Below are positions 1-64,000 of a stretch of 64,000 bases of DNA, one piece after another. The notes beneath the pieces are model-generated. The model saw only the letters and a list, made by a program, of their open reading frames with translations. It did not search any database and was not told the DNA's origin. This DNA comes from a virus: positions 43,395 through 107,394 of the IMG/VR virus record IMGVR_UViG_3300042865_000182, one strand, 5' to 3'. Every line of letters starts with the position of its first letter. Positions within the stretch are counted from its first letter, which is position 1. Position numbers and translations under genes: made by a program.

Positions 1-2
1 AT

Positions 3-3000
3 GATCCATTTATAAAGTCTGTTGATACAAATAACAATGTATTAAATCAATCTGTACCCATTAACATAACAAGTTTTCATTCACCAGATACAAGCTTTAG
101 AACACCTTACTTATCAGCAATAGAGTTAAAAATCTATGGTCACTTATCTGGGTTAGCCCTGCAAAGATTTATTGAACCACAAGGTCATCCTAAGTTTAAA
201 TTAATGACTAATGATGCTTTATGGATTATTATTATAGCTGGTGTAATTGATGTATTACTTAGAACATCAGGTGAGAAAAAAATAAATTATCCACAAGGTA
301 GTTTTACTCAACAATTTCAATTACCTTTTGCAGGAGGTATATCCTCACCATTAGCTATTCCATTAAATGTAGTAGGTGCATCTGGAGCAGCTCTTGCAAA
401 TACTACATTCACAAGTTTATTTAATACATATGATGGTTTAGGTGGTTTTATTGTAGATGCTTTTGCTGGAGTAGATAATCTTGTTCCTTTGTTTAAAACA
501 CATGATGCTTCAATGCTTTCTGCTGGTGGAACATATAATCCAATTAATTATGAAAAGTCTTTAACTGCATTTTCACAATTACCAACATGGACACAAGTAT
601 TATTAAATGTTGTTGGTGGAGTTAGTCAAATTGCATTTTTCTTTTTAGAAGGAGCACTTGCAGCACAAGATTTATTATATGCAATTGGACCATATAGACA
701 ATATGCATTACAACTTATAGGTCATGGTCTATATGATACATTTAATCCATTCACTATAACAGATACTAAAAGATTTAAAATTGCAGATGCATCATACATT
801 TTTAAAAACATCTCATTTGAAATTGATGATTATAATGATACAATAACAGGTAATCCAACTCAAAAGTATACTATTAATAATTATAAAAGATCTCAGTTGT
901 TAATGTTAAGAACTGAGAGAGCAAATATACCAACCACCGATGGTCCTAAGTTACTAGTTACAGGTGGTGTTGGTTTGGATCAATCACTTGGTAGCTTAGG
1001 TATGTTTGATGACTGGTTAGGTCCTGATGGTCCTAAGATCAATGAAAAGAAAAAAAGTATTGAATTTGAAACAGGTATTGCAAGTCATTATGGTGCTATG
1101 AAAATAGATAATGATGATCAATATGGCCAGTTAAAAACAATTACAGAATTTCCAATAACACCATGTGAGCAAAAGTTTGATTACAATAGTTTGCCTACTA
1201 ATACATTTACAGTACAAATATCATTAGTTCCACCAATCTATCAAAGTGTTACGCAAAAAGTTATAACTCAAACTCCAGTAATATTTGGAGGAGATACATA
1301 TATAACAAGATTTACAGAAAAGAATCCAATGTTCTTTTTCTATAATTGGTTATATACAGAACCAAATGGCTATGAGTATAACTACTTTAATAACCAAATG
1401 ATTCCTGAACCTAGATTTTGGGCTAATAGTGAAAGGTATGATTTATCTCAATTACAAGTAACTAGTTTAGCTGCATGGGCTGCATTGTTTAATAACTCAA
1501 CTACAGGTACTGGATTTTTACCAAATGATTATTTTAATTTAGATAATGAAAATTATGTAAGAAATAATGATACTATTCCTGCAGGTTATCCTGGATTTAT
1601 ATATGCAAAGAATTCATATTTCTATTTATCAGCATCTGGAGTAAGAGACTTTTTTGTAGAGTCTGATGTTATCAATGACTTTAGAGAAGTTGGTACATTT
1701 GATTATGAAAAATGTTATAATCCATATAGATATACTGACTTAGAAACTATGTTCAGAATGGATAAGATAACTGCAACAGAGGGTAACTTTTATTTATATG
1801 ACTATTCATTAAGTATTACAAGATTAACAAACAGATATACATCATTTGGATTTTTACAAAATGTATATTATGATCCTGAGGTTGCTGAGTTATGTTATAC
1901 ATATTATCCTAATACAATTACTTATTCTTTACCAGTTTCACAAACATCTTCTACAGATAACTGGTTTATATTTTTACCACTAAATAGAAAAGATTTTGTT
2001 AGTCAAATTAGTGGAGTTAAAAACTTTGCTAAAACTGGAGCTTTTGTTACATTTAAAAATGATAGTCCAATAGTATTTCAAGGTGTAGATACACTTGAAA
2101 TGGATGGATCAGGAACTAAGGTTATAATTGGAGATGCTAGTTTATTTGCAAGAGAGCCTCAAAATCTTGTGGTAGCTGATAAACCATACATGTATGGATC
2201 TTCTCAAGGAAGGCTATCTGTTATATCTACACCTGCTGGACTTTATTATATATCTCAAGATCAGGGTAAAGTTTTTGCATATGGTGATGGACTTAAAGAA
2301 ATTTCCCAAGCTGGTATGAAATGGTGGTTTGATTATTTCTTACCTAGTAAGCTTCTTGAAGATTTCCCTGATTATCCATATGCTGATAATCCTGTAGCTG
2401 GTGTAGGAACACAGGCTGTGTTTGATAATTATAATTCTGTACTTTACTTTTGTAAAAAAGATTATAAATTAAAAGAATTTGGTCCAGATGGAGAACCTCT
2501 TGCAGGTAGGGTAGTTAATGTTAATACAAGTAAAGATAGTTATTTTAATTACTATCCTTATGTAAACGGTGTTATATCAGCAACACCACTTAAAGTTTCA
2601 CTTGGTGATTCTAGAATTTTTGAAGATGCTTCTTGGACAGTAAGTTATGATCCTAAATCTCAGTTCTGGATTTCATTCCATGACTGGCACCCGGATCTTG
2701 TTATGCCAACTAAAGATAGTTTTATAACTACTAAAAGAAATCAGTTTTACAAGCATGGTGCAAGTTGTAATGACTACTGTAATTTTTATGGAGTACAGTA
2801 CCCATTTGAAATTGAATTTCCAATTACAACCGGACAAAGTGTTACAACAGTAAAAAGTATTGAATATGTACTTGAATGCTATAGAAGAGAACAAAGATAT
2901 TGTACTGATCAATTTCATATATTAGATTATAACTTTGATAAATTAGTTATACACAATACAGAACAAATATCAGGGTATTTAAATCTTAATGTGTTCCCTA

Positions 3001-3410
3001 AGAATAATATAGCATTGTCTTTATTATATCCACAGCTAAATGTTAATAATAGTTCATTTGATATCTTGTTCTCTAAAGAAGAAAACAAGTATAGAATAAA
3101 TCAGTTCTGGGACATAACAAAAGACCGTGGAGAATTTCCTAATGGTTCAGGTTATCCACCACAAGGACCTCTTATTCCAGGTACTACAACTTTATTAGGA
3201 AACTATCCTGAAAATATGTTGTGGATCACTGAAGCTAATGGTTATAAAAAAGCTATTAATCCTCAAGCTGTAGATTATAATAAATCTCTTCTACAAAGAA
3301 AAAAATTCCGTCACATGGTTAACTTTATGTATCTTAGTAAAACTAATTCAAGAGACACTAATATGATACTCAAGTTATTCAATAGTAAAAATCAATATTC
3401 TTTAAGATAA
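3..3410 (+). CDS. Tail protein, probable muzzle/nozzle-type (5' end outside window)
   Basis: The frame is open from the first bases of the window, so the first Met at 204 is internal and the true start lies upstream. At least 1135 codons are present. The protein is rich in aromatic residues and Asn, has no obvious signal peptide, and contains a middle section (about 2160-2600) whose short repeated strand-turn patterns with Gly and Asp look like beta-propeller blades. In crAss-like phages a large tail 'muzzle' protein is encoded directly before the cargo genes, and in T7-like podoviruses the nozzle protein has a propeller; position and composition fit that role. The link is by context and general look, not by a specific motif. 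It ends in TAATG, overlapping the next start by one base, so the two are probably translationally coupled. Alternative: another tail or head-tail protein. Confidence 0.5.
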   Translation, partial: DPFIKSVDTNNNVLNQSVPINITSFHSPDTSFRTPYLSAIELKIYGHLSGLALQRFIEPQGHPKFKLMTNDALWIIIIAGVIDVLLRTSGEKKINYPQGSFTQQFQLPFAGGISSPLAIPLNVVGASGAALANTTFTSLFNTYDGLGGFIVDAFAGVDNLVPLFKTHDASMLSAGGTYNPINYEKSLTAFSQLPTWTQVLLNVVGGVSQIAFFFLEGALAAQDLLYAIGPYRQYALQLIGHGLYDTFNPFTITDTKRFKIADASYIFKNISFEIDDYNDTITGNPTQKYTINNYKRSQLLMLRTERANIPTTDGPKLLVTGGVGLDQSLGSLGMFDDWLGPDGPKINEKKKSIEFETGIASHYGAMKIDNDDQYGQLKTITEFPITPCEQKFDYNSLPTNTFTVQISLVPPIYQSVTQKVITQTPVIFGGDTYITRFTEKNPMFFFYNWLYTEPNGYEYNYFNNQMIPEPRFWANSERYDLSQLQVTSLAAWAALFNNSTTGTGFLPNDYFNLDNENYVRNNDTIPAGYPGFIYAKNSYFYLSASGVRDFFVESDVINDFREVGTFDYEKCYNPYRYTDLETMFRMDKITATEGNFYLYDYSLSITRLTNRYTSFGFLQNVYYDPEVAELCYTYYPNTITYSLPVSQTSSTDNWFIFLPLNRKDFVSQISGVKNFAKTGAFVTFKNDSPIVFQGVDTLEMDGSGTKVIIGDASLFAREPQNLVVADKPYMYGSSQGRLSVISTPAGLYYISQDQGKVFAYGDGLKEISQAGMKWWFDYFLPSKLLEDFPDYPYADNPVAGVGTQAVFDNYNSVLYFCKKDYKLKEFGPDGEPLAGRVVNVNTSKDSYFNYYPYVNGVISATPLKVSLGDSRIFEDASWTVSYDPKSQFWISFHDWHPDLVMPTKDSFITTKRNQFYKHGASCNDYCNFYGVQYPFEIEFPITTGQSVTTVKSIEYVLECYRREQRYCTDQFHILDYNFDKLVIHNTEQISGYLNLNVFPKNNIALSLLYPQLNVNNSSFDILFSKEENKYRINQFWDITKDRGEFPNGSGYPPQGPLIPGTTTLLGNYPENMLWITEANGYKKAINPQAVDYNKSLLQRKKFRHMVNFMYLSKTNSRDTNMILKLFNSKNQYSLR

Positions 3411-4927
3411 TGACTAATTTTAAAAAAGGTGGTCCATTACAGAATAGTAATATATTTGCTACCAATAGATTATTTGTAAAAAATCCACTGTTTAAAAAAA
3501 GAAAAAAGAAAAGAGCCCCTGGAGTTTATAATCCAACAGCTAAGTTTAGATATGATGAAGGAGGACCTATATCATTTGATTATGATGATACACTGAGCAC
3601 AGATAGAGGATTGGATATAGCCCAGAACATATCTAATAAGGATAAGTATATTATATCTGCTAGAGATACTGTTACACCCGAAATGATTGATAGAGCTTTG
3701 GCTGTTGGCATAAGCCCTGGTAAAATATTTGCTACCGGTTCAGATAAAGCTAAGATAGCTAAAGTAAAAGAACTAGGTGCTAAGCATGTTGATAATAAAT
3801 CTAGTGTAGTTAAAGCACTTGGTAAACAAGGACAACAATTTAAAAAAGGTGGTATCCCCAAAGATATCTCTATACCACAGTTAAATCAGTTTGTAGAAGG
3901 AGGTGCACCTGGTGACTTAGAAAAAATATTAAAAGACTTAGATGCAAAACTTGCTAATAATGAGATTACACAAAAACAATATGAGTATTTAAAAAACAAA
4001 GCAATTGACTATTATAATATCCAAAATAAATTAAATTTTGCAAAAAAACAATTAATAAGCAATGAAATATCTGGTGATAAATTTCAAGAAACATATGATG
4101 CATTAAAAAAAGACTATGGAGAAAAATACAATAAAGAGGGTATTACTTGTGGGGTAAATATGAAAAATTGTCCAAAAGATGAAGAACTTGAAAATTTATA
4201 TCCTACTATTACTCAACAAGTTGTAACTGAAACTCCTGTAGTTAGTAATGAAGTTCCTATTATTAATAATGAAATACCTGTAATTAGTAATGAAGTTTTA
4301 ACAGAACCAGAGACAGTTGAAACAGTAGAAGAAAAAATAAAAAGACCTGAATTAGAAGTACCAAGTATTGCTCCATACAATTTTCCAGGAGCAACACAAC
4401 ATACAAAAAAGAAAAAATATTTAGATTTTAGACTAAATCAAAGATATAATAAAACTTCACCAGTAGTAATTCAAGAAAAAATAGTAAGTAGAAAAGATGA
4501 TCCTTTATTAAGATTTATTAGTGGTTATGACAGAGAAAAAGGTACTCCTAAATTATATAAGTCACATAAAGATTGGAGTGAAAGATATCATGATGCTATA
4601 AGGCAAATTCAGGAAGATCCTGAAAATGCAGAAAATGTAAGGTTTCCAGGATTTCGTGGTTCACCTCTTGCAAGTTGGAAAGACTATAAAGCAAGAAGAG
4701 AATATAAAAAAGATTGGAAAGATTATATTCAAAATGAAGTGCCTCAAATTATAGAAAGAAATAAACAAGCATTAGAAGATTACCAAAATCAATTGCAACA
4801 ACAAAAAAATGGTGGATCAACAGATGATTATATAGAAGTAGATATACCAAAAGAACAAATACAATGGTACATAGACCAAGGATACAGAGTAGAGCCAGTA
4901 AGTAAACTTAAAAAGTTTATTGGTTAA
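3410..4927 (+). CDS. Virion cargo-type protein with embedded HAD phosphatase-like domain
   Basis: 505 residues, very basic at the N terminus (FKKGG, then KKRKKKR). Residues about 52-140 look like a HAD-superfamily hydrolase: motif I is FDYDDTL with the presumed nucleophile D57 and acid D59, motif II is IISAR, and a Lys-rich helix (SDKAKIAKVKELG) followed by HVDN could supply motifs III and IV. HAD enzymes typically remove phosphate from nucleotides, sugars or nucleic-acid ends; the substrate here cannot be read. The domain is bracketed by GG motifs (EGGPIS, FKKGGIP). The middle is coiled-coil-like and then Glu/Val/Pro-rich; the last 40 residues (KNGG, strand, helix, strand) resemble the end of the next gene's product. 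Placement between the tail gene and the giant genes suggests a protein packaged in the virion. Confidence 0.6.
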   Translation: MTNFKKGGPLQNSNIFATNRLFVKNPLFKKRKKKRAPGVYNPTAKFRYDEGGPISFDYDDTLSTDRGLDIAQNISNKDKYIISARDTVTPEMIDRALAVGISPGKIFATGSDKAKIAKVKELGAKHVDNKSSVVKALGKQGQQFKKGGIPKDISIPQLNQFVEGGAPGDLEKILKDLDAKLANNEITQKQYEYLKNKAIDYYNIQNKLNFAKKQLISNEISGDKFQETYDALKKDYGEKYNKEGITCGVNMKNCPKDEELENLYPTITQQVVTETPVVSNEVPIINNEIPVISNEVLTEPETVETVEEKIKRPELEVPSIAPYNFPGATQHTKKKKYLDFRLNQRYNKTSPVVIQEKIVSRKDDPLLRFISGYDREKGTPKLYKSHKDWSERYHDAIRQIQEDPENAENVRFPGFRGSPLASWKDYKARREYKKDWKDYIQNEVPQIIERNKQALEDYQNQLQQQKNGGSTDDYIEVDIPKEQIQWYIDQGYRVEPVSKLKKFIG

Positions 4928-4962
4928 TTTAAAATTTAGTATATTTAATTATAAGCAATAGC

Positions 4963-7900
4963 ATGAAAGTTAGAATATATAAAACACCGGACAGTAAAGG
5001 AAAGCTTGTAAAAGCCAAGAAAGGTATGTCTGTTAATATAAATGAGGAGATTAAAAGAAAGATTGCAGAAGGTAAAGAGCCTGAGATCATTATATATGAA
5101 TTAGCAGAATTTGGTTTATCAAGACCAGAAGCACAAAGAAAAGTAAATAGATATTATGATCTTCTTGGGGATGATGAGTATGCTGAAGATGAAGTAGTTG
5201 CACCTTATGATGATACAGTTGAAGATGAAGTAGTACAAACTCCAGAAGAAGATGAACCAGATAATGCTGCTATTTATGATTACTATGGTGGTGATAATCA
5301 AGGACTTGATGTAGTTAATGATGGTGCTGATGATGAAGATGAAGAAGATGATATGGCAAGATATGGTGGACAGTATGCAGAAGGTGGACAGTTTGCTCCA
5401 GGAAGTATTATACCTGAACCAAAGAAACCATATTTTATAGGAATGGATGCTGAACCTTATGATAATGCTTATGCCTTTGGTGGAAACACATATGGTTTTG
5501 GTGGACCTGGTGATGGTGATAAAAGACGTAGTTTTTATGATACAGCTGTAACTGACTACAAACAATGGTTAACCAATCCAGCAGCATGGCAAGAAGATCC
5601 TGAAATGTTGGCTCCTGATGGAAAAACATTAAATCTATGTTTAGATTGTATGGACATGGATTGGAATAATGAGCAAGATATAAGAGATGCCCATAGATTA
5701 ATTGAAGAAGGTTACTCAACTGGGACACATAGAAATCAAGAACTATTTGATGCAGGTCTAAAAAAATATGGTTTACAAACTCCTGTATGGTCATCTAAAA
5801 AACAAATTAGTGAAAATAAATTTGGTGGTTTAACCAAAAACCAATATGTTAATAAAAGAATCAAAGAACTTAGAAAAGCTGCACAAGGTGATGAAGTTCA
5901 AAATAATGAAACTAATATATCTCCAAGAGGCACAATAGATAGTCCTTCTGGATTCACTAGTCCAGAAAAAAACTTAGCTTCAATTATAAAGCAAACCGGT
6001 AATAATGCTTTGTTAAAACAACAAGCTGAAAATGAATATCAACAATATCAAAATTCAACTATGGGTCAAGATTTTAATGGTAAGTTTCTATTTGGTGGTA
6101 GAAACAGAAAAATAAAAAGAGCTAACAGAGCAATGTTTGGAACACCAATAGCACTACCAGGTGTAGACGTTAATTATGAATTTGGACCATTAGGTGGTTT
6201 AAGAAAAGCTGAAGCTAAATGGGATTTAGATGCTATTGGAGATTTGGCTAAATTTTTACCAGGAGCTGTTGGTATGTTTCCAGGTATGATGGGTGGATTT
6301 AATCCAGCTATGATGCAATATAAAAAAGTAAGTTATCCTGCACAGATTAGAAAAAAAGTTATTTCTGAAATTAATAAAGAAGCTTTAAATGATGTAGCTA
6401 AACAAAATCCTAATTCTGAAGCTGCTCAAAAAAGTAATAATCCTATACCAACTACAGTAGAATCTAGCACACAACTTAATCCAAAATCATATTTAAATTA
6501 TGGTACCGGTCCTGGATCTGGAATGGGTAGAATGCATTTGGATGATATGGATTTATATGAACAAGAACACGGTGGTTTTGTAAATACAGAAACAATGGAT
6601 CCAAATATGCTTGCTAAGTTTATTTATGGTGGTGATGAATATGCTTATGGTGGTGATGTGATACCAAAAGCTGCACCGGGTATGATGGTTGGTAATACAC
6701 AAAACCCATTAGCTTTACAGAATTATATTGCTAACCATTTAAAGTATCATAATTATGGACAGAGACAGAAACAAGCTGTTCAACAACCTAATACTACTCA
6801 GGGTGTAAATCCATTTATGCAATACATGCAAATGATGCAAGGTCAACAGGGTAATCCATATATGGGAAGTCAAATGATGTTTAATCCATATATGAATAAT
6901 GCTTTTGGTAATCAACAATTTTGGACAGGTAGACCACAAAGATTAGGTTTTGGTCTTACTAGAGACTTTAATTACACTAATGCTTTTTCTCCTGTTAATT
7001 GGCAAGTACCTGAAGGGACAAAAAAAATTACAGAAAAAGTTTATAAAGATAGAGGTAAATGGTATAATCCTTTTGATACAAAAAGAATTAGAGAATGGTA
7101 TGCAGATGGAACAGAAGGTGAAGCGAATGACTTGATAAACAAACAAGGATCTGGTACTAATATTAAAACAGATACTACACCAAAACAATCACAAGCTTCT
7201 AAATATGGATACAGTGATGAAGATTGGGCTAATTTAACATGGGATCAACAGACAGCTATAATGAATGCTGCAGATAGTTCTCCAGATAAAATGTCCACAA
7301 GAGCTGCTTCACAAATCCCTACTTCAGTGTCTGGATTAGCTCCTGAATCATTATCGGCAAGTGGTGTTAATCAATCTAAAAGTGCAACTGGAGTGGGTGC
7401 TAAATTATCTGGATCTGGCATATCATCAATATATGAACCAGAAGTAACAACTCCTAATTCATATGTATCATCACCAGCTACACAACAAACAACTACTCAA
7501 GGTAGTGGTAGCATGTATCCGGCTGGTCAAAGATCTACTTCTGGTATTTCATCTGTTTATGAACCAGAAGAAACTGTACCTAATTCATACACAGGCTCTT
7601 CACAAACTTCAAGCCGTCCTCAACAATATAACACATTATATCCGGCAGGTACAAGGTCAACTACTGGAATTGATTCAACATATGAAGTTGATGCTAATGT
7701 TTCTAATGCAAATACAGTATCTAAACCAGTTGCACCAGCAGCATCTGTTATTGCAAAACCAATGACAGATCCTAAGTATATACCAACAGCTGAAGATTTT
7801 CAATATGATTCAGAAGGAATACCTGCACCTAATACTAATGTTAATAGTAATCAGAACTATGATGAAAATTTCTTAGAAGAATTACCAATGGCATACGGTG

Positions 7901-8430
7901 GTTATATGGCTTATGGAGGTTATATACCTGAGTATATGGCTTATGGTGGATATATGCCAATGGCTAAATCAGGAATCACTGCAGGTAAACCAGAATTTGA
8001 AGACCCTAATCTTATTGGTAGAGTAGTAGAACAATCTGCATATACATTTAAACCTGGACAAATGGCAACAGACTTATTTAGCAGTCCATCTAGTTTAACA
8101 GGTTTAACTACTAATATATTAAATGCTAGAGATCAAGCTAAAAAAATGGATCAAGCTGCTCAAAGAAATAGAACATTTGATGCTGCAACTGCTAACACAG
8201 GTCAATCAGGATTTGGTTCTGCTGAAAGAAAAGGATCAGACTTAATGGCAAGCGGTACTTATACTCAATATGGAACTACACCTGGACAACAAGGCTATGA
8301 AGGTGGTCTATATGGTAAAAAAGGTGGCTCTATGAATACACAATATGCTAAAGGTAAAGTTTACAGTTTAACCATGGAACAAATAAAAGCTATTGAAGCT
8401 GCCGGAGGTAAAATAGAATATATAAAATAA
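4963..8430 (+). CDS. Virion cargo-type protein rich in YGG/FGG motifs
   Basis: 1155 residues, function not recognised. The N terminus (MKVRIYKTPDSKGK) has a basic start similar to that of the following gene (MRYRVKIT). Residues about 70-130 are strongly acidic. From there on, aromatic-x-GG motifs recur (YAEGG, YAFGG, YGFGG, FLFGG, EHGG, IYGG, AYGG), with a cluster of three AYGG units at residues 976-998 (bases 7888-7956). A CLDC pair sits in the segment around base 5640. Two long stretches are Ser/Thr/Pro/Gln-rich and probably disordered. The C terminus (KKGG, then a strand-helix-strand unit VYSLTMEQIKAIEAAGG) parallels the end of the preceding gene's product. Such composition fits a flexible protein threaded out of the capsid during infection, which is inference from context. 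Confidence 0.55.
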   Translation: MKVRIYKTPDSKGKLVKAKKGMSVNINEEIKRKIAEGKEPEIIIYELAEFGLSRPEAQRKVNRYYDLLGDDEYAEDEVVAPYDDTVEDEVVQTPEEDEPDNAAIYDYYGGDNQGLDVVNDGADDEDEEDDMARYGGQYAEGGQFAPGSIIPEPKKPYFIGMDAEPYDNAYAFGGNTYGFGGPGDGDKRRSFYDTAVTDYKQWLTNPAAWQEDPEMLAPDGKTLNLCLDCMDMDWNNEQDIRDAHRLIEEGYSTGTHRNQELFDAGLKKYGLQTPVWSSKKQISENKFGGLTKNQYVNKRIKELRKAAQGDEVQNNETNISPRGTIDSPSGFTSPEKNLASIIKQTGNNALLKQQAENEYQQYQNSTMGQDFNGKFLFGGRNRKIKRANRAMFGTPIALPGVDVNYEFGPLGGLRKAEAKWDLDAIGDLAKFLPGAVGMFPGMMGGFNPAMMQYKKVSYPAQIRKKVISEINKEALNDVAKQNPNSEAAQKSNNPIPTTVESSTQLNPKSYLNYGTGPGSGMGRMHLDDMDLYEQEHGGFVNTETMDPNMLAKFIYGGDEYAYGGDVIPKAAPGMMVGNTQNPLALQNYIANHLKYHNYGQRQKQAVQQPNTTQGVNPFMQYMQMMQGQQGNPYMGSQMMFNPYMNNAFGNQQFWTGRPQRLGFGLTRDFNYTNAFSPVNWQVPEGTKKITEKVYKDRGKWYNPFDTKRIREWYADGTEGEANDLINKQGSGTNIKTDTTPKQSQASKYGYSDEDWANLTWDQQTAIMNAADSSPDKMSTRAASQIPTSVSGLAPESLSASGVNQSKSATGVGAKLSGSGISSIYEPEVTTPNSYVSSPATQQTTTQGSGSMYPAGQRSTSGISSVYEPEETVPNSYTGSSQTSSRPQQYNTLYPAGTRSTTGIDSTYEVDANVSNANTVSKPVAPAASVIAKPMTDPKYIPTAEDFQYDSEGIPAPNTNVNSNQNYDENFLEELPMAYGGYMAYGGYIPEYMAYGGYMPMAKSGITAGKPEFEDPNLIGRVVEQSAYTFKPGQMATDLFSSPSSLTGLTTNILNARDQAKKMDQAAQRNRTFDAATANTGQSGFGSAERKGSDLMASGTYTQYGTTPGQQGYEGGLYGKKGGSMNTQYAKGKVYSLTMEQIKAIEAAGGKIEYIK

Positions 8431-8435
8431 TCAAC

Positions 8436-11075
8436 ATGAGATACAGAGTTAAAATAACAGAAGCTCCTGAATTATTCAAAGTAAAAATAACTCAGCCTCC
8501 AAAAGCAAAAACAGGTTATCAAATTGAGGGATCATTGGCTAATGATCTTTCTGCATTTGGTGGTGGTAATCTAAAACTTACAGAACCTAAAGCTGTAGCT
8601 ACTAAAACTATTACTAAGGTGCCTAGAGATCAAGCTAACTTAGAAGCTGAAGGTGGAGAAACTGTATTAACATTTGATCCATCTGGATATCCTTTATTTT
8701 ATGAAATAAAAGGTCCTAGACATAGTGCTAATGGTGTTCCATTAAATCTTCCGGATGATAGTTTTATATTTAGTGATACTAAAGAAATGATAATTAAGGA
8801 TCCTGTTATTCTTAAAATGTTTAATAAATCACCTAAAAAAGGATATACTCCAGCAGATTTATCTAAACAATTTTTATCATTAAATAAATATAGAATGACT
8901 ATGCAGGATCCTACTTCAGATAAAGTAGAGATAAAAACTGCAGAGTTAATGATAAAGAAAAGTATTATTAAACTAGGAGCATTAGCATTAGCTCAGGAAG
9001 CTAAGAAAGGATTCCCACAAGGTATTCCAGCTGTAGCTAAACAATATATGGAAGCTAATGGTATTACTGAACAAGATATACTACCAGATCAACCAGAACA
9101 AGAATCACCAGCACAAGCAGGTCAAGCTATTGATATGGGTCAGGCTATGGCAGAAGGAGCACCTCAACAAGCTATTGAAGCTAATGAACCTCCAATGATG
9201 CCAGATGGTTCTCCTGTTGCAATGCCTGAAGAACAAATGATGCAACAACAACCCCCAATGCAACCAGGTATGAAACATGGTGGAATGTTAAGACACGCTA
9301 ATAAAGGTTTACAAGTTGCATTAAATAAAATCACAGTTAGTGTAAAAAATGCTCTTGATCAAGGAAAAGAAATGGAAGATATCCTTCTTGAGCTTATACA
9401 AAGTAATGTAACCCCAGAAGATCTAATTACAGTATTGGGTAATCTTGCTATTCCAGAAATGAAGGCAAAAGAAATGGTTACAGATGCACTTAATACCTTA
9501 CAAGAACAAGCTGCTCAACAAAGACAAATGATGGCTCAGCAACAAGCAGCTCAAATGGGACAACAACCAGGAATGCAAGCTCCACAACAAGGACAACCTT
9601 CTCCAGAGCAAATGATGGCTATGGCTCAACAGATGCCACAAGAACAAATGCAACAAGCTCCTATGGCTATGTATGGAATGTCTATGGGTGGTTATAATAT
9701 GCCTTTCTATAACAATCCTAATGAAATGGCTTATGGTGGTTTTTTAAGAGAAGCAGGTAATGGTGAAATTGTAAAAGGTAAAAAAGGTGACGTATCTGCA
9801 ACAAAAAAAAGTAAAGCTGAATTTGAATCTTATAAAGGAACTCCAACTACTACAGCTAGTGGTAAAAAAGCTAAATACTTATTTGAATCTAACCCTGAAA
9901 GAGTTAGAAAAGATCAAGCGATAACTAATGCTGGAAATCCCGCAAACTTTAATAGAGGTGCTTGGGAAAAAACTTTATGTGATGAAATAAAAGGCGGATC
10001 AACAGTTGATGATATTTTAAAAAGACACTATAGCGGTCAAGAAGCTTATAGAGCGCAAGTACTAAGCATGTTTGCTGATTGTTTCAAAGAAGCTGAAGAA
10101 AAGTTTAAAGAAAGAGAAGAAGCAATTTACTTAGATGAAGAACCTGTTACAACAACTACTACTGAAGAAGAAGAATGTGTATGTACTGATCCTATGACAG
10201 GTCAAGAAACTGTATTTCCTAAAAATGCTGATGGTACTTGTACTCCATGTGAAGCATATCAAATGGAAGAAAGCCAAATGCAGATGCCTGGGCAAATGAA
10301 ACCAAGAGGATTACAGTATCTTCCTGAAGATAAGTTAAATCTTGGCATTGCCTTAGCTCAAAGATATGAAAATCTTCCTCCTATAATGGGTAAAGCTCCT
10401 GGTGTTAGAGAACAAGCTGAAAGAGTTGATTATATGGGTCAAGCTGAATTAGCAAAAGGTATGACACAAGGTACTATAAATGCAATTCAAAAAATGGCTG
10501 CTAATAATCCTGGCGGAGCTTTAGCTGCTATGTTTGCAGCACAAAGAGGATCTCAAGGAGACATAATTAACTTAGCATCTCAAACAAATGCACAGAATGC
10601 AGATAGAGCCACAGCTTTAAATAAAGCAAATACACAACATCAGTGGAATCAATTACTATTAGATAAAGATGCATCTGATATATATAACCAAAGACAAGCA
10701 ACTTGGGCAAGTAATAAAGCACAAGATTTTAGTAATTACTGGGCTAATGTAGGTGATAAATTTGCTAAGATGAAAGGTAATGCTAGAACACTTGCTGCTG
10801 TTAATGAAGCTCAAGGTATGAAATGGAATATTGATCCTATTACAGGTGAAGAGTATTATGTTAATGCAAATAATAAAGTTATTACACCAGAGAAACCTGC
10901 TGAAGATTTTGCAACAAAAATGGCAAGATTTAAAGCTATGGGTATTACTGATAATTCAGATGTATTAAGAGCAATGGATCTTGAAAGAAAAATGAATGTA
11001 ACTAAGTTTGGTGGTATAGCATATAAAAATGGAGGTTATGTTTATGCTGATATTTTATATCCATTTATACTGTGA
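8436..11075 (+). CDS. Virion cargo-type protein, Gln/Met-rich with four-Cys motif
   Basis: 879 residues. The first 130 or so residues (EGGETVLTFDPSG, KGPRHSANGVPLNLPDDSF, IFSDTKEMI) match a conserved structural-protein segment I recall from Bacteroidota phages; its function is unknown. Residues about 200-430 are Gln/Met/Pro-rich low complexity with KHGG, MGGY and AYGG motifs. C581-x-C583 and C602-x-x-C605 (ECVCTDP, GTCTPCE) could bind zinc. The C-terminal third is alanine/asparagine-rich and helical. The end has KFGG and KNGGYVYADI. The start lies 5 bases after the previous stop. Probably packaged or tail-associated, inferred from position and the shared GG motifs. Confidence 0.55.
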   Translation: MRYRVKITEAPELFKVKITQPPKAKTGYQIEGSLANDLSAFGGGNLKLTEPKAVATKTITKVPRDQANLEAEGGETVLTFDPSGYPLFYEIKGPRHSANGVPLNLPDDSFIFSDTKEMIIKDPVILKMFNKSPKKGYTPADLSKQFLSLNKYRMTMQDPTSDKVEIKTAELMIKKSIIKLGALALAQEAKKGFPQGIPAVAKQYMEANGITEQDILPDQPEQESPAQAGQAIDMGQAMAEGAPQQAIEANEPPMMPDGSPVAMPEEQMMQQQPPMQPGMKHGGMLRHANKGLQVALNKITVSVKNALDQGKEMEDILLELIQSNVTPEDLITVLGNLAIPEMKAKEMVTDALNTLQEQAAQQRQMMAQQQAAQMGQQPGMQAPQQGQPSPEQMMAMAQQMPQEQMQQAPMAMYGMSMGGYNMPFYNNPNEMAYGGFLREAGNGEIVKGKKGDVSATKKSKAEFESYKGTPTTTASGKKAKYLFESNPERVRKDQAITNAGNPANFNRGAWEKTLCDEIKGGSTVDDILKRHYSGQEAYRAQVLSMFADCFKEAEEKFKEREEAIYLDEEPVTTTTTEEEECVCTDPMTGQETVFPKNADGTCTPCEAYQMEESQMQMPGQMKPRGLQYLPEDKLNLGIALAQRYENLPPIMGKAPGVREQAERVDYMGQAELAKGMTQGTINAIQKMAANNPGGALAAMFAAQRGSQGDIINLASQTNAQNADRATALNKANTQHQWNQLLLDKDASDIYNQRQATWASNKAQDFSNYWANVGDKFAKMKGNARTLAAVNEAQGMKWNIDPITGEEYYVNANNKVITPEKPAEDFATKMARFKAMGITDNSDVLRAMDLERKMNVTKFGGIAYKNGGYVYADILYPFIL

Positions 11076-11140
11076 TAAACTTAACAGGTTTATTAAACTT
11101 ATAAAATTTTAATAGTTTTACAATATAGAATTATAAACAT

Positions 11141-14100
11141 ATGGGTACCTATTTACAAGGAGTTCAATCTATAATACCATCTATTCAACCACATGATACT
11201 GGATTGAATATGGTTGCTAATTTATTGCAACTTAAGCAAAATCAATATGATTCAAATTATAAGCAGTTAAACAAAATGTATGGTCAGTTTTATTATGCTG
11301 ATCTTACAAGAGATGACAATATTAAAAGGAGAGATGCAACAGTTCAACAAATTGACTTAGACTTAAAAAGAATAGCAGGTTTAGATTTATCTTCTGAACA
11401 AAATGTGCAACAAGCTATGCAAGTATTTAAGCCTTTCTATGAAGATGGTGCTTTAATGAAAGATATGGCTTGGACAAAAAACTTTAATAATACATATGGT
11501 GCTGCAGAAGGTTTGCTTAAAAGTGATGATGAGAAAGCTAGAAAACAGTATTGGGATGATGGTATAAGAGAATTACAATATAGGAGAGAGGAATTTAAGA
11601 ATGCTACTCCCGAAGAAGCAATGGGTGCTGGTAATGTAGTTTATACTCCATATATAAATGTAGCTGAGAAAACTAGAGAGCTTGCAAAAAAAGCTGGTTT
11701 ATCATTTGAAAAAACTAGCATGAGTGCAGATGGTAAGTGGATACTTAAAAATAAAAATGGACAACTTCTTGTTGAACCCTTATCTAATTTATTTGAAGCT
11801 GAGTTAGGAAGAGATCCAGCAGTACAAGCTGTGTATAAAACACAGGCATATGTAAATCGTAAAGATTTTGCAAGAGGTGAAGCAGGTAAGTTTGGTGGAG
11901 AGAGAGAGGCTGAAATGGAATATTTAAGAGATGCCTATGGTAAAATGAAAAAAATTACAGAAAATAGACATGCTGATAAACAAGCCAATGCTAAAGTCTA
12001 TGATTCTCAAATTGCAGATATACAAAAACAAATAAAACAACGAGGGTCAGATCCTTTATTAGAAAGAGAACTTGAAAAATATCAAGAAGCAAAAAAAGTT
12101 AATGATGAGATATTAGGTAAATTAGATGAACAATTAAATCAATTTAACAATGCATACTCAAGCAGTGGTAACACAAGTACTGGTCAATTTCAAAATCCTT
12201 ATAAGGATATAAATCAACTTAGAAATGTAGTTGATGGCAACATGGCTAACATGTTAATGAATGAAGACTTAATGAATGCTGCTACAACTTTAGCATATAC
12301 AGATGCTAAAGAAGACTTTAAAGAAAATCCATATGCTGTATTAGATGTTAAGCATGCACATCAAATGTCTGAGATAAATGCAGCAGGTTCTTGGAGATAT
12401 CAAACTGAACAATTAAAAGCTCAAAGTAGATTACAAGCAATACAAGCCAAGGCTTATTATGATGAGTTTACTTATAGTGGAGAAAAGAAAGCTGCTAAAG
12501 CGTCATCTTCAAGCTCTTCTGGTAAAAGTTTATCATACCAAGATGTTGCAACAGCTAACTTAACTATAAAAAATCCTGATGCATCTGAAGAAGATAAAAA
12601 AGAAGCTAGAGAAACAATAATTAAATTTGAAAAACAAGAACAAAAAGAACAAGAAGGTTCATTTAAAACTAAAGACAGAGAAAGTGCAACTGTATTACCT
12701 GGTCAAAATACACTTGATTTAGCTACAAAAGGTGGTACTACTATGTTTGATGCACAAGGTAAACCTGCTATGGTAGCTTTAATCAACATGTATAAAAAAC
12801 AAATGGCTGCTGATTTAATGACAAAACAACAATTTGCACAAGCAATGGGTCTTAATTCTCATGTATTAAATGAAGGTCAATTAAAAAGTCCAGCATATCA
12901 AGGTAAAGGTGAGGGTGGATTACCATCATATACAGAAATGCATGAGTTAGCAACAAATCCAGATAAGTTATTAGAAAAGGTAAATTCTAAAAATGGCTTT
13001 GAGTATATCATGACTATGACTAATATGAAAAAAGCACCAACTGTTGTAACCAGCCCGACTAAAAAAATTGACCCTTATCTTGAAGCTGATGCAAAGAAAA
13101 GAGGTTATGCTATTTACACTAGAGATGCATCAGGTAAAACAAATCTTTATAAAGACTATAGTCCACAAAATAATGCATATTCAAGAAACCCAGAGTTTAA
13201 TTATTTAAACACTGTTATATCTAATGGTGCAAAATACATAAATACAAATCCAAAAAATACTCCAGTTCAAGAAGCACTTGATCAAGGACTTGGTCAAAAA
13301 CTTGTAAATGCAAATCTTATTACAGATAACATGCAGGATTACAAGAACTATAGAGATAAAAGTAAACAAGCTGTAATAGATCATATGTATGGCAAGCTTG
13401 AGAAAGATCCTGAAATGATTAAAAATTTTGGGACACCAATCTTTAAGAATGGTAAATATACAGGAACTGATATGAGTAGATTAAGAGAGGAGTTGGAAAA
13501 TATGTATACTTACTCTGGTAATCTTAATACTGACTATAAACCAAAAACTAACTATCAATTAGAAGCTGAAAGAGAAAGATATGTAAGAAATACACCTTTG
13601 TCAACAGGTAAAAGTGTATTAGGTGTTCCTGATTGGAGACGTACAATATATTCTCAAGATAAATTTGCTGCAGCAATTGAACAAGCAGGAGAAGATGCAG
13701 CTGGAGGTGGTAATTATTATAATTTAAAAGATATTGATAAAACAGAAAAAGATGTAAGTGAAGGGCTTTCTAGTAAATTTGCTACCGAATTTGCAAATAG
13801 TATAAGAGCTATTTACAAAGATGAAGCAATGACAAAAGAAGGTACAGCAATTGATGTAACTAGTAATATTCCTGTCCCAGGATTTAGACAAGTTTCTGAT
13901 GGATCTGGTGTGGGTATGTTAGGTTTATCCACAACAGTAAACTTAGCCGCAAACACAGATGGTACTCAAGCATTTTATCAATTTTTAAATAACTGGGATA
14001 ATCTTAAAAATAATCTTGATGGTTTAGAAAGTGTAATCAGCTTTAAAGGAACAACTGTAACTGGTTTTAATTCTGGTAAAGTTGATGAAGATAAAAAATT

Positions 14101-14764
14101 TGCTGATAGCACAACCGGTTTAGGTAAAAGAATACTTGATGAGTTTATTAAATGGACTTCAAATCATGGTACTGCTGCAGATAAATTTGACATGGATGCC
14201 CAAAGAGTTGCTGTACAAAATATGGATCTTGGATCTATGACATTAATGTTACCTGAAAAATTCTTAAAATCAATTCTTAAAGATGAAGAAAAAAATCCTG
14301 ATGGTTATTTAGGAGAAACAGATTATGAAAATCTTACTAAATATGGTTTGTCAGTTATTGCACCAAATTCTAAATTTGATAATATAATGCATAATTCTAT
14401 GACTACTCCTCTTGCTGCTCATGTTAATTACAGAGGTGATTATACATATGAACATCCAACAGGACTTGGGACTTATAGAATTAGAAAAGGTGGTGAAAAT
14501 GAACCTGAGTTCATTAGTGAACTTACATATAAAAGATATGATGGTTCTATAATTGGATCACCAATTACCAATTCAAGTGTAAATTTTGGTAGAAACTTAG
14601 AAGGAGACATGGATGATGCAATTGGTGAATTAAATGATTGGGCATCATTTGGTATAAAACAAGTAATGCAACAACAACAAAATATTCAAATGCAAACTCC
14701 AGCAAATGTAATTCAAAATCAACCAGCACAACAACAATCATTTAATTTTGGACAACCTGATTAA
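11141..14764 (+). CDS. Large virion protein of unknown function, helical
   Basis: 1207 residues, not recognised beyond its place in the crAss-type cargo cluster. It begins MGTYLQGVQSIIPSIQPHD and is mostly charged, helix-rich sequence with probable coiled coil at about residues 45-330 and 390-440. A Ser-rich linker (ASSSSSSGKS) follows around residue 453. The C-terminal half has mixed strand/helix character. No signal peptide, membrane segment or catalytic motif is visible. The last 40 residues are Gln-rich. It is preceded by 65 AT-rich non-coding bases, the longest gap in the left arm after the window start, and is followed 8 bases later by the first giant gene. It may be an internal (ejected) protein. 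Confidence 0.5.
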   Translation: MGTYLQGVQSIIPSIQPHDTGLNMVANLLQLKQNQYDSNYKQLNKMYGQFYYADLTRDDNIKRRDATVQQIDLDLKRIAGLDLSSEQNVQQAMQVFKPFYEDGALMKDMAWTKNFNNTYGAAEGLLKSDDEKARKQYWDDGIRELQYRREEFKNATPEEAMGAGNVVYTPYINVAEKTRELAKKAGLSFEKTSMSADGKWILKNKNGQLLVEPLSNLFEAELGRDPAVQAVYKTQAYVNRKDFARGEAGKFGGEREAEMEYLRDAYGKMKKITENRHADKQANAKVYDSQIADIQKQIKQRGSDPLLERELEKYQEAKKVNDEILGKLDEQLNQFNNAYSSSGNTSTGQFQNPYKDINQLRNVVDGNMANMLMNEDLMNAATTLAYTDAKEDFKENPYAVLDVKHAHQMSEINAAGSWRYQTEQLKAQSRLQAIQAKAYYDEFTYSGEKKAAKASSSSSSGKSLSYQDVATANLTIKNPDASEEDKKEARETIIKFEKQEQKEQEGSFKTKDRESATVLPGQNTLDLATKGGTTMFDAQGKPAMVALINMYKKQMAADLMTKQQFAQAMGLNSHVLNEGQLKSPAYQGKGEGGLPSYTEMHELATNPDKLLEKVNSKNGFEYIMTMTNMKKAPTVVTSPTKKIDPYLEADAKKRGYAIYTRDASGKTNLYKDYSPQNNAYSRNPEFNYLNTVISNGAKYINTNPKNTPVQEALDQGLGQKLVNANLITDNMQDYKNYRDKSKQAVIDHMYGKLEKDPEMIKNFGTPIFKNGKYTGTDMSRLREELENMYTYSGNLNTDYKPKTNYQLEAERERYVRNTPLSTGKSVLGVPDWRRTIYSQDKFAAAIEQAGEDAAGGGNYYNLKDIDKTEKDVSEGLSSKFATEFANSIRAIYKDEAMTKEGTAIDVTSNIPVPGFRQVSDGSGVGMLGLSTTVNLAANTDGTQAFYQFLNNWDNLKNNLDGLESVISFKGTTVTGFNSGKVDEDKKFADSTTGLGKRILDEFIKWTSNHGTAADKFDMDAQRVAVQNMDLGSMTLMLPEKFLKSILKDEEKNPDGYLGETDYENLTKYGLSVIAPNSKFDNIMHNSMTTPLAAHVNYRGDYTYEHPTGLGTYRIRKGGENEPEFISELTYKRYDGSIIGSPITNSSVNFGRNLEGDMDDAIGELNDWASFGIKQVMQQQQNIQMQTPANVIQNQPAQQQSFNFGQPD

Positions 14765-14772
14765 TAAAAGCT

Positions 14773-17700
14773 ATGCCAGAAAATATTCCTTTAAGTAATA
14801 GATTATTATCCTCAGCAGGTATTAATCCATATGAGCAACAACAAAGTAATAAAGTTGAACCACCTCCATTTTTACAAAATGATATTAGTAAACAACTAAA
14901 TGGAAATGTACAAAAACCATTAACAGATGAAGAATATGTAGCAGAACGTGGTATGAAATGGTTGGGTAGAAGTTTGGGCAGACAAGATAGAAATGCTCAA
15001 ATGACTCCTTATACATATAATGCAGGTGCAGGTAGTAATTCTTTTTATAAAACGTATCGTGCATTTGGTCAAAAAACATTTGATGAAGTTGGATTCAGTC
15101 CCTTTAAAAATAATGATGAAGCTTTTAATGCACAAACTAGTTTTTTAGATAGATTTTCAAGAACTATAGTACATGGTTTTGCACCATTATTTGCAAGAGG
15201 TTTTGTATCTGGTCCTAAGAGTATGGCAAGAATGCTACAAGGAGATTTTGGAGATGATCCTGAAGATGCAAGAAAATATGCTGAAGCAGCTGCAATAGCA
15301 CAAGATACTTCAGGAGGTGTTGGTGCTTTCTTTAATAATAGCCTAATGAATTTTGGTTATAGTGCAGCTATTATTACTGAAGCTATTGCAGAAGAACTTG
15401 CATTAAGTGCAATGGGTGGTATTGGTGGTGCAGCAAACTTGCCTAGATTTTTTGCTAAATTAGGTAAAGCTGCTAGTGGTGTTAAAGGATTTTCTACAGT
15501 AGTTGATACAGCTGCTGGTTTAGGTAAGTCTATTAAATCACTTACAAATGTAAATAAAGCTAGAGAGTTTTTTAATGCTGCTAAAATTGAAGCGGGTCTT
15601 GAAACAAGATTAGGAAAGTTTGCTAACTTTTTTAATCCAGCAGAAAACTTACTAGAAACAGGACTTGATATTGCAAAAAATACAAAACAACTAAAAGGTT
15701 GGCAAAGATTTAATAATGCAACATTTAAAACTGCAGGAGCATTATATAGAGATGTCCGTAATATAAATATGGCATTATCTGAGGCAAGGCTTGAAGGTGG
15801 CTTTGCAAGAAATGATACATTTGATCAATTGTTTAATGATTATAGAAGTAAACATAATGGTCAACTTCCATCTGAAGAGATGAGAAATGCAATGATGAAA
15901 GAAGCCAATGAAGCTTCTAAACATTCACTTCTTGCAAATACACTACTTATTTATGCTAGTAATAAAATTACATTTGGCAATGTAGTTAATCCTAAATCAG
16001 GATTGTCTAGAGTGATATCTAAAAGAGTTGCTGAAGTTCAAAAAATGGCTGGTAGAACTACAATAAGAGAATTTACCAAAAGAACATTAGCTAGTGGTAA
16101 AGAATTACTTACTCCAAAATTATCAACTGTAAAAGGTATTTGGGCTACAGCAAAAAAACAAGGTGTACAAAAAGCTGTTAAAGGTGTTATTGGTTACACT
16201 AAAGCTAACTTAATGGAAGGTGCACAAGAAGTGCTTCAAGAAGTTATTGCAGATACTGCTAAAAATTATCATTTACAAGCTTTCTATTCTCAACCTGTTG
16301 GTGAATATATGTATACTAAAGCTCAGCTTGATGCAATGAAAGAAAAAGGATTCTCAGGTATTTTAGGAGAAGCTTTTGAAAAACAACGGAGTTGGCAAGG
16401 ACTTGAAACATTTGCATCAGGTTTTGTAATGGGTGCATTTGCATCACCATTAAACAGAGCCTTACCGTTTGCTCAAGAAAAATATATGCAAATCTTTAAA
16501 AATGAACAGTATAAAGCAAATAAAGATATTATAGATAACTATGTAAATAGAATGACTAAATCTGTTAATGATACATTTGCTAAAAATCCTATTGAGTTTT
16601 ATAATTCTAGAATTTTTGGTTTAGGTACTCAAACTGAATTAGCAAATGTAATTGATGGAGGTGATGCAAAGAGTTCTAGAGATGGTAAAGATGAAGCCAC
16701 TATAAAAAGTATTACAGACTTAATTAAGATGGATAGTCTTAATATCTGGACAGATTACATGGAATCTTTAAAAGAATTAACTACTGAAGAGTATGCTGAA
16801 GCTGTTGGTATTTCTGTTGAAGAAGCACAAGGTCATACTGAAAAGTTAGATAAAGTAATTAATAGAGCTAAGGAGATAGAAAAAACATATAACCAATATA
16901 ACAAAAAGTTTCCTAATCCTATTGATCTAAATGACTATGAAAAAGGAACTAAGGAATATGAAAAAGCTGAAATCTATCATACAGCTTGGGAAGAAGGTAA
17001 AAAGAATGTAATTTTCTATCATGAGAATTATAAAGATACTTTAACAAGAATGCAAAGTATTTTTCAATCTATTGCAGAAGAAAAGTTACTTGGTAAGATA
17101 GACCCTAATAGAGTGCAAGCTTTATTTAAAGATGATAAATTAGCTGGTGAAATACAGATACTTGAGAGTGAGGTTGAAGGATTAAGAGGAATGACAGATC
17201 CTGTATCTAAAAGAAAATTTAAGGAAACAGAAAGAACACTGGGTGTTTTAAAAGAGTATCAACAAGATTATGAAAACTTTATGGATCATTTCTTTGAATC
17301 AGGTATGGTTGAAGAAGTAGATACAGAAGGTAAAGTTGTGAGAACTGAATTAGATAATCAAGTAATAAATAAATTAGAAAGCTCATTTAAGAGTTATATG
17401 AAAGCACTTGCTAAGCAAAGTGATGATATAATATTAGATGATAGTATAGATGATGCTTTTGAAAAACTTATTGACTATTATAAATTAGGAAGAGAAGCAA
17501 ATAAACTTTCTGATACAGTAAATATGTTAAATAATCCAGAAGGATTCATGGATCATATTGAGAAAACATATGATTGGATGTATGAGATGTGGAATAACAG
17601 AGAAGAATACATCCGAGACAACATAAATAAGCAGCTTGAAACACTTAAATTTAACCAGTTGTTAAATGACATGGCTGCAGTTGGTGTTTATGTTGACTTA

Positions 17701-20700
17701 AATGCATTTGCAGAATTTAAAAATACAGGAGTAATACCTACTGAATTTTTTGATAATGTTAATAAAAGAGTAATTAAAAAAGGTAGTCCACTATATGAAC
17801 AAGTAGCTAATAGATTTCAAGGTTTAGCAGTTATGCAACAAATACTTGAAGCTAATAAACCAACAAGTGAAAAACAAAAAGAAGAACTAGCTAGACTAGA
17901 TGCAGAAGAAGCTGCTGCAATTGCAAGATTACCTAAAGTTTCTACTAAATTAGTTGTAAGAAATATAGATAATAAAGAAGATTTTAGCTTAAGAGTTGTA
18001 AATGATCAATTATCTGAAGGTCAGAGTGTTGATGTTACTTATGAAGAAGATAGTGAACAAAAATCTGCTGTATTTTATAAAGATGCAAATGGTGTATTAA
18101 GATATGATAATGAGCAAGGTGAGCCTGTTGATCTTAAGTTAAGTGTTAAATTTAATAGTGGACAAATTTTTGAAATACAAAATAGGCCAACAGATGAAGA
18201 TGTTGCAGAAGTAAAAAAACAATATGATGCATTAAGAGCTGAGGCAGCAGAAAAGTTCATTGATGAAGGTATAAAACCATTTACAGCTGAAGATATAGCT
18301 GAGTTAGATGCAATAAATGCTGATACACCAGTAGAAGCAATGCCTGCTGATTTAAAACAACAACTTGTTGATGCTTATGATGATTACAGAGAAAGACCTG
18401 AGAATAAAAACATGTTTCCAGCATCTCTTACTGAAGAAGATTTACAAAATAAATTTGAAATATTTATTAAATCTGAACCAGAAGCATTAGAGATTATTGA
18501 GAAATATGTAAAAGATAAAAAGTTAGAAGCTGCAACAACACCAGCAGGAGAAGTAATAGTTCCTAAAATTACTCTTCCTAATGGAGAAGTTATATCTGCA
18601 GATGAGGCAACTGATGCTATATTAGATGCAACACTACAAAGATATAGAATGCTGATTGCTGAGTTAAGTTCAAAAGGAGATGAAATGACAGATGATGAAA
18701 GAAAGAACTTAGCTATCTATAAAAGCAAAGCCAACATACTTTCTGGATATATTGAAAACAAAAGGATTGGTGAGATGAGTCCTGAACTTAAAGCAGCCAA
18801 AGCTAAAATTGATTTGCTTTTAAAAGAACAAGATAAAATCAAGAAACTAAAAACAGGCTATGATGTAGAAGGAGAGATACTCAGAAGAGTAAGTAATGTA
18901 ATTGAAGTTCTTAAAGATAAGAAATATGAGTATCCAAGAATGCAGGATATCAGAGTTATCTTTAATATGACAATTGGAGCTGGTGGAACAGTATCTGACT
19001 TCATGACTCAATTAAAGAATGCCAAGCTTCCAGGATTTAGTGAAGATACATATGACGCACTTGAAGAAGATATAAAAGAGTTTATGACTCTTACCAGTAT
19101 AACTGATCAAGATGTACTTAAACTTCAACTTGAAGGACTAAAAGAAGATCTTAAAGTAGAAGAAGGTGAGTTTGGTAATCCGGAAAGAGCTCTTGAAATA
19201 AGAAATCAGATAGCTATTCTTGAGAAACAAGTTAAACAAGAAGCTCCTACCACTAATCAAGCTGACATAGAAGCTAAGAGAGCTGAAGGAACTAATGTTA
19301 GAGGTACTACTTATAAAGGAGAAACTACTGAAAAAGATGGATTAAAAGTTACTGAGTATTCTGAGTTTAGACCTGATGGAAAAAGAATTTCTAAAGGTGG
19401 TAGAATAATGTTACCTGCAGAATTTATAGAAGAGTATAATATAACTGATCAAGATTATTTAGATAGTCTTGAAGGAGCTGCAGAAATAAGAGTATATCAA
19501 GTAAGAGTAGGAAAAGATGGTAAATCAAGTATAAGCATACAAGGAACTTTTCCAGAAGGAAATGTAGAAATGGAAGTTGGGGGTAAAGAATCAATTGCAT
19601 CAACTACAACTCCTGTTGCTGATATAGAAAAAAGAACTACAAAAATAATATCTTCAGAAACTGTAGAAAAAGGAAATAAAAAAGGAGAAACAAGAACAGT
19701 AACACAAACTAATTCTGTAGAAGATTTACAGGGTACAACAGTAAGTGTGACAGAGTATGAAGCAAAAGTTGGAGATACTACAGTTACTCTAGGAGGTAGG
19801 AAAATGACTTTTAAAGAGTTTAAAGAAGAATTTCCACTAGATGAGGATTATGAAGAAATACTTGGAGATTGGCCAGATTTAAATGATGATACAATAATTA
19901 CAGTAAGAAAAGTAAAAAGAACTCCGAGTAGTTCAAGGTTTAAAACTGTTGTAACTATTGTTAGCCCTGTATTAGGGGATAAAATGGATGTAATAATTAA
20001 ACAAGATGATGCTAAATATGATGCAGAACTAGATGCTTTAGAAGGACCTGCTAATCAAGCTGAGATAAATGCTAAGAAAGCTGAGTTAAATAAATTAAAA
20101 GAAACTAAAGAAAACCTATCACATCCATATGATAAATTAACAACTGCTGCAGAAAAAGCAAACTGGATTGAGAAAAATACTAGAGTAGTTAGAAGTGCTT
20201 TTAAAACTGATGAAGAGTATATTAATTATTATGAAACTAATAGAAATAAATTTATTAATGCAATAGCTCAAGGAAAATCTAAAGTTGATGCAATGTTAGC
20301 AATAGATTCAATTAATGTTGAGTACTACAGTAATCCTAAAAATGAAAAAGCATTAAATGAAGATTATGCTAATGTGTTGCGCAGTTATGCTGTTCCGTTA
20401 GCTTTAACAAGTGAACAAAAAGCATATACTAGTACTGGTAAAATTGTTTCTTTATTAGATGGTGTTAATATTAAAATTGATGAATTAACTAAAGAAATAG
20501 CTGAATTAGAAAAAGCAACTACTGCACCTGCTGTTGAAGCTTCTGTAAGTTATGAAGATCTAGTAGCTAAATCAAGAAGTGAGGTTGGTGTTATTGGACC
20601 TAACTTGTCTTTTATATTCTTTGGTAATTTACAGAATGCTATTAAAAATGGTCAGGTAAGATCTAAAGAAGAATTAAATAAAATCATAGCTGACTGGAAT

Positions 20701-22191
20701 GATTCTGCTGGATACCAAGGTTATCCTAATGAGATGAGTGATGCTCAGTCTAATATGTTATTACAACTTTCTGCAGGATTACCGGATGTTACTCCAGCTG
20801 CAGTTAAAAAAGCTGAGCAAACTCCAGATACACTTTTACAAAATGTAGAAGGAGCAGTAACAGAAAGAACCTACAATGAAGAGACAGATGCGGGAACATA
20901 TATAGATGATTTATCTAAAGATTTCCTTGAAGGTAAAAAACCTAAGTTTGAACCAGAAAAAATAAGTGAAGAAGCTTATGAAAATCTGTTTGGTGAAAAT
21001 GGTTTATTTCAAATCATGAAACAGTGGATGGATACTAATAAGTTAATCATAGTTTCTAGAGGTCTTGTTGTTTATGATAAAGATGCAAATGTTGCCGGGG
21101 AGATTGACTACTTACTATCTGATGGTAAGAACTTCTATATAGTAGATTTAAAAACCGGTAAAAAAGATAAGTGGGATAAGTATAATGATCCAAAGAGTGA
21201 GTACTATGGTAGTAAGATATCCAACACATTGCAACAAGCTTCTTATGTAAACTTGTTATATAATATGATTGGTATCAAAGCTATTCCAAAAATATTACCG
21301 GTAGAATTAGAACTTAACAGAAGTAATGGTAAGATATTAAAAGCATCAAGACCAAGTTCTCCTAATGCTCTTAAAGTTGGTAAGATACTTATTGATTTAC
21401 CTATTTCTCCAGAAATACAAGCAAAAATAGATGAGTTGATTCCATTAAGATCCACTCCATCAATAAGCTCAGTGCCTCTTTCTCTAAGTGTATCTAACAT
21501 TGTAAATAAAGCTGAGGGAGAACAAGTAGAGCCTACTGATTATGAAGAAGGTAGTGATGTACCAACAGGAACTCCAACTGATGCTTCTGCAAAAGTTAAA
21601 GAGTATGAGGATAAAATAAACAAGGCTGAAGATACAGATAAGTTAGACTTTATTGAACTTCAACTTGGTATGAACTCAGTAGACATGACAGCTGATGATA
21701 TTTTCCAAGTGCAGCAAATGATAGAACAGAGAAGGAATATACTTCTTTCAGGGGGGAAAGTTGTAACGCAAGAAAAATCTTGGAGTACTGGAAACCAAGT
21801 TTATAGTGAAAGTACTATATTTGTAGACAAAGGTAAGAATAGAGGTGAAGTATTTTTGGAGCCGTTTGAAACAGCAATTATTAGTAGTATTGATCCAGTT
21901 AAAGGTACAGTCACAATAAAACCTTATGGTAAGAAAAATCAAAAGACAATTTCCATTGATATGTTAAATAAAATGTTTAAATTAAATAGTGACTTGTTTA
22001 CTGGAGAAGAAGCACCTGCAGCTGAACCAGCTGGTAAAGATCTTCAAAATTTATCTAAAGAGTCTACTGATGTTGTATCAACATTACTTAATGATACTAC
22101 AGAACAGGCTAGATTAGAAAGTGAAGTTTCAGATGAGAGTATTACAGTAGATAAGACAGTTGATGATTTGTTAGATGATTTAGAATGTTAA
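14773..22191 (+). CDS. Giant virion protein with PD-(D/E)XK nuclease-like domain
   Basis: 2472 residues. The N-terminal part (about 130-580) has glycine/alanine-rich, partly hydrophobic helices; the middle is long charged helix. Residues about 1510-1605 and 1624-1745 are two diverged copies of one domain (both have VTEY, GGR-x-M, F-x-EE and DY at matching spacing). Near the C terminus, residues about 2070-2170 carry a PD-(D/E)XK signature: GEIDYLL with D2112, then FYIVDLKTGK with D2125-x-K2127, followed by a Gln/Tyr helix (LQQASYVNLLYNMIG) as in RecB/Cas4-type nucleases. Such domains cut DNA; here it rides in what should be a virion protein and could act on DNA during entry or packaging (inference). 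Proteins of this size next to the RNA polymerase gene are characteristic of crAss-like phages. Confidence 0.6.
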   Translation: MPENIPLSNRLLSSAGINPYEQQQSNKVEPPPFLQNDISKQLNGNVQKPLTDEEYVAERGMKWLGRSLGRQDRNAQMTPYTYNAGAGSNSFYKTYRAFGQKTFDEVGFSPFKNNDEAFNAQTSFLDRFSRTIVHGFAPLFARGFVSGPKSMARMLQGDFGDDPEDARKYAEAAAIAQDTSGGVGAFFNNSLMNFGYSAAIITEAIAEELALSAMGGIGGAANLPRFFAKLGKAASGVKGFSTVVDTAAGLGKSIKSLTNVNKAREFFNAAKIEAGLETRLGKFANFFNPAENLLETGLDIAKNTKQLKGWQRFNNATFKTAGALYRDVRNINMALSEARLEGGFARNDTFDQLFNDYRSKHNGQLPSEEMRNAMMKEANEASKHSLLANTLLIYASNKITFGNVVNPKSGLSRVISKRVAEVQKMAGRTTIREFTKRTLASGKELLTPKLSTVKGIWATAKKQGVQKAVKGVIGYTKANLMEGAQEVLQEVIADTAKNYHLQAFYSQPVGEYMYTKAQLDAMKEKGFSGILGEAFEKQRSWQGLETFASGFVMGAFASPLNRALPFAQEKYMQIFKNEQYKANKDIIDNYVNRMTKSVNDTFAKNPIEFYNSRIFGLGTQTELANVIDGGDAKSSRDGKDEATIKSITDLIKMDSLNIWTDYMESLKELTTEEYAEAVGISVEEAQGHTEKLDKVINRAKEIEKTYNQYNKKFPNPIDLNDYEKGTKEYEKAEIYHTAWEEGKKNVIFYHENYKDTLTRMQSIFQSIAEEKLLGKIDPNRVQALFKDDKLAGEIQILESEVEGLRGMTDPVSKRKFKETERTLGVLKEYQQDYENFMDHFFESGMVEEVDTEGKVVRTELDNQVINKLESSFKSYMKALAKQSDDIILDDSIDDAFEKLIDYYKLGREANKLSDTVNMLNNPEGFMDHIEKTYDWMYEMWNNREEYIRDNINKQLETLKFNQLLNDMAAVGVYVDLNAFAEFKNTGVIPTEFFDNVNKRVIKKGSPLYEQVANRFQGLAVMQQILEANKPTSEKQKEELARLDAEEAAAIARLPKVSTKLVVRNIDNKEDFSLRVVNDQLSEGQSVDVTYEEDSEQKSAVFYKDANGVLRYDNEQGEPVDLKLSVKFNSGQIFEIQNRPTDEDVAEVKKQYDALRAEAAEKFIDEGIKPFTAEDIAELDAINADTPVEAMPADLKQQLVDAYDDYRERPENKNMFPASLTEEDLQNKFEIFIKSEPEALEIIEKYVKDKKLEAATTPAGEVIVPKITLPNGEVISADEATDAILDATLQRYRMLIAELSSKGDEMTDDERKNLAIYKSKANILSGYIENKRIGEMSPELKAAKAKIDLLLKEQDKIKKLKTGYDVEGEILRRVSNVIEVLKDKKYEYPRMQDIRVIFNMTIGAGGTVSDFMTQLKNAKLPGFSEDTYDALEEDIKEFMTLTSITDQDVLKLQLEGLKEDLKVEEGEFGNPERALEIRNQIAILEKQVKQEAPTTNQADIEAKRAEGTNVRGTTYKGETTEKDGLKVTEYSEFRPDGKRISKGGRIMLPAEFIEEYNITDQDYLDSLEGAAEIRVYQVRVGKDGKSSISIQGTFPEGNVEMEVGGKESIASTTTPVADIEKRTTKIISSETVEKGNKKGETRTVTQTNSVEDLQGTTVSVTEYEAKVGDTTVTLGGRKMTFKEFKEEFPLDEDYEEILGDWPDLNDDTIITVRKVKRTPSSSRFKTVVTIVSPVLGDKMDVIIKQDDAKYDAELDALEGPANQAEINAKKAELNKLKETKENLSHPYDKLTTAAEKANWIEKNTRVVRSAFKTDEEYINYYETNRNKFINAIAQGKSKVDAMLAIDSINVEYYSNPKNEKALNEDYANVLRSYAVPLALTSEQKAYTSTGKIVSLLDGVNIKIDELTKEIAELEKATTAPAVEASVSYEDLVAKSRSEVGVIGPNLSFIFFGNLQNAIKNGQVRSKEELNKIIADWNDSAGYQGYPNEMSDAQSNMLLQLSAGLPDVTPAAVKKAEQTPDTLLQNVEGAVTERTYNEETDAGTYIDDLSKDFLEGKKPKFEPEKISEEAYENLFGENGLFQIMKQWMDTNKLIIVSRGLVVYDKDANVAGEIDYLLSDGKNFYIVDLKTGKKDKWDKYNDPKSEYYGSKISNTLQQASYVNLLYNMIGIKAIPKILPVELELNRSNGKILKASRPSSPNALKVGKILIDLPISPEIQAKIDELIPLRSTPSISSVPLSLSVSNIVNKAEGEQVEPTDYEEGSDVPTGTPTDASAKVKEYEDKINKAEDTDKLDFIELQLGMNSVDMTADDIFQVQQMIEQRRNILLSGGKVVTQEKSWSTGNQVYSESTIFVDKGKNRGEVFLEPFETAIISSIDPVKGTVTIKPYGKKNQKTISIDMLNKMFKLNSDLFTGEEAPAAEPAGKDLQNLSKESTDVVSTLLNDTTEQARLESEVSDESITVDKTVDDLLDDLEC

Positions 22192-22195
22192 TACT

Positions 22196-25100
22196 ATGAA
22201 AATTACTTGTGCCTTAAGCCAGAGTCAATCTGAAAAATTATATAAAACCATATACAAATCTTTAACTGAAGCACTAAAAGCTGAAAAACCATTCAGTGCT
22301 CAAGAGTATATGGCTAATCTTTTTGACAAGATTGCAGATAAAAAAGATGAAGATACCGCAGTTAAATTCTTGCAACAAGTCCCATCTATCATAAGAACAA
22401 TAGCTGCCAAACCAGCTTTTGATAGCTTAGATATAAAGCTAGATCCTATCAAAGAGTTGAGTCTTAAGTTTAAAGATGAGACTGAAGGTTTTAATGAAGT
22501 ACAAAAGTATTTCAAACCACAAGTATCACAAAGAGCTAAGTTAGCTTTAATAAGAGCTAACCAGAATAATGCATTGCTTGCAGAACAAGTAGACCCACCA
22601 ACTGAAGTAAAAGATCCGGTGAGACTTAGACCTTTTAGTTCTAATGTGTCTACTATGCAGTTATTAATACCAATTAATCCTAAGGATAAAGACAAGCTTC
22701 TTAAAGAAGAAAATGACCCGGCTAAAAAAAGAATATTTTCTGCAATAGAGACAATCAAGAAAGAAGCTGTATTAAGTGACTCAACTGATGTATTATCACC
22801 TATATCTTTTCAAGGTAAGACATTAAAGTTAAAACCAATTCTATTAACAGAGTTAAGAGAAACACATGAGAATCAAATAGATAAAACTACTTTGTCTGAA
22901 GTTATAAGAGCTGGTGCTATTAAATCACAAGGAACAAATAAAGAAGGTGTTGAAGGATTAAACAGAATAGCACTTGTTATTACAGATGAAAGTGGTAACT
23001 ATCTATACTTCAATGAAGAAGGTGAAATGGTTACTGAAGAAGAAGGTGGTGGTATTGTATATCAATTTATGCGGGATGTAAGAACTGATAATGGTGTATA
23101 CAGATTAACCAATATGTATGGTTCTGAAACTAGTGTTAAGACCCCTGCAGATATTGCAGAACAAATGGGTATCACAGAAGAAGCAGCTAGAAAATTACAA
23201 CAAGAAGAGTTCAAAGACTTATATAAAGTTAAAGAAGCTACATTAAAAGGTAACGGCCCGTTGTTATATTTAACTGGTTTGACTCCAGGAGTAAAACAAA
23301 GTGCTACTCAAAAAAATATTACACTACAGAATTTAAGAAGTCTTCCTTTTGTAACTAATGCAACTTTTAAAACCATAACTCCAAAAATGATTTATGGCAC
23401 TAAAGAAATTGCAACAATTACATTAAATGGACAAGAGTATAATTTAGATAGACCTAACTTACCTATTGAGTTTGCTAATGGTGAAAGACAACCGAGCCAA
23501 TTAATTAGAAAAATTGCAGCAGCATTAGCAAATCCAAACATATCAAATCAAGAAAAATATGAGTATGTGTCACAATTTTTATCTGATAAAGCATCAGAAT
23601 ATACAAGAAGACACACACTAAGTTATGATGAAGCTACTGATACTTTAGTTTTTGGGTATAATGAGAAAACATATAAAGAGGGTAGTGGACAGAAATTATC
23701 TTTTATAAATGAAGAACTAACAGGTAAAGAAAGCATAATAGAAGATGTTCTACTTAATGCTGCTTCAGATGATAGAGGTAACATGTATAGTGCTAAAATG
23801 ACTTATAATGCAAAAGCACTAAATGATAACCGCTACCGGGATTATGACATGGAGACTAATACTATTAGTGATGAGTTTACTCCTTACATACCATTCTTAG
23901 AAACATTACCAAATTCAAAGGTAAAAATTAGTGAAGAGAATGCTCCAGAGTTTTATAACTCACATATAAACTTCAGCATACCAGATGAGTTTACAAAAGA
24001 AATAGAAGCAGATTTTAAAAATCCAGATCCTATTAATGTTTCAGAAACTCCAGTAGAACCTTTTGAAGACATACAAGCTAAAATAGCTGAAATAGAAACA
24101 TTAGAAAAAGAAAAACAAGAACTTTTAAAAACTCAAAAAACTTATAAAGATTTACTCAATCAAAAATGGCCAATATCAAAATACTTAAAAAAACCAGTAG
24201 ATGGTAAATTTGATGTAGTTTCTGCTACTACTACTTCAGATTTTAATTTTAAGTTTAAAGAATATGGAAAAGATTACTTTTTTGAGATTGCTTCTGCTGG
24301 CTTAAATGCTTTTGAATATAAAGTCATAAGTGATAAAATCTCACAAACTACAGCTTTAAGTAATATTGATGAGATTATAAAACCAGTAACTACTGAATTA
24401 AATAGTCCAAAAGATGGTGATAATATAGTAACCATTAAACCAGGTGTTTTAAAAAAAGAAGGTAATGAATATATTGTTGTAACACCTGCTGAAGTTTTAT
24501 ATGTAAAATCTGAAGAATTAAATGAGCCTGTTGAAAAGGTTGATACAACAGAAATAGATTCTAGAATTGCTAAAGCTAAACAAGAACTAGCTGCTTTAGA
24601 ACAACCTGTTGGTGATAAACAAGCTCAGATAGATGAGATAGAAAAAAGGAGAGAAAAAGCATTATTTACTCCTTGGGTATTACAAAAAAATACAACAGAT
24701 GTTGTTATATTAAATAAAAGAGAAAGAGGTAAACAGATTATTGATGCGGCAGTTAAGTCTGGTAATTCTAATCTTATTTTAAAATTAATTGACTTAACAT
24801 CAGAAGGTAGAAGTGCAGAAACAATCTCAAAGGAAACTGGTTTTAATGAAGATCAGGTAAGGGAAATAAGAGAATATTTAGGAGCTTTAACACCAGGAGG
24901 TTTTGGTATAAGTGGTGCAGAAACTGAAAATGAACAAGAAGATCTTGAAAGATTTAATGCTTGGAAACAAAGTATAAAAGAGATCAATGCTAAAGCTAAA
25001 GAAGAACTAGATGCTTTAGAGCAAGCTCCTGTAGAACAAAAATGGGAATGGCCTCCAATTACACAGGATGATTCAATAAACAATGCAACAGCACCAGATA

Positions 25101-28100
25101 ATACAACTGATCCTACTGATGACTTCAGTGATTTTATGTTTAGAAAAGGAGCAGATCTAAATGGAGTTACAGAAGAACAAATAAAAGCTGCTGAAGAATG
25201 GTGGAATAGCTCTCCACTGTCTAAATACTTAGATTTTAAAACTATGGTAAACATAGTTAACTCTGATGTATATGCTAGATTTATAGGTTATGCTTCTGTT
25301 CTTAATGGTAAATATGGTGGTATTGAAATAAGTAGAACTGGTAGTATGGTTGATGTTTACCATGAAGCATGGCATGCATTCTCCCAAATATTTTTGACTA
25401 AAGAACAAAGAGAAAAACTGTATAAAGAGATTGCTAAACAGCCGGGAACATTTACCTTACTAGACGGTACTACAGTAGCTTTTAAAGATGCAAATTATTT
25501 GCAACTAGAAGAGTATTTAGCAGAAGACTTTAGATCTTATGGTATTGATCAATCAACTAAAAAAGGTCAACCTACAAGAAACACTTTGTTTAGAAAAATA
25601 TTAAACTTTATTAGAGACTTATTCTCTTCAAGAAGCACTAAAGATAGATTGTTTAAAGAACTATACTTTGCAAAAAGTAATCCTAAGTTCTTAAAAAAAT
25701 ACTCTCCAAATATAGACACTACATCTTTTAAACAACTTAACAGAGGTGTAGTAAGTTTAACAGACCCAACTATAGATGCTCTTAATAGACAAGATGCTGA
25801 GCTTATAAGCAATAGTATTGATTCATATATATCTGAGATTATTGATGCTGCAGCAAATGCAAGAGGTAATAAAAGTGGTAGTATCTCTATGTTACTTGGA
25901 GATAAAAATAAACAAGCTTTCTATACAAGAGTAAGAAAAGACTTTGAAACTAAGTTAGCTAATGCAAGGACAAGTTATGAAGCAATTCAGAATGATCCAG
26001 AGAAAGCTATGGATGCTGCAAAACTGCTTAATAAAATAAGAATATTTCAAGCAGCTTTAGATAATTTTGGTGATGCAAAAGGCGGTCTTGTAAAATATCA
26101 TTTAGAAAATACTACATTTAATTTATTAAGACAAAAGTATATTGAAGTTGAAGAAGAAGTTGAAACTGAGACTCCGGTAGAAAACAATGTAGAAGATTCT
26201 ATTAGTCAAACTTCTACACCAGAAGAATCTCAACCTGAATCAGTAATAAAAGACAGTAAGATTGGTAAAAAGTCTTTACTTGATTTAGCTAGCAAAGAAA
26301 CAGTTTACATACTTAAGAGTTTGCATAAACTTGAAAATGGTAAACCTGTTTATAATGAGTTAGGTTATAAAGAACTTGCAAACTTTACTCAGTCTTGGAA
26401 TAATTTAATGCGTGCTGTTAATGGTGAAAAGAATCCAGAGAAAATTTATGAGAATATAAAACAAGCTGGTCTTGAGGTATATCCTGAATTTAAACAGTTA
26501 TTAAACAGCAAGTTACCAAAACCATCTGAAATTATTAAAGCAGATAATGTTAATGATAAAATTTCTCAAAATAAATTATTGACTAACTTCTGGCAAGATG
26601 TACAAAAAACAAGAGTTACATATTTGCAAACTACAATATTTGAGAATGGTATAGCTGAAGTTACTAAAGCTTCAATTGAAACTGCAAGTCTTGCAAATAA
26701 GTTTGAGGCTAAGTTTAAAGGAGATCTAACAAATGATTATGTTGTAAGATCAACTGAAAACAATATACCAATGCTTAACATGGATAAGATTGTTGAAGAC
26801 TTTGGTAAAGATGGTGTTTTAATAACTGATAAATCATTTCAGTTTGCAAGAGCTATAGGCTTATATCTTGATGATTTAAGAATGATCAAGAATGAACTTA
26901 AAAAAGACCAAAGATCAATCCAGGAGTATGGTCTTCCATATATTTATAAAACAATAAGTGATATAAATAAGGCAAGCAAAAAACAAAACTTAAGTTCAGA
27001 AGGTATAGAAGCTATCACAGCCTTTAGACTAAATCCTATAAGGGAACTAATGAAAGGTATTCCGGAATCTGTTCTTGGTAAAGAAGTTTCTCAAAAAAAT
27101 AAGATAGATAAAATACTAGGTTTACAAGCTAAGTATGGTGTTGACTCTTCAAACTTTGCAGTATTAAATGCAGAAAGAAATCTTGTGTTTGAGCATATTG
27201 AAGATCACTCAGTAAGTATGATTGTATTTGCTTTGAACAAAGCAACAAATATGAAAGAGTTGTGGACTGAGGGTAGTGAGTTTGAATACTTAAGCTATCT
27301 GAATCCTAAAATTAATTCATTTACTAATAGATCACAGACTATAAATTCTCTTTTTGATATTGCATCAGACATGGAAAAAAGAGTTGGCAGATCATTGCAG
27401 TTGTTTGTAAACTCTGGTACTCAGTTAGAAAATGGTGATGGAACTAACACAACTTCATTAGACGCTCATGGTAAGTTCTTGCAAGAGCTACACAGCATGC
27501 TTAAAGGTGGTGTACAAGAATTTATGAGACATGCCTCTAAGTCTTCATCATTTGGAGCTAGAGTAGAAGGTGGTGTTATAGGTGGTGTTGGTAAAGGTTC
27601 TGATACTAGACTTTGGGTTGACTTAGATAAGTTTGCATTAGGAACAGCAAACAACTATCTTACTAAAACTCATATGATACCTTATATAGCTGCAGAGCTA
27701 GAAAGAATCAATAAGTTTAAAAGTAATAAAGATCTGTTTAAAAAGTATGCTGGGTATAACAGACCTATGCCTGATGGTACTATGGCCGGTGAAAACTTTA
27801 CAGCATTTGATAATGTACTCACTAAAGAAACAAAGGATGAGATACTTGAGAAAGTAACTGATCCTAATATGAGATTAGAAGACTATCTTAAAACAGATCC
27901 TGAACTTGCAAAGAAAATAGCAAATGATGTAGATGCTTATTTTGAATTTCAAACAAATGATCTTTTAGACTTTTATGAGGAAGCTGAATACATGAGCCCA
28001 GATCTTTTAGAAAGATTAAGATTGTTTAATTTATCGGAAGATGAAGCTACCAAAGTATTAATGAAAGCTTATGCAGTAAATGCATGGGTGCATAATTTTG

Positions 28101-31100
28101 AAATGGGTAATTTATTTTATGGAGATTTGGTTCAGTATAATCATGAGAAAGAAGAACTTCATAAAAGAAATACAGGGTCAACTTCTGGCGGTTTAAAATT
28201 CAGAACAGATGCTGCTATAAAAGCACTACTTACTGATATAAATAGTAAGGTGTCATATGCTGCTACATTACCTGGTATGGAAACACTTACATACACTGGT
28301 AAATTTAATACTGCAATTCTTCAGGATATAGAAAGAAACTCTGTATATGTTAAGCAAATAGAAGAAGCTTTAAGAAAAGACTATGAAGAAAGATTTGCTA
28401 ACAGCAAAATGCCTAAAGATAAAATACAAGCAGAAATTGATAGAAGAGTTCAAAAAGAAGTTGCCAAGTATAAGGGAATGGAGGAAGGAGATGGACAAGG
28501 TTGGATTACTTTTGATGCATATAGGTCACTTAAAATGGCATCAGGTCAATGGAGTGATGTACAAGAAGAGCTTTTCAAAAAAGTAATAAATAATGAGCCT
28601 GTAAAAGCATCAGATATTGTAGAGATGTTTCCTGCATATAAGCTTCAAAACTATGGTCACTTAGCAGATACAGCTTTACCAGTAATGGCTATGCATAAAT
28701 TTGCATTAGCTCCTATGATACCAACAATGATAAAAGGATCTGACTTGGAAAATCTTCACATGCAAATGATGAAGAATAATATACAGTATGTTACATTCCA
28801 AACAGGTTCTAAAGTAGGTAGTGTTACTTCAGAAGTTAATAGTAAAGGTAAAGCAGTTGCTGATAAAATTTATGCAGATGAAGGACAAAAGTCTTTATTA
28901 AGCAGTATTAAGTTTACTCCTAATACTATATATCTTGAGTATCTTAAAGATGTAACTCAAGTTCCGACATCTTTCAAAGGTAAAACAGTATTTGCAACTC
29001 AGTTAAGAAAGCTTATTCTAAGCAACCTATATGACCGTGGAATTCTAGATAAACATTCAGGTCTAGTAAAAGACTATGAAAATACAGTAGATGAATATGG
29101 TAATCTACTAAAAATGGAGTTACTCAATGATATAGGCTATGAATATAAAGATGGCAAATACATTGGTAACTTTACTGAATTTTTAAAAGTTATACAAGCT
29201 GAATTAAATAGAAGGGATCTACCTGAACATCATGTTGAGTTTGTTAATGCAAATCCAGATAACTCATTAAAGACAGATTTATCCTTACATCTTAAATCAG
29301 ATGATATAGAAAAGATTCTTGTAGCTTTAATGGAGAAAAGACTTGTTAGACAAAAGATTAAAGGTGAAGCTTTAGTTCAAGTATCTAGTGCTATGACCAA
29401 TGGGTTATGGGACAATCAAGTTAAGTTTGATAAAGCAAATGAAGATGAGGTAAGAAAATTCATGGGTAGTAATAACTTACCTTTTTACAATCCTACAGCA
29501 GATGGTACATCAGCAATGAAAGTTGCTATTGCTTTACAAGGTGATTTTGTAAACTTATTAAATGCAAAACATAATGATGGTGAACCAATAGGTACAAGAG
29601 AGAGACTTAATGAGATGATTAAGGATGATAAATGGATGGCAGAAAATGGTAAATCTGTTAGTTTATCAGCTGTAAGGATTCCAGTACAAGGTCTTAACTC
29701 TATGGAGTACATGCAAGTGTGGGAGTTCCTAGATCCAGCAGCAGGTAATATTATCATACCTCCATCTGAGATTGTAGCTAAATCTGGAGCTGACTTTGAC
29801 GTTGATAAACTTACTACATTTATGCCAGCTATTTCTAAAGATGGTAAGTTTATAGAATCTGAGCTTGATAATGAAGCTATCAAAAGATTGATATCAGATA
29901 ATAAAGAAACTCCTGAAGGGAAAGCTATGATATCAAGAGTTATAAGTCAACAAAAAGCAGCTCTTGAGAATAAGCTAATCACAAGCATAAATAATATTCT
30001 TAGACTTCCAGAAAACTATGCGGCATTAGTAAGACCAAATGATACTTACTTACTTAAGGATGATGTAGCTGATGTACTTGAAGATAAAGTTACAGACTAC
30101 AACAGATTTAATAATTATCATGGTGAGCCTCAAAGACCGGGAGCAAAAGCAAAAAGATCTATAAGTCCAACAAGAACTTTAGAACCATTGTATAATTTAC
30201 ATAAGCATGATGCAAACATGATTGGTAAAGCTGTTCTTGGTCTTGTTGCTATTTATAATGCATTACATCCAATATATAATTCACTTGATGCTAAAATGCC
30301 AAAACAGTATTTAGATACTTATTATGATAAAGGTTTAGGTAAATATGTAGAAGGAAAGAATCCAATATCCTCAAGAATGTTTATGCCTCATAATAAAACT
30401 GCAGAAGGTAACATATCTTTATCTGATATTTATACTGCAGATGGTGTAGACTTAATTTCAGATTTATACTCTCAGTTGATTAATGGTGCTGTGGATGTTG
30501 AAAAAGATGCATGGATCTTCTTTATTCAAGGTAACATGGAGTTAGCTCCTATGCTTTTGACAATGTTTAAGGCCGGAGTTCCAAGAGAATATGCAATCAA
30601 GTTCTTATCACAACCAATGATTAGAGAATATGCTAAAGAGTTAAGACTACTTGGTGGCTCATATGCAGATCTTGTTGCAGATCCACTTGAGGATACTAAA
30701 ACAGGTAAAAATAAAAGAGCTGCAATCAGTGTATTAGAAAGATTTGGTGTTATAAATGCACCATCTTATCTAAAATCAGATCTTAAAACTCATATGGCAT
30801 TATCTGCACTTACAAAAAAATCTGGTGTTTTAAATGAAGAGGGTCAATTTGATGTGGCTTTATTAGATAAAATGTTAGAAGAAGATGTGAGTACTGATAC
30901 ATATAAAAATCAACAGCTTGCTGTATTTTTACATTTTCTTGAAATGCAGAATCAGTTCTCTGGCTTCCAAGATTTATTAAGACTTTCAAATCCAGACACT
31001 ACAACTTCTAAGACTACACAAGAGATATTACTAAGAAAGACTTTGCTTAATGATATAATGAAGAACTCTAAAGTAGATCCTTCACTAGTTTCAAAACTTA

Positions 31101-32443
31101 CAAATGAGTCTATTCTTGGGACATTTTATGATAATGAAATTATAACACAGTTGATAGAACCATTATTCCCACTAAAGAATAATCCAACTGTAACTAAAGC
31201 TATCATAACATTATTAACTAAGAAAGCTTCAGAAGTAAAAAATATATTTGGTTATGGGGATGACGGTAAAAGAATGTTTATTAGTCAATATAAAAATGGA
31301 TTAGTAAATTATCTTTTCCAGAATGCCATGTATAATTATACTAGGTCTGATAATAATTTATTAGATATTCCATCAGAGCTTATTGATAAATACTTTACTG
31401 GTGATGTCTTCTTCCAAAACTTAGATTACTCTTTTGCTGATGATATTCTTACTCTTATAGAACAGAACCCAAGCTTAAAAGAAAAATATAATATACTGTA
31501 TCAATTAGCTAAACCAGAATTAAAAGAGGGTCAACAGATACTTACATTGAATGACAATAAGCTTTTAAAGAGTGGTGCATTGGCTGAAAGCTATTATACT
31601 AACTTGAAAGAACTTGCGGATCCCAATGTTAAAAAATCATCTGATCCAGAAAAGAATCTTTACATAAGCAATATGTTCAAGCTGCTTCCATTGATGGCAA
31701 TATATCAGAATGGAGTAGGCTTTAGTAAGTATGGGTTTAATGAAGCATTACCATTTGATGACTTCTTAGCTATAATGCAACCAGTCTCTGCAGACTTTAT
31801 AGATAACAAGAATAAAAACACTGAGTTATTAAATGTATTCAATGGTATAAAAGAACCTAAGAATAGATTCTTCAGAAACTTTGTACAAATAAGACCAGAA
31901 GATGTAGTGATAAGAACTGAAGCTCCAATACAAACTCCAGGAAAAACAATAACTTATACACCAAAAGGACAGAAAACTCAGACTTATACAATCAGAGGAA
32001 ATCAAATCTTTAATAGTGCTGAGTTAGAAGTATTTAAAGGAGATAGTGTAGATAGAAACAAAATCTTTGCAAATCTTGCAGTATCTGAAGGCCGAGCAGT
32101 TGTTGTAGAGCACAACGGATCTAAATATGTGGTGAACAATAGAAATCAAATTATATCTGGAGACACTGGTAAAATGATGCAATGGCCAGAAAACAATGGT
32201 GATAGAGTTGCAATACTTAAAAAAGCTGAAGCTAAATTTAAACCAACTGAATTAGATGTTACAAGTGATACTGTTAAAGAAGCAGAAGAAACACCAACAC
32301 CTGCTGCATCTAACATAAATGCAAGAACTTTTGTATTAAATAGTACAGAATTCCAGTCTTGGATTAAGGGTGAATTATCAAAAAACCCTAACTTAGATGT
32401 CAATAAAGCATTAGATTATTATATTAAATGTAAAGGGTTATGA
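22196..32443 (+). CDS. crAss-type virion RNA polymerase fused to zincin-like domain (3415 aa)
   Basis: This giant protein should be the phage's multisubunit-like single-chain RNA polymerase. The catalytic double-psi beta-barrel loop is clear: GADFDVDKL with D2533, D2535 and D2537, preceded by RIPVQGLNSMEY and IIIPPSEIVAKSG, the pattern of crAss-like enzymes related to phi14:2 gp66. Residues about 2120-2210 (GQGWITFDAYRSLK, MHKFALAPMIP, QTGSKVG) probably form the other barrel region. At residues 1056-1060 HEAWH, with a downstream EEYLAEDF helix, marks a zincin metallopeptidase-like domain. Long coiled coils occur around 620-960. In this phage group the enzyme is carried in the capsid and injected to transcribe early genes in the host. 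phi14:2 gp66 is about 2180 residues, so this one is much longer. The start is 4 bases after the previous stop; the end overlaps the next gene by ATGA. Confidence 0.85.
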   Translation: MKITCALSQSQSEKLYKTIYKSLTEALKAEKPFSAQEYMANLFDKIADKKDEDTAVKFLQQVPSIIRTIAAKPAFDSLDIKLDPIKELSLKFKDETEGFNEVQKYFKPQVSQRAKLALIRANQNNALLAEQVDPPTEVKDPVRLRPFSSNVSTMQLLIPINPKDKDKLLKEENDPAKKRIFSAIETIKKEAVLSDSTDVLSPISFQGKTLKLKPILLTELRETHENQIDKTTLSEVIRAGAIKSQGTNKEGVEGLNRIALVITDESGNYLYFNEEGEMVTEEEGGGIVYQFMRDVRTDNGVYRLTNMYGSETSVKTPADIAEQMGITEEAARKLQQEEFKDLYKVKEATLKGNGPLLYLTGLTPGVKQSATQKNITLQNLRSLPFVTNATFKTITPKMIYGTKEIATITLNGQEYNLDRPNLPIEFANGERQPSQLIRKIAAALANPNISNQEKYEYVSQFLSDKASEYTRRHTLSYDEATDTLVFGYNEKTYKEGSGQKLSFINEELTGKESIIEDVLLNAASDDRGNMYSAKMTYNAKALNDNRYRDYDMETNTISDEFTPYIPFLETLPNSKVKISEENAPEFYNSHINFSIPDEFTKEIEADFKNPDPINVSETPVEPFEDIQAKIAEIETLEKEKQELLKTQKTYKDLLNQKWPISKYLKKPVDGKFDVVSATTTSDFNFKFKEYGKDYFFEIASAGLNAFEYKVISDKISQTTALSNIDEIIKPVTTELNSPKDGDNIVTIKPGVLKKEGNEYIVVTPAEVLYVKSEELNEPVEKVDTTEIDSRIAKAKQELAALEQPVGDKQAQIDEIEKRREKALFTPWVLQKNTTDVVILNKRERGKQIIDAAVKSGNSNLILKLIDLTSEGRSAETISKETGFNEDQVREIREYLGALTPGGFGISGAETENEQEDLERFNAWKQSIKEINAKAKEELDALEQAPVEQKWEWPPITQDDSINNATAPDNTTDPTDDFSDFMFRKGADLNGVTEEQIKAAEEWWNSSPLSKYLDFKTMVNIVNSDVYARFIGYASVLNGKYGGIEISRTGSMVDVYHEAWHAFSQIFLTKEQREKLYKEIAKQPGTFTLLDGTTVAFKDANYLQLEEYLAEDFRSYGIDQSTKKGQPTRNTLFRKILNFIRDLFSSRSTKDRLFKELYFAKSNPKFLKKYSPNIDTTSFKQLNRGVVSLTDPTIDALNRQDAELISNSIDSYISEIIDAAANARGNKSGSISMLLGDKNKQAFYTRVRKDFETKLANARTSYEAIQNDPEKAMDAAKLLNKIRIFQAALDNFGDAKGGLVKYHLENTTFNLLRQKYIEVEEEVETETPVENNVEDSISQTSTPEESQPESVIKDSKIGKKSLLDLASKETVYILKSLHKLENGKPVYNELGYKELANFTQSWNNLMRAVNGEKNPEKIYENIKQAGLEVYPEFKQLLNSKLPKPSEIIKADNVNDKISQNKLLTNFWQDVQKTRVTYLQTTIFENGIAEVTKASIETASLANKFEAKFKGDLTNDYVVRSTENNIPMLNMDKIVEDFGKDGVLITDKSFQFARAIGLYLDDLRMIKNELKKDQRSIQEYGLPYIYKTISDINKASKKQNLSSEGIEAITAFRLNPIRELMKGIPESVLGKEVSQKNKIDKILGLQAKYGVDSSNFAVLNAERNLVFEHIEDHSVSMIVFALNKATNMKELWTEGSEFEYLSYLNPKINSFTNRSQTINSLFDIASDMEKRVGRSLQLFVNSGTQLENGDGTNTTSLDAHGKFLQELHSMLKGGVQEFMRHASKSSSFGARVEGGVIGGVGKGSDTRLWVDLDKFALGTANNYLTKTHMIPYIAAELERINKFKSNKDLFKKYAGYNRPMPDGTMAGENFTAFDNVLTKETKDEILEKVTDPNMRLEDYLKTDPELAKKIANDVDAYFEFQTNDLLDFYEEAEYMSPDLLERLRLFNLSEDEATKVLMKAYAVNAWVHNFEMGNLFYGDLVQYNHEKEELHKRNTGSTSGGLKFRTDAAIKALLTDINSKVSYAATLPGMETLTYTGKFNTAILQDIERNSVYVKQIEEALRKDYEERFANSKMPKDKIQAEIDRRVQKEVAKYKGMEEGDGQGWITFDAYRSLKMASGQWSDVQEELFKKVINNEPVKASDIVEMFPAYKLQNYGHLADTALPVMAMHKFALAPMIPTMIKGSDLENLHMQMMKNNIQYVTFQTGSKVGSVTSEVNSKGKAVADKIYADEGQKSLLSSIKFTPNTIYLEYLKDVTQVPTSFKGKTVFATQLRKLILSNLYDRGILDKHSGLVKDYENTVDEYGNLLKMELLNDIGYEYKDGKYIGNFTEFLKVIQAELNRRDLPEHHVEFVNANPDNSLKTDLSLHLKSDDIEKILVALMEKRLVRQKIKGEALVQVSSAMTNGLWDNQVKFDKANEDEVRKFMGSNNLPFYNPTADGTSAMKVAIALQGDFVNLLNAKHNDGEPIGTRERLNEMIKDDKWMAENGKSVSLSAVRIPVQGLNSMEYMQVWEFLDPAAGNIIIPPSEIVAKSGADFDVDKLTTFMPAISKDGKFIESELDNEAIKRLISDNKETPEGKAMISRVISQQKAALENKLITSINNILRLPENYAALVRPNDTYLLKDDVADVLEDKVTDYNRFNNYHGEPQRPGAKAKRSISPTRTLEPLYNLHKHDANMIGKAVLGLVAIYNALHPIYNSLDAKMPKQYLDTYYDKGLGKYVEGKNPISSRMFMPHNKTAEGNISLSDIYTADGVDLISDLYSQLINGAVDVEKDAWIFFIQGNMELAPMLLTMFKAGVPREYAIKFLSQPMIREYAKELRLLGGSYADLVADPLEDTKTGKNKRAAISVLERFGVINAPSYLKSDLKTHMALSALTKKSGVLNEEGQFDVALLDKMLEEDVSTDTYKNQQLAVFLHFLEMQNQFSGFQDLLRLSNPDTTTSKTTQEILLRKTLLNDIMKNSKVDPSLVSKLTNESILGTFYDNEIITQLIEPLFPLKNNPTVTKAIITLLTKKASEVKNIFGYGDDGKRMFISQYKNGLVNYLFQNAMYNYTRSDNNLLDIPSELIDKYFTGDVFFQNLDYSFADDILTLIEQNPSLKEKYNILYQLAKPELKEGQQILTLNDNKLLKSGALAESYYTNLKELADPNVKKSSDPEKNLYISNMFKLLPLMAIYQNGVGFSKYGFNEALPFDDFLAIMQPVSADFIDNKNKNTELLNVFNGIKEPKNRFFRNFVQIRPEDVVIRTEAPIQTPGKTITYTPKGQKTQTYTIRGNQIFNSAELEVFKGDSVDRNKIFANLAVSEGRAVVVEHNGSKYVVNNRNQIISGDTGKMMQWPENNGDRVAILKKAEAKFKPTELDVTSDTVKEAEETPTPAASNINARTFVLNSTEFQSWIKGELSKNPNLDVNKALDYYIKCKGL

Positions 32444-35400
32444 GTAAGTGTTTAAATGTACGTGACAGAAATGTTGCTAGGCTTATTAAAGATTTTGGTG
32501 AAACTACAGTGTCTCAATTAGTTGAGTCATATTTTGGTGATGAAGTCCCAACTTATGATGAGTTTATAGCAAACAAAGATGTTAAAGAACAGCTTAATAT
32601 AATTCCTATATCTAAAGTAAAAAATGAAATTGGAACTAGTTTCTCAAAACAATTAAGCACTGACAGAATAATACAACTAAAACAAGCTATCTCAAAGGCT
32701 AACAATAAAAATTACAAAGCGGGTAATCCTGAAGTGTATATGCTTGTTAATTACCAAAGAGTTGGTGAAGCAGATTTATATACATGGGGTCTTAGAAAAG
32801 TTGCGGGAACTCTTGATGTGGAAGCTAAGATAGAAAGAGCTAAAGCAATGGTAAGAGAAAGCATTACTCCTGTTAGTGATCTAGAGAAAATGATAGAAAA
32901 TGATCAGCATTTTCTACCGGAAGAAGACTTTGAAATAGGTGATGAGCAATTAGAGAATGAGAGACAAGCATTAGAGATATTAAAACAAGATGCTGAAAGA
33001 GCTGGGCTTGACTATGATGACAGATATCTTTATGAAGAAAGAGATGAGATGGTTACACCTCAACCTGTTTCCGGAATCTTTGACAGACTAAAAGACAAGT
33101 TACAACAACTTTACCCTGCTATTACACTTGATATAAGTAACAACCCAGTATGGGAAAAAGGAACACAGATATTAAACCAGCAAGAGTATAATAATGAAGT
33201 TGCTTTTAGAATTAAAACTGTAGACTTACTTACCTCAAGAAAAGCTGATGAAGTATTTGCAAAAGGTCTTAAGAATAAATGGCCTTTGGATAAAATGCTT
33301 ACTGAGCTTCAGGTACCTAAACAACAGAAACAACTTATAGATAGTGTACTAAAAGACATGCCTTACTTTGAAGGTATACCTTTTAATGCTCAAATAGCTT
33401 ATGCTATTGCTGATACTTATACTTATACTCTTGAGATTAATACTGCTACAGAAGATAAAAGACAATGGGGAGATTATTTTGATAATGATCAACCTTTTGA
33501 TAATGAAAGGTTTATTTTAAATGATTCAAGATACTCAGTTAATTATGATGAAAATACTTTTTATGGTTATTTAAAAGATGGTTTAGAAATTACTAAAGAA
33601 GAATTTGATAATGCTCAAAAAGAAGCATTTGTAAAATATAAAGCTAATGAAAACACAATTAGACCAACTTCATATTATGATAACCTAACAGTTCCTGGTG
33701 GTACTAACTATACAGAGAATGAAATAGCAACACCTGGTATAACCCCAAACATTAAAGGACATGCTCAGTTTGCTACAAAAAATGGTATAGGTTGGTTTAG
33801 AAGTGATAATAAAGTAGATGGAACTTCTTTAGGACTAACATCTGCTCAATTAGCTAATATGCCAGAAGAAGACATTGCTAAGTTTACTGATAATACTAAA
33901 ACCCGCAGAATACTAGAAGTACAATCTGATTTATTCCAGAAAGGTAGAGATAGAGAAGATTTAACTAATCAAGAATTTCCAGATGATAATGACTATGAAT
34001 ATGCTTATGCAGAAAGTTTTGAGGAAGCAGAAGAACTTGAAGCAGAAGGTTGGGAAAAATTTGGGTCTACAGAAGATGGTGGTATACAATATATAAGACT
34101 TAAATCAGATGCTGTTTTAAAAAATAAAAAAGAAAGACAAACCTCATCAAATCAATTTCTACAACTCTTAAACAAAGACAACAACTGGGTAAACTTCTTT
34201 GTTAAATCTATCATACAAGATAGTGCTAAGAAAGGTTATGAGAAAGTATTGTTTCCTAAAGGTGATACAGCTAGTAAAGTTGAAGGGCATGAAACTTTAG
34301 AAAATTATAAGAGAGAAAAGCTAAAAAGGATTGAATTTTTAGAAGATAATAAAGAAATATTAAGTAATACTAAACCTTACAAGATAGGAGATTATTTTGA
34401 TAGAGATGTTGAAAATTTACCAGAAAATGAAAGAGTTAACTATAATAAAGTAGAAACTCAAGAAGAAGTAGATTTACTAAATGAAGAACTATCTACAGAA
34501 GGTATAGATAATGAAATTAATCAACTTAAAAAAGAACTTGCAGATATTGAAGGTCCTCAAGGATTTGGTGCTTTAAGACCTATCTATAACTTTTATGAAA
34601 ATACTGTATCTAATGTTCTTAAAAAACAAGGTTATACTCCGGAAGTAATTACTGATGAGTATGGTAATCAGTGGAATCAAGTTACTGTAAATCAAGTAAG
34701 AGACTTACAAAATATATTACTCCAAAGAAATGAGGCTGACAGAATTATAGGACAAGCTAATATAAAAGCTATGTCTGTACTTCTTGATGCAGTAAATCAA
34801 AAAGAAGATACACTTCCTCATGAATATGCTCATCACTATATTGCATGGTTTAGAAATACTCCATTAGTGCAAGAAGCTATAAGCAAATGGGGTAGTGAGG
34901 AAGCTTTAGTACAATCTATTGGAGAACAAGCTGTTGCTCAAAAAGGTGAAGCTTGGGGCTGGTGGAAAAAGTTTACAGAATGGGTAATGAGTTTATTTGA
35001 TAACTTATCTACCAAAGATAAACAAGAACTAACTAATATACTTACTGATGCATTCTTACAGGGTGTAGATTTACAGACCGGTAAAATTGGTATATCTGCA
35101 GAAAGAAGCCGTGAGCTAGCTGCACAAGCATCTGGTATTTTTAATCAGACCATAGAAGGTTCATTTGATGAACAGATACAAAATATACCAGGAGAATATA
35201 GCCAGCAAGCTATAGATACTGAGTTAGATAGAAGAATTGAGTCTCAGAGACAAATGGATACAGAAGAAGCTTCTGTTGATGATACCTTGAACCAACTTGA
35301 TCCAGATAATCAAAAAACAATTTTAACAGCTACAGCATTTGCTGAAAAATTAGCTGATGCAATTGGAGCAGATTATAAATTTGTATCTGAAGCAGAGGCT

Positions 35401-38400
35401 GAAGCTATTCTTGCTAATTCACCAACACCATATGGCGGTCAATCTGGATTTTATCATGCTAATACAGTTTACTTAGTAAAAGGTAGATTGTCTTTGGATA
35501 CTGTACTTCATGAGTTTGCACATCCATTAGTTAAAGGCATACTAAAAGATAACCCTAAGTTATTTAATAACTTATATGCCGCACTTGCAAGTACACCAGA
35601 AGGTCAAGACATAATTGAAAGAGTAAGACAAGAGTATCCAAATCTTGAAGAGGGTAGTGATAGATTTAAAGAAGAAGCTATAGTAACTTCATTAGAGATA
35701 AAAGCTGCTTCTAAAGTAAATGACAATTCTCCATTTGGTAAATTCATTAAAAACTTAATGTTTGCTATTAAAAAAGTACTGAGAAACATGTTCAGTACTA
35801 AGAATGGTAATGCTATAAACTTAAATAAGTTAAGTGAGAAAACTACACTTAACCAGTTAGCTGAGATGTTAGCTAATCCAGAGTTTAAGGTTATGAATAT
35901 GGAGCTTATACCTTCAGACATTGCAGAATTTAAAAATGAAATTACTGCAAAAATTGAAGAGCTTAAGAATGTCCCTAAAGATAAACTACAGGAAACAATA
36001 GATAGAATATATACAGATACATTAAACCAGCTTAATACACTTAAGCAAGCTCCATTTAAAGTAAAGCAAGAGTTACTTAGTGCAAAAGGTACTAAGATAT
36101 TAGCTTACATCAGAGAGGAGTTGGAAAAATATCAAACTGTAAATGTAAGACCTCAGGATGTAGATCCTGAAAATGTAATCAATGCTATTGCTGACTATGA
36201 GACAGAAATGAGATTAAGATCATTAGCTCTCATCAATTCACTCAATGAACTTAAAGTATTTACAGATAGTATTAAAAACATACTTGATGATCTTAAGAAT
36301 TCTAAAGACAAGAATACCAATGCTAATATATCTAAAGTAGTATATTACAAAGGATTCTTAAAGAGTCAATTGAGAATGCTTGAGGATTTAAAAGATATAC
36401 CTGATCTAGATAGAGATGGGGAATTTTTTAGAAAGATAAATTCTATTGGTGACAGTATCCGGGATGCTGAGAAAAAAATCTATGATATAGAATTTAATTT
36501 TATCAGTGAGTTTTTTAATAATGAAACAGACTTAATGGCTAGTGCTGTTGAAAATACTTTTAGAGATAGAGTTACTTTACTATTAAAGGCTGAAGGGATT
36601 GAGGAGTCAGAGATTGAAAAGTTTATTGAAAAAGTAGTTAATAATCCTGATGGTACAGAAATGACTGTTAAAGACATTGAGTTACCAATATCTTCTAGAA
36701 GAGCTAAATATATTGTAGATGCTGCTAAAGAGTATTATTTTAAAAGACTTGGTAGACAACAGATTGAAGAATATCTGAGAGGAGAAAGAGGAGATTTAGG
36801 ATTTTTCACTGCTTGGATAACACCATATTCAAACATGGATGATCCTATCACAGGTGGATTTGTAAAGTTCATTAAAGAAAAAATGAATGATGCAATGATG
36901 AGAAGTCAGAACCAAGCTAATGATATAACTTTAAAACTATTACCATTACTTAATGCTGTTGGATATAATCCAGCTAGAACTAATCAATTAGGAGACATGT
37001 TGTTGTTTACTGATAAAGTAGGTTTTACAAATAATAATGGTGTTTATGAAGAGAAAGATGTGCTTACTTTTATAAACAAGTTCAAAAATTATAGGGCTGA
37101 TAGGGCAAGATTACAGAATGATTTTGATTTAGCTAAGTCTAAAAAAGATCAAGTTAAAATGAAAGAAGCTTATGATGCACTTGAAGCTTTTGATGAGAAA
37201 TACATGCATAGAAAGTTCACTAAGGAATACTATGATATACAAAAGATTTGGAAAACAGGAGCTGTTGTAAAAAATCCATTTACCGGGGAAGAAGTAACTG
37301 TAGGTGCAAAAGTGGCATTTGATTCTTTCTTAGAAAGACAGGAGTTATTAAATAAAATGAATACTCTTAAGAATGTTCACTTCTTAGAACTTGAAGACTT
37401 GTATGAGCTTGGGGATTCAGAAGAACAAACAAAGCTTGAGTACAATAGATTGTTTGATATTTATAATCTAGATGGTAAACCAAAAACTGGTGAAGAGCTT
37501 GAAAGAGTTTTGCTTAGAAAAAAACACAGAGAGTTATCAAGAAACATGTATGACTACTCTCCGGATACAGACAGGTTGCAAAAAGACTTAGATAACTTTC
37601 ATCAAAAACTTTTAGCTAGAAATATCAACCCTGAAGATGCTCCAGCTGAAGGAGAAACAATGAATAAGTATCAGAAAGAGATGGATAGATTCTTTAGAAA
37701 GAATTTAAAAACAGCATATACTTCTGATTACTATAAATCTAGACAACAAATCTTTGAGGATATAAGAAAGATAACTGAGAAAGCTGGAGTAAAATCTAAA
37801 GTAGCATTAGAGTTATCTGAATTATATAAAGAGAGATATAGACTTGCAAATTCTACTGCAGATGCTAATGGGCAGCCAAATGGGCTAAACTTTACAGCAA
37901 ATCAAATTGATTTACTTAGAGATATAGAAAATAAGATAGTTGCATTAGAGGAAAGCTATAACAAAAAAACAGGTCTGACAAAAGAGGAGACAGCAAGACT
38001 GCAATCTTATATGAATAAGGTTGCTATAAAGGTTGCATTAACACCAGAAGAGAACCAAGACTTCATGACTCTGTATAAAACCAAAAATGAAATGGGTCTT
38101 ACAGAGCTTGAGATGCAAACACTAAATAGTAAATTTGCTGAGTTAGCTGCATTGAGTGTTAAAGAACCTACTGACTATTATATTGAAGCATTTAATTATG
38201 CATTAAGAAATACTGGTCTTCCTGAGATTACAGTAGAAAATGCAGATACTTGGATTAATTCTGATTACTTAACCCAGGCATTAGCAAAAGATAAAGACTT
38301 TGCTCAATGGTACACAAGAAATCATGTTGAAAAACAGATTTATGTGAAAGGTGAAGGTATGGCTAATAAAAACTTTAGACTGAATGTTTGGACAATAACC

Positions 38401-40764
38401 AAACCATCTAATGAAAACTCATATCAAACAACCACATTGATGAATCCAGTAACAGGAGAGTATCAAAAGTATATGGGTGTTCCTGCTGGAAAATATGGTA
38501 AGAGTGTGATTAAAAATGAGTTCTTAACAATACCAAGAGGGGCTAACTGGGATCAGTATGTAGGTAAATATATTGATAACAGAGGAAACTTTTTACCACG
38601 GGAATATAAACCTGGAGATAGAAATACAGCATATGATAACAAGTATATAAATGAAAAGTATATTGAGTTAGAACGATCAAACAGTGCTGAGTTTCAACTA
38701 CTTAAGACTATATCTGAAGAGTTTATTAAACTGCAAGAAGGTAAAGCTGTAAACAGTAGACTTTATCTTGATTTACCTAGATTTAGAAAAAGAAGTAATC
38801 TTGAGTTTGTACAGTCAGGTGAAACTAAAGAAAACATAATTGAAAAAATTGGTGGGTTTAAAGGTTTATGGAAAACATGGTTTGGTAAAGCTCCAGATGA
38901 TGTTGAGTATGGATTTAACTTTGATGCTGGTAGCACTCTTGTATCAACAGATTTAGAAGGGAATCCTATAACTAAAATACCAGTAAGAGGTACATATAAC
39001 TTAGATTCTAAAATGGTATCTAAAGATGTATTAAGAAGTATGTATGAGTATTTACTTTCTCTAAATGAGCAACAAATACTTATGGAAAATGAACCTGTGG
39101 CAGATGCATTACTGAGTGTACTTACAAATAATCCAATTAAAGATCTTGAAAAATTAAATAAAGGTGAATTTAAACTTACAGGTAAAAGAAAGTATACTCC
39201 AAAAGATGAGAATAGAAGACAGCAAGCCGTTAAGTATCTAATTGATAAAGTATTTTATGGGAAAAGTACTTCTTCTTTTGAAGAAGAAAATCCTAGAACA
39301 GCAAAAATCTTCCAAGGAATGTTTAGAAGATCATCAAGAGCATTCATTGCTTTTGATCCACAGTCTGCTATTAAAAACCGTTGGGGACAACTATATCAAA
39401 ATTCTATTCTTGCTGCAGGAGGTAGATTTGTTACACCAGTTTCATTAGCAAAAGGTAAATTAAAAGCAAAACAATCTGCTACTTATTGGGTGTTTAAAGA
39501 TGTATATGAAAAAGGTATTAAAACACCTGATATTCAGTTAGTTGAAAGATTTGACCCTGCTCTAAGAACGCATGAGGAATTTGGTAAATCATCATCAAGA
39601 TCTGTATTTAAGGATCTTTCAGATATGACATATGCATTTGACTTTAGAAGGACTATGGAACTTGAAGCTTCTATGGAGTTATTCTGGGGTGTGATGTATA
39701 ATAAATATGTAGATCAAAATGGTGAGTCTATTCCATATGCAGAAGCTTGGACATCAGATGAGGATGGAAAGTTGATACTTAAAGAAGGTATTGATCCTAA
39801 TTATTCATTTGATGAAGTATTTCATTCATTTAAGTTAGGTGAAACTTTAGAAAGTATAGCTAAAAAATATAATATATCTGTTGAAGCTCTTAAATATAGA
39901 TCTGGTATTGAATCTGTCTCAAATTTAATACCAGGAGAAGAAATAAGAGTGGGTGATGCTTCAGAGTTTAAAAGAATGAAGTTAATGCTACAAGGTGTAA
40001 ATAAAAAAGTAACTGGTTCACTAGATAAATTTGATACACCACAAGCAGAAAAGTATCTATTATATAGAGCATTCACATTCTATAAAAGATTTGCTACAGG
40101 AATGTTCCTTGATAAATATCAAATGGATACAACAGCTGGAAATAAAGGAGGTTATGTCTATAACTGGGATACGCAAACACTTGAAAAAGGATATTATATT
40201 CAAGCATTTCAAGCTATTTATAAGTTAATAAAAAGTATTGGTAGAGATTGGGCTATTCTTACTCCTCAAGAAAAAGTTGCAATGACAAGAGTGCTGGCAG
40301 AGGGTGTGTTATTATTCTTACTTGGAATGATAGTAGGTTCTTGGTGGTTTGATTGGGATCCAGAAGATTCAGATAGGTATAAACAAATGAAAAGAGATAA
40401 TGCAACTTGGTCAGGTTATTTTGGCAATCATTTAATGTACTTATTAATTACTACAAAATCTGAAAATGAGGCATTTTTACCTTTAATAGGTATTAAAGAT
40501 CAAATGTCATACTTTGGAACTACAACTATTGCAACCGCAAATACAATAGATATGTATATTAAAATTATGTTTGATTTGTGGAACATAGCTACAGATAATC
40601 CTGATGCTATATATTCTAAACAAGATCAAGGCCCATATTTCTGGCAGAAAAAAGGAAGGTATAAACTATGGAATCATATTGGTAGCATGTATGGTATTAA
40701 AGGTAAAAATAAAGATGCTATGTGGGCAGTTAAGAAATTTGAACAATATGAAGCAACTAAATAA
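32440..40764 (+). CDS. Giant virion protein: two zincin motifs, polyvalent-protein-type domain, LysM-like segment
   Basis: 2774 residues. Recognisable parts in order: a domain with LEVQSDLFQKGR (E493-V-Q-S-D) followed by IIQDSAKKGYEKVLFPKG and a Tyr/Gly segment, resembling a domain of large polyvalent phage proteins; zincin-like HEYAH at 794-798 with a Glu-containing helix after it; a second zincin-like HEFAH at 1024-1028 with KEEAIVTSLE downstream; long helical region; a LysM-like segment at about 2461-2505 (GETLESIAKKYNISVEAL, then PGEEIRV), typical of peptidoglycan or chitin binding; and a hydrophobic segment at about 2618-2640 (VLLFLLGMIVGSWWF). In crAss-like phages metalloprotease-bearing giants accompany the polymerase. 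It may help the ejected complex cross or anchor in the cell envelope (inference). It overlaps the polymerase gene by 4 bases. Confidence 0.6.
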   Translation: MSKCLNVRDRNVARLIKDFGETTVSQLVESYFGDEVPTYDEFIANKDVKEQLNIIPISKVKNEIGTSFSKQLSTDRIIQLKQAISKANNKNYKAGNPEVYMLVNYQRVGEADLYTWGLRKVAGTLDVEAKIERAKAMVRESITPVSDLEKMIENDQHFLPEEDFEIGDEQLENERQALEILKQDAERAGLDYDDRYLYEERDEMVTPQPVSGIFDRLKDKLQQLYPAITLDISNNPVWEKGTQILNQQEYNNEVAFRIKTVDLLTSRKADEVFAKGLKNKWPLDKMLTELQVPKQQKQLIDSVLKDMPYFEGIPFNAQIAYAIADTYTYTLEINTATEDKRQWGDYFDNDQPFDNERFILNDSRYSVNYDENTFYGYLKDGLEITKEEFDNAQKEAFVKYKANENTIRPTSYYDNLTVPGGTNYTENEIATPGITPNIKGHAQFATKNGIGWFRSDNKVDGTSLGLTSAQLANMPEEDIAKFTDNTKTRRILEVQSDLFQKGRDREDLTNQEFPDDNDYEYAYAESFEEAEELEAEGWEKFGSTEDGGIQYIRLKSDAVLKNKKERQTSSNQFLQLLNKDNNWVNFFVKSIIQDSAKKGYEKVLFPKGDTASKVEGHETLENYKREKLKRIEFLEDNKEILSNTKPYKIGDYFDRDVENLPENERVNYNKVETQEEVDLLNEELSTEGIDNEINQLKKELADIEGPQGFGALRPIYNFYENTVSNVLKKQGYTPEVITDEYGNQWNQVTVNQVRDLQNILLQRNEADRIIGQANIKAMSVLLDAVNQKEDTLPHEYAHHYIAWFRNTPLVQEAISKWGSEEALVQSIGEQAVAQKGEAWGWWKKFTEWVMSLFDNLSTKDKQELTNILTDAFLQGVDLQTGKIGISAERSRELAAQASGIFNQTIEGSFDEQIQNIPGEYSQQAIDTELDRRIESQRQMDTEEASVDDTLNQLDPDNQKTILTATAFAEKLADAIGADYKFVSEAEAEAILANSPTPYGGQSGFYHANTVYLVKGRLSLDTVLHEFAHPLVKGILKDNPKLFNNLYAALASTPEGQDIIERVRQEYPNLEEGSDRFKEEAIVTSLEIKAASKVNDNSPFGKFIKNLMFAIKKVLRNMFSTKNGNAINLNKLSEKTTLNQLAEMLANPEFKVMNMELIPSDIAEFKNEITAKIEELKNVPKDKLQETIDRIYTDTLNQLNTLKQAPFKVKQELLSAKGTKILAYIREELEKYQTVNVRPQDVDPENVINAIADYETEMRLRSLALINSLNELKVFTDSIKNILDDLKNSKDKNTNANISKVVYYKGFLKSQLRMLEDLKDIPDLDRDGEFFRKINSIGDSIRDAEKKIYDIEFNFISEFFNNETDLMASAVENTFRDRVTLLLKAEGIEESEIEKFIEKVVNNPDGTEMTVKDIELPISSRRAKYIVDAAKEYYFKRLGRQQIEEYLRGERGDLGFFTAWITPYSNMDDPITGGFVKFIKEKMNDAMMRSQNQANDITLKLLPLLNAVGYNPARTNQLGDMLLFTDKVGFTNNNGVYEEKDVLTFINKFKNYRADRARLQNDFDLAKSKKDQVKMKEAYDALEAFDEKYMHRKFTKEYYDIQKIWKTGAVVKNPFTGEEVTVGAKVAFDSFLERQELLNKMNTLKNVHFLELEDLYELGDSEEQTKLEYNRLFDIYNLDGKPKTGEELERVLLRKKHRELSRNMYDYSPDTDRLQKDLDNFHQKLLARNINPEDAPAEGETMNKYQKEMDRFFRKNLKTAYTSDYYKSRQQIFEDIRKITEKAGVKSKVALELSELYKERYRLANSTADANGQPNGLNFTANQIDLLRDIENKIVALEESYNKKTGLTKEETARLQSYMNKVAIKVALTPEENQDFMTLYKTKNEMGLTELEMQTLNSKFAELAALSVKEPTDYYIEAFNYALRNTGLPEITVENADTWINSDYLTQALAKDKDFAQWYTRNHVEKQIYVKGEGMANKNFRLNVWTITKPSNENSYQTTTLMNPVTGEYQKYMGVPAGKYGKSVIKNEFLTIPRGANWDQYVGKYIDNRGNFLPREYKPGDRNTAYDNKYINEKYIELERSNSAEFQLLKTISEEFIKLQEGKAVNSRLYLDLPRFRKRSNLEFVQSGETKENIIEKIGGFKGLWKTWFGKAPDDVEYGFNFDAGSTLVSTDLEGNPITKIPVRGTYNLDSKMVSKDVLRSMYEYLLSLNEQQILMENEPVADALLSVLTNNPIKDLEKLNKGEFKLTGKRKYTPKDENRRQQAVKYLIDKVFYGKSTSSFEEENPRTAKIFQGMFRRSSRAFIAFDPQSAIKNRWGQLYQNSILAAGGRFVTPVSLAKGKLKAKQSATYWVFKDVYEKGIKTPDIQLVERFDPALRTHEEFGKSSSRSVFKDLSDMTYAFDFRRTMELEASMELFWGVMYNKYVDQNGESIPYAEAWTSDEDGKLILKEGIDPNYSFDEVFHSFKLGETLESIAKKYNISVEALKYRSGIESVSNLIPGEEIRVGDASEFKRMKLMLQGVNKKVTGSLDKFDTPQAEKYLLYRAFTFYKRFATGMFLDKYQMDTTAGNKGGYVYNWDTQTLEKGYYIQAFQAIYKLIKSIGRDWAILTPQEKVAMTRVLAEGVLLFLLGMIVGSWWFDWDPEDSDRYKQMKRDNATWSGYFGNHLMYLLITTKSENEAFLPLIGIKDQMSYFGTTTIATANTIDMYIKIMFDLWNIATDNPDAIYSKQDQGPYFWQKKGRYKLWNHIGSMYGIKGKNKDAMWAVKKFEQYEATK

Positions 40765-40771
40765 ATAAACA

Positions 40772-40912
40772 ATGGCAAAGGCAACAACAACTACAACAAA
40801 AGTATACAGCAAGCCTAAAGTCTCAAGACCTGGTGTTCATGCAAAAACCAAATCATCTAAGTCTAAGAATAGCAAGCTGTATAAGAAAGGTTATCGGTCA
40901 CAGGGCAGATAA
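40772..40912 (+). CDS. Small basic protein, 46 aa
   Basis: A short frame starting MAKATTTTTKVYSKPKVSR and ending KKGYRSQGR. It is Lys/Arg/Ser-rich with almost no hydrophobic residues, so it is probably nucleic-acid-binding or disordered. The central SRPGVHAKTKSSKSKNSK resembles tiny basic proteins I recall from crAss-like and related Bacteroidota phages. It starts 7 bases after the last giant gene and runs straight into a terminator, which supports it as the last gene of the late cluster. Confidence 0.65.
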   Translation: MAKATTTTTKVYSKPKVSRPGVHAKTKSSKSKNSKLYKKGYRSQGR

Positions 40913-40943
40913 AAAAAAAGGGAGAACCCGAAGGCTCTCCCAT
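40911..40943. terminator. Intrinsic terminator at the convergence of the two arms
   Basis: Stem GGGAGA (from 40920) pairs with TCTCCC (to 40941), with an inner CC/GG pair around a CGAA loop. On the minus strand it is followed by nine Ts (40911-40919), a strong terminator for the PolB-side units. On the plus strand a weaker T-rich tract (ATTTATTCTTCTTC) follows, so it probably also ends the late cluster. The plus-strand 46-residue gene's stop lies inside the A-tract. Confidence 0.85.
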
Positions 40944-41114
40944 TTATTCTTCTTCACAACAGTCACAGTCTTCTGACTCTAGTTGTCCGTACTCATTATC
41001 AAACCAATCTCTAGCATCCTTTTTGTTAGGTTCATCTATATCTCCTGAAGCCATTGCTTCTGCTCCAGCCATATAGGCTTCAATCATTGCTTTCCTGAAT
41101 GTTATTGGATGCAT
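40944..41114 (-). CDS. Hypothetical acidic 56-aa protein with Cys-rich tail
   Basis: The frame starts MHPITFRKAMIEAYMAGAEA and ends SEDCDCCEEE. It begins one base after the stop of the MazG-like gene (TAACATG), so the two are likely cotranslated, and ends 3 bases from the terminator hairpin. The first half looks like an amphipathic helix, the second half is acidic. The clustered C-x-C-C near the end could bind metal or be redox-active. Function unknown. Confidence 0.6.
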   Translation of the reverse strand: MHPITFRKAMIEAYMAGAEAMASGDIDEPNKKDARDWFDNEYGQLESEDCDCCEEE

Positions 41115-41115
41115 G

Positions 41116-41502
41116 TTAATCTACTTTAATAAACTTACTTAAATCTGGTCTGAAGTATCCAGGACCTTTTAATATCTTATTATCCTCTCTAAGTATAGGT
41201 TTTCCATCCTCACCTAGTTTACTCATATTACTAGCATGTATTTCATCAAATACTTCTTCTATAATATTCTGCATACCATGTTTAAGAATAGTTCCACATA
41301 AGATATATAACTGGTCTCCCAAAGCATCTGCTATTTCTACTAATGAGTTTTTGTCACATGCATCAAGGTATTCATCATTTTCTTCAGCCATTAGTTTATG
41401 TCTTAGTACTACTTCATCTGGTCCTAAATTTTGTGACCATGTTCCATTTTCTTGTCCAAAAGCTTCATGAAACTTTTTTACTTTAGTTAATTGTTTTTCC
41501 AT
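41116..41502 (-). CDS. MazG-like nucleotide pyrophosphohydrolase
   Basis: 128 residues, the usual size for a single-domain all-alpha NTP pyrophosphohydrolase (MazG/HisE superfamily). The metal-binding pattern is visible: EENDEYLDA on one helix, then EIADALGDQLYILCG on the next, giving the E-x-x-E and E-x-x-D signature. These enzymes cleave a (d)NTP to the monophosphate and pyrophosphate. In phages they are thought to adjust nucleotide pools or alarmone levels; the substrate here is not readable. The C-terminal part (ILKGPGYFRPDLSKFI) is a typical family ending. It is a separate short unit: a terminator lies just upstream (41514-41544) and another after the next small gene. Confidence 0.8.
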   Translation of the reverse strand: MEKQLTKVKKFHEAFGQENGTWSQNLGPDEVVLRHKLMAEENDEYLDACDKNSLVEIADALGDQLYILCGTILKHGMQNIIEEVFDEIHASNMSKLGEDGKPILREDNKILKGPGYFRPDLSKFIKVD

Positions 41503-41513
41503 ATTGTAAAGTT

Positions 41514-41544
41514 AAAAAAAAAGGGGACACATTTCTGCATCCCC
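41514..41544 (-). terminator. Intrinsic terminator after the PolB/unknown pair
   Basis: On the minus strand GGGGA...TCCCC (41523-41544) folds over an inner GCA/TGT pairing with a GAAA loop, followed by nine Ts (41514-41522). It lies between the 411-residue gene and the MazG-like gene. Confidence 0.85.
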
Positions 41545-41583
41545 TGGATTGTATTAACCTGTTTTATTATGATTACAGGATTT

Positions 41584-42819
41584 TTAGAAAAAGTCTGGGG
41601 TGTTATCCTTTTCTTCTTCAGTTTCATTAAAGTCAAGATCAAAATCATCTTTTAGTGCAAATTCATCATCAAAGTTTGCAGTAACCACAGGTGCTTCAAA
41701 AGTATTACCTGCTGGGTCAGTATAGTTAACTACACCTTCTGCTTCAAATTGAATATGATCTTCTTCAGTTGGCTCAAGACTTAATACATCTTCCTTAGCT
41801 TCAGTAATATCTAGGATGATTTCTTCTGACTGGTGCAAAACCTCTTCAGTTTCTACCTCTTCTTGCACCACTTGATTATCAGACTCTTGCATTTTTTCAA
41901 GAACTTCTTCAATTGGTAAATTTCTCACACCTTCAGCACTTACAGCAATACCAGATACACCAAAAATAAGTTCATCTTTTAAAGCTTGTTCTGTAACTTC
42001 AGCAATCTGATCTAGAATATTAGTTTGATTTGGATCTTCATATAAAGGATCTACAACTGGTGCACTTAAATTAATAGGTGGTGCACTTACAGATTGAGGT
42101 GGTGCACTAAAATCACAAATTGTCCCTATAAAGTAATGCAAAATTCTTTGGTCTTCCATCCATGTCTTAGGATGTGATGACTGTAATGCATTAGTTACAA
42201 AGTTATAGAAGGCCCATAAACTATCAGTATTCTTAAATACTTGTTGTGGTCTCTTCATTTGATCTCTGATCATACTAGCCTGCTCAGTAGTAAGAATCTC
42301 ATACTCAGCAAATAGTACACCCAAAAGCTGAGACTGTTTTCTCTTATTCAAGCTTACTACTTCCATAGCAACTTTATCAGAACATAGCTGATTATAATAC
42401 ATATATGCATTAGTGATATAGTCATCAATAGTGGCTTTTGTCTCCGTATCTGCAGTACCTGTGTGTTTTCTAACCCAGCTACCAACTTCTCCAGACATCA
42501 TAACAGATCCACTATTGTTTATATAAGCTCCTACTACACATTTAAACTTTACTTGTTTATTATAACTGTTTGTCCATGCAAACATCATTGACAACTCAGG
42601 GTCATTGTTGAAATTCAACTTATAAATTCCTTGAGCTATTTGTCCATCAGCAGTACATCTGTACTCCTCATCTACAATACCAAACCCTGCATTAGCAAGG
42701 GCTTGATAAGCATAATCAATAACAAACTGGTGACTAATCACTGTATAAGTAGTACCATGATTTGGTAATGGTACACTTATTAAGTTTGCTTTTGTTGTGT
42801 GTTGTATTTTCTTTGGCAT
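41584..42819 (-). CDS. Conserved phage protein, possibly DUF932-like
   Basis: 411 residues. The first 230 or so residues are globular: an N-terminal stretch (TTYTVISHQFVIDYAYQAL), a MFAWTNSYNKQVKFKC strand region, SGEVGSWVRKHTG, and the later SSHPKTWMEDQRILHYFIG. This order (a native-domain recognition block, a basic RKHTG turn, and a final HP-x-x-WM-x-x-Q helix) recalls DUF932-type proteins of plasmids and phages, whose function is unknown. Residues 240-411 are Pro/Ser and then Glu-rich and probably disordered; the last residues are EEEKDNTPDFF, an acidic tip with terminal aromatics like SSB tails. It starts immediately after the PolB stop, so the two are one unit, suggesting a replication-linked role (inference). 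Confidence 0.45.
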   Translation of the reverse strand: MPKKIQHTTKANLISVPLPNHGTTYTVISHQFVIDYAYQALANAGFGIVDEEYRCTADGQIAQGIYKLNFNNDPELSMMFAWTNSYNKQVKFKCVVGAYINNSGSVMMSGEVGSWVRKHTGTADTETKATIDDYITNAYMYYNQLCSDKVAMEVVSLNKRKQSQLLGVLFAEYEILTTEQASMIRDQMKRPQQVFKNTDSLWAFYNFVTNALQSSHPKTWMEDQRILHYFIGTICDFSAPPQSVSAPPINLSAPVVDPLYEDPNQTNILDQIAEVTEQALKDELIFGVSGIAVSAEGVRNLPIEEVLEKMQESDNQVVQEEVETEEVLHQSEEIILDITEAKEDVLSLEPTEEDHIQFEAEGVVNYTDPAGNTFEAPVVTANFDDEFALKDDFDLDFNETEEEKDNTPDFF

Positions 42820-44733
42820 TTAAAATAAACTTAATTGATTTACATTTGGTTCTAAACCTTCTATTTCTTTCTTAATATTCTCAAGATAATATTTGTAATT
42901 AATCTCATACTCATCAAAGTCCATATCATCTATGTGGTTGATATAAATTTGCTGGAGCCATTTGCCGGCCTCAATATTTATCTCCCTACCATCAGAGTTA
43001 TTAATCTTCATGATCTTAGATCCCGTATTACATACATAATATCTTAGAGTGTGTTGTAGTTCTTTTTCCCTATACACACCATTTACAATAGATCTTTCTA
43101 CATATTTCCAATCACCCTTAATCTTCTTGCCTCCACAGTAATCAAAGATATTTCTGTTGGACTTGAGATAATCCTCAGGCTGGATACCTTCTACAAAATA
43201 TGCATGCAAAGTTTTAGGTATAACTAAAAAACTTTTATTCTTGTGCAGAGCCAAGTCAGCATACTCAAATCTACCTTTGCATTTAGACTTACCATCTTCA
43301 GTAACAGCAATGTAATTATTTACATCACCTAGTACTAGTTTACTATATGTATCATGTTCTAGTTGTAGACTAGTCATCTTCTCCCATATCTTGCAAATCT
43401 CCATATACTTGTCCATCTGGTCCCTTGGAATCATAGTTTCCAAACCATCTGTATTTTGCATTAGTGGAATTGCACCCGGGATACCTTCACAAATCATCTC
43501 ATACAACATAGTAAGACTAAGCTGACCATTAATAGTAATCTTCATAGTAAACTCAGGATCATACAGGAAACTGTTCTCATCATTGCTGAGACCATAAGTT
43601 GAATTTAAAATAATCTTATATACATAGTTCTTTGGGTCCTTTTTGGGTATAACCTTTCTCTCATCAAAGAACCATTCATACTGAGTACAAAACTCTTCTT
43701 GTGGTAAATGTGCCGGAGCCCATCTATTTCTAATAGCTAGATTAGGGTAAAAACTTGTAACATCTGAAGTCATGATAACCATGTCTTCTGTTGCATTATA
43801 TACCCTACTTGCTCTAGCACCATGAATACCACCAAGACCATAGTCTGTTTTAACTCCCTTATACTGTACAGAATACTTAAATCCACCTTTTGTTTCACCA
43901 GTGTGGATAACCACATCCTGGAACTTTTTAAGGAGATGTTGAAATGTTGCTGTCTCAAAGCTTATATAAGGTAGTATGATATCTTTTACAACAATCTGCT
44001 CCCTCTTAGTTCTCATCTGACGGAGATCATACTTCTTGATACCAGTTTGTTTACTAAGGAAATGTAGAAACAACTCTTTAGCTATCCTTGGTTCAGAGGC
44101 TGAGAATAAATCAATACCATATTCTTCAGTAAGTGCTCTTCTTAACTCAATCTGACCCTTACTCAAACTCATGATTTGCTTAGTAGACCGGACATCATTA
44201 ATACAATAACCTACAATAGATGCTATTTGACCTTCTGTAACTTCAGTATAGTGTGGAATAGGCATATCTTTTATGTTCTTCCAATCCATTGTATACTGAA
44301 TCCACTTCAGGCTTGATCTTTTAGCTGGGTTATCCCAGTGATTAAGCTTAAATACATCTATCTGTCTGATATGTAAGTCTCTAGAACCAAATTCAGCAAA
44401 CTCACCACCATTACTTCTTTGAATAGTAGCTTGTGCTTTCTGATAAATAAACCTAGCAATAGTCTCACCATCTTGTTCCAGTAACTGTTCTTTATTCCGG
44501 AGAATATGTTCAGTAATCTGACTGTCAAAAGCAAGACCATTAAAGCTAACATGCCATTCTTCAAGAGTTATATTTCTCTCAAGGAATGTTACCAGTTCTA
44601 GTATATCATTTTTTGATTTATGACAGATAAAAACTTCTCTGTGCTCAGACTTTACATCCTCAAAGACTCCCAAAAAACAATTGGATAAAGTCTCCCAGTC
44701 CATGACCCAGTGGGTCCTATTTATATTTCCCAT
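42820..44733 (-). CDS. DNA polymerase, family B, with 3'-5' exonuclease
   Basis: 637 residues. Exonuclease: Exo I D12-x-E14 (VMDWETL), Exo II N65...D70 (SFNGLAFD), Exo III Y176...D180 (YCINDVRS). Polymerase: motif A DVTSFYP (D324), motif B KIILNSTYG (K373, N377, Y380), motif C QNTDG (D429). A GGIHG turn (301-305) matches the YxGG-type motif between domains. Motif C has Asn where most family B enzymes have the first Asp (DTDS), a variant I recall from crAss-like and other Bacteroidota phage enzymes. Motifs A and B are only about 49 residues apart, so the fingers are compact. The protein ends in QLSLF, a consensus bacterial sliding-clamp-binding peptide. It should be the replicative polymerase; no sliding clamp gene is seen in the window. 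Confidence 0.9.
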   Translation of the reverse strand: MGNINRTHWVMDWETLSNCFLGVFEDVKSEHREVFICHKSKNDILELVTFLERNITLEEWHVSFNGLAFDSQITEHILRNKEQLLEQDGETIARFIYQKAQATIQRSNGGEFAEFGSRDLHIRQIDVFKLNHWDNPAKRSSLKWIQYTMDWKNIKDMPIPHYTEVTEGQIASIVGYCINDVRSTKQIMSLSKGQIELRRALTEEYGIDLFSASEPRIAKELFLHFLSKQTGIKKYDLRQMRTKREQIVVKDIILPYISFETATFQHLLKKFQDVVIHTGETKGGFKYSVQYKGVKTDYGLGGIHGARASRVYNATEDMVIMTSDVTSFYPNLAIRNRWAPAHLPQEEFCTQYEWFFDERKVIPKKDPKNYVYKIILNSTYGLSNDENSFLYDPEFTMKITINGQLSLTMLYEMICEGIPGAIPLMQNTDGLETMIPRDQMDKYMEICKIWEKMTSLQLEHDTYSKLVLGDVNNYIAVTEDGKSKCKGRFEYADLALHKNKSFLVIPKTLHAYFVEGIQPEDYLKSNRNIFDYCGGKKIKGDWKYVERSIVNGVYREKELQHTLRYYVCNTGSKIMKINNSDGREINIEAGKWLQQIYINHIDDMDFDEYEINYKYYLENIKKEIEGLEPNVNQLSLF

Positions 44734-44771
44734 ATCTTAGTTCAGTTAAGCTGTTCCCCCGTTTAATTAAA

Positions 44772-44803
44772 TAAAAAAGAGGGTGTTTGGTACCCACCCT
44801 CTC
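44772..44803 (-). terminator. Intrinsic terminator upstream of PolB
   Basis: AGAGGGTG (minus strand, from 44802) pairs with CACCCTCT (to 44778) around a GGTACCAAA-type loop and is followed by a run of Ts (44773-44778). It ends the unit that includes the 118-residue gene, so PolB probably has its own promoter in the 38 bases between. Confidence 0.8.
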
Positions 44804-44823
44804 TTTAAACTAATTGAAAATGT

Positions 44824-45180
44824 TTATGCAGGCTCCAACAACATAAACTTCTTATAGTCAAACTTCTTAGCATTAACTGCAAATAGTTTGATAACTTCAT
44901 CTATTGCATCCTTGTCTTCTACATAAAACTCTTGAAACACTTCAATCTTGTGTCTCTCTTGTTTCATACCTTTTGTACCAGCTACCGGTTGACCATAGTC
45001 ATCTACTTTTGGTAACATATGTAATGACACTTTTCTAATCTTAGAAATCACTACAAATACCTTAGTATCTGGGTCCATGATACACTCCACATAAGGACAA
45101 GACTCAGTAATAGGAATCATTCTGAAAGTTTGCTTGTCATTCCATGTGGATTGTACAAGCATCATTGTGTTTTCACTCAT
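44824..45180 (-). CDS. Hypothetical protein, 118 aa
   Basis: Starts MSENTMMLVQSTWNDKQTFR. The predicted pattern is mostly beta strand in the first 70 residues (TFRMIPITESCPYVECIMD, VFVVISKIRKVSLHMLP) followed by a charged helix and a KKFDYKKFMLLEPA end. No motif is recognised. It is the last gene before a terminator and follows the nuclease and 189-residue genes at 20-base spacing. A role in replication or recombination is only suggested by neighbours. Confidence 0.6.
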   Translation of the reverse strand: MSENTMMLVQSTWNDKQTFRMIPITESCPYVECIMDPDTKVFVVISKIRKVSLHMLPKVDDYGQPVAGTKGMKQERHKIEVFQEFYVEDKDAIDEVIKLFAVNAKKFDYKKFMLLEPA

Positions 45181-45200
45181 TTTTTTGTTGGTTTAATTTT

Positions 45201-45770
45201 TTACAAATTTACTGTTTTTTCTATATTTTCCAAGTTTGCAACTTCCAATACTAAATTTTCCTTGTCTAAGTTTGGTTTATCACATAACTCACCTACTTCT
45301 TTTAGTAGTTCAACATTCACACTTAGCAAATTTGCATATGTTTCAAAATGTTTTTCAGGAAATAAATAGCTAGCAACATATGTATAGTTACCAGACTTTG
45401 AATCAAAGAAGTTTAATATTTTACGCTTTATATCATAATTTAACTTACTGTATCTTCCATATACTAAATGGAACCAGTTATATTCTAAATCAGAAAAATC
45501 AAATGTGAATATACTTTTATCACCAGCTGCTATATAATCACAAAGTCTAGAGTGTTTAAGTAAAACATTCTTTTCAAAGTTAATATACTCAACATCAGTG
45601 CGGGTGTGATAAACACATATTAGTTTCATATCCTCAGGAGTAATAGTATTATTCCAACCCAAATAGGTTTCTTCTGGAACAACACTTGTGCCCCTTTTAA
45701 TGTCCAAGAGCGGATACAAAAATATCTTGGACTTCTGAAAGTACTTCTTATAAAGCGCATTAATAACCAT
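45201..45770 (-). CDS. Hypothetical protein, 189 aa
   Basis: Starts MVINALYKKYFQKSKIFLYP. Residues 15-40 (FLYPLLDIKRGTSVVPEETY) and 60-110 (DMKLICVYHTRTDVEY, NVLLKHSRLCDYIA, KSIFTFDFSDLEYNWFHLV) look like a compact alpha/beta fold. The C-terminal third is helical and acidic. I recall similar proteins in crAss-like phages without a known function. It lies 5 bases from the exonuclease-like gene, so they are cotranscribed. Confidence 0.6.
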   Translation of the reverse strand: MVINALYKKYFQKSKIFLYPLLDIKRGTSVVPEETYLGWNNTITPEDMKLICVYHTRTDVEYINFEKNVLLKHSRLCDYIAAGDKSIFTFDFSDLEYNWFHLVYGRYSKLNYDIKRKILNFFDSKSGNYTYVASYLFPEKHFETYANLLSVNVELLKEVGELCDKPNLDKENLVLEVANLENIEKTVNL

Positions 45771-45775
45771 AAGTT

Positions 45776-46789
45776 CTACAATTTAATATTACCAACTGCA
45801 AGATCAAATGGTAAGTCATATCTCTTCTGTGTATAATGCCACTGGGCTATTTGTATAACAGATTTGAAATCACCCTTCCACTTGGTCATTGTTTCTGCAG
45901 AGACTTGGAAAGGATAAACTAAATTGTATTTGTCAATCACAATAAAGGTTACTTGCACCTGCCAATCTCTAGCATCTGGTTTGTCTTTCAAGAACTTATC
46001 TGAAGCTAGAATAGTATAGATAACAGCTTGTATCCAATACTTATAGTACTCAACAGCTTCCGGGAAATCCTGAATTGACTTGCCAGTAGTTTTGAGGTCA
46101 TTGATGAATATCACCTTTGCCTCAGTATCAACTACAACATTGTCAAGAATTCCGTGAAAACCAAAAGGTAATTTGTCATGATCAACCCTAATAGGCAACT
46201 CATTATAGGTCTCAATGTGTGCGTCTTCCTCAGTTATATCTAGTGCTAATAAAGATCTTATGTCTTTATTACTCTTTAGTATCTCTACCTGTGCTCTGCA
46301 GCCATCCAAAGTAGGTTGATCAACTATTGATTTGTCTAGACTGTTCTTAAGGAATTCAAAATACTCTTTGTGGTCATCAGTAAGAATCTTGTCAAGTCTT
46401 TGCTGATCTGTTTTAAGATTTTGATAAAGATTTGCTGTGAGTAGCTGTGTGAGTATATCTTGTGAGTAGTCTTCCAAAATTAATGAATTATTTCCATATC
46501 CAAGATGTACTCTAAAAATATTATCAATAATTTTCTTTGGGTTATCACTGGGTAGTTTCCCAGGCATACTAATAAATTTATCATCATATGCTTCTGGCTC
46601 AAAGAGTAAACAGTGTAGGACGCTCCCTCCTACAAGGTGAGCATCCTTACTGTCTTCCCGCTGGTTGAGCACATAATGATTGTAAAACATAGCAGGTGAA
46701 TAAAGTAGCTTATTCAACCCACTATAGCTAAAATAAAATTTCTTCTGATAGAATTTTTCTATTTCATCAGAACCATTCAAAGTCATCAT
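45776..46789 (-). CDS. PD-(D/E)XK exonuclease, RecB/Cas4/RecE-like
   Basis: 337 residues. The start has the helix and GGSVLHCLLFEPEAY block seen in phage exonucleases of the DUF3799/RecE-like group, and the core motif is FGFHGILDNVVVD followed by VIFINDLKTTGKS (D-x-K with the usual TTG after it). A Tyr/Gln helix (YYKYWIQAVIYTILA) follows, as in related nucleases. It probably degrades DNA 5' to 3' or trims ends in recombination with the Sak4-type ATPase and SSB-like protein encoded 8 kb upstream in the same arm. It overlaps the preceding 446-residue gene by 23 bases, an unusually long overlap here. Confidence 0.8.
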   Translation of the reverse strand: MMTLNGSDEIEKFYQKKFYFSYSGLNKLLYSPAMFYNHYVLNQREDSKDAHLVGGSVLHCLLFEPEAYDDKFISMPGKLPSDNPKKIIDNIFRVHLGYGNNSLILEDYSQDILTQLLTANLYQNLKTDQQRLDKILTDDHKEYFEFLKNSLDKSIVDQPTLDGCRAQVEILKSNKDIRSLLALDITEEDAHIETYNELPIRVDHDKLPFGFHGILDNVVVDTEAKVIFINDLKTTGKSIQDFPEAVEYYKYWIQAVIYTILASDKFLKDKPDARDWQVQVTFIVIDKYNLVYPFQVSAETMTKWKGDFKSVIQIAQWHYTQKRYDLPFDLAVGNIKL

Positions 46790-48107
46790 CTTTAGTTTGT
46801 GTTGTTTGATTATTATCTGTCTCTTCTTCAGGTTCCGGGCTTTCCTCTTCTAACTCTATTAACTCTGACTTGAGTTCATTTCTAACAATATTAGTAAATG
46901 CATCTTCTATGTCTTCATCAGTAAGTTCTTCTTCCTGTGCAGCATCATTGCACACATGAGTTGGTCCCACTAAATCATCAAGGTTTCCATGTAGTTCAGG
47001 AAAAGTTTCTAATTCCTCTTCTGGAGTATTAACAACTTCTGGTTGATAATCTTCAAGCACCTTGTAATTATAATTAGTATTTAATAAAGCTAGTGTGTCT
47101 TCATTAACAGTAATTGTTTTTACTCTGAAGTACTGATTATTACCACCTCTTTCTATTTCAGTGTAGTATCTAGACATTAAAATATTAAGCATATCTACAG
47201 TAAGCACACCTTTATTAGTTAAGCTATGCATGATATCATTCATATTAGTGCTCATACTACTTTCTTTGTCAAGATAACTTAGTAAACCCTTGAAATTCAC
47301 ATGTTTTTTTGTAGGAGAATTATACATAGTACTACTAAACTCCTTGAATAATATCTCTAAATACAAGAGACTTTCTTTATAGTTTGAGTTTGCCATAATC
47401 TCCATAGCTAAGATATGATTATCTGAATCTGAACTCTTAAACATATCAGCTATTTGGTCATACATAGCTGCATCAATAGTTACAGCATCTTCACCATTTA
47501 CATGTACTAGTAAAGCATCCTCACTCCATATCTCTTTATCTATCATATTTTTAAAGTCCTCTTCATGGTCTGAATCAACACTATAAACATAAATGTTATC
47601 AGTATCCTCACATAGGCTAGTATCTTTCATTGCCTCATAAAGTGGGTGATCTGAATCACAGTTCCATCTGAGTAAACTAATTAAGTTTTTCTGAAGAATA
47701 ATGTGTTCTAAATCATAAAACTCAAAAGCTTGTTTAACTTTTTCCATGTAATATTCATCTACATGGTCTTTTACAAGCTCCATAAAATCAAGAAAGTCCT
47801 TTGTTTTAGCAATGTATTCATATGACCTGTTTACCATTCTTGGATAGGATGAATTACCACCAAATATATGTGTAGCATCTTCTATATTTCTTACATTTCT
47901 TACACCATGTTTTAAAGCCATGTCTTTCAACTTTATTCTTGGAATGTTAACACCCGGCAAGAAATAAAATTTATCTCCCTTTGTAGGAGTGTAATCTTCA
48001 TTTTTATAATTAAACACAGGCTCTTTTATACTAGCTACTTTTGTATCTATATAAACCATAACATCATTACCTGAAAAGTCAATGTTTACTTTTAAATATA
48101 ATTTCAT
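46767..48107 (-). CDS. Hypothetical protein with SxDxDN motif and acidic tail, 446 aa
   Basis: Residues 1-100 are beta-rich with a short basic patch; residues about 215-300 contain a helical stretch with MFKSSDSDNHILAMEIM, a motif shared with two other proteins in this arm (genes at 50560 and 60452) and reminiscent of a HEAT/ARM-type repeat. The last 90 residues are highly acidic, with many Glu and Asp, and end in DDDFEWF. Acidic tips with a final Phe are how bacterial SSB proteins recruit partners, so it may bind the host replication machinery (inference). First gene of its transcription unit; a terminator lies just upstream of it. Function not recognised. Confidence 0.6.
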   Translation of the reverse strand: MKLYLKVNIDFSGNDVMVYIDTKVASIKEPVFNYKNEDYTPTKGDKFYFLPGVNIPRIKLKDMALKHGVRNVRNIEDATHIFGGNSSYPRMVNRSYEYIAKTKDFLDFMELVKDHVDEYYMEKVKQAFEFYDLEHIILQKNLISLLRWNCDSDHPLYEAMKDTSLCEDTDNIYVYSVDSDHEEDFKNMIDKEIWSEDALLVHVNGEDAVTIDAAMYDQIADMFKSSDSDNHILAMEIMANSNYKESLLYLEILFKEFSSTMYNSPTKKHVNFKGLLSYLDKESSMSTNMNDIMHSLTNKGVLTVDMLNILMSRYYTEIERGGNNQYFRVKTITVNEDTLALLNTNYNYKVLEDYQPEVVNTPEEELETFPELHGNLDDLVGPTHVCNDAAQEEELTDEDIEDAFTNIVRNELKSELIELEEESPEPEEETDNNQTTQTKDDDFEWF

Positions 48108-48117
48108 AATTAAATAT

Positions 48118-48142
48118 TAAAAAGGGGAGAATCACCTCCCCT
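48118..48142 (-). terminator. Intrinsic terminator after the MoxR gene
   Basis: On the minus strand GGGGAG pairs with CTCCCC (48124-48141) around a short GTGATT-type loop, followed by Ts at 48119-48123. It is the terminator of the long unit that ends with the MoxR-type ATPase. Confidence 0.85.
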
Positions 48143-48200
48143 TATGTTTGTTTTAATTTATTTTATGCTCCTTTTGGTGGGGAACAGCTTGATGTTTGCT

Positions 48201-49388
48201 TTACTTGACAGCCATCTTCACCACGTCCTGATTCATCATGAGCTGACTGAATCGGACTTTGTTACCATTAACAATCTCTTTGACCATATAATATCTAAGA
48301 TCATCAGTGAATGCTTCACAGTCTGTAGTAAGTTTAGCTATCCTGTCAATAATTGGTTTACTGATTGAACCTTTGTCAGCTAAAGCAAGTGAATAGTTAA
48401 TCACCCTAGTTGCAATAACACTAGAGATATCAGCACGGAACTCATCATCCTTACCAACTGCATTAGTAAGAGAGTTCATAACATACTGCTCATCTTTAGT
48501 CAAGATATCTTCAGGACTGATTATTCTATCTAGTTTGTTATTGATGAACATAGTAAACATAGAACTAAAGTCCACACCAACAGAACCTTCACCAATCATT
48601 TGAATTAAAGGCAAGTTATCCTCAAACTTAGGTATAGAACTGATAGAGTCAAAGAACTTAGTAATAATCCTAGCATTTACATCTTTAGTAACTACTTCTG
48701 GATGCATCAGCATGAAGTTGATTGCACGACCATCTACTCCATCTTTTTCTGCCCATTGAGCCCATACATCAACATCAAATTTAAAATCAACAGAAATATA
48801 TCTAGTCTTTTGAGCTAAATCCTGACTAGTCACCATATACTCACCATCATCTGGATTCTGAGATAATACAATTGTCCAATTCTTAGGTAACTTCCAAGAA
48901 ATATACTCTTGTCTATCTAATAATTCCATACAAGCTTGGGTAAATCTAGTATCTGCCCGGTTAAAATCATCAACTAATAAAATACCACCCTCACCTTTGC
49001 CTTGAATCCATTCAGGAGCAGCATAAGCCATTCTTTTACCAACAATCTTATATCCCTTTTTTATTGCAGAATCAATTTGTTGTTCAACAATCCAAGTAGT
49101 TTTACCTTCTGCATTTGCAATTTGAAATTCTTTCACTGGAAAACCAACAATATCTCCAATTTCTTCAACCTGAGCAAGATTAATTTTAACTAATTGTAAA
49201 CCAAGCTCCTGAGCTAGTTCAATTATACTAGAAGTCTTACCAGTACCAGCTTCACCAGTTACACTAACAGCTACAGGTACTTTACCTTTGCCTTGGATAA
49301 ATTTATTATTTTTAATAATGTGAGTTAAAAACTCTTTCAACTCTCTAGAATTTAGTTGCACATTTGCATTTTGCATTTTCTTTGACAT
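48201..49388 (-). CDS. MoxR-type AAA+ ATPase
   Basis: 395 residues. Walker A GEAGTGKT (45-52), Walker B ILLVDDFNRAD (from 136), and the sensor region with VLSQNPDDGEYMV, as in MoxR/CobS-type ATPases that remodel partner proteins. The gene directly upstream encodes the matching VWA-domain partner with an extra metallopeptidase domain; MoxR-VWA pairs (RavA-ViaA, CbbQ-CbbO, CobS-CobT) act together as chaperones or chelatase-like activators. What this pair acts on in the phage is unknown. It lies 12 bases after that partner and is followed by a terminator. Confidence 0.85.
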   Translation of the reverse strand: MSKKMQNANVQLNSRELKEFLTHIIKNNKFIQGKGKVPVAVSVTGEAGTGKTSSIIELAQELGLQLVKINLAQVEEIGDIVGFPVKEFQIANAEGKTTWIVEQQIDSAIKKGYKIVGKRMAYAAPEWIQGKGEGGILLVDDFNRADTRFTQACMELLDRQEYISWKLPKNWTIVLSQNPDDGEYMVTSQDLAQKTRYISVDFKFDVDVWAQWAEKDGVDGRAINFMLMHPEVVTKDVNARIITKFFDSISSIPKFEDNLPLIQMIGEGSVGVDFSSMFTMFINNKLDRIISPEDILTKDEQYVMNSLTNAVGKDDEFRADISSVIATRVINYSLALADKGSISKPIIDRIAKLTTDCEAFTDDLRYYMVKEIVNGNKVRFSQLMMNQDVVKMAVK

Positions 49389-49400
49389 AATTTTGTTTTT

Positions 49401-50585
49401 TTAAAGTTCAAGTTTTATCACCTTACCAGGAAGGTTTCTATTCATATATGATCTTTCTGACAAAACCCAAAGAGTATTACCTCTAGGTTTTACATCTACA
49501 GTACATTCACCATCAGTAAAATATACCAAGCTAGTGTACTTTTTCATGTTTGCATTAAAATATTCTATAACAGGGTTAAATTCCGTGCCCCCACGGCCTT
49601 GTACAGTCATCTCAAATTTACCCTTATAAGATTCTATAGATCTTATTACAGTATCACACTGTATAATAGTTATCTCTACACCATTTTTATAAATATGATA
49701 TATCTCATTCATAAATTCTTGTAACTCATCATCACTAACAGATCCAGATGTATCTATAGCAAGTAACATGTGTTGTCTCATCTTTACTTTAAGACCAGGA
49801 CTATCAGGAAACTTTCTGTTTTCTTTTCTCCGGATTTTCTTAGTAAATACCTTAGTACTTACACCAGTAAATCTCCGGATAAACCCTTTCCAGTCAAATT
49901 TAGGAGGTACTATTTCTTCTACAATAATTACCCCCTCAATCTCTCCAGGAACAGTACCTCTTTTCTTTTCAGTTTGTTCCTTAGCATCACCAAGAACCTT
50001 TTGTAATTGTTTATCAATTAACTTCTGTTCTGCCTCAGTCATGTCTTCAAACTCTTCCCAGGTAGCATGTTCATCAAGTTCACCATTTGCCATAGCATCT
50101 AGTAACTCATCCATAGGTTCATTACCACAAGTACCATTCTTTTCTTTCTCATCTTGAAGATCTTTCAGTTTGTCATAATAATATCTACAACCAGCTTTTC
50201 TATCAAGATTAAGATCAGCATAATTATCTATATCAATACCACCTTCAGGTAGCCATTCCTTAGATATATACTGATTGATTTCCATATCCATTGCAACATT
50301 TGCAAGTTTCTTATCACTAAACTTAAAGAAAGTAGTAAGATGTCCAAATGCAATATGTAGCAATTCATGTTTAAGTAAACCAAGTCTGTGGTTATCACTA
50401 AGAGATTCCCAGAACTCAGGATTAACAGTAAGCTGATAATTAATATTATTCTTGCTTACACCTGCAGTTGGAACTCTTCTAGCATCCCAGACTTTGTTTA
50501 GAGCAATAAGAAAGAACCCATAAAAGGGCTCTTTCAGCATTAACTCTTTTGCAATTTTACTAAGACTTTGTTGTCTGTCCATCAT
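49401..50585 (-). CDS. Metallopeptidase-like plus VWA-like domain protein (DUF2201 type)
   Basis: 394 residues. The N-terminal domain has HELLHIAFGH (H73, E74, H77, H82), a zinc metallopeptidase-like motif. A charged linker (about 135-240) joins it to a VWA-like domain with a MIDAS motif at AIDTSGSVS (D278, S280, S282) and a later YFTDGE. This is the arrangement of the DUF2201/VWA-like family, usually encoded beside a MoxR ATPase as here. The pair may load, unfold or cleave a phage or host protein; no substrate is visible. It overlaps the upstream 139-residue gene by 26 bases. Start chosen at the first ATG of the tandem ATGATG. Confidence 0.85.
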   Translation of the reverse strand: MMDRQQSLSKIAKELMLKEPFYGFFLIALNKVWDARRVPTAGVSKNNINYQLTVNPEFWESLSDNHRLGLLKHELLHIAFGHLTTFFKFSDKKLANVAMDMEINQYISKEWLPEGGIDIDNYADLNLDRKAGCRYYYDKLKDLQDEKEKNGTCGNEPMDELLDAMANGELDEHATWEEFEDMTEAEQKLIDKQLQKVLGDAKEQTEKKRGTVPGEIEGVIIVEEIVPPKFDWKGFIRRFTGVSTKVFTKKIRRKENRKFPDSPGLKVKMRQHMLLAIDTSGSVSDDELQEFMNEIYHIYKNGVEITIIQCDTVIRSIESYKGKFEMTVQGRGGTEFNPVIEYFNANMKKYTSLVYFTDGECTVDVKPRGNTLWVLSERSYMNRNLPGKVIKLEL

Positions 50586-50979
50586 CTCTAAATTTAATAT
50601 CTATTTCAAATTTGTCTGTAGGATAACCAATGGACTCTAACATCCTTGACATATCTCTAATAAAGAATTCCATAAATAGCTCAACCGAAGCTTTAGAACC
50701 TTTGTGTTTTGTAATCAGACTTAAAGTCTTAGGACTACTAAGTGGTACTTCACTTACAAATGTATTTTGGAGTCTCATTGCTATTTTATTACAATTTGCT
50801 AACCAATTATCCATAGCATGTCCACCATACTTATAGAGAACTAATAGTTCTCCTATATACTTCTCAAAATCAACATTCTTTAGAGACTCAAATGCTATAA
50901 GATGGTTATCTGCATCCTCAGATTGCAACATCATAAGCAAGTTTCTTGTCTCTTCTTTACTAAAAATCATCTTTGCCAT
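50560..50979 (-). CDS. Hypothetical protein with SxDxDN motif, 139 aa
   Basis: Starts MAKMIFSKEETRNLLMMLQ and contains MLQSEDADNHLIAFESL at about residues 16-32, the motif shared with the 446- and 134-residue proteins of this arm. The remainder is helical with a strand-rich tail. It overlaps the next gene start by 26 bases and its own start overlaps the preceding stop by one base (TGATG). Function unknown; the helical motif could mediate protein contacts. Confidence 0.6.
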   Translation of the reverse strand: MAKMIFSKEETRNLLMMLQSEDADNHLIAFESLKNVDFEKYIGELLVLYKYGGHAMDNWLANCNKIAMRLQNTFVSEVPLSSPKTLSLITKHKGSKASVELFMEFFIRDMSRMLESIGYPTDKFEIDIKFRDDGQTTKS

Positions 50980-51152
50980 CAGTCTTCTTTTTTATCATTT
51001 GTAATTTCTGCATATTTAACAACAGCTTTTCTTAAAACAGCAATTAATTCCTCTTTATTTGGTCTAGTAACTGATCCAACTACTCCTATTGAATATGCTA
51101 CTTCTATTGCATCTAAATGTTCTTTAAGAGTAAATACTTTTGGCTCTTTCAT
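50979..51152 (-). CDS. Hypothetical small protein, 57 aa
   Basis: MKEPKVFTLKEHLDAIEVAY... ends TNDKKED. Both ends are coupled to neighbours by TGATG overlaps, which is the best support for it, along with a helical, charged composition. No motif recognised. Confidence 0.65.
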   Translation of the reverse strand: MKEPKVFTLKEHLDAIEVAYSIGVVGSVTRPNKEELIAVLRKAVVKYAEITNDKKED

Positions 51153-51499
51153 CAGTCTTCAATTTTTAAAGTTTTTATTGCCCATTTTTCAGGCTTACCA
51201 GACTCAATCATAGTAACCCATTCTTTTGCACTTGGAATATATCCATTGCAGTCTTCTTTTACATGTTGTTCTGCAACATATCTTGTATATACAGTCTTGC
51301 CATCTGAGTTAATAAAACTTTTTCCAAACACTCTTTCACACTCAAATATACCTTCTGAATGATGTCTAAACATTCTGTGCATACTATGACCTACCCAAGC
51401 CTTAGTTTCATCTAGCCACTCATGAATAGCTTGATAATCAGATACTTGACCTTTCCATTTTCTAACAGATGTTTTACAATGTTCTAAAGGATGTGCCAT
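51152..51499 (-). CDS. DUF6915-type protein
   Basis: 115 residues. The family pattern is recognisable: MAHPLEHCKTSVRKW, then DYQAIHEWLDETKAWVG, RMFRHHSEGIFECERVFG, and YVAEQHVKEDC with GYIPSAKEW. The conserved His residues and the H-H-x-E-G helix suggest metal or nucleotide binding, but I know of no proven function. The family occurs in phages and plasmids. Coupled to neighbours by TAATG and TGATG. Confidence 0.75.
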   Translation of the reverse strand: MAHPLEHCKTSVRKWKGQVSDYQAIHEWLDETKAWVGHSMHRMFRHHSEGIFECERVFGKSFINSDGKTVYTRYVAEQHVKEDCNGYIPSAKEWVTMIESGKPEKWAIKTLKIED

Positions 51500-51684
51500 T
51501 ACTTCTTTTTTAAGTGTTCCATAACTCTTTCCCAGTAAGTTCTGTTTTTCATTAGACCATCTCTAAATGGTGCCAATGCATGGGTTGCTGCTGCAGATTT
51601 TAATGCTTCTTCTTTAGCTTTTTCAACACCATGTAGTTTTACTGCATAATCATATAACTCTTTAGCTTTATCTTTTTCTGTCAT
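51499..51684 (-). CDS. Hypothetical helical protein, 61 aa
   Basis: MTEKDKAKELYDYAVKLHG... ends VMEHLKKK. Composed of charged helices with no motif. Both boundaries overlap neighbouring genes (TAATG and ATGA), supporting translation. Confidence 0.6.
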   Translation of the reverse strand: MTEKDKAKELYDYAVKLHGVEKAKEEALKSAAATHALAPFRDGLMKNRTYWERVMEHLKKK

Positions 51685-52088
51685 TCTTCTTCTGCTTTAT
51701 CTAGAATACTACCATCGTGAAAATAACTCTCATGGTCAGTAATTCTAATATTATTATTAATAATATATTTACCTGAAGGAACACAGATACATAAATCTCC
51801 CCAACCACCTTCATTATTCCACCAATCTTCTATATCATCAAGAAGTTTGTTTTCTGCAAATGTTTCAAGCTCCATAAAAAGATCATGATCAATATTTAAT
51901 AACTTTGAATCATCTTCCCAATCTTCTATATTATCATTTACATCTTCTGGAGTTTCACAAGGTTTTTTTGTATAACCTATCCATTCTATGGCACCGGAGT
52001 CTCCTCCACCATCATATTTTACTTTAACACCTGTAATACCAAAATCAGCCAACCTAAATAGGAGGCTTGTTAATTCTACTTCTGTCAT
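51681..52088 (-). CDS. DUF6878-like protein, 135 aa
   Basis: The core patterns VKVKYDGGGDSGAIEWIG and WWNNEGGWGDLCICVPSG fit a family annotated as DUF6878 that occurs in phages and plasmids; the match is from memory and moderate. It is strongly acidic in the middle (DDSKLLNIDHD, EDWEDD). No catalytic motif is evident. It sits with the DUF6915-type gene in a run of small overlapping genes between the primase and the VWA protein. ATGA overlap with the following gene. Confidence 0.55.
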   Translation of the reverse strand: MTEVELTSLLFRLADFGITGVKVKYDGGGDSGAIEWIGYTKKPCETPEDVNDNIEDWEDDSKLLNIDHDLFMELETFAENKLLDDIEDWWNNEGGWGDLCICVPSGKYIINNNIRITDHESYFHDGSILDKAEEE

Positions 52089-52095
52089 AATTATT

Positions 52096-52521
52096 TTATT
52101 TTATCTTAAAGAAGCGGCCCAGTATATTACCATTCAAATACTCATCTTTTTCAAGAACCTCTCTCAAAAACTGATACTTAGTTTCAAAATATGTGAGTTC
52201 CATCTTGGAAAAACATATCTTGACCATATACCTTTTGATTGGTACACCAGCTTTGTGAGCTTCTTTAAGAACTGTATTACTACTATAGTAATTCTGATAA
52301 CTAGCCTTAGAAACAGTCTCATATTTCTTGTTTCTTTTATCTGTCATCTGAGCAACAGCTCTTTTACCAAACTTCTTTTTTGTAGTAGAATAAAAATTCT
52401 TCTTACCTACATACCTTACAGACTTACCATCAATAATGGCTTCCATCTCATACACAAATCCTACAGCTCCTTCAGGAATCATACTGTTAGTAAAGTCTTT
52501 ACCTTGATATATCCAACTCAT
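52096..52521 (-). CDS. Putative GIY-YIG nuclease, SegE-like
   Basis: 141 residues from the ATG (MSWIYQGKDFTNSMIPEG); the longer TTG-started frame is less likely because this ATG overlaps the previous stop as ATGA. The GIY-YIG core is seen as GFVYEMEAI (GIY equivalent) followed by VRYVGKKNFYS (YIG equivalent), then YQNYYSSNTVLKEAHKAG and YFETKYQFLREVL with a late Asn (LNGNILGRFF). This layout matches phage proteins annotated as SegE-like GIY-YIG endonucleases. Some act in homing; others are phage-fixed genes of unknown role. It lies in a stable operon, so a domesticated role is possible. Confidence 0.65.
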   Translation of the reverse strand: MSWIYQGKDFTNSMIPEGAVGFVYEMEAIIDGKSVRYVGKKNFYSTTKKKFGKRAVAQMTDKRNKKYETVSKASYQNYYSSNTVLKEAHKAGVPIKRYMVKICFSKMELTYFETKYQFLREVLEKDEYLNGNILGRFFKIK

Positions 52522-52673
52522 TTGTGTCTGTATCTTTTCATGTCCCAATCTGCTACAGTGTTTACCATAGTAGCTAATATATTTGTTGCTTCTTGCATAG
52601 ATCTTGCTTCAAAACTTAATCTAGCTTTTGTTATTCTATGTCTAAAAACATAATCATACATTGGATTTTTCAT
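52518..52673 (-). CDS. Hypothetical small protein, 51 aa
   Basis: MKNPMYDYVFRHRITKARLS... ends DWDMKRYRHK. Coupled at both ends by ATGA overlaps with the primase gene and the GIY-YIG gene. Basic, with one strand-helix-strand pattern. No family recognised. Confidence 0.65.
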   Translation of the reverse strand: MKNPMYDYVFRHRITKARLSFEARSMQEATNILATMVNTVADWDMKRYRHK

Positions 52674-53653
52674 AATGCTTGTTTTAATAGTGGAAATAAT
52701 ACTTCTCTTACTTTATCTATACCATGTACCTTAACTGAGTCAGAAAGATCTTTCTCCAAAGGTAACACTATATAGCTAAATCCATACATCTGAGCATATC
52801 TTTGAGCAGCTTTAATACCCGGCCCATCATTGTCAAATAAGACAACAATCTTCTGGTACTTCAGCTTTAGTTCTCCAATAGCTCTTTCTCCAATCATAGT
52901 ATTCTCACTGTCCGGAGCAATAGCCTCAATATTACTAATACCTAGTTTATTGAATGCCATAAGATCCTTTAGTGAAGATGTGATAATAAGATACTTGCAA
53001 TCATACTTCAACTGATCTGTGCCCTGAATATAGTTCTCCACTTTGATAAACTTCTTCTGTGTACTCTTGGGCATGTAGATTTTATACAAGCTACCATCAT
53101 TTCTAAAATAACCATAGGTATGGGACTTTCTAAATGTATGTGAAGTTATATTACCATCCTGTTCAGTTTTGCTCATAGTAAAGAAAGCTAGAGGAACTAC
53201 ATTATATCTATCAAGCATTCCAGACCCAATCTTAAAACCTATCCAATAAGTCTGATCAAAATTATTCCAGTGTCTCATTTCATAATCTACTACCTTATAC
53301 TTATCATGAAACATAACAGCTTCTGGTGTATATTCAGTATTATTTTCAAGATACTTTTGATAGTCAAGAAGTATTTTGTTTGTAGCTTGTCCTCTTGTGG
53401 ACATGTTAAATAAATACTTTACCAACTCAATACTATCTCCCTGATAACCAGATGAAAAGTCCTTGAATTTATAGAATCCAGAGACCACATCAAAATAAAC
53501 AAACATGGATGGAACTTTATCCTTGGCATTAAATGCAGATAGCATTTTTACATCTTGACCTGTTAGCTTTTCCTTCAGGTTAAGATAATATTCAAAGACC
53601 CATTCCCTGGGGACTTGTTGTAAATCAGTAATTAAATTCTTTGTTGAAATCAT
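52670..53653 (-). CDS. DNA primase, TOPRIM type
   Basis: 327 residues. The TOPRIM region is at about 215-310: YLIITSSLKDLMAF, then KIVVLFDNDGPG (D274-x-D276), then KDLSDSVKVHG. The usual catalytic Glu of TOPRIM (ITEG) is Ser here (S226 in ITSS), while the D-x-D is kept; I recall the same variant in other phage primase-like proteins. There is no N-terminal Cys-type zinc finger; the start instead has a helical region and the SMFVYFDVVSGFYKFKDFSSGYQGD-like block (here split by position 49-72) typical of primase N-terminal domains. It should synthesise primers for the DnaB-like helicase and PolB encoded in the same arm. First gene after a terminator. Confidence 0.75.
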   Translation of the reverse strand: MISTKNLITDLQQVPREWVFEYYLNLKEKLTGQDVKMLSAFNAKDKVPSMFVYFDVVSGFYKFKDFSSGYQGDSIELVKYLFNMSTRGQATNKILLDYQKYLENNTEYTPEAVMFHDKYKVVDYEMRHWNNFDQTYWIGFKIGSGMLDRYNVVPLAFFTMSKTEQDGNITSHTFRKSHTYGYFRNDGSLYKIYMPKSTQKKFIKVENYIQGTDQLKYDCKYLIITSSLKDLMAFNKLGISNIEAIAPDSENTMIGERAIGELKLKYQKIVVLFDNDGPGIKAAQRYAQMYGFSYIVLPLEKDLSDSVKVHGIDKVREVLFPLLKQAL

Positions 53654-53667
53654 ACTACCTAGTTTAA

Positions 53668-53700
53668 AAATTAAGGGGGAAGCTATTTCTAACTCCCCCT
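53668..53700 (-). terminator. Intrinsic terminator after the SSB-like gene
   Basis: AGGGGGA (minus strand, to 53694-53700) pairs with TCCCCCT (53674-53680) over a 13-base loop and is followed by a T-rich tract with five Ts. It separates the SSB-like gene from the primase unit. Confidence 0.75.
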
Positions 53701-53708
53701 ATAACTTA

Positions 53709-54392
53709 TTAGTCTAGGCTGAAGTCAGAAGATGTTTTAGTAGGAGTTGTGAAATCATCATCATCTCCAAAGCTTTTTACTTCTTTTGTCTCTAATTTTT
53801 TCAAATGTTTGGATTCATCAAAAGTAATAACTTTTCCTTCCTCTACTCCACCATAAGCATACTTTTTATTTTCTCCTTTTGGCAACCACATATCATAGTT
53901 TGTATAACCTGTCTTACCTTCATATTCTCTACCAGCAATACAGAACTCAAGAAACTTATCTTTGATAGGTGCAGTAGCATTAAATGCCTCTACAAAATCT
54001 TCAATAGTATCATGCTTACCATCTTGTTCAGTAAACCACTCATTGATTCCTGCAGTTTTACATAAACCTTGTAGAAAAATCAAGATAGATCTATCTCTCT
54101 GAATCTTAATACCTGTTTTAGTTTCACCATCTGCATATGCATACTGGCTAGCTTTAACTTTACCAATTTGACCAGCATATCTACCTTTGCTTTCATCATC
54201 TTTATCAAGCATAAAGCCCTCAAAACCATCAATAGGTTGTGTTTCCACATGCAAAAGCAAGTGTTTTGCACCATCAATGAATTTAAAATCCTCCAGCTCC
54301 ACATAATTAATCTTTAACACATGATTTCCCGGAGAAATTGTTTTAGGTAGTCCATTACCACCAGTTCCTAAGTCAGTTGTACTTAATCCCAT
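53709..54392 (-). CDS. Probable single-stranded DNA-binding protein
   Basis: 227 residues. A Gly-rich start (LGTGGNGLPKTISPGNHVL) leads into strands (KINYVELEDF, KHLLLHVETQP, GFEGFMLD) suggestive of an OB fold, followed by a helix-containing middle and SILIFLQGLCKTAGINEW. The end is acidic and flexible (SFGDDDDFTTPTKTSSDFSLD, split here at position 207), as in SSB proteins and phage ssDNA-binding proteins. It is encoded directly downstream of the Sak4-type annealing ATPase gene and before the primase, the expected context. Not identified from a specific family motif, so other OB-fold or structural roles remain possible. Confidence 0.5.
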   Translation of the reverse strand: MGLSTTDLGTGGNGLPKTISPGNHVLKINYVELEDFKFIDGAKHLLLHVETQPIDGFEGFMLDKDDESKGRYAGQIGKVKASQYAYADGETKTGIKIQRDRSILIFLQGLCKTAGINEWFTEQDGKHDTIEDFVEAFNATAPIKDKFLEFCIAGREYEGKTGYTNYDMWLPKGENKKYAYGGVEEGKVITFDESKHLKKLETKEVKSFGDDDDFTTPTKTSSDFSLD

Positions 54393-54414
54393 TGTTTTTT
54401 ATTTTTATTTGTTA

Positions 54415-54576
54415 TTATACATAAATTTTATCCCAGTGAAACTCTAATTCACCCTTTTCATTCATCTCAGTTACTACTATCTCTTCATTACGGAGATGTT
54501 CTGGTCTTGCACCACAAGTAACTTCTTCATTAGTCTTAAAGCTCAGAATAGTTTTGTTACCCTTACGGTACATGTA
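54415..54576 (-). CDS. Sak4-type ATPase, second exon
   Basis: Codes for 53 residues beginning YMYRKGNKTILSFKTNEE and ending EFHWDKIYV. The upstream frame (exon 1) stops after NADAIG, and Sak4/AAA_24-type proteins continue past that point with a sequence like this (GARPEHLRNEEIVV, then a late HWDK), so the two belong to one gene split by the intron at 54577-55392. Joined product: 240 residues. An isolated 61-residue gene here would have to start at a TTG or internal ATG, and is less likely. The UACAUGUAC repeat leaves the exact 3' splice site open to a shift of 6 bases. Confidence 0.8.
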   Translation of the reverse strand, partial: YMYRKGNKTILSFKTNEEVTCGARPEHLRNEEIVVTEMNEKGELEFHWDKIYV

Positions 54577-55392
54577 CATTATCTTCAAATTAATTTGCAA
54601 AATTAACCCCGTTTATTAAACTGCTTAACATTTCTGCTAAGATGAGACTATATCTTCTTCCTTGTTAGGAAGGCTTCCTTTTCCACTACCATTAGCTTGC
54701 AGTGTACTCCCCTTTGGGATAGTCGTTGAACCTTTTATAAATAAGTTTTCATATACTTGCTTTATCCAAAGGACCCATTCATCATATGAATAGTTCTTTT
54801 TAGCAAAATTACATTTTTGACAGCAAGGAACACAATTATTTAGCATATAACCAATATTATTGTCCTTTCTATCTATACCATTATATACAAACTCAGATGT
54901 ATCTTTAAATTTTCTTTTATGTCCTTTAAATGTATTTGCTGGAACAGCATTACAATAATGACAGTTTTGAACTACAAGTTCTTTAAATTCATCTAAATTA
55001 ATATCAAAAGTATAATTTCTAAGTAAAGCTTGCTTTTGGTAATTCATGTAAACTTGATAAAACATTGCTGTAAAAAGAGGTTTAGAACTTCTTTCAACTA
55101 TTTGTTCAATATTATAACAACCACAAGATTTACTTGCCCCAGATTTAACTGAATAACCAGTAACTTTTTTAATATTTCCACAATCACATTGGCAAATATA
55201 TCTTTTTGTAGATTTTTCCCAATGAAGCACTGTCCATCTATTAATTTTTGTTCCTGGTTCTAAACTTAATTTACTCATATTTACTTATTTATAACTTGGC
55301 TGCTGATTGTCTTCACCTTTCAGTGGTCAGAGTTCCCAGCAATTAAAAAGCTTTTTCAATCTATATTACTATAGAAAGTGGCTACTAATTTA
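54577..55392 (-). ncRNA. Group I intron (IA-like) in the Sak4-type gene
   Basis: 816 bases. The 5' exon ends ...GGT and the intron starts TAAATTAG; the internal guide GCCA (55379-55382) pairs with UGGU, leaving the conserved U-G wobble at the splice site, and the adjacent GUA can pair with the 3' exon UAC (P10). GCTGGGAACTC (55330-55340) and ACAATCAGCAGCCAAG form the P4-P6 region. TTATAAATAAG (55284-55294) and CTTATTTATAA (54735-54745) pair perfectly over 11 bp as P6, with the HNH ORF start in the loop. GTTCAACGACTAT (54718-54730) with ATAGTC (54646-54651) gives P7, and CTTCCT/AGGAAG gives P8, closely matching known group IA introns. The last intron base is G. The ORF extends through P7. Confidence 0.88.
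54637..55278 (-). CDS. Intron-encoded HNH homing endonuclease
   Basis: 213 residues. N-terminal CQCDCG and SCGCYN form a Cys-rich DNA-binding module; the HNH/zinc region is CHYCNAVP (about 104-111), NGIDRKDNNIGY, then NCVPCCQKCNFAK. Such enzymes cut intronless alleles so that the intron is copied into them. Here the C-terminal 40 residues (after IKGSTTIPKG) are read from the intron core itself, including P7, so the reading frame and the ribozyme overlap, as occurs in some phage introns. The ORF starts in the P6 loop. Confidence 0.85.
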   Translation of the reverse strand: MSKLSLEPGTKINRWTVLHWEKSTKRYICQCDCGNIKKVTGYSVKSGASKSCGCYNIEQIVERSSKPLFTAMFYQVYMNYQKQALLRNYTFDINLDEFKELVVQNCHYCNAVPANTFKGHKRKFKDTSEFVYNGIDRKDNNIGYMLNNCVPCCQKCNFAKKNYSYDEWVLWIKQVYENLFIKGSTTIPKGSTLQANGSGKGSLPNKEEDIVSS

Positions 55393-55953
55393 ACCAATAG
55401 CATCAGCATTAGCACAAATCAAAGACTTTATTTTACCAGTTAAGTCTATGTTAGCAGACATAACCATCTCACCCTTATCATCAACTACCTTGTCTTTAAT
55501 ATGACCAGATAAAATAATGTGGGGAGCTAAGGTATCAATAAAATCTAAAACTTGGAAGAATGCTTGACGGATATATAAATAACCAGCACCATTTGGTAGT
55601 GTAGTTACATTGTCTCCATCATAGTTCTTTCCCATCGGTGTCTGACGGTAAAGTTTTATTGCAAGAGGTTGTATCATATCCTCTAATGCAGTTACAGTAT
55701 CTACAGTAACATACTTATAAGGATTATCAGCTGCCTTGATAGCTTTACCAGCATCAAGCAACTCTTGCAAAGTATTAACTTTAATCTTTAGAGCTTCAAC
55801 ATAATCAGAACCACTCTCCAAATCTAGGATTAAATTGTCATCAAGACCAGCATATGCTGTTGTCTTACCAGTCTTAGGCTTGGAATAAATAATCATTCTC
55901 TTTGGATTCTGTCTTTCAGCCTTTACTTTTTTAGTTGGGAGTACTATACTCAT
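55393..55953 (-). CDS. Sak4-type RecA-like ATPase, first exon
   Basis: 187 codons from MSIVLPTKKVKAERQ to NADAIG, ending at the intron. Walker A is SKPKTGKT (24-31); Walker B is YKYVTVDTVTALEDM, and later ILSGHIKDK fits the sensor region. This is the AAA_24/Sak4 family of phage recombination ATPases, which stimulate single-strand annealing together with SSB; the SSB-like gene lies just downstream. The 240-residue spliced protein has the normal family length, whereas the unspliced frame would be truncated before the final strands. ATGA overlap with the preceding gene. Confidence 0.85.
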
Positions 55954-56606
55954 AATTCACTTTTTGTTTGTTTAATCAGCTCATTTAACCAAGGTCTAGC
56001 ACTAACAGGCTTTATCAGCATGATAGCTGCAAGATCTCTAATAGTAATTTCTGACAATGGCGCATCTGCAATCTCTTCATTAAGAAGAATCTCTCCCTTA
56101 TTAGAAGGAAACTCCTCTTCAAAATCAGGAAATAATGACAAGCTTTTCTGTAACTTAGGTAAAGAATCTTCTTTCTTAGCTTCCTCCTTTCTCTTCTCAT
56201 AAAGAGCATAAGTTATCTCAGTACCATCTTTAAGAACTGCAACTAACTCAGATGTAGGAACAGTATAAAGTTTAAAAGGCTCACCTTTAAAGTTTGTACC
56301 TTCTTTTGTTTCATACTCCTCACCATAGAATGGATTAGCTTTGTACTTAAATAACTGTCTGTCCTCATTAAAAGGTGTTACATCTGTTACAGTACCTTTG
56401 TCATCAGTAACATTGTCATAGAATTCAATATAGATATCCTCACCTTTGCTGATCTCAGATTCAAATAACTGCACTTGTCTACCAAATTTACCTTTCTGGA
56501 AAAAGGCTGTTTTAATTATAAAAAACGGATCTGCAAGACCCAGCTTTTTAAAAGTCTCAATGTGTTCTACAAAGAACTCTTTTTCTCTTTCTTTTCTTAT
56601 ATTCAT
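55950..56606 (-). CDS. Hypothetical protein, 218 aa
   Basis: Starts MNIRKEREKEFFVEHIETFK. The first half is strand-rich with aromatics (PFFIIKTAFFQKGKFGRQ, VQLFES), the second half acidic and helical. It carries the sequence KSLSLFPDF, similar to but not matching the clamp-binding consensus (no Gln in the right place). It lies between the helicase and the Sak4-type gene, with an ATGA overlap with the latter, so it is probably a replication or recombination accessory. Not recognised. Confidence 0.6.
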   Translation of the reverse strand: MNIRKEREKEFFVEHIETFKKLGLADPFFIIKTAFFQKGKFGRQVQLFESEISKGEDIYIEFYDNVTDDKGTVTDVTPFNEDRQLFKYKANPFYGEEYETKEGTNFKGEPFKLYTVPTSELVAVLKDGTEITYALYEKRKEEAKKEDSLPKLQKSLSLFPDFEEEFPSNKGEILLNEEIADAPLSEITIRDLAAIMLIKPVSARPWLNELIKQTKSEL

Positions 56607-56615
56607 ACTTAAAAT

Positions 56616-57641
56616 TTACTGTGTTGATACTTTTTTAGTTGCACATGCTGGAGTAGGTATCTCTACTATTCTCATCTGCTCTCTGTCAAGTTTAAAGAAA
56701 CTTATCCTTGTGGTACCATTTCTTGATTTCAAAAAGTGAAAGACTAAAATATCCTCATCATTTATGATATATCTGTCTGGACCATACTGTCTTATTTTTC
56801 TCAGAGAGGGTTTGTTTATACCCAGCACAACATCTGCATGTTGCAATAATGCATCTGACCCATAAATATCTGAGTCTAATACATAATTACCATAATCACC
56901 ATCAAGGGCTCTCTTGGGATCATCTATATTTCTATTTAACTGGCTGAGGACTACAAAAGCTACTGGATACTTTTTCTTTAACATGGTGAGTGCTTCACCT
57001 AAAGCTCCTAACATTTCAAATTTATCTTTTTGTCCCTTACCATTTTTAAATAAAGCTGAGTGATCTATTGCAACAAGCATATTAGTGTACTCCCTTTTCT
57101 GATTACCATCTGCATCCACAGTTAACTTAGAATGCTTTTGCATTTGGTAATGTATAGTAGCACACATTTCATCTACAGTACAAGCATCATAGACTACATC
57201 TATTATATCCTTGTGAGCTGTATTATCATAATAGTCTTGACATTTTGCATAAAGAGCCTTATCAATCTTCTTACCCTTACTCATCAGGGTGTTGTAATCA
57301 GCACCTGTATTCAGACTAAATTTTCTTATACCACTGGTCTCATCAACCATTTCCATCTGAAACTTTAATATACGGAATCTTTGATCTCTGTTCATCTCAA
57401 TAATGTCACTGATCAGCTGTTCCATAAATAAAGTCTTTCCGGTACCAGGTCTAGCACCAACTACGGTGATAGTTCTCCATTCTAATCCATCACAAAAGGC
57501 ATCATTAAATTTGGGCCAGGCACTTCTTAAAGATTTTATATCTCCCCGGCTCCTAGCTGCCATCTTAGCTAATGCTTTATACAAAGCATCTCTTTCACTT
57601 ACAGGTTGTAGTGGCTGTGCACCATTAAATAATTCTGCCAT
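56616..57641 (-). CDS. Replicative helicase, DnaB-like (SF4)
   Basis: 341 residues. The RecA-type core is present: Walker A GARPGTGKT (62-70), Walker B MLVAIDHSAL (D193), the Q-motif-like VLSQLNRNID (about 231-240) and a final basic region with FLKSRNGTTRISFFK. It lacks the N-terminal primase-interacting domain of cellular DnaB (about 450-470 residues), so it is close to the bare ATPase domain. It should be the replication-fork helicase working with the TOPRIM primase and PolB. The small membrane protein gene upstream ends 4 bases before it. Confidence 0.8.
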   Translation of the reverse strand: MAELFNGAQPLQPVSERDALYKALAKMAARSRGDIKSLRSAWPKFNDAFCDGLEWRTITVVGARPGTGKTLFMEQLISDIIEMNRDQRFRILKFQMEMVDETSGIRKFSLNTGADYNTLMSKGKKIDKALYAKCQDYYDNTAHKDIIDVVYDACTVDEMCATIHYQMQKHSKLTVDADGNQKREYTNMLVAIDHSALFKNGKGQKDKFEMLGALGEALTMLKKKYPVAFVVLSQLNRNIDDPKRALDGDYGNYVLDSDIYGSDALLQHADVVLGINKPSLRKIRQYGPDRYIINDEDILVFHFLKSRNGTTRISFFKLDREQMRIVEIPTPACATKKVSTQ

Positions 57642-57645
57642 ATGT

Positions 57646-57822
57646 TTATGTATTAGTTAAATGTTTGTTCTTAGCATAGTTATAGAAACTATGTACAACT
57701 GCCATGATTACTTCAATTATCAAATACTGCCATATATTCACATCTACAATAAATGTATCTATAACAGTAAAGCAAAATAAAGACCCCACCACAGCAATCA
57801 TAGTCAGTTTTAGATTTGTCAT
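57646..57822 (-). CDS. Small membrane protein, 58 aa
   Basis: MTNLKLTMIAVVGSLFCF... Two hydrophobic stretches (about residues 4-25 and 32-48) predict one or two membrane segments. It overlaps the upstream gene by ATGA and lies 4 bases before the helicase gene, so it is clearly part of the replication unit. Function unknown; membrane proteins in phage early regions can act in exclusion or membrane anchoring of replication (not shown here). Confidence 0.6.
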   Translation of the reverse strand: MTNLKLTMIAVVGSLFCFTVIDTFIVDVNIWQYLIIEVIMAVVHSFYNYAKNKHLTNT

Positions 57823-58406
57823 ACTACTTTCTCACTAAAATATACTTGTTCTTCATCATCACCACTTCTAATTATCTCACAGTATGTTGCTAAATCAGAT
57901 TCAAAAGACTTATCTATGTTTTGCTTTCTTATGAAATACTGTGCAGTTCTCATAAACTCATATCTTCTTATGCTAAATTCATCTACATACTTTTCTGTGG
58001 CCTTAAATATCTCCTCCCAATCATAATCATAAGTCTCAAAGAACCATCTAAATGGTGCTTCAAGATTCTTAGCATTAACCCTGGCATATTTACCAGATGA
58101 GAGTTTCTTATTAGGAAATATTTCTACATATTTCTCTATATTTCTTACAAAGTCTTGCCCCATTAAATCTTGTGAAGTTTTCTTCTTGGTTCTCTTAAAG
58201 TAACCATTAATTTCTTCCATAAAGATAAGACTTTTACTTGTTAATTCCAAGTTTTCTGTTAGCCAATGATCCGTTTGCAGTCTCTTGCATTCTAATTCTT
58301 TGTTGACAGATTTATGGGGAACAATTTTCTCTCTTATACAATGTAAAACATAGTAAGTATTGGGTGTTAATCCTTCCTGAATTAACCTTGTAAATATATC
58401 TGTCAT
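57819..58406 (-). CDS. Conserved hypothetical protein, 195 aa
   Basis: Helix-rich and basic. MTDIFTRLIQEGLTPNTYYVLHCIRE at the start is split over residues 1-26 and looks like a winged-helix-type segment; the C-terminal block has ETYDYDWEEIFKATEKY, RTAQYFIRKQ, then DLATYCE. A winged-helix start and a helical end in a gene next to the helicase suggest a replication initiator or helicase loader, but that is inference only. It overlaps the small membrane protein gene by ATGA and starts one base after the glycosylase stop. Confidence 0.55.
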   Translation of the reverse strand: MTDIFTRLIQEGLTPNTYYVLHCIREKIVPHKSVNKELECKRLQTDHWLTENLELTSKSLIFMEEINGYFKRTKKKTSQDLMGQDFVRNIEKYVEIFPNKKLSSGKYARVNAKNLEAPFRWFFETYDYDWEEIFKATEKYVDEFSIRRYEFMRTAQYFIRKQNIDKSFESDLATYCEIIRSGDDEEQVYFSEKVV

Positions 58407-58407
58407 A

Positions 58408-59106
58408 TCACCATGTTATTATATTACCTGTTGTGTTAGTTACAATAGAAGAGATCTTATTAAATACATTATCTGAATCCCATTTAGATCCGTTGTAAGC
58501 TGCACTTGCCGGATGCTTTACCATAAACTTATACTCTGTACTTGTAGTAAGCTCAGACCATTCTTCAGCTTTCTTACCCATGTACACATAAATAAGTCCA
58601 GGGTTGTAGCTATTAAGCCAGTCTAGCAGATAAGCAGTAAACTTTCTCCATATATCATAGTGACTACCTATTTTATCTACTTCAACTGTAAGAGCTGTAT
58701 TAAGCATAAGTATACCCTGATTAGACCATCTACTAAGATCTACATCTTCACTCACTGTATGACCATTATAAACTGTCCTGTTTACTTCCTCAAGAATAAA
58801 TCTAATGCTAGGCTGTGCCTTACCTGTATTACTACAACTAAATGATATTCCATCGGCTACACCAAGTTGTGCGTAAGGATCTTGTCCGATAAATACAACT
58901 TGTAACTTATCATAAGGACATTCTTCAAATGCTCTGAATACTTGTTTAAGTGGTGGGGTAAATCTTTTACCTTCCTGACTTAGTGTGTATAACCTAGTAA
59001 TTATATCATCAAAGTCACTACTAAATATAAAAGATTTAAAAACTCTACCCCAACCACTTGGCTCAAGTTTGTTAAACATTTTTTGTTTAATTTCTTCTAG
59101 TTCCAT
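58408..59106 (-). CDS. ung: Uracil-DNA glycosylase (family 1)
   Basis: 232 residues, the usual length. The water-activating motif is GQDPYAQLGVADGISFS (catalytic D76; the family usually has GQDPYH), the uracil-pocket region includes GILMLNTALTVE, and the DNA-intercalating loop is KHPASAAY (H198), usually HPSPLS. It removes uracil from DNA, protecting AT-rich phage genomes from deaminated cytosine or from host dUTP misincorporation. First gene of the minus-strand helicase unit and divergent from the plus-strand gene at 59139 by 32 T-rich bases, where promoters for both may lie. Confidence 0.88.
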   Translation of the reverse strand: MELEEIKQKMFNKLEPSGWGRVFKSFIFSSDFDDIITRLYTLSQEGKRFTPPLKQVFRAFEECPYDKLQVVFIGQDPYAQLGVADGISFSCSNTGKAQPSIRFILEEVNRTVYNGHTVSEDVDLSRWSNQGILMLNTALTVEVDKIGSHYDIWRKFTAYLLDWLNSYNPGLIYVYMGKKAEEWSELTTSTEYKFMVKHPASAAYNGSKWDSDNVFNKISSIVTNTTGNIITW

Positions 59107-59138
59107 TTTTTTTCTATTTTTGTTTAAAATTAAAGATT

Positions 59139-59447
59139 ATGCCAGTAACAGTAAGAGAGATTAAGAATGATGCAATTATAGATATCAAAATCAATAAAAA
59201 CTTTTATTTAATGCTTAAAGCTACAATGATGTACATTTTCAAGCAAGAAGCTGATACAACAAAGTATGAAGCATTAATTAAAAAGATCATGTCTTCAGAA
59301 TCTGAAAATGAACCCCATACTGAACATGAAGCTGCATTTAAAACTATGATATTACTTTTAGCTGAAATTGAAAGACAAGCTTCTATAAATAATCTGTTTG
59401 ACACAAAAGAAATTCCACTTGAAGGTGAAGAAACTACCCAAGATTAA
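59139..59447 (+). CDS. Hypothetical plus-strand protein, 102 aa
   Basis: The only plus-strand gene in the right arm. MPVTVREIKNDAIIDIKINK... is a compact strand-helix start followed by charged helices, and ends LEGEETTQD. Its composition and codons resemble its neighbours, and I recall similar phage proteins (VREIKN, IDIKINKNFY) of unknown function. It is divergent from ung and overlaps the 3' end of the converging gene by 14 bases. No antisense gene in the same region looks as good. Confidence 0.6.
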   Translation: MPVTVREIKNDAIIDIKINKNFYLMLKATMMYIFKQEADTTKYEALIKKIMSSESENEPHTEHEAAFKTMILLLAEIERQASINNLFDTKEIPLEGEETTQD

Positions 59448-59787
59448 GGTTAAACTGTTCTCTTCCTATTTGTATACAAGCTTCAATAGCTAACATCAAA
59501 TCATCTTTACCACAATCTGCAAAGGATTTGCCCCCTAGACCAGATGCTTCTTTTACCGCATCTTTCATTTCATCAAAAGTATATCCGGATTCTTTTGCCA
59601 GTTCTCTAATACAAGCATGAACTTTTGCAAGTTGTGCTTTACTATGATCTGCATTTGCAAGATCTACATACATTTCTACTATCTGACCCTCTTCTAACTT
59701 GCTAATGAATATATCATAAGCCAATTTATCTTGAGGAGTAGCATAAGTTAATTTACCATCTTTCTTTACTAATTTTCCACTAAACAT
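59434..59787 (-). CDS. Hypothetical protein, NinB-like pattern, 117 aa
   Basis: MFSGKLVKKDGKLTYATPQDK... The ATG at 59787 is chosen over a TTG three codons earlier because it follows the previous stop by 2 bases. Residues 45-110 (QLAKVHACIRELAKESGYTF, DEMKDAVKEA, DDLMLAIEACIQIG) resemble the helical layout of phage NinB-type recombination proteins: an S-x-x-Q-x-x-x-x-H helix, then two more helices. It could help recombination next to the SSB and nuclease genes. The match is by pattern only. Confidence 0.45.
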   Translation of the reverse strand: MFSGKLVKKDGKLTYATPQDKLAYDIFISKLEEGQIVEMYVDLANADHSKAQLAKVHACIRELAKESGYTFDEMKDAVKEASGLGGKSFADCGKDDLMLAIEACIQIGREQFNLNLG

Positions 59788-59789
59788 GC

Positions 59790-60041
59790 TTAACAAGTTA
59801 TATTATTCATTATTTCCAAAAACTGATCATAATGATCCCTGGTATTAATGTTTATAGAAGGGAGCTCAAAACATCTCAATATCCAGTCATTATTTTTAGT
59901 ATCTACACTATCTGAACTGTGTAATACTAATCCACTACACATTTCTTTTTGGTAGTAGTAGTAATCATATCCATTTTGGCTTTCATCATCTGTAATCTCT
60001 ACTCTTTCAAAGCCAAGATCTACTAATTCTTTTTCTGTCAT
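59790..60041 (-). CDS. Hypothetical protein, 83 aa
   Basis: MTEKELVDLGFERVEITDDES... ends EIMNNITC. It has a small alpha/beta pattern with a run of Tyr (YDYYYYQ) and no known motif. Its stop is 2 bases before the next start. Confidence 0.6.
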   Translation of the reverse strand: MTEKELVDLGFERVEITDDESQNGYDYYYYQKEMCSGLVLHSSDSVDTKNNDWILRCFELPSININTRDHYDQFLEIMNNITC

Positions 60042-60045
60042 ATGC

Positions 60046-60129
60046 TTAATTTAATCCACGGCTGCAATTTATCATTGCATTTACTTTTTCTTTCTCCAGC
60101 CAAGCTAGAAATTTAAATAATCTTTTCAT
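60046..60129 (-). CDS. Possible tiny protein, 27 aa
   Basis: MKRLFKFLAWLEKEKVNAMI... then NCSRGLN. An amphipathic, basic peptide encoded 4 bases before the next gene's start. Too short for a confident call; the spacing is the only support. Bases 60130-60177 between this and the next small gene show nothing recognisable. Confidence 0.35.
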   Translation of the reverse strand: MKRLFKFLAWLEKEKVNAMINCSRGLN

Positions 60130-60177
60130 TACTCTAAGTTTTTATAAATAATACTAATGAGGATTGTATAAATACAA

Positions 60178-60273
60178 TTAGTCATTCCAGTTATTATGGT
60201 CTTCATCTCTCATTGAATAAATTATAAAACCAGCAATTGCTAGTACAATCAGACCTCCTATCCAAAGTTCCAT
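60178..60273 (-). CDS. Small single-pass membrane protein, 31 aa
   Basis: MELWIGGLIVLAIAGFIIYS is a near-complete transmembrane helix, followed by a short charged tail (MRDEDHNNWND). The ATG overlaps the preceding stop (TAATG), which supports real translation despite the length. Confidence 0.6.
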   Translation of the reverse strand: MELWIGGLIVLAIAGFIIYSMRDEDHNNWND

Positions 60274-60455
60274 TATTTCTTAGTTTTAGGTGAATACTTT
60301 TTCTCAAACTTCTCCCAGCCTTTTTTATCAAACTGAGTAATCATAAGATCCATCATGATCTCATCTGTATGCTCTGCACACATTCCTATGCCCTTGATGT
60401 CTAGATCAGGACTATATCTTTTGGTAGCTGGAGCTCCACATTTAATACATGTCAT
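60273..60455 (-). CDS. Small zinc-finger-like protein, 60 aa
   Basis: MTCIKCGAPATKRYSPDLD... A CxxC pair (C3, C6) followed by C26 and H29 (GMCAEHTDE) could form one zinc site, as in many small phage proteins that share the CGAPATKRYSPDLDIKG segment. The rest is charged helix. Function unknown; coupled to both neighbours. Confidence 0.6.
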   Translation of the reverse strand: MTCIKCGAPATKRYSPDLDIKGIGMCAEHTDEIMMDLMITQFDKKGWEKFEKKYSPKTKK

Positions 60456-60856
60456 AACTTATTATATAAAAATGTTTCAGGACTAATTATATCTGTAGTA
60501 TAATTAATATCCTTATACTTTTCATTGTCAAGGGTCCATAATCCCATTTCTTTTATTCTTTTATCTCTTAAAGTAATTATAGAATATGCAGTAAGATAAG
60601 CATTGTCATCATCTGAACTTAGGAACATTCCCAAGAGATTCTGTTTCTCATCTTCTGTAATATATCCTGTCTTTACTAATAAGTTTAACTCAGATAGAAA
60701 AATAAATGGTCTAAAACTCCCTTTCTTAGTACCATGTGTGTACATATACCATAAGTACCCCATGTTACTATCTTCTACTTTACATACCATATGATGTTCA
60801 TGGCATATATTTTCAATAAGACTTGTAATCTTTTGGTCTTTAAAATATCTTATCAT
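60452..60856 (-). CDS. Hypothetical protein with SxDxDN motif, 134 aa
   Basis: Basic/aromatic N terminus (MIRYFKDQKITSLIENICHE) and the motif GMFLSSDDDNAYLTAYSII at about residues 75-93, shared in pattern with the 446- and 139-residue proteins. Predicted mixed fold. ATGA overlaps at both ends. Function unknown. Confidence 0.6.
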   Translation of the reverse strand: MIRYFKDQKITSLIENICHEHHMVCKVEDSNMGYLWYMYTHGTKKGSFRPFIFLSELNLLVKTGYITEDEKQNLLGMFLSSDDDNAYLTAYSIITLRDKRIKEMGLWTLDNEKYKDINYTTDIISPETFLYNKL

Positions 60857-61134
60857 GATCTTATAAATTTAAATATTGCTTTTAGTTTATTGTGTTCATC
60901 TATCAACCATTCTGGAGTAAATGTTTCAGCATGTTCTATAATTTGAACTCTTGTGTTAAGAGCTACATCATGGGTAAAATTTACTATCCAAACATTACTA
61001 AAATAAAGTTTAAATTCAACACTTACATTCATTTTAATAGTAATATAGCTATATTGATGATGATTATTGATAGATCTATGAAATCCATACTTCACAAGCT
61101 CTTTGCCTATTAGTTCTGTATCTCTAAGTGTCAT
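60853..61134 (-). CDS. Hypothetical protein, 93 aa
   Basis: MTLRDTELIGKELVKYGFHR... The first half is a helix; the rest alternates strands (YSYITIKMNVSVEFKLYFS). It starts after a variant of the junction element found in the neighbouring array (AAATCAGAATAG then TATGTATG). ATGA overlap with the next gene. No motif recognised. Confidence 0.6.
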   Translation of the reverse strand: MTLRDTELIGKELVKYGFHRSINNHHQYSYITIKMNVSVEFKLYFSNVWIVNFTHDVALNTRVQIIEHAETFTPEWLIDEHNKLKAIFKFIRS

Positions 61135-61139
61135 ACATA

Positions 61140-61574
61140 CTATTCTGATTTACTTTCTACAATTTCTATTAACTTTTCAAGACAAACAAGTTCTGCTTCT
61201 TCGTAGTTATCATATTCTTTGAGACTAAGTATAACTTCATGAGTCTTTGATAAAGGATCTTTTTTATATTCACACGTGTATCTATAATAACAAATACTAT
61301 CTGCTGTATACATTCTTTCTATCCAAGAACATAAACCATGCTTCTCTCTAAACCATCTAAATGCTTGTTGCCAAACAGGGATAGGCAATGACTCAACACT
61401 GCTATCAATAGTGCAAGCGGGATATCCGCAATGCACATTAGGTAATTGACATCCTCCGGGTTGTGCTTGGTTTTCACAAATCTTTTTAACTGCCTCGTAT
61501 CTAAAGCATGGTTCATCAAATCCAAGTTGCTTCATTCTTAAACTTAAATTATAAGGCACAAATTCTTTTTCCAT
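61140..61574 (-). CDS. Hypothetical Cys/Trp-rich protein, 144 aa
   Basis: Start taken at the ATG after the junction element: MEKEFVPYNLSLRMKQLGF, the pattern of small Bacteroidota phage proteins. A longer frame from 61598 (MIVLNQNRM) is just the repeat read in another frame. Residues about 35-60 hold several Cys and His, and the WIERMY and EYDNYEEAELVCLEKLIE ends are typical of this family, whose function is not known. Ends ESKSE, encoded partly by the following junction element's variant. Confidence 0.6.
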   Translation of the reverse strand: MEKEFVPYNLSLRMKQLGFDEPCFRYEAVKKICENQAQPGGCQLPNVHCGYPACTIDSSVESLPIPVWQQAFRWFREKHGLCSWIERMYTADSICYYRYTCEYKKDPLSKTHEVILSLKEYDNYEEAELVCLEKLIEIVESKSE

Positions 61575-61590
61575 TCTATTCTGATTTAAA
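61572..61590 (-). repeat. Junction element copy, TAG-A-ATG type
   Basis: TTTAAATCAGAATAGAATG, exact. It encodes the FKSE-stop end of the 58-residue zinc-ribbon gene and the start of the 144-residue gene. Confidence 0.9.
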
Positions 61591-61752
61591 ACAATCATAA
61601 CAAATTACTGGAAATCCTGCAGGACTCTCATCCTTTGGCATATACATCTTTTTACCTGTTGCTTGGACATATACTTCTTCTTTTGGTGCTAAGTATACAC
61701 CACATTCAGCACAGTATTCTCCATTAATCATTTTATCTGCTATTTCTCCCAT
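61576..61752 (-). CDS. Zinc-ribbon-like small protein, 58 aa
   Basis: Start at the ATG after the junction element (MGEIADKMINGEYCAECG). Two CxxC pairs, YCAECG near residue 15 and ICYDCFKSE at the end, make a four-Cys zinc site. Between them are strands (EEVYVQATGKKMYMP). Small phage zinc ribbons often bind nucleic acid or RNA polymerase, but nothing here shows which. The end FKSE comes from the repeat. Confidence 0.6.
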   Translation of the reverse strand: MGEIADKMINGEYCAECGVYLAPKEEVYVQATGKKMYMPKDESPAGFPVICYDCFKSE

Positions 61753-61768
61753 TCTATTCTGATTTAAG
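61750..61768 (-). repeat. Junction element copy, one mismatch
   Basis: CTTAAATCAGAATAGAATG, one base different from the exact copies (C for the first T). It gives the end LKSE of the upstream gene and the start of the zinc-ribbon gene. Confidence 0.88.
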
Positions 61769-61930
61769 GGTTTCACCAATCTTTAATAGTTTATCTTCTA
61801 TTACTTTAAGTATGCTTAAATATTCCTTTGCTTTTTGATAATTTTTTTGATGAATATTATATTTTTCATCAAAATAATTTCTTAAAAGTATTAGTTCTTG
61901 TATTGAATATTCTACTGCTGTCTGTTCCAT
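61754..61930 (-). CDS. Hypothetical protein, 58 aa
   Basis: MEQTAVEYSIQELILLRNYF... ends GETLKSE. The MxxTAVE(Y/W)...EL start is shared with other small genes of this array and with Bacteroidota phage proteins of unknown function. Predicted long helix with Tyr/Lys. Shorter than 60 codons, but its start (TAGTATG) and stop (inside the repeat) both fit the array. Confidence 0.65.
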   Translation of the reverse strand: MEQTAVEYSIQELILLRNYFDEKYNIHQKNYQKAKEYLSILKVIEDKLLKIGETLKSE

Positions 61931-61931
61931 A

Positions 61932-62153
61932 CTATTCCATTGTTAGGTTACTATCAGATAAAATCTCCCGGATCTTATCCCTTAACTTTTCATAAGCCTC
62001 TCCTACTTCAGAAGGAAGTTGTTCATTATACTTAACTTCATTTCTAAGATGCTGATCTATTTCCCATATAGCAGCTCTATACTTCCACCCATCTAATGCT
62101 ACCTGAGCATCAGATGCAGCATCTTCATCTGTAAATTCAATTATTACTTTCAT
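61932..62153 (-). CDS. Hypothetical protein, 73 aa
   Basis: MKVIIEFTDEDAASDAQVAL... A strand-helix start (EFTDEDAA, ALDGWKYRAAIWEIDQ) and an acidic helical end match a small Bacteroidota phage family I recall (the WxxDxxLR segment). Function unknown. Its start is supplied by the next junction element copy, its stop is followed by TATG. Confidence 0.65.
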   Translation of the reverse strand: MKVIIEFTDEDAASDAQVALDGWKYRAAIWEIDQHLRNEVKYNEQLPSEVGEAYEKLRDKIREILSDSNLTME

Positions 62154-62169
62154 TCTATTCTGATTTAAA
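62151..62169 (-). repeat. Junction element copy, exact
   Basis: TTTAAATCAGAATAGAATG. It encodes FKSE-stop of the 107-residue gene and the start of the 73-residue gene. Confidence 0.9.
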
Positions 62170-62478
62170 GTTATTTCTATAATTATTTACTTTATCTTTA
62201 ATTTTGTCTTTATATGGTTTTGAATTGAGCCAAATTGGATTACTATCTTTTATAGGTTTTTTATATTTTTTTCCTTTTTCATATGCATTTTTTATCTGCT
62301 CTTTCTCCATTTCTAATAGTTCTGTATCAATTCTATTGAGTATGTTATCAATAGTAAGGTTAACTACTGCTTGACAAGCCTCTCTTGTCCTTAAATCTTT
62401 AATTTCTTCAAGTGCTTCATTACAAGTACTTACTGCAATTAATAAATCACTTTTTAATTCTTGCACTGCTGTTTTCAT
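62155..62478 (-). CDS. Hypothetical protein, 107 aa
   Basis: Start at the ATG after the junction element (MKTAVQELKSDLLIAVSTC); a longer frame beginning at 62559 only reads the repeat and upstream sequence. The family features are the TAVQELKS start, the EMEKEQI helix and a Lys-rich end (NNYRNNFKSE). Similar proteins occur in Bacteroidota phages; the function is not known. Confidence 0.6.
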   Translation of the reverse strand: MKTAVQELKSDLLIAVSTCNEALEEIKDLRTREACQAVVNLTIDNILNRIDTELLEMEKEQIKNAYEKGKKYKKPIKDSNPIWLNSKPYKDKIKDKVNNYRNNFKSE

Positions 62479-62494
62479 TCTATTCTGATTTAAA
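62476..62494 (-). repeat. Junction element copy, exact
   Basis: TTTAAATCAGAATAGAATG; supplies FKSE-stop of the YYNETFKSE gene and the start of the 107-residue gene. Confidence 0.9.
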
Positions 62495-62701
62495 GGTTTC
62501 GTTGTAGTATAAATCTCCATGTAAAAAATCTTTGCCACAATATTTTTCTGCTGCTTCAAAGGCTTGCATTATCTGCTCTTTCTCCATTTCTTTGGCTTGT
62601 TCAATTTTATCTTTAAAATCAATATCAATATTTTTGTAGCCTAAATGTTTTTTTCTACTTGATTTTAACTCATTTACAAACCATTCTACTGCTGTTTTCA
62701 T
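62480..62701 (-). CDS. Hypothetical protein, 73 aa (MKTAVEWFVNEL family)
   Basis: MKTAVEWFVNELKSSRKK... with KEMEKEQIMQAFEAAEKYCG and the end YYNETFKSE, a layout that recurs in Bacteroidota phage genomes (my recollection). Mostly helical and charged; function unknown. It is related to the 107-residue neighbour (TAV...EL start, EMEKEQI), so the array may have grown by duplication. Confidence 0.65.
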   Translation of the reverse strand: MKTAVEWFVNELKSSRKKHLGYKNIDIDFKDKIEQAKEMEKEQIMQAFEAAEKYCGKDFLHGDLYYNETFKSE

Positions 62702-62717
62702 TCTATTCTGATTTAAA
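62699..62717 (-). repeat. Junction element copy, exact but out of frame
   Basis: TTTAAATCAGAATAGAATG again, but here the upstream gene stops earlier at the TAA inside the element (62713-62715), so no KSE peptide is made. The sequence is kept although the upstream protein end is different. Confidence 0.9.
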
Positions 62718-62970
62718 GGTTATCAAATTGTTCTTGTAACTGATCTAACTCAACAGTTACCAACTCTATTTCTTTTTCAATAGCTTCTCTCATTAAATCC
62801 ATATTCTTAAAATATAATTCCAATGGACTATTAGAAATACCAACATAAACTTCTAAGTGTACTCTACTTAAACCACAACCTTTAGCATGCTGTAACTTTC
62901 TTCTGTACTCATAAAGTTTATCATATTGATCTTTTAAGTTTTTAGCTAAATTAAATACATCATTCTTCAT
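62713..62970 (-). CDS. Hypothetical protein, 85 aa
   Basis: Start at MKNDVFNLAKNLKDQYDKL after a TAGTATG junction; a longer frame to 63018 would run into the small membrane gene. Helical with a GCGLSRVHLEVYVGI strand pair in the middle and an acidic end (LQEQFDNL). Function unknown. Confidence 0.6.
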   Translation of the reverse strand: MKNDVFNLAKNLKDQYDKLYEYRRKLQHAKGCGLSRVHLEVYVGISNSPLELYFKNMDLMREAIEKEIELVTVELDQLQEQFDNL

Positions 62971-62971
62971 A

Positions 62972-63052
62972 CTATTTTCTTTTACCAATTTGATAACCCA
63001 CATAGAACCATAAAACAAATCCTATGTGTGATATGATTAATATCCAAGTCAT
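62972..63052 (-). CDS. Small membrane protein, 26 aa
   Basis: MTWILIISHIGFVLWFYVGY then QIGKRK: a single hydrophobic helix and a basic tail. TAGTATG at both ends ties it to its neighbours, supporting translation. Confidence 0.5.
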   Translation of the reverse strand: MTWILIISHIGFVLWFYVGYQIGKRK

Positions 63053-63053
63053 A

Positions 63054-63248
63054 CTATTTCTTTTTTTTCTGTTCTAAATAATCAATAATAAAACCAATAG
63101 CAACAATAATATTCATACCAAAAGAAGCTATTATTTCTTGAATATCCTCATAGACAGTAGACATCAAATGTACATGACCAACCATCCAGAATGGTATGGA
63201 CAAGTTTTGGCTTATCCATACCACTAGATATTTTAGAAAATGTAACAT
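63054..63248 (-). CDS. Small membrane protein, 64 aa
   Basis: MLHFLKYLVVWISQNLSIPF... contains one hydrophobic segment near the start and another at about 44-56 (GMNIIVAIGFIIDY), ending in EQKKKK. It overlaps the lipoprotein gene as TAATG. Function unknown. Confidence 0.6.
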   Translation of the reverse strand: MLHFLKYLVVWISQNLSIPFWMVGHVHLMSTVYEDIQEIIASFGMNIIVAIGFIIDYLEQKKKK

Positions 63249-63700
63249 TACTTGCTCATGAACTCATATGCAGCTTTACTGCTAGTCATCTTGAAGCTAT
63301 AAATCTCTGTTTTACAGTAGCTCTCATTTATCCTGATTCTTACTGTACTAGCTGCTTTAAATGCTTCTAAAAACAAAGGATCCTCTGCCAGGTCCCAACT
63401 AATGTAAATTACATCAGAGGAGCCCCCTTTATAACCTTCTACTGAGAATTTTTTATCTACCCCATTTACTACAAATACTACATCTACTGTAGGAGCGTCA
63501 TCACAATAGTATCCCCCACTTACTGAAAATGTTACCATTGTATCTAATTGAAATAGATACAAGTTAGCCCCATTATTTTCTGGAGTATATGCAACTTTGT
63601 ATGGTTCATCAAAACCATTATCACTTAACTTGTAAGTCCATTGAGCACTAACACATCCTGTAATTAGCATTGCTCCTAATAAATTAATCACCTTCTTCAT
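63248..63700 (-). CDS. Secreted or lipid-anchored protein, 150 aa
   Basis: The N terminus MKKVINLLGAMLITGCVSAQ is a signal peptide; ITGC is a good lipobox, so the mature protein may be a lipoprotein, though SAQ also fits ordinary signal cleavage. The rest is strand-rich (WTYKLSDNGF, VTFSVSGGYYCDD, VDVVFVVNG, STVRIRINESYC) and ends with a helix. It recalls small secreted proteins with a VasI-like sandwich fold. Phage lipoproteins in host envelopes often block superinfection; that role is only a guess here. The start overlaps the next gene's stop. Confidence 0.6.
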   Translation of the reverse strand: MKKVINLLGAMLITGCVSAQWTYKLSDNGFDEPYKVAYTPENNGANLYLFQLDTMVTFSVSGGYYCDDAPTVDVVFVVNGVDKKFSVEGYKGGSSDVIYISWDLAEDPLFLEAFKAASTVRIRINESYCKTEIYSFKMTSSKAAYEFMSK

Positions 63701-63945
63701 TGTTTTCTCTTTTTTTGGTTGTTTTCTCTGAGGGATTCTTCAAAGATTTGTCCGGCCTGTTGTACCTTTTCAATCTCTCTTGAATTTTCAAGTTCTCTAA
63801 ATTGTAGTCTAGTTTCCTGCTGGTGTCTCTCATACTCTTCCCAATTATACATTTCTAATTCTTTCATTTTGATAACATCTGCTACTGTCATGCCTTCAGG
63901 TATACCACCATTGGCTTCCATAATTTCAATACAAAGTTCTTTCAT
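63697..63945 (-). CDS. Hypothetical coiled-coil protein, 82 aa
   Basis: The start is at MKELCIEIMEANGG because its ATG overlaps the preceding gene's TGA (ATGA); an ATG three codons earlier is possible. The protein is helical, acidic then basic (ELENSREIEKVQQAG, RENNQKKRKQ). Function unknown; ATGA overlap with the lipoprotein gene. Confidence 0.55.
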   Translation of the reverse strand: MKELCIEIMEANGGIPEGMTVADVIKMKELEMYNWEEYERHQQETRLQFRELENSREIEKVQQAGQIFEESLRENNQKKRKQ

Positions 63946-64000
63946 TCTTCCCATAATTTCAAAGCTTTAGTTATTAATTCTTTTGCTGCAACATCTCTTC
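63942..64000 (-). CDS. 3' end of a minus-strand gene (truncated)
   Basis: The frame reads in from the right edge and ends RDVAAKELITKALKLWEE followed by TGA, which overlaps the next ATG. Only 19 codons are visible, so nothing can be said about function. Confidence 0.5.
   Translation of the reverse strand, partial: RDVAAKELITKALKLWEE

Follow-up and report, generated by a model that had tools for sequence, protein, structure and literature searches.

A probable mobile group IA intron, encoding a putative HNH homing endonuclease, in the sak4 gene of a crAss-like phage

Introduction

Why does the reading frame of a phage ATPase gene stop after 187 codons and resume, in its natural continuation, 816 nucleotides further on? 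The gene, sak4, belongs to a crAss-like phage, encodes a Sak4-type ATPase in 240 codons, and lies on the minus strand of the window (i.e., the whole stretch of 64,000 nucleotides analysed here), as do all the exon and intron elements described below (Table 1); the preliminary description of the locus did not give the strand. We consider it very likely that the interruption is a mobile group IA intron carrying an HNH homing endonuclease ORF. Comparison with related sequences revealed alleles with precisely empty sites, conservation and covariation in the ribozyme, an HNH frame that has stayed intact, as well as horizontal spread and short patches of conversion at the site. Introns of this kind are known; what is added here is allelic evidence of mobility, a map of five insertion sites in a single gene, and a measured dual-coding constraint.

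Table 1. Coordinates of exons, predicted intron elements, and associated stretches in the window
Feature	Position	Strand	Details
sak4 exon 1	55953-55393	-	187 codons, ends ...NADAIG, last codon GGT; PF13479 AAA_24 E 3e-22, phrog_124 Sak4-like E 1e-23
Group IA intron (predicted self-splicing)	55392-54577, 816 nt	-	absent from near-identical alleles with exact exon joint; RF00028; site-excluded model R2
Internal guide	55379..55385	-	GCCA forms P1 with exon UGGU (55393-55396); GUA forms P10 with exon 2 UAC (54574-54576)
P3 5' strand	55345..55351, partner 54673-54679	-	MFE fold of ORF-less core
P4-P5 hairpin	55301..55341	-	P4 UGCUGG/UCAGCA
P6a 5' strand	55284..55294, partner 54735-54745	-	11 bp, all perfect pairs
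HNH / endonuclease VII-like ORF	54637..55278	-	213 aa plus stop; phrog_1035 endonuclease VII E 9.5e-19; phrog_374 HNH E 1e-10
Dual-coding stretch	54637..54745, 109 nt	-	HNH C-terminal codons within ribozyme core; synonymous changes suppressed
P7 5' strand	54719..54724, partner 54646-54651	-	GACUAU, partner AUAGUC
P7.1 hairpin	54708..54719	-	two-sided changes in 3/3 pairs
P7.2 hairpin	54684..54704	-	two-sided changes in 5/6 pairs
P8 hairpin	54657..54672	-	CUUCC/GGAAG; two-sided changes in 4/5 pairs
P9 hairpin	54624..54641	-	holds HNH stop codon 54637-54639; two-sided changes in 5/7 pairs
sak4 exon 2	54576-54415	-	YMYRKGNKTILSFKT...; YMYRKGNK...IYV, stop included; runs on directly from exon 1 in about 70 homologues lacking the intron
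Exon 2 patch, +1 to +21	54556..54576	-	unlike all nearest intronless alleles; probable co-conversion tract

The Host Gene and Its Empty Sites

The identification of the host gene as Sak4-type, made in the preliminary description, was borne out on the spliced protein, which scores 99.7 bits (E 4.4e-28) with the Sak4-like family phrog_124, against 85 bits for exon 1 alone, and which AAA_24 matches at E 8e-26. Its closest annotated relatives are almost all found in crAss-like phages. We regard the product as a Sak4-type ssDNA annealing ATPase, the annealing function being taken from the family name.

The preliminary description had also placed the continuation of the ATPase 816 nt beyond NADAIG and had proposed to look for homologous phages in which the gene is uninterrupted. 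The coordinates proved correct and such phages were found. Indeed, in about 70 intronless loci, the exon joint reads SLICANADAIG-YMYR, or departs from it by one or two substitutions, and the two exons meet in these alleles precisely where the splice was predicted, the insertion lying between codons 187 and 188. One of them, the L003/L154 contig, is near-identical to the window and lacks the intron; its Sak4 is 100% identical to the spliced window protein.

These empty alleles bear directly on two other ways of reading the locus. The halves of sak4 could be two separate genes that flank a free-standing HNH gene and whose products act together without splicing; a TTG at 54600 could serve as start codon for the open frame of exon 2, and in the record of phage cr50_1 the halves are annotated as separate genes. 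The intronless alleles, however, form an unbroken gene in which the exons meet precisely where splicing is predicted to join them, which makes this arrangement extremely unlikely. An assembly artefact might be suspected in any metagenome contig, but the same intron stands at the same point in eight other contigs (independent assemblies), and sak4 of further contigs, like that of the deposited phage cr50_1, contains introns with the same core, so that an artefact is practically inconceivable. An intein, a split gene, and an assembly artefact were all rejected, since the intervening DNA contains stops and a ribozyme and since empty alleles exist.

A Ribozyme of Subgroup IA

The preliminary description had proposed a covariance search with the Rfam group I model, RF00028. 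This model matches both halves of the intron in the correct orientation (E 8.7e-5 and 0.0056 when 1.4 kb is searched), and the match is thus positive in kind; in strength, it reaches 28 bits in the 1.4-kb search and 46.8 bits (E 3.7e-12) on the whole record, against a gathering score of 50 bits, because the 0.6-kb ORF splits the model. An Rfam search at the gathering threshold consequently returned no match, this threshold being the curators' cutoff and not a biological feature. Another RF00028 match, a weak one (13.6 bits, E 0.03), lies outside the window in the same phage genome (G000:C1:40217-40369), where the R1 model has none.

Since the RF00028 score lies under the gathering score, we aligned the 3' core of 25 introns, taken from the insertion point of the window (hereafter site C), from other sak4 sites, and from other phages (AR9, HM1, phiNIT1, AR1086-1, Dulem virus 41, and cr53_1). 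Over P7, P7.1, P7.2, P8, and P9, 98.8% of the cells are paired and 17 of the 27 pairs show two-sided changes; in a control in which the partner strand was slid by 1-3 columns, 28-48% were paired and at most 5 pairs showed such changes. The pairing of P7 is invariant in this alignment, and covariation supports P7.1, P7.2, P8, and P9; for P3 and P4, the support comes from conservation and from folding the core with the ORF removed. A covariance model, R2, was then built only from introns located at other sites and in other phages, the site-C introns being left out. When run on the 64 kb, it found the window intron as its sole match (121.8 bits, E 2.8e-27). P7.1 and P7.2 are elements typical of group IA, and their presence places the intron in this subgroup; on these sequence grounds, it is predicted to be self-splicing. 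The group I reading put forward at the outset is upheld by the two models and by the exact intronless alleles.

The architecture was likewise correctly named in the preliminary description: P1 (UGGU/GCCA) with a U.G wobble at the 5' splice site, a P10 of 3 bp (UAC/GUA), the 11-bp P6 (our P6a), P7, P8, and the final G (54577) are all present. In the predicted reaction, P7 would bind the guanosine that attacks the 5' splice site, just after the U of UGGU, and the exons would be joined via P1 and P10, giving the normal 240-aa Sak4. In unspliced RNA, translation would instead end after 187 aa, at the in-frame stop UAA (TAA in the DNA) with which the intron begins. In most of the nearest intronless alleles (L004-L015), exon 1 ends with GGG, versus GGT in the intron-bearing ones (window 55393); as P1 needs the final U of exon 1, alleles with GGG may accommodate the intron poorly.

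An Endonuclease ORF That Shares Bases with the Ribozyme

The ORF that splits the ribozyme model carries the invariant motif NG-DR...GY...NCV-CC--CN. It is intact and under purifying selection, and its family matches (Table 1) point to a putative homing endonuclease. A Pfam search of this ORF gave no HNH model or other domain at E <= 1, and AlphaFold2, run for this protein with nine sequences, gave a mean pLDDT of 47 and no usable model.

According to the preliminary description, the ORF starts in the P6 loop, runs through P7, and ends just before the 3' side of the intron. The first two points stand: the frame starts at 55278, just inside the P6 loop, and overlaps P6a, P6, P7, P7.1, P7.2, P3, P8, P7', and the 5' strand of P9. 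The last one was loosely put, as the stop codon lies in P9 (54639-54637) and 60 nt of intron remain before the 3' splice site.

That ribozyme and protein share bases, as had been suggested, is reflected in the way the overlap evolves. Among the site-C introns, the body of the HNH ORF shows up to 0.41 synonymous changes per site, with a dN/dS of about 0.1, and the tail that overlaps the ribozyme shows 0-2 synonymous and 0 amino-acid changes. We compared body and tail (Fisher test) at those codons in which the residue is unchanged and a synonymous alternative exists. The variable ones amount to 1/31 in the tail versus 27/160 in the body at site C (p 0.05), and to 1/23 versus 40/84 at another sak4 site, site A (p 7e-5). 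This suppression of synonymous change argues that the 109-nt overlap is held by the RNA, and the overlap between endonuclease and ribozyme core hence offers a measurable dual-coding constraint.

The same figures bear on whether the ribozyme could be dead, sak4 being then effectively split or broken. The score below the Rfam cutoff would fit such a state, but every core helix of the window intron is intact, R2 recognizes it with a high score, the codons overlapping the ribozyme barely vary synonymously, and exon 2 is still open and conserved. Loss of splicing is therefore highly unlikely, and we retain a functional group IA intron as the preferred reading.

Movement between Lineages

Does the intron move? 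Wherever the site-C pairs were measured, the introns are 93-99.6% alike and the exons 74-88%. The window and L083, for instance, share 98.7% of the intron versus 82 and 75% of the exons, and L086 and L089 share 99.6% of the intron versus 88 and 87% of the exons, each of the latter two having intronless relatives about 98% alike in the exons. The greater likeness of the introns compared with their flanking exons argues for horizontal movement between lineages.

The exons next to the intron carry a second trace. The window and L154 are 99.8% identical over 4.1 kb upstream, and six mismatches lie within 25 nt of the site (-12, +10, +12, +15, +18, and +21), when 0.2 would be expected from the surrounding rate. 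They delimit a 34-nt patch, beyond which no further mismatch occurs for over 500 nt. Of the five downstream mismatches, at least four (+10, +12, +15, and +18) are absent from every nearest intronless allele read (L003-L016), which suggests that the patch is a foreign piece in the window. At site A, patches are found on the other side of the insertion, at -17 to 0, in L254 compared with L096 (6 mismatches, 0.2 expected) and in L261 compared with L154 (7 mismatches, 0.7 expected). The patch is not universal, since none was found in the site-C pairs L086/L100 and L089/L106. Homing introns are known to co-convert the markers that flank them (review PMC3984707), and the patch of the window matches what homing with co-conversion would predict.

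From these comparisons, we infer splicing, DNA cleavage, and the direction and mechanism of transfer, as follows. Translated from unspliced or excised RNA, the HNH protein would nick or cleave the intronless sak4 alleles of co-infecting relatives, and repair would copy the intron together with a short flanking stretch of exon. The sak4 alleles form a natural homing experiment, with near-identical phages with and without the intron, patches readable at nucleotide resolution, and guides that track exon changes.

On the other hand, an intron that splices could be kept for interference and not for self-copying, its HNH protein acting mainly as a weapon that cuts the sak4 gene of intronless competitors in co-infection. 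Such a role is reported for the intron-encoded HNH of phage PhiPA3 against the RNA polymerase gene of PhiKZ (in the summary given in PMC11878797), and near-identical intronless phages do coexist with intron-bearing ones. However, the intron was transferred between lineages and left conversion patches, which implies that copying occurs; we consider it unlikely that interference is the main role, and the two roles are not exclusive. Homing thus remains our preferred account of the HNH ORF.

Five Intron Sites in One Gene

All the fetched sak4 genes were split by tblastn and their joints read. This gave five group I sites, E, A, B, D, and C, with in-frame joints for every intron read in detail and with up to three introns per copy of the gene. 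Site E lies in the Walker A motif, between the codons of PK and SGK (L238 and L239); site A, between TP and MGK, is occupied in 18 contigs; site B, between GAG and YLY, in L085 and L276; site D, between KD and K, in cr50_1, L210, L084, L088, and L274-L276; and site C, between AIG and YMY, in the window and eight contigs. These counts are no measure of intron frequency, since three of the scans searched with endonucleases and those with Sak4 more readily pick up uninterrupted exons. In 15 of the 15 introns checked over the five sites, a U precedes the splice, P1 contains U.G, the last base is G, and the joint is in frame. At site A, the guide tracks the exon (GCCU/GGGC in L261, GUCU/GGAC in L269).

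Several individual copies deserve mention. One sak4 gene (L085:363-3858) holds three group I introns, at sites A, B, and C, bearing HNH, GIY-YIG, and HNH ORFs, respectively. At site D, the same splice point is associated with unrelated endonucleases (L084:1762-2702, L093:3601-4605), i.e., GIY-YIG in metagenome contigs (L084, L088, and L274-L276) and HNH in cr50_1 and L210. The B intron of L085 (1720-1781) and the D intron of L084 (1900-1961) have 62 nt in common at 98% identity, a likeness suggesting that introns move or recombine within a single gene. Finally, a 254-nt insertion in the Walker A codons, between PKAG and KST (L240:2426-2679, also in L242 and L243), contains stops, is preceded by U, and ends with G. 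It folds strongly (z -4.8), has neither an Rfam match nor an IA signature, and it is a candidate ORF-less intron of another type.

Why would one gene be hit so often? It is conceivable, if quite improbable, that sak4 is a favoured landing gene because the Sak4 annealing protein would also repair the endonuclease cut, linking homing to the product of its host gene. Were this so, introns would be drawn to sak4 and would re-invade it at new sites, in keeping with the five group I sites, several of them occupied by related introns, and with up to three introns per copy; splicing could then also tune recombination during co-infection.

Comparison with Known Systems

The preliminary description had considered a single-strand annealing gene to be an unusual host site. 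This view has to be abandoned, as four further sites in sak4 are occupied by group I introns in relatives and as introns in ATP_43b of Delta crAss-like phages had already been reported (Yutin et al. 2021, PMC7886860). In core genes of the Delta and Zeta groups of crAss-like phages, that paper describes group I introns carrying endonuclease ORFs, and it names ATP_43b, an AAA ATPase of the replication block, among the intron-bearing genes of the Delta group. Judging from the AAA domain, the gene order, and the position in the replication block, ATP_43b is probably the sak4 gene studied here. The two sets of introns share the phage order, the type of intron and ORF, and the location in core genes; they differ in that the earlier ones were found by their endonuclease domains, whereas five sites in one gene are resolved here, and the passages considered here give no splice sites, alleles, or conversion patches.

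Outside this phage order, T4 td/I-TevI and other overlapping intron ORFs ("core creep", PMC3073962) offer the same layout, with an endonuclease ORF in the P6 loop running into P7. The overlap is 20 nt in T4 td/I-TevI and 81 nt at most in the table of Edgell et al. 2011 (PMC3073962), compared with 109 nt here, and the window intron further differs from these cases by the suppressed synonymous change in its overlap. Three group I introns in one gene, as in the sak4 of L085, are also known from another phage, Twort (Landthaler and Shub 1999, as cited in PMC11878797). Bacillus recA introns likewise have a recombination gene as host, although this gene encodes RecA and not a phage Sak4-type annealing ATPase (review PMC3984707).

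Close counterparts in deposited phages are the introns of cr50_1 (sak4, site D) and cr53_1 (DNA polymerase), which have a homologous IA core (133 and 134 bits with R1) and related HNH proteins (36-39% identical). They differ by their insertion points, and both records annotate split genes and no intron. In cr50_1 (L093, NC_055868.1:3127-4878), sak4 is annotated as two genes flanking an HNH gene but is a single gene, interrupted at site D by a group I intron; intron-bearing sak4 of crAss-like phages can thus be misread as two genes. In cr53_1 (L094, NC_055889.1:3603-6415), the DNA polymerase is annotated as two genes around an HNH ORF and, given the shared IA core, this locus probably contains an unannotated intron.
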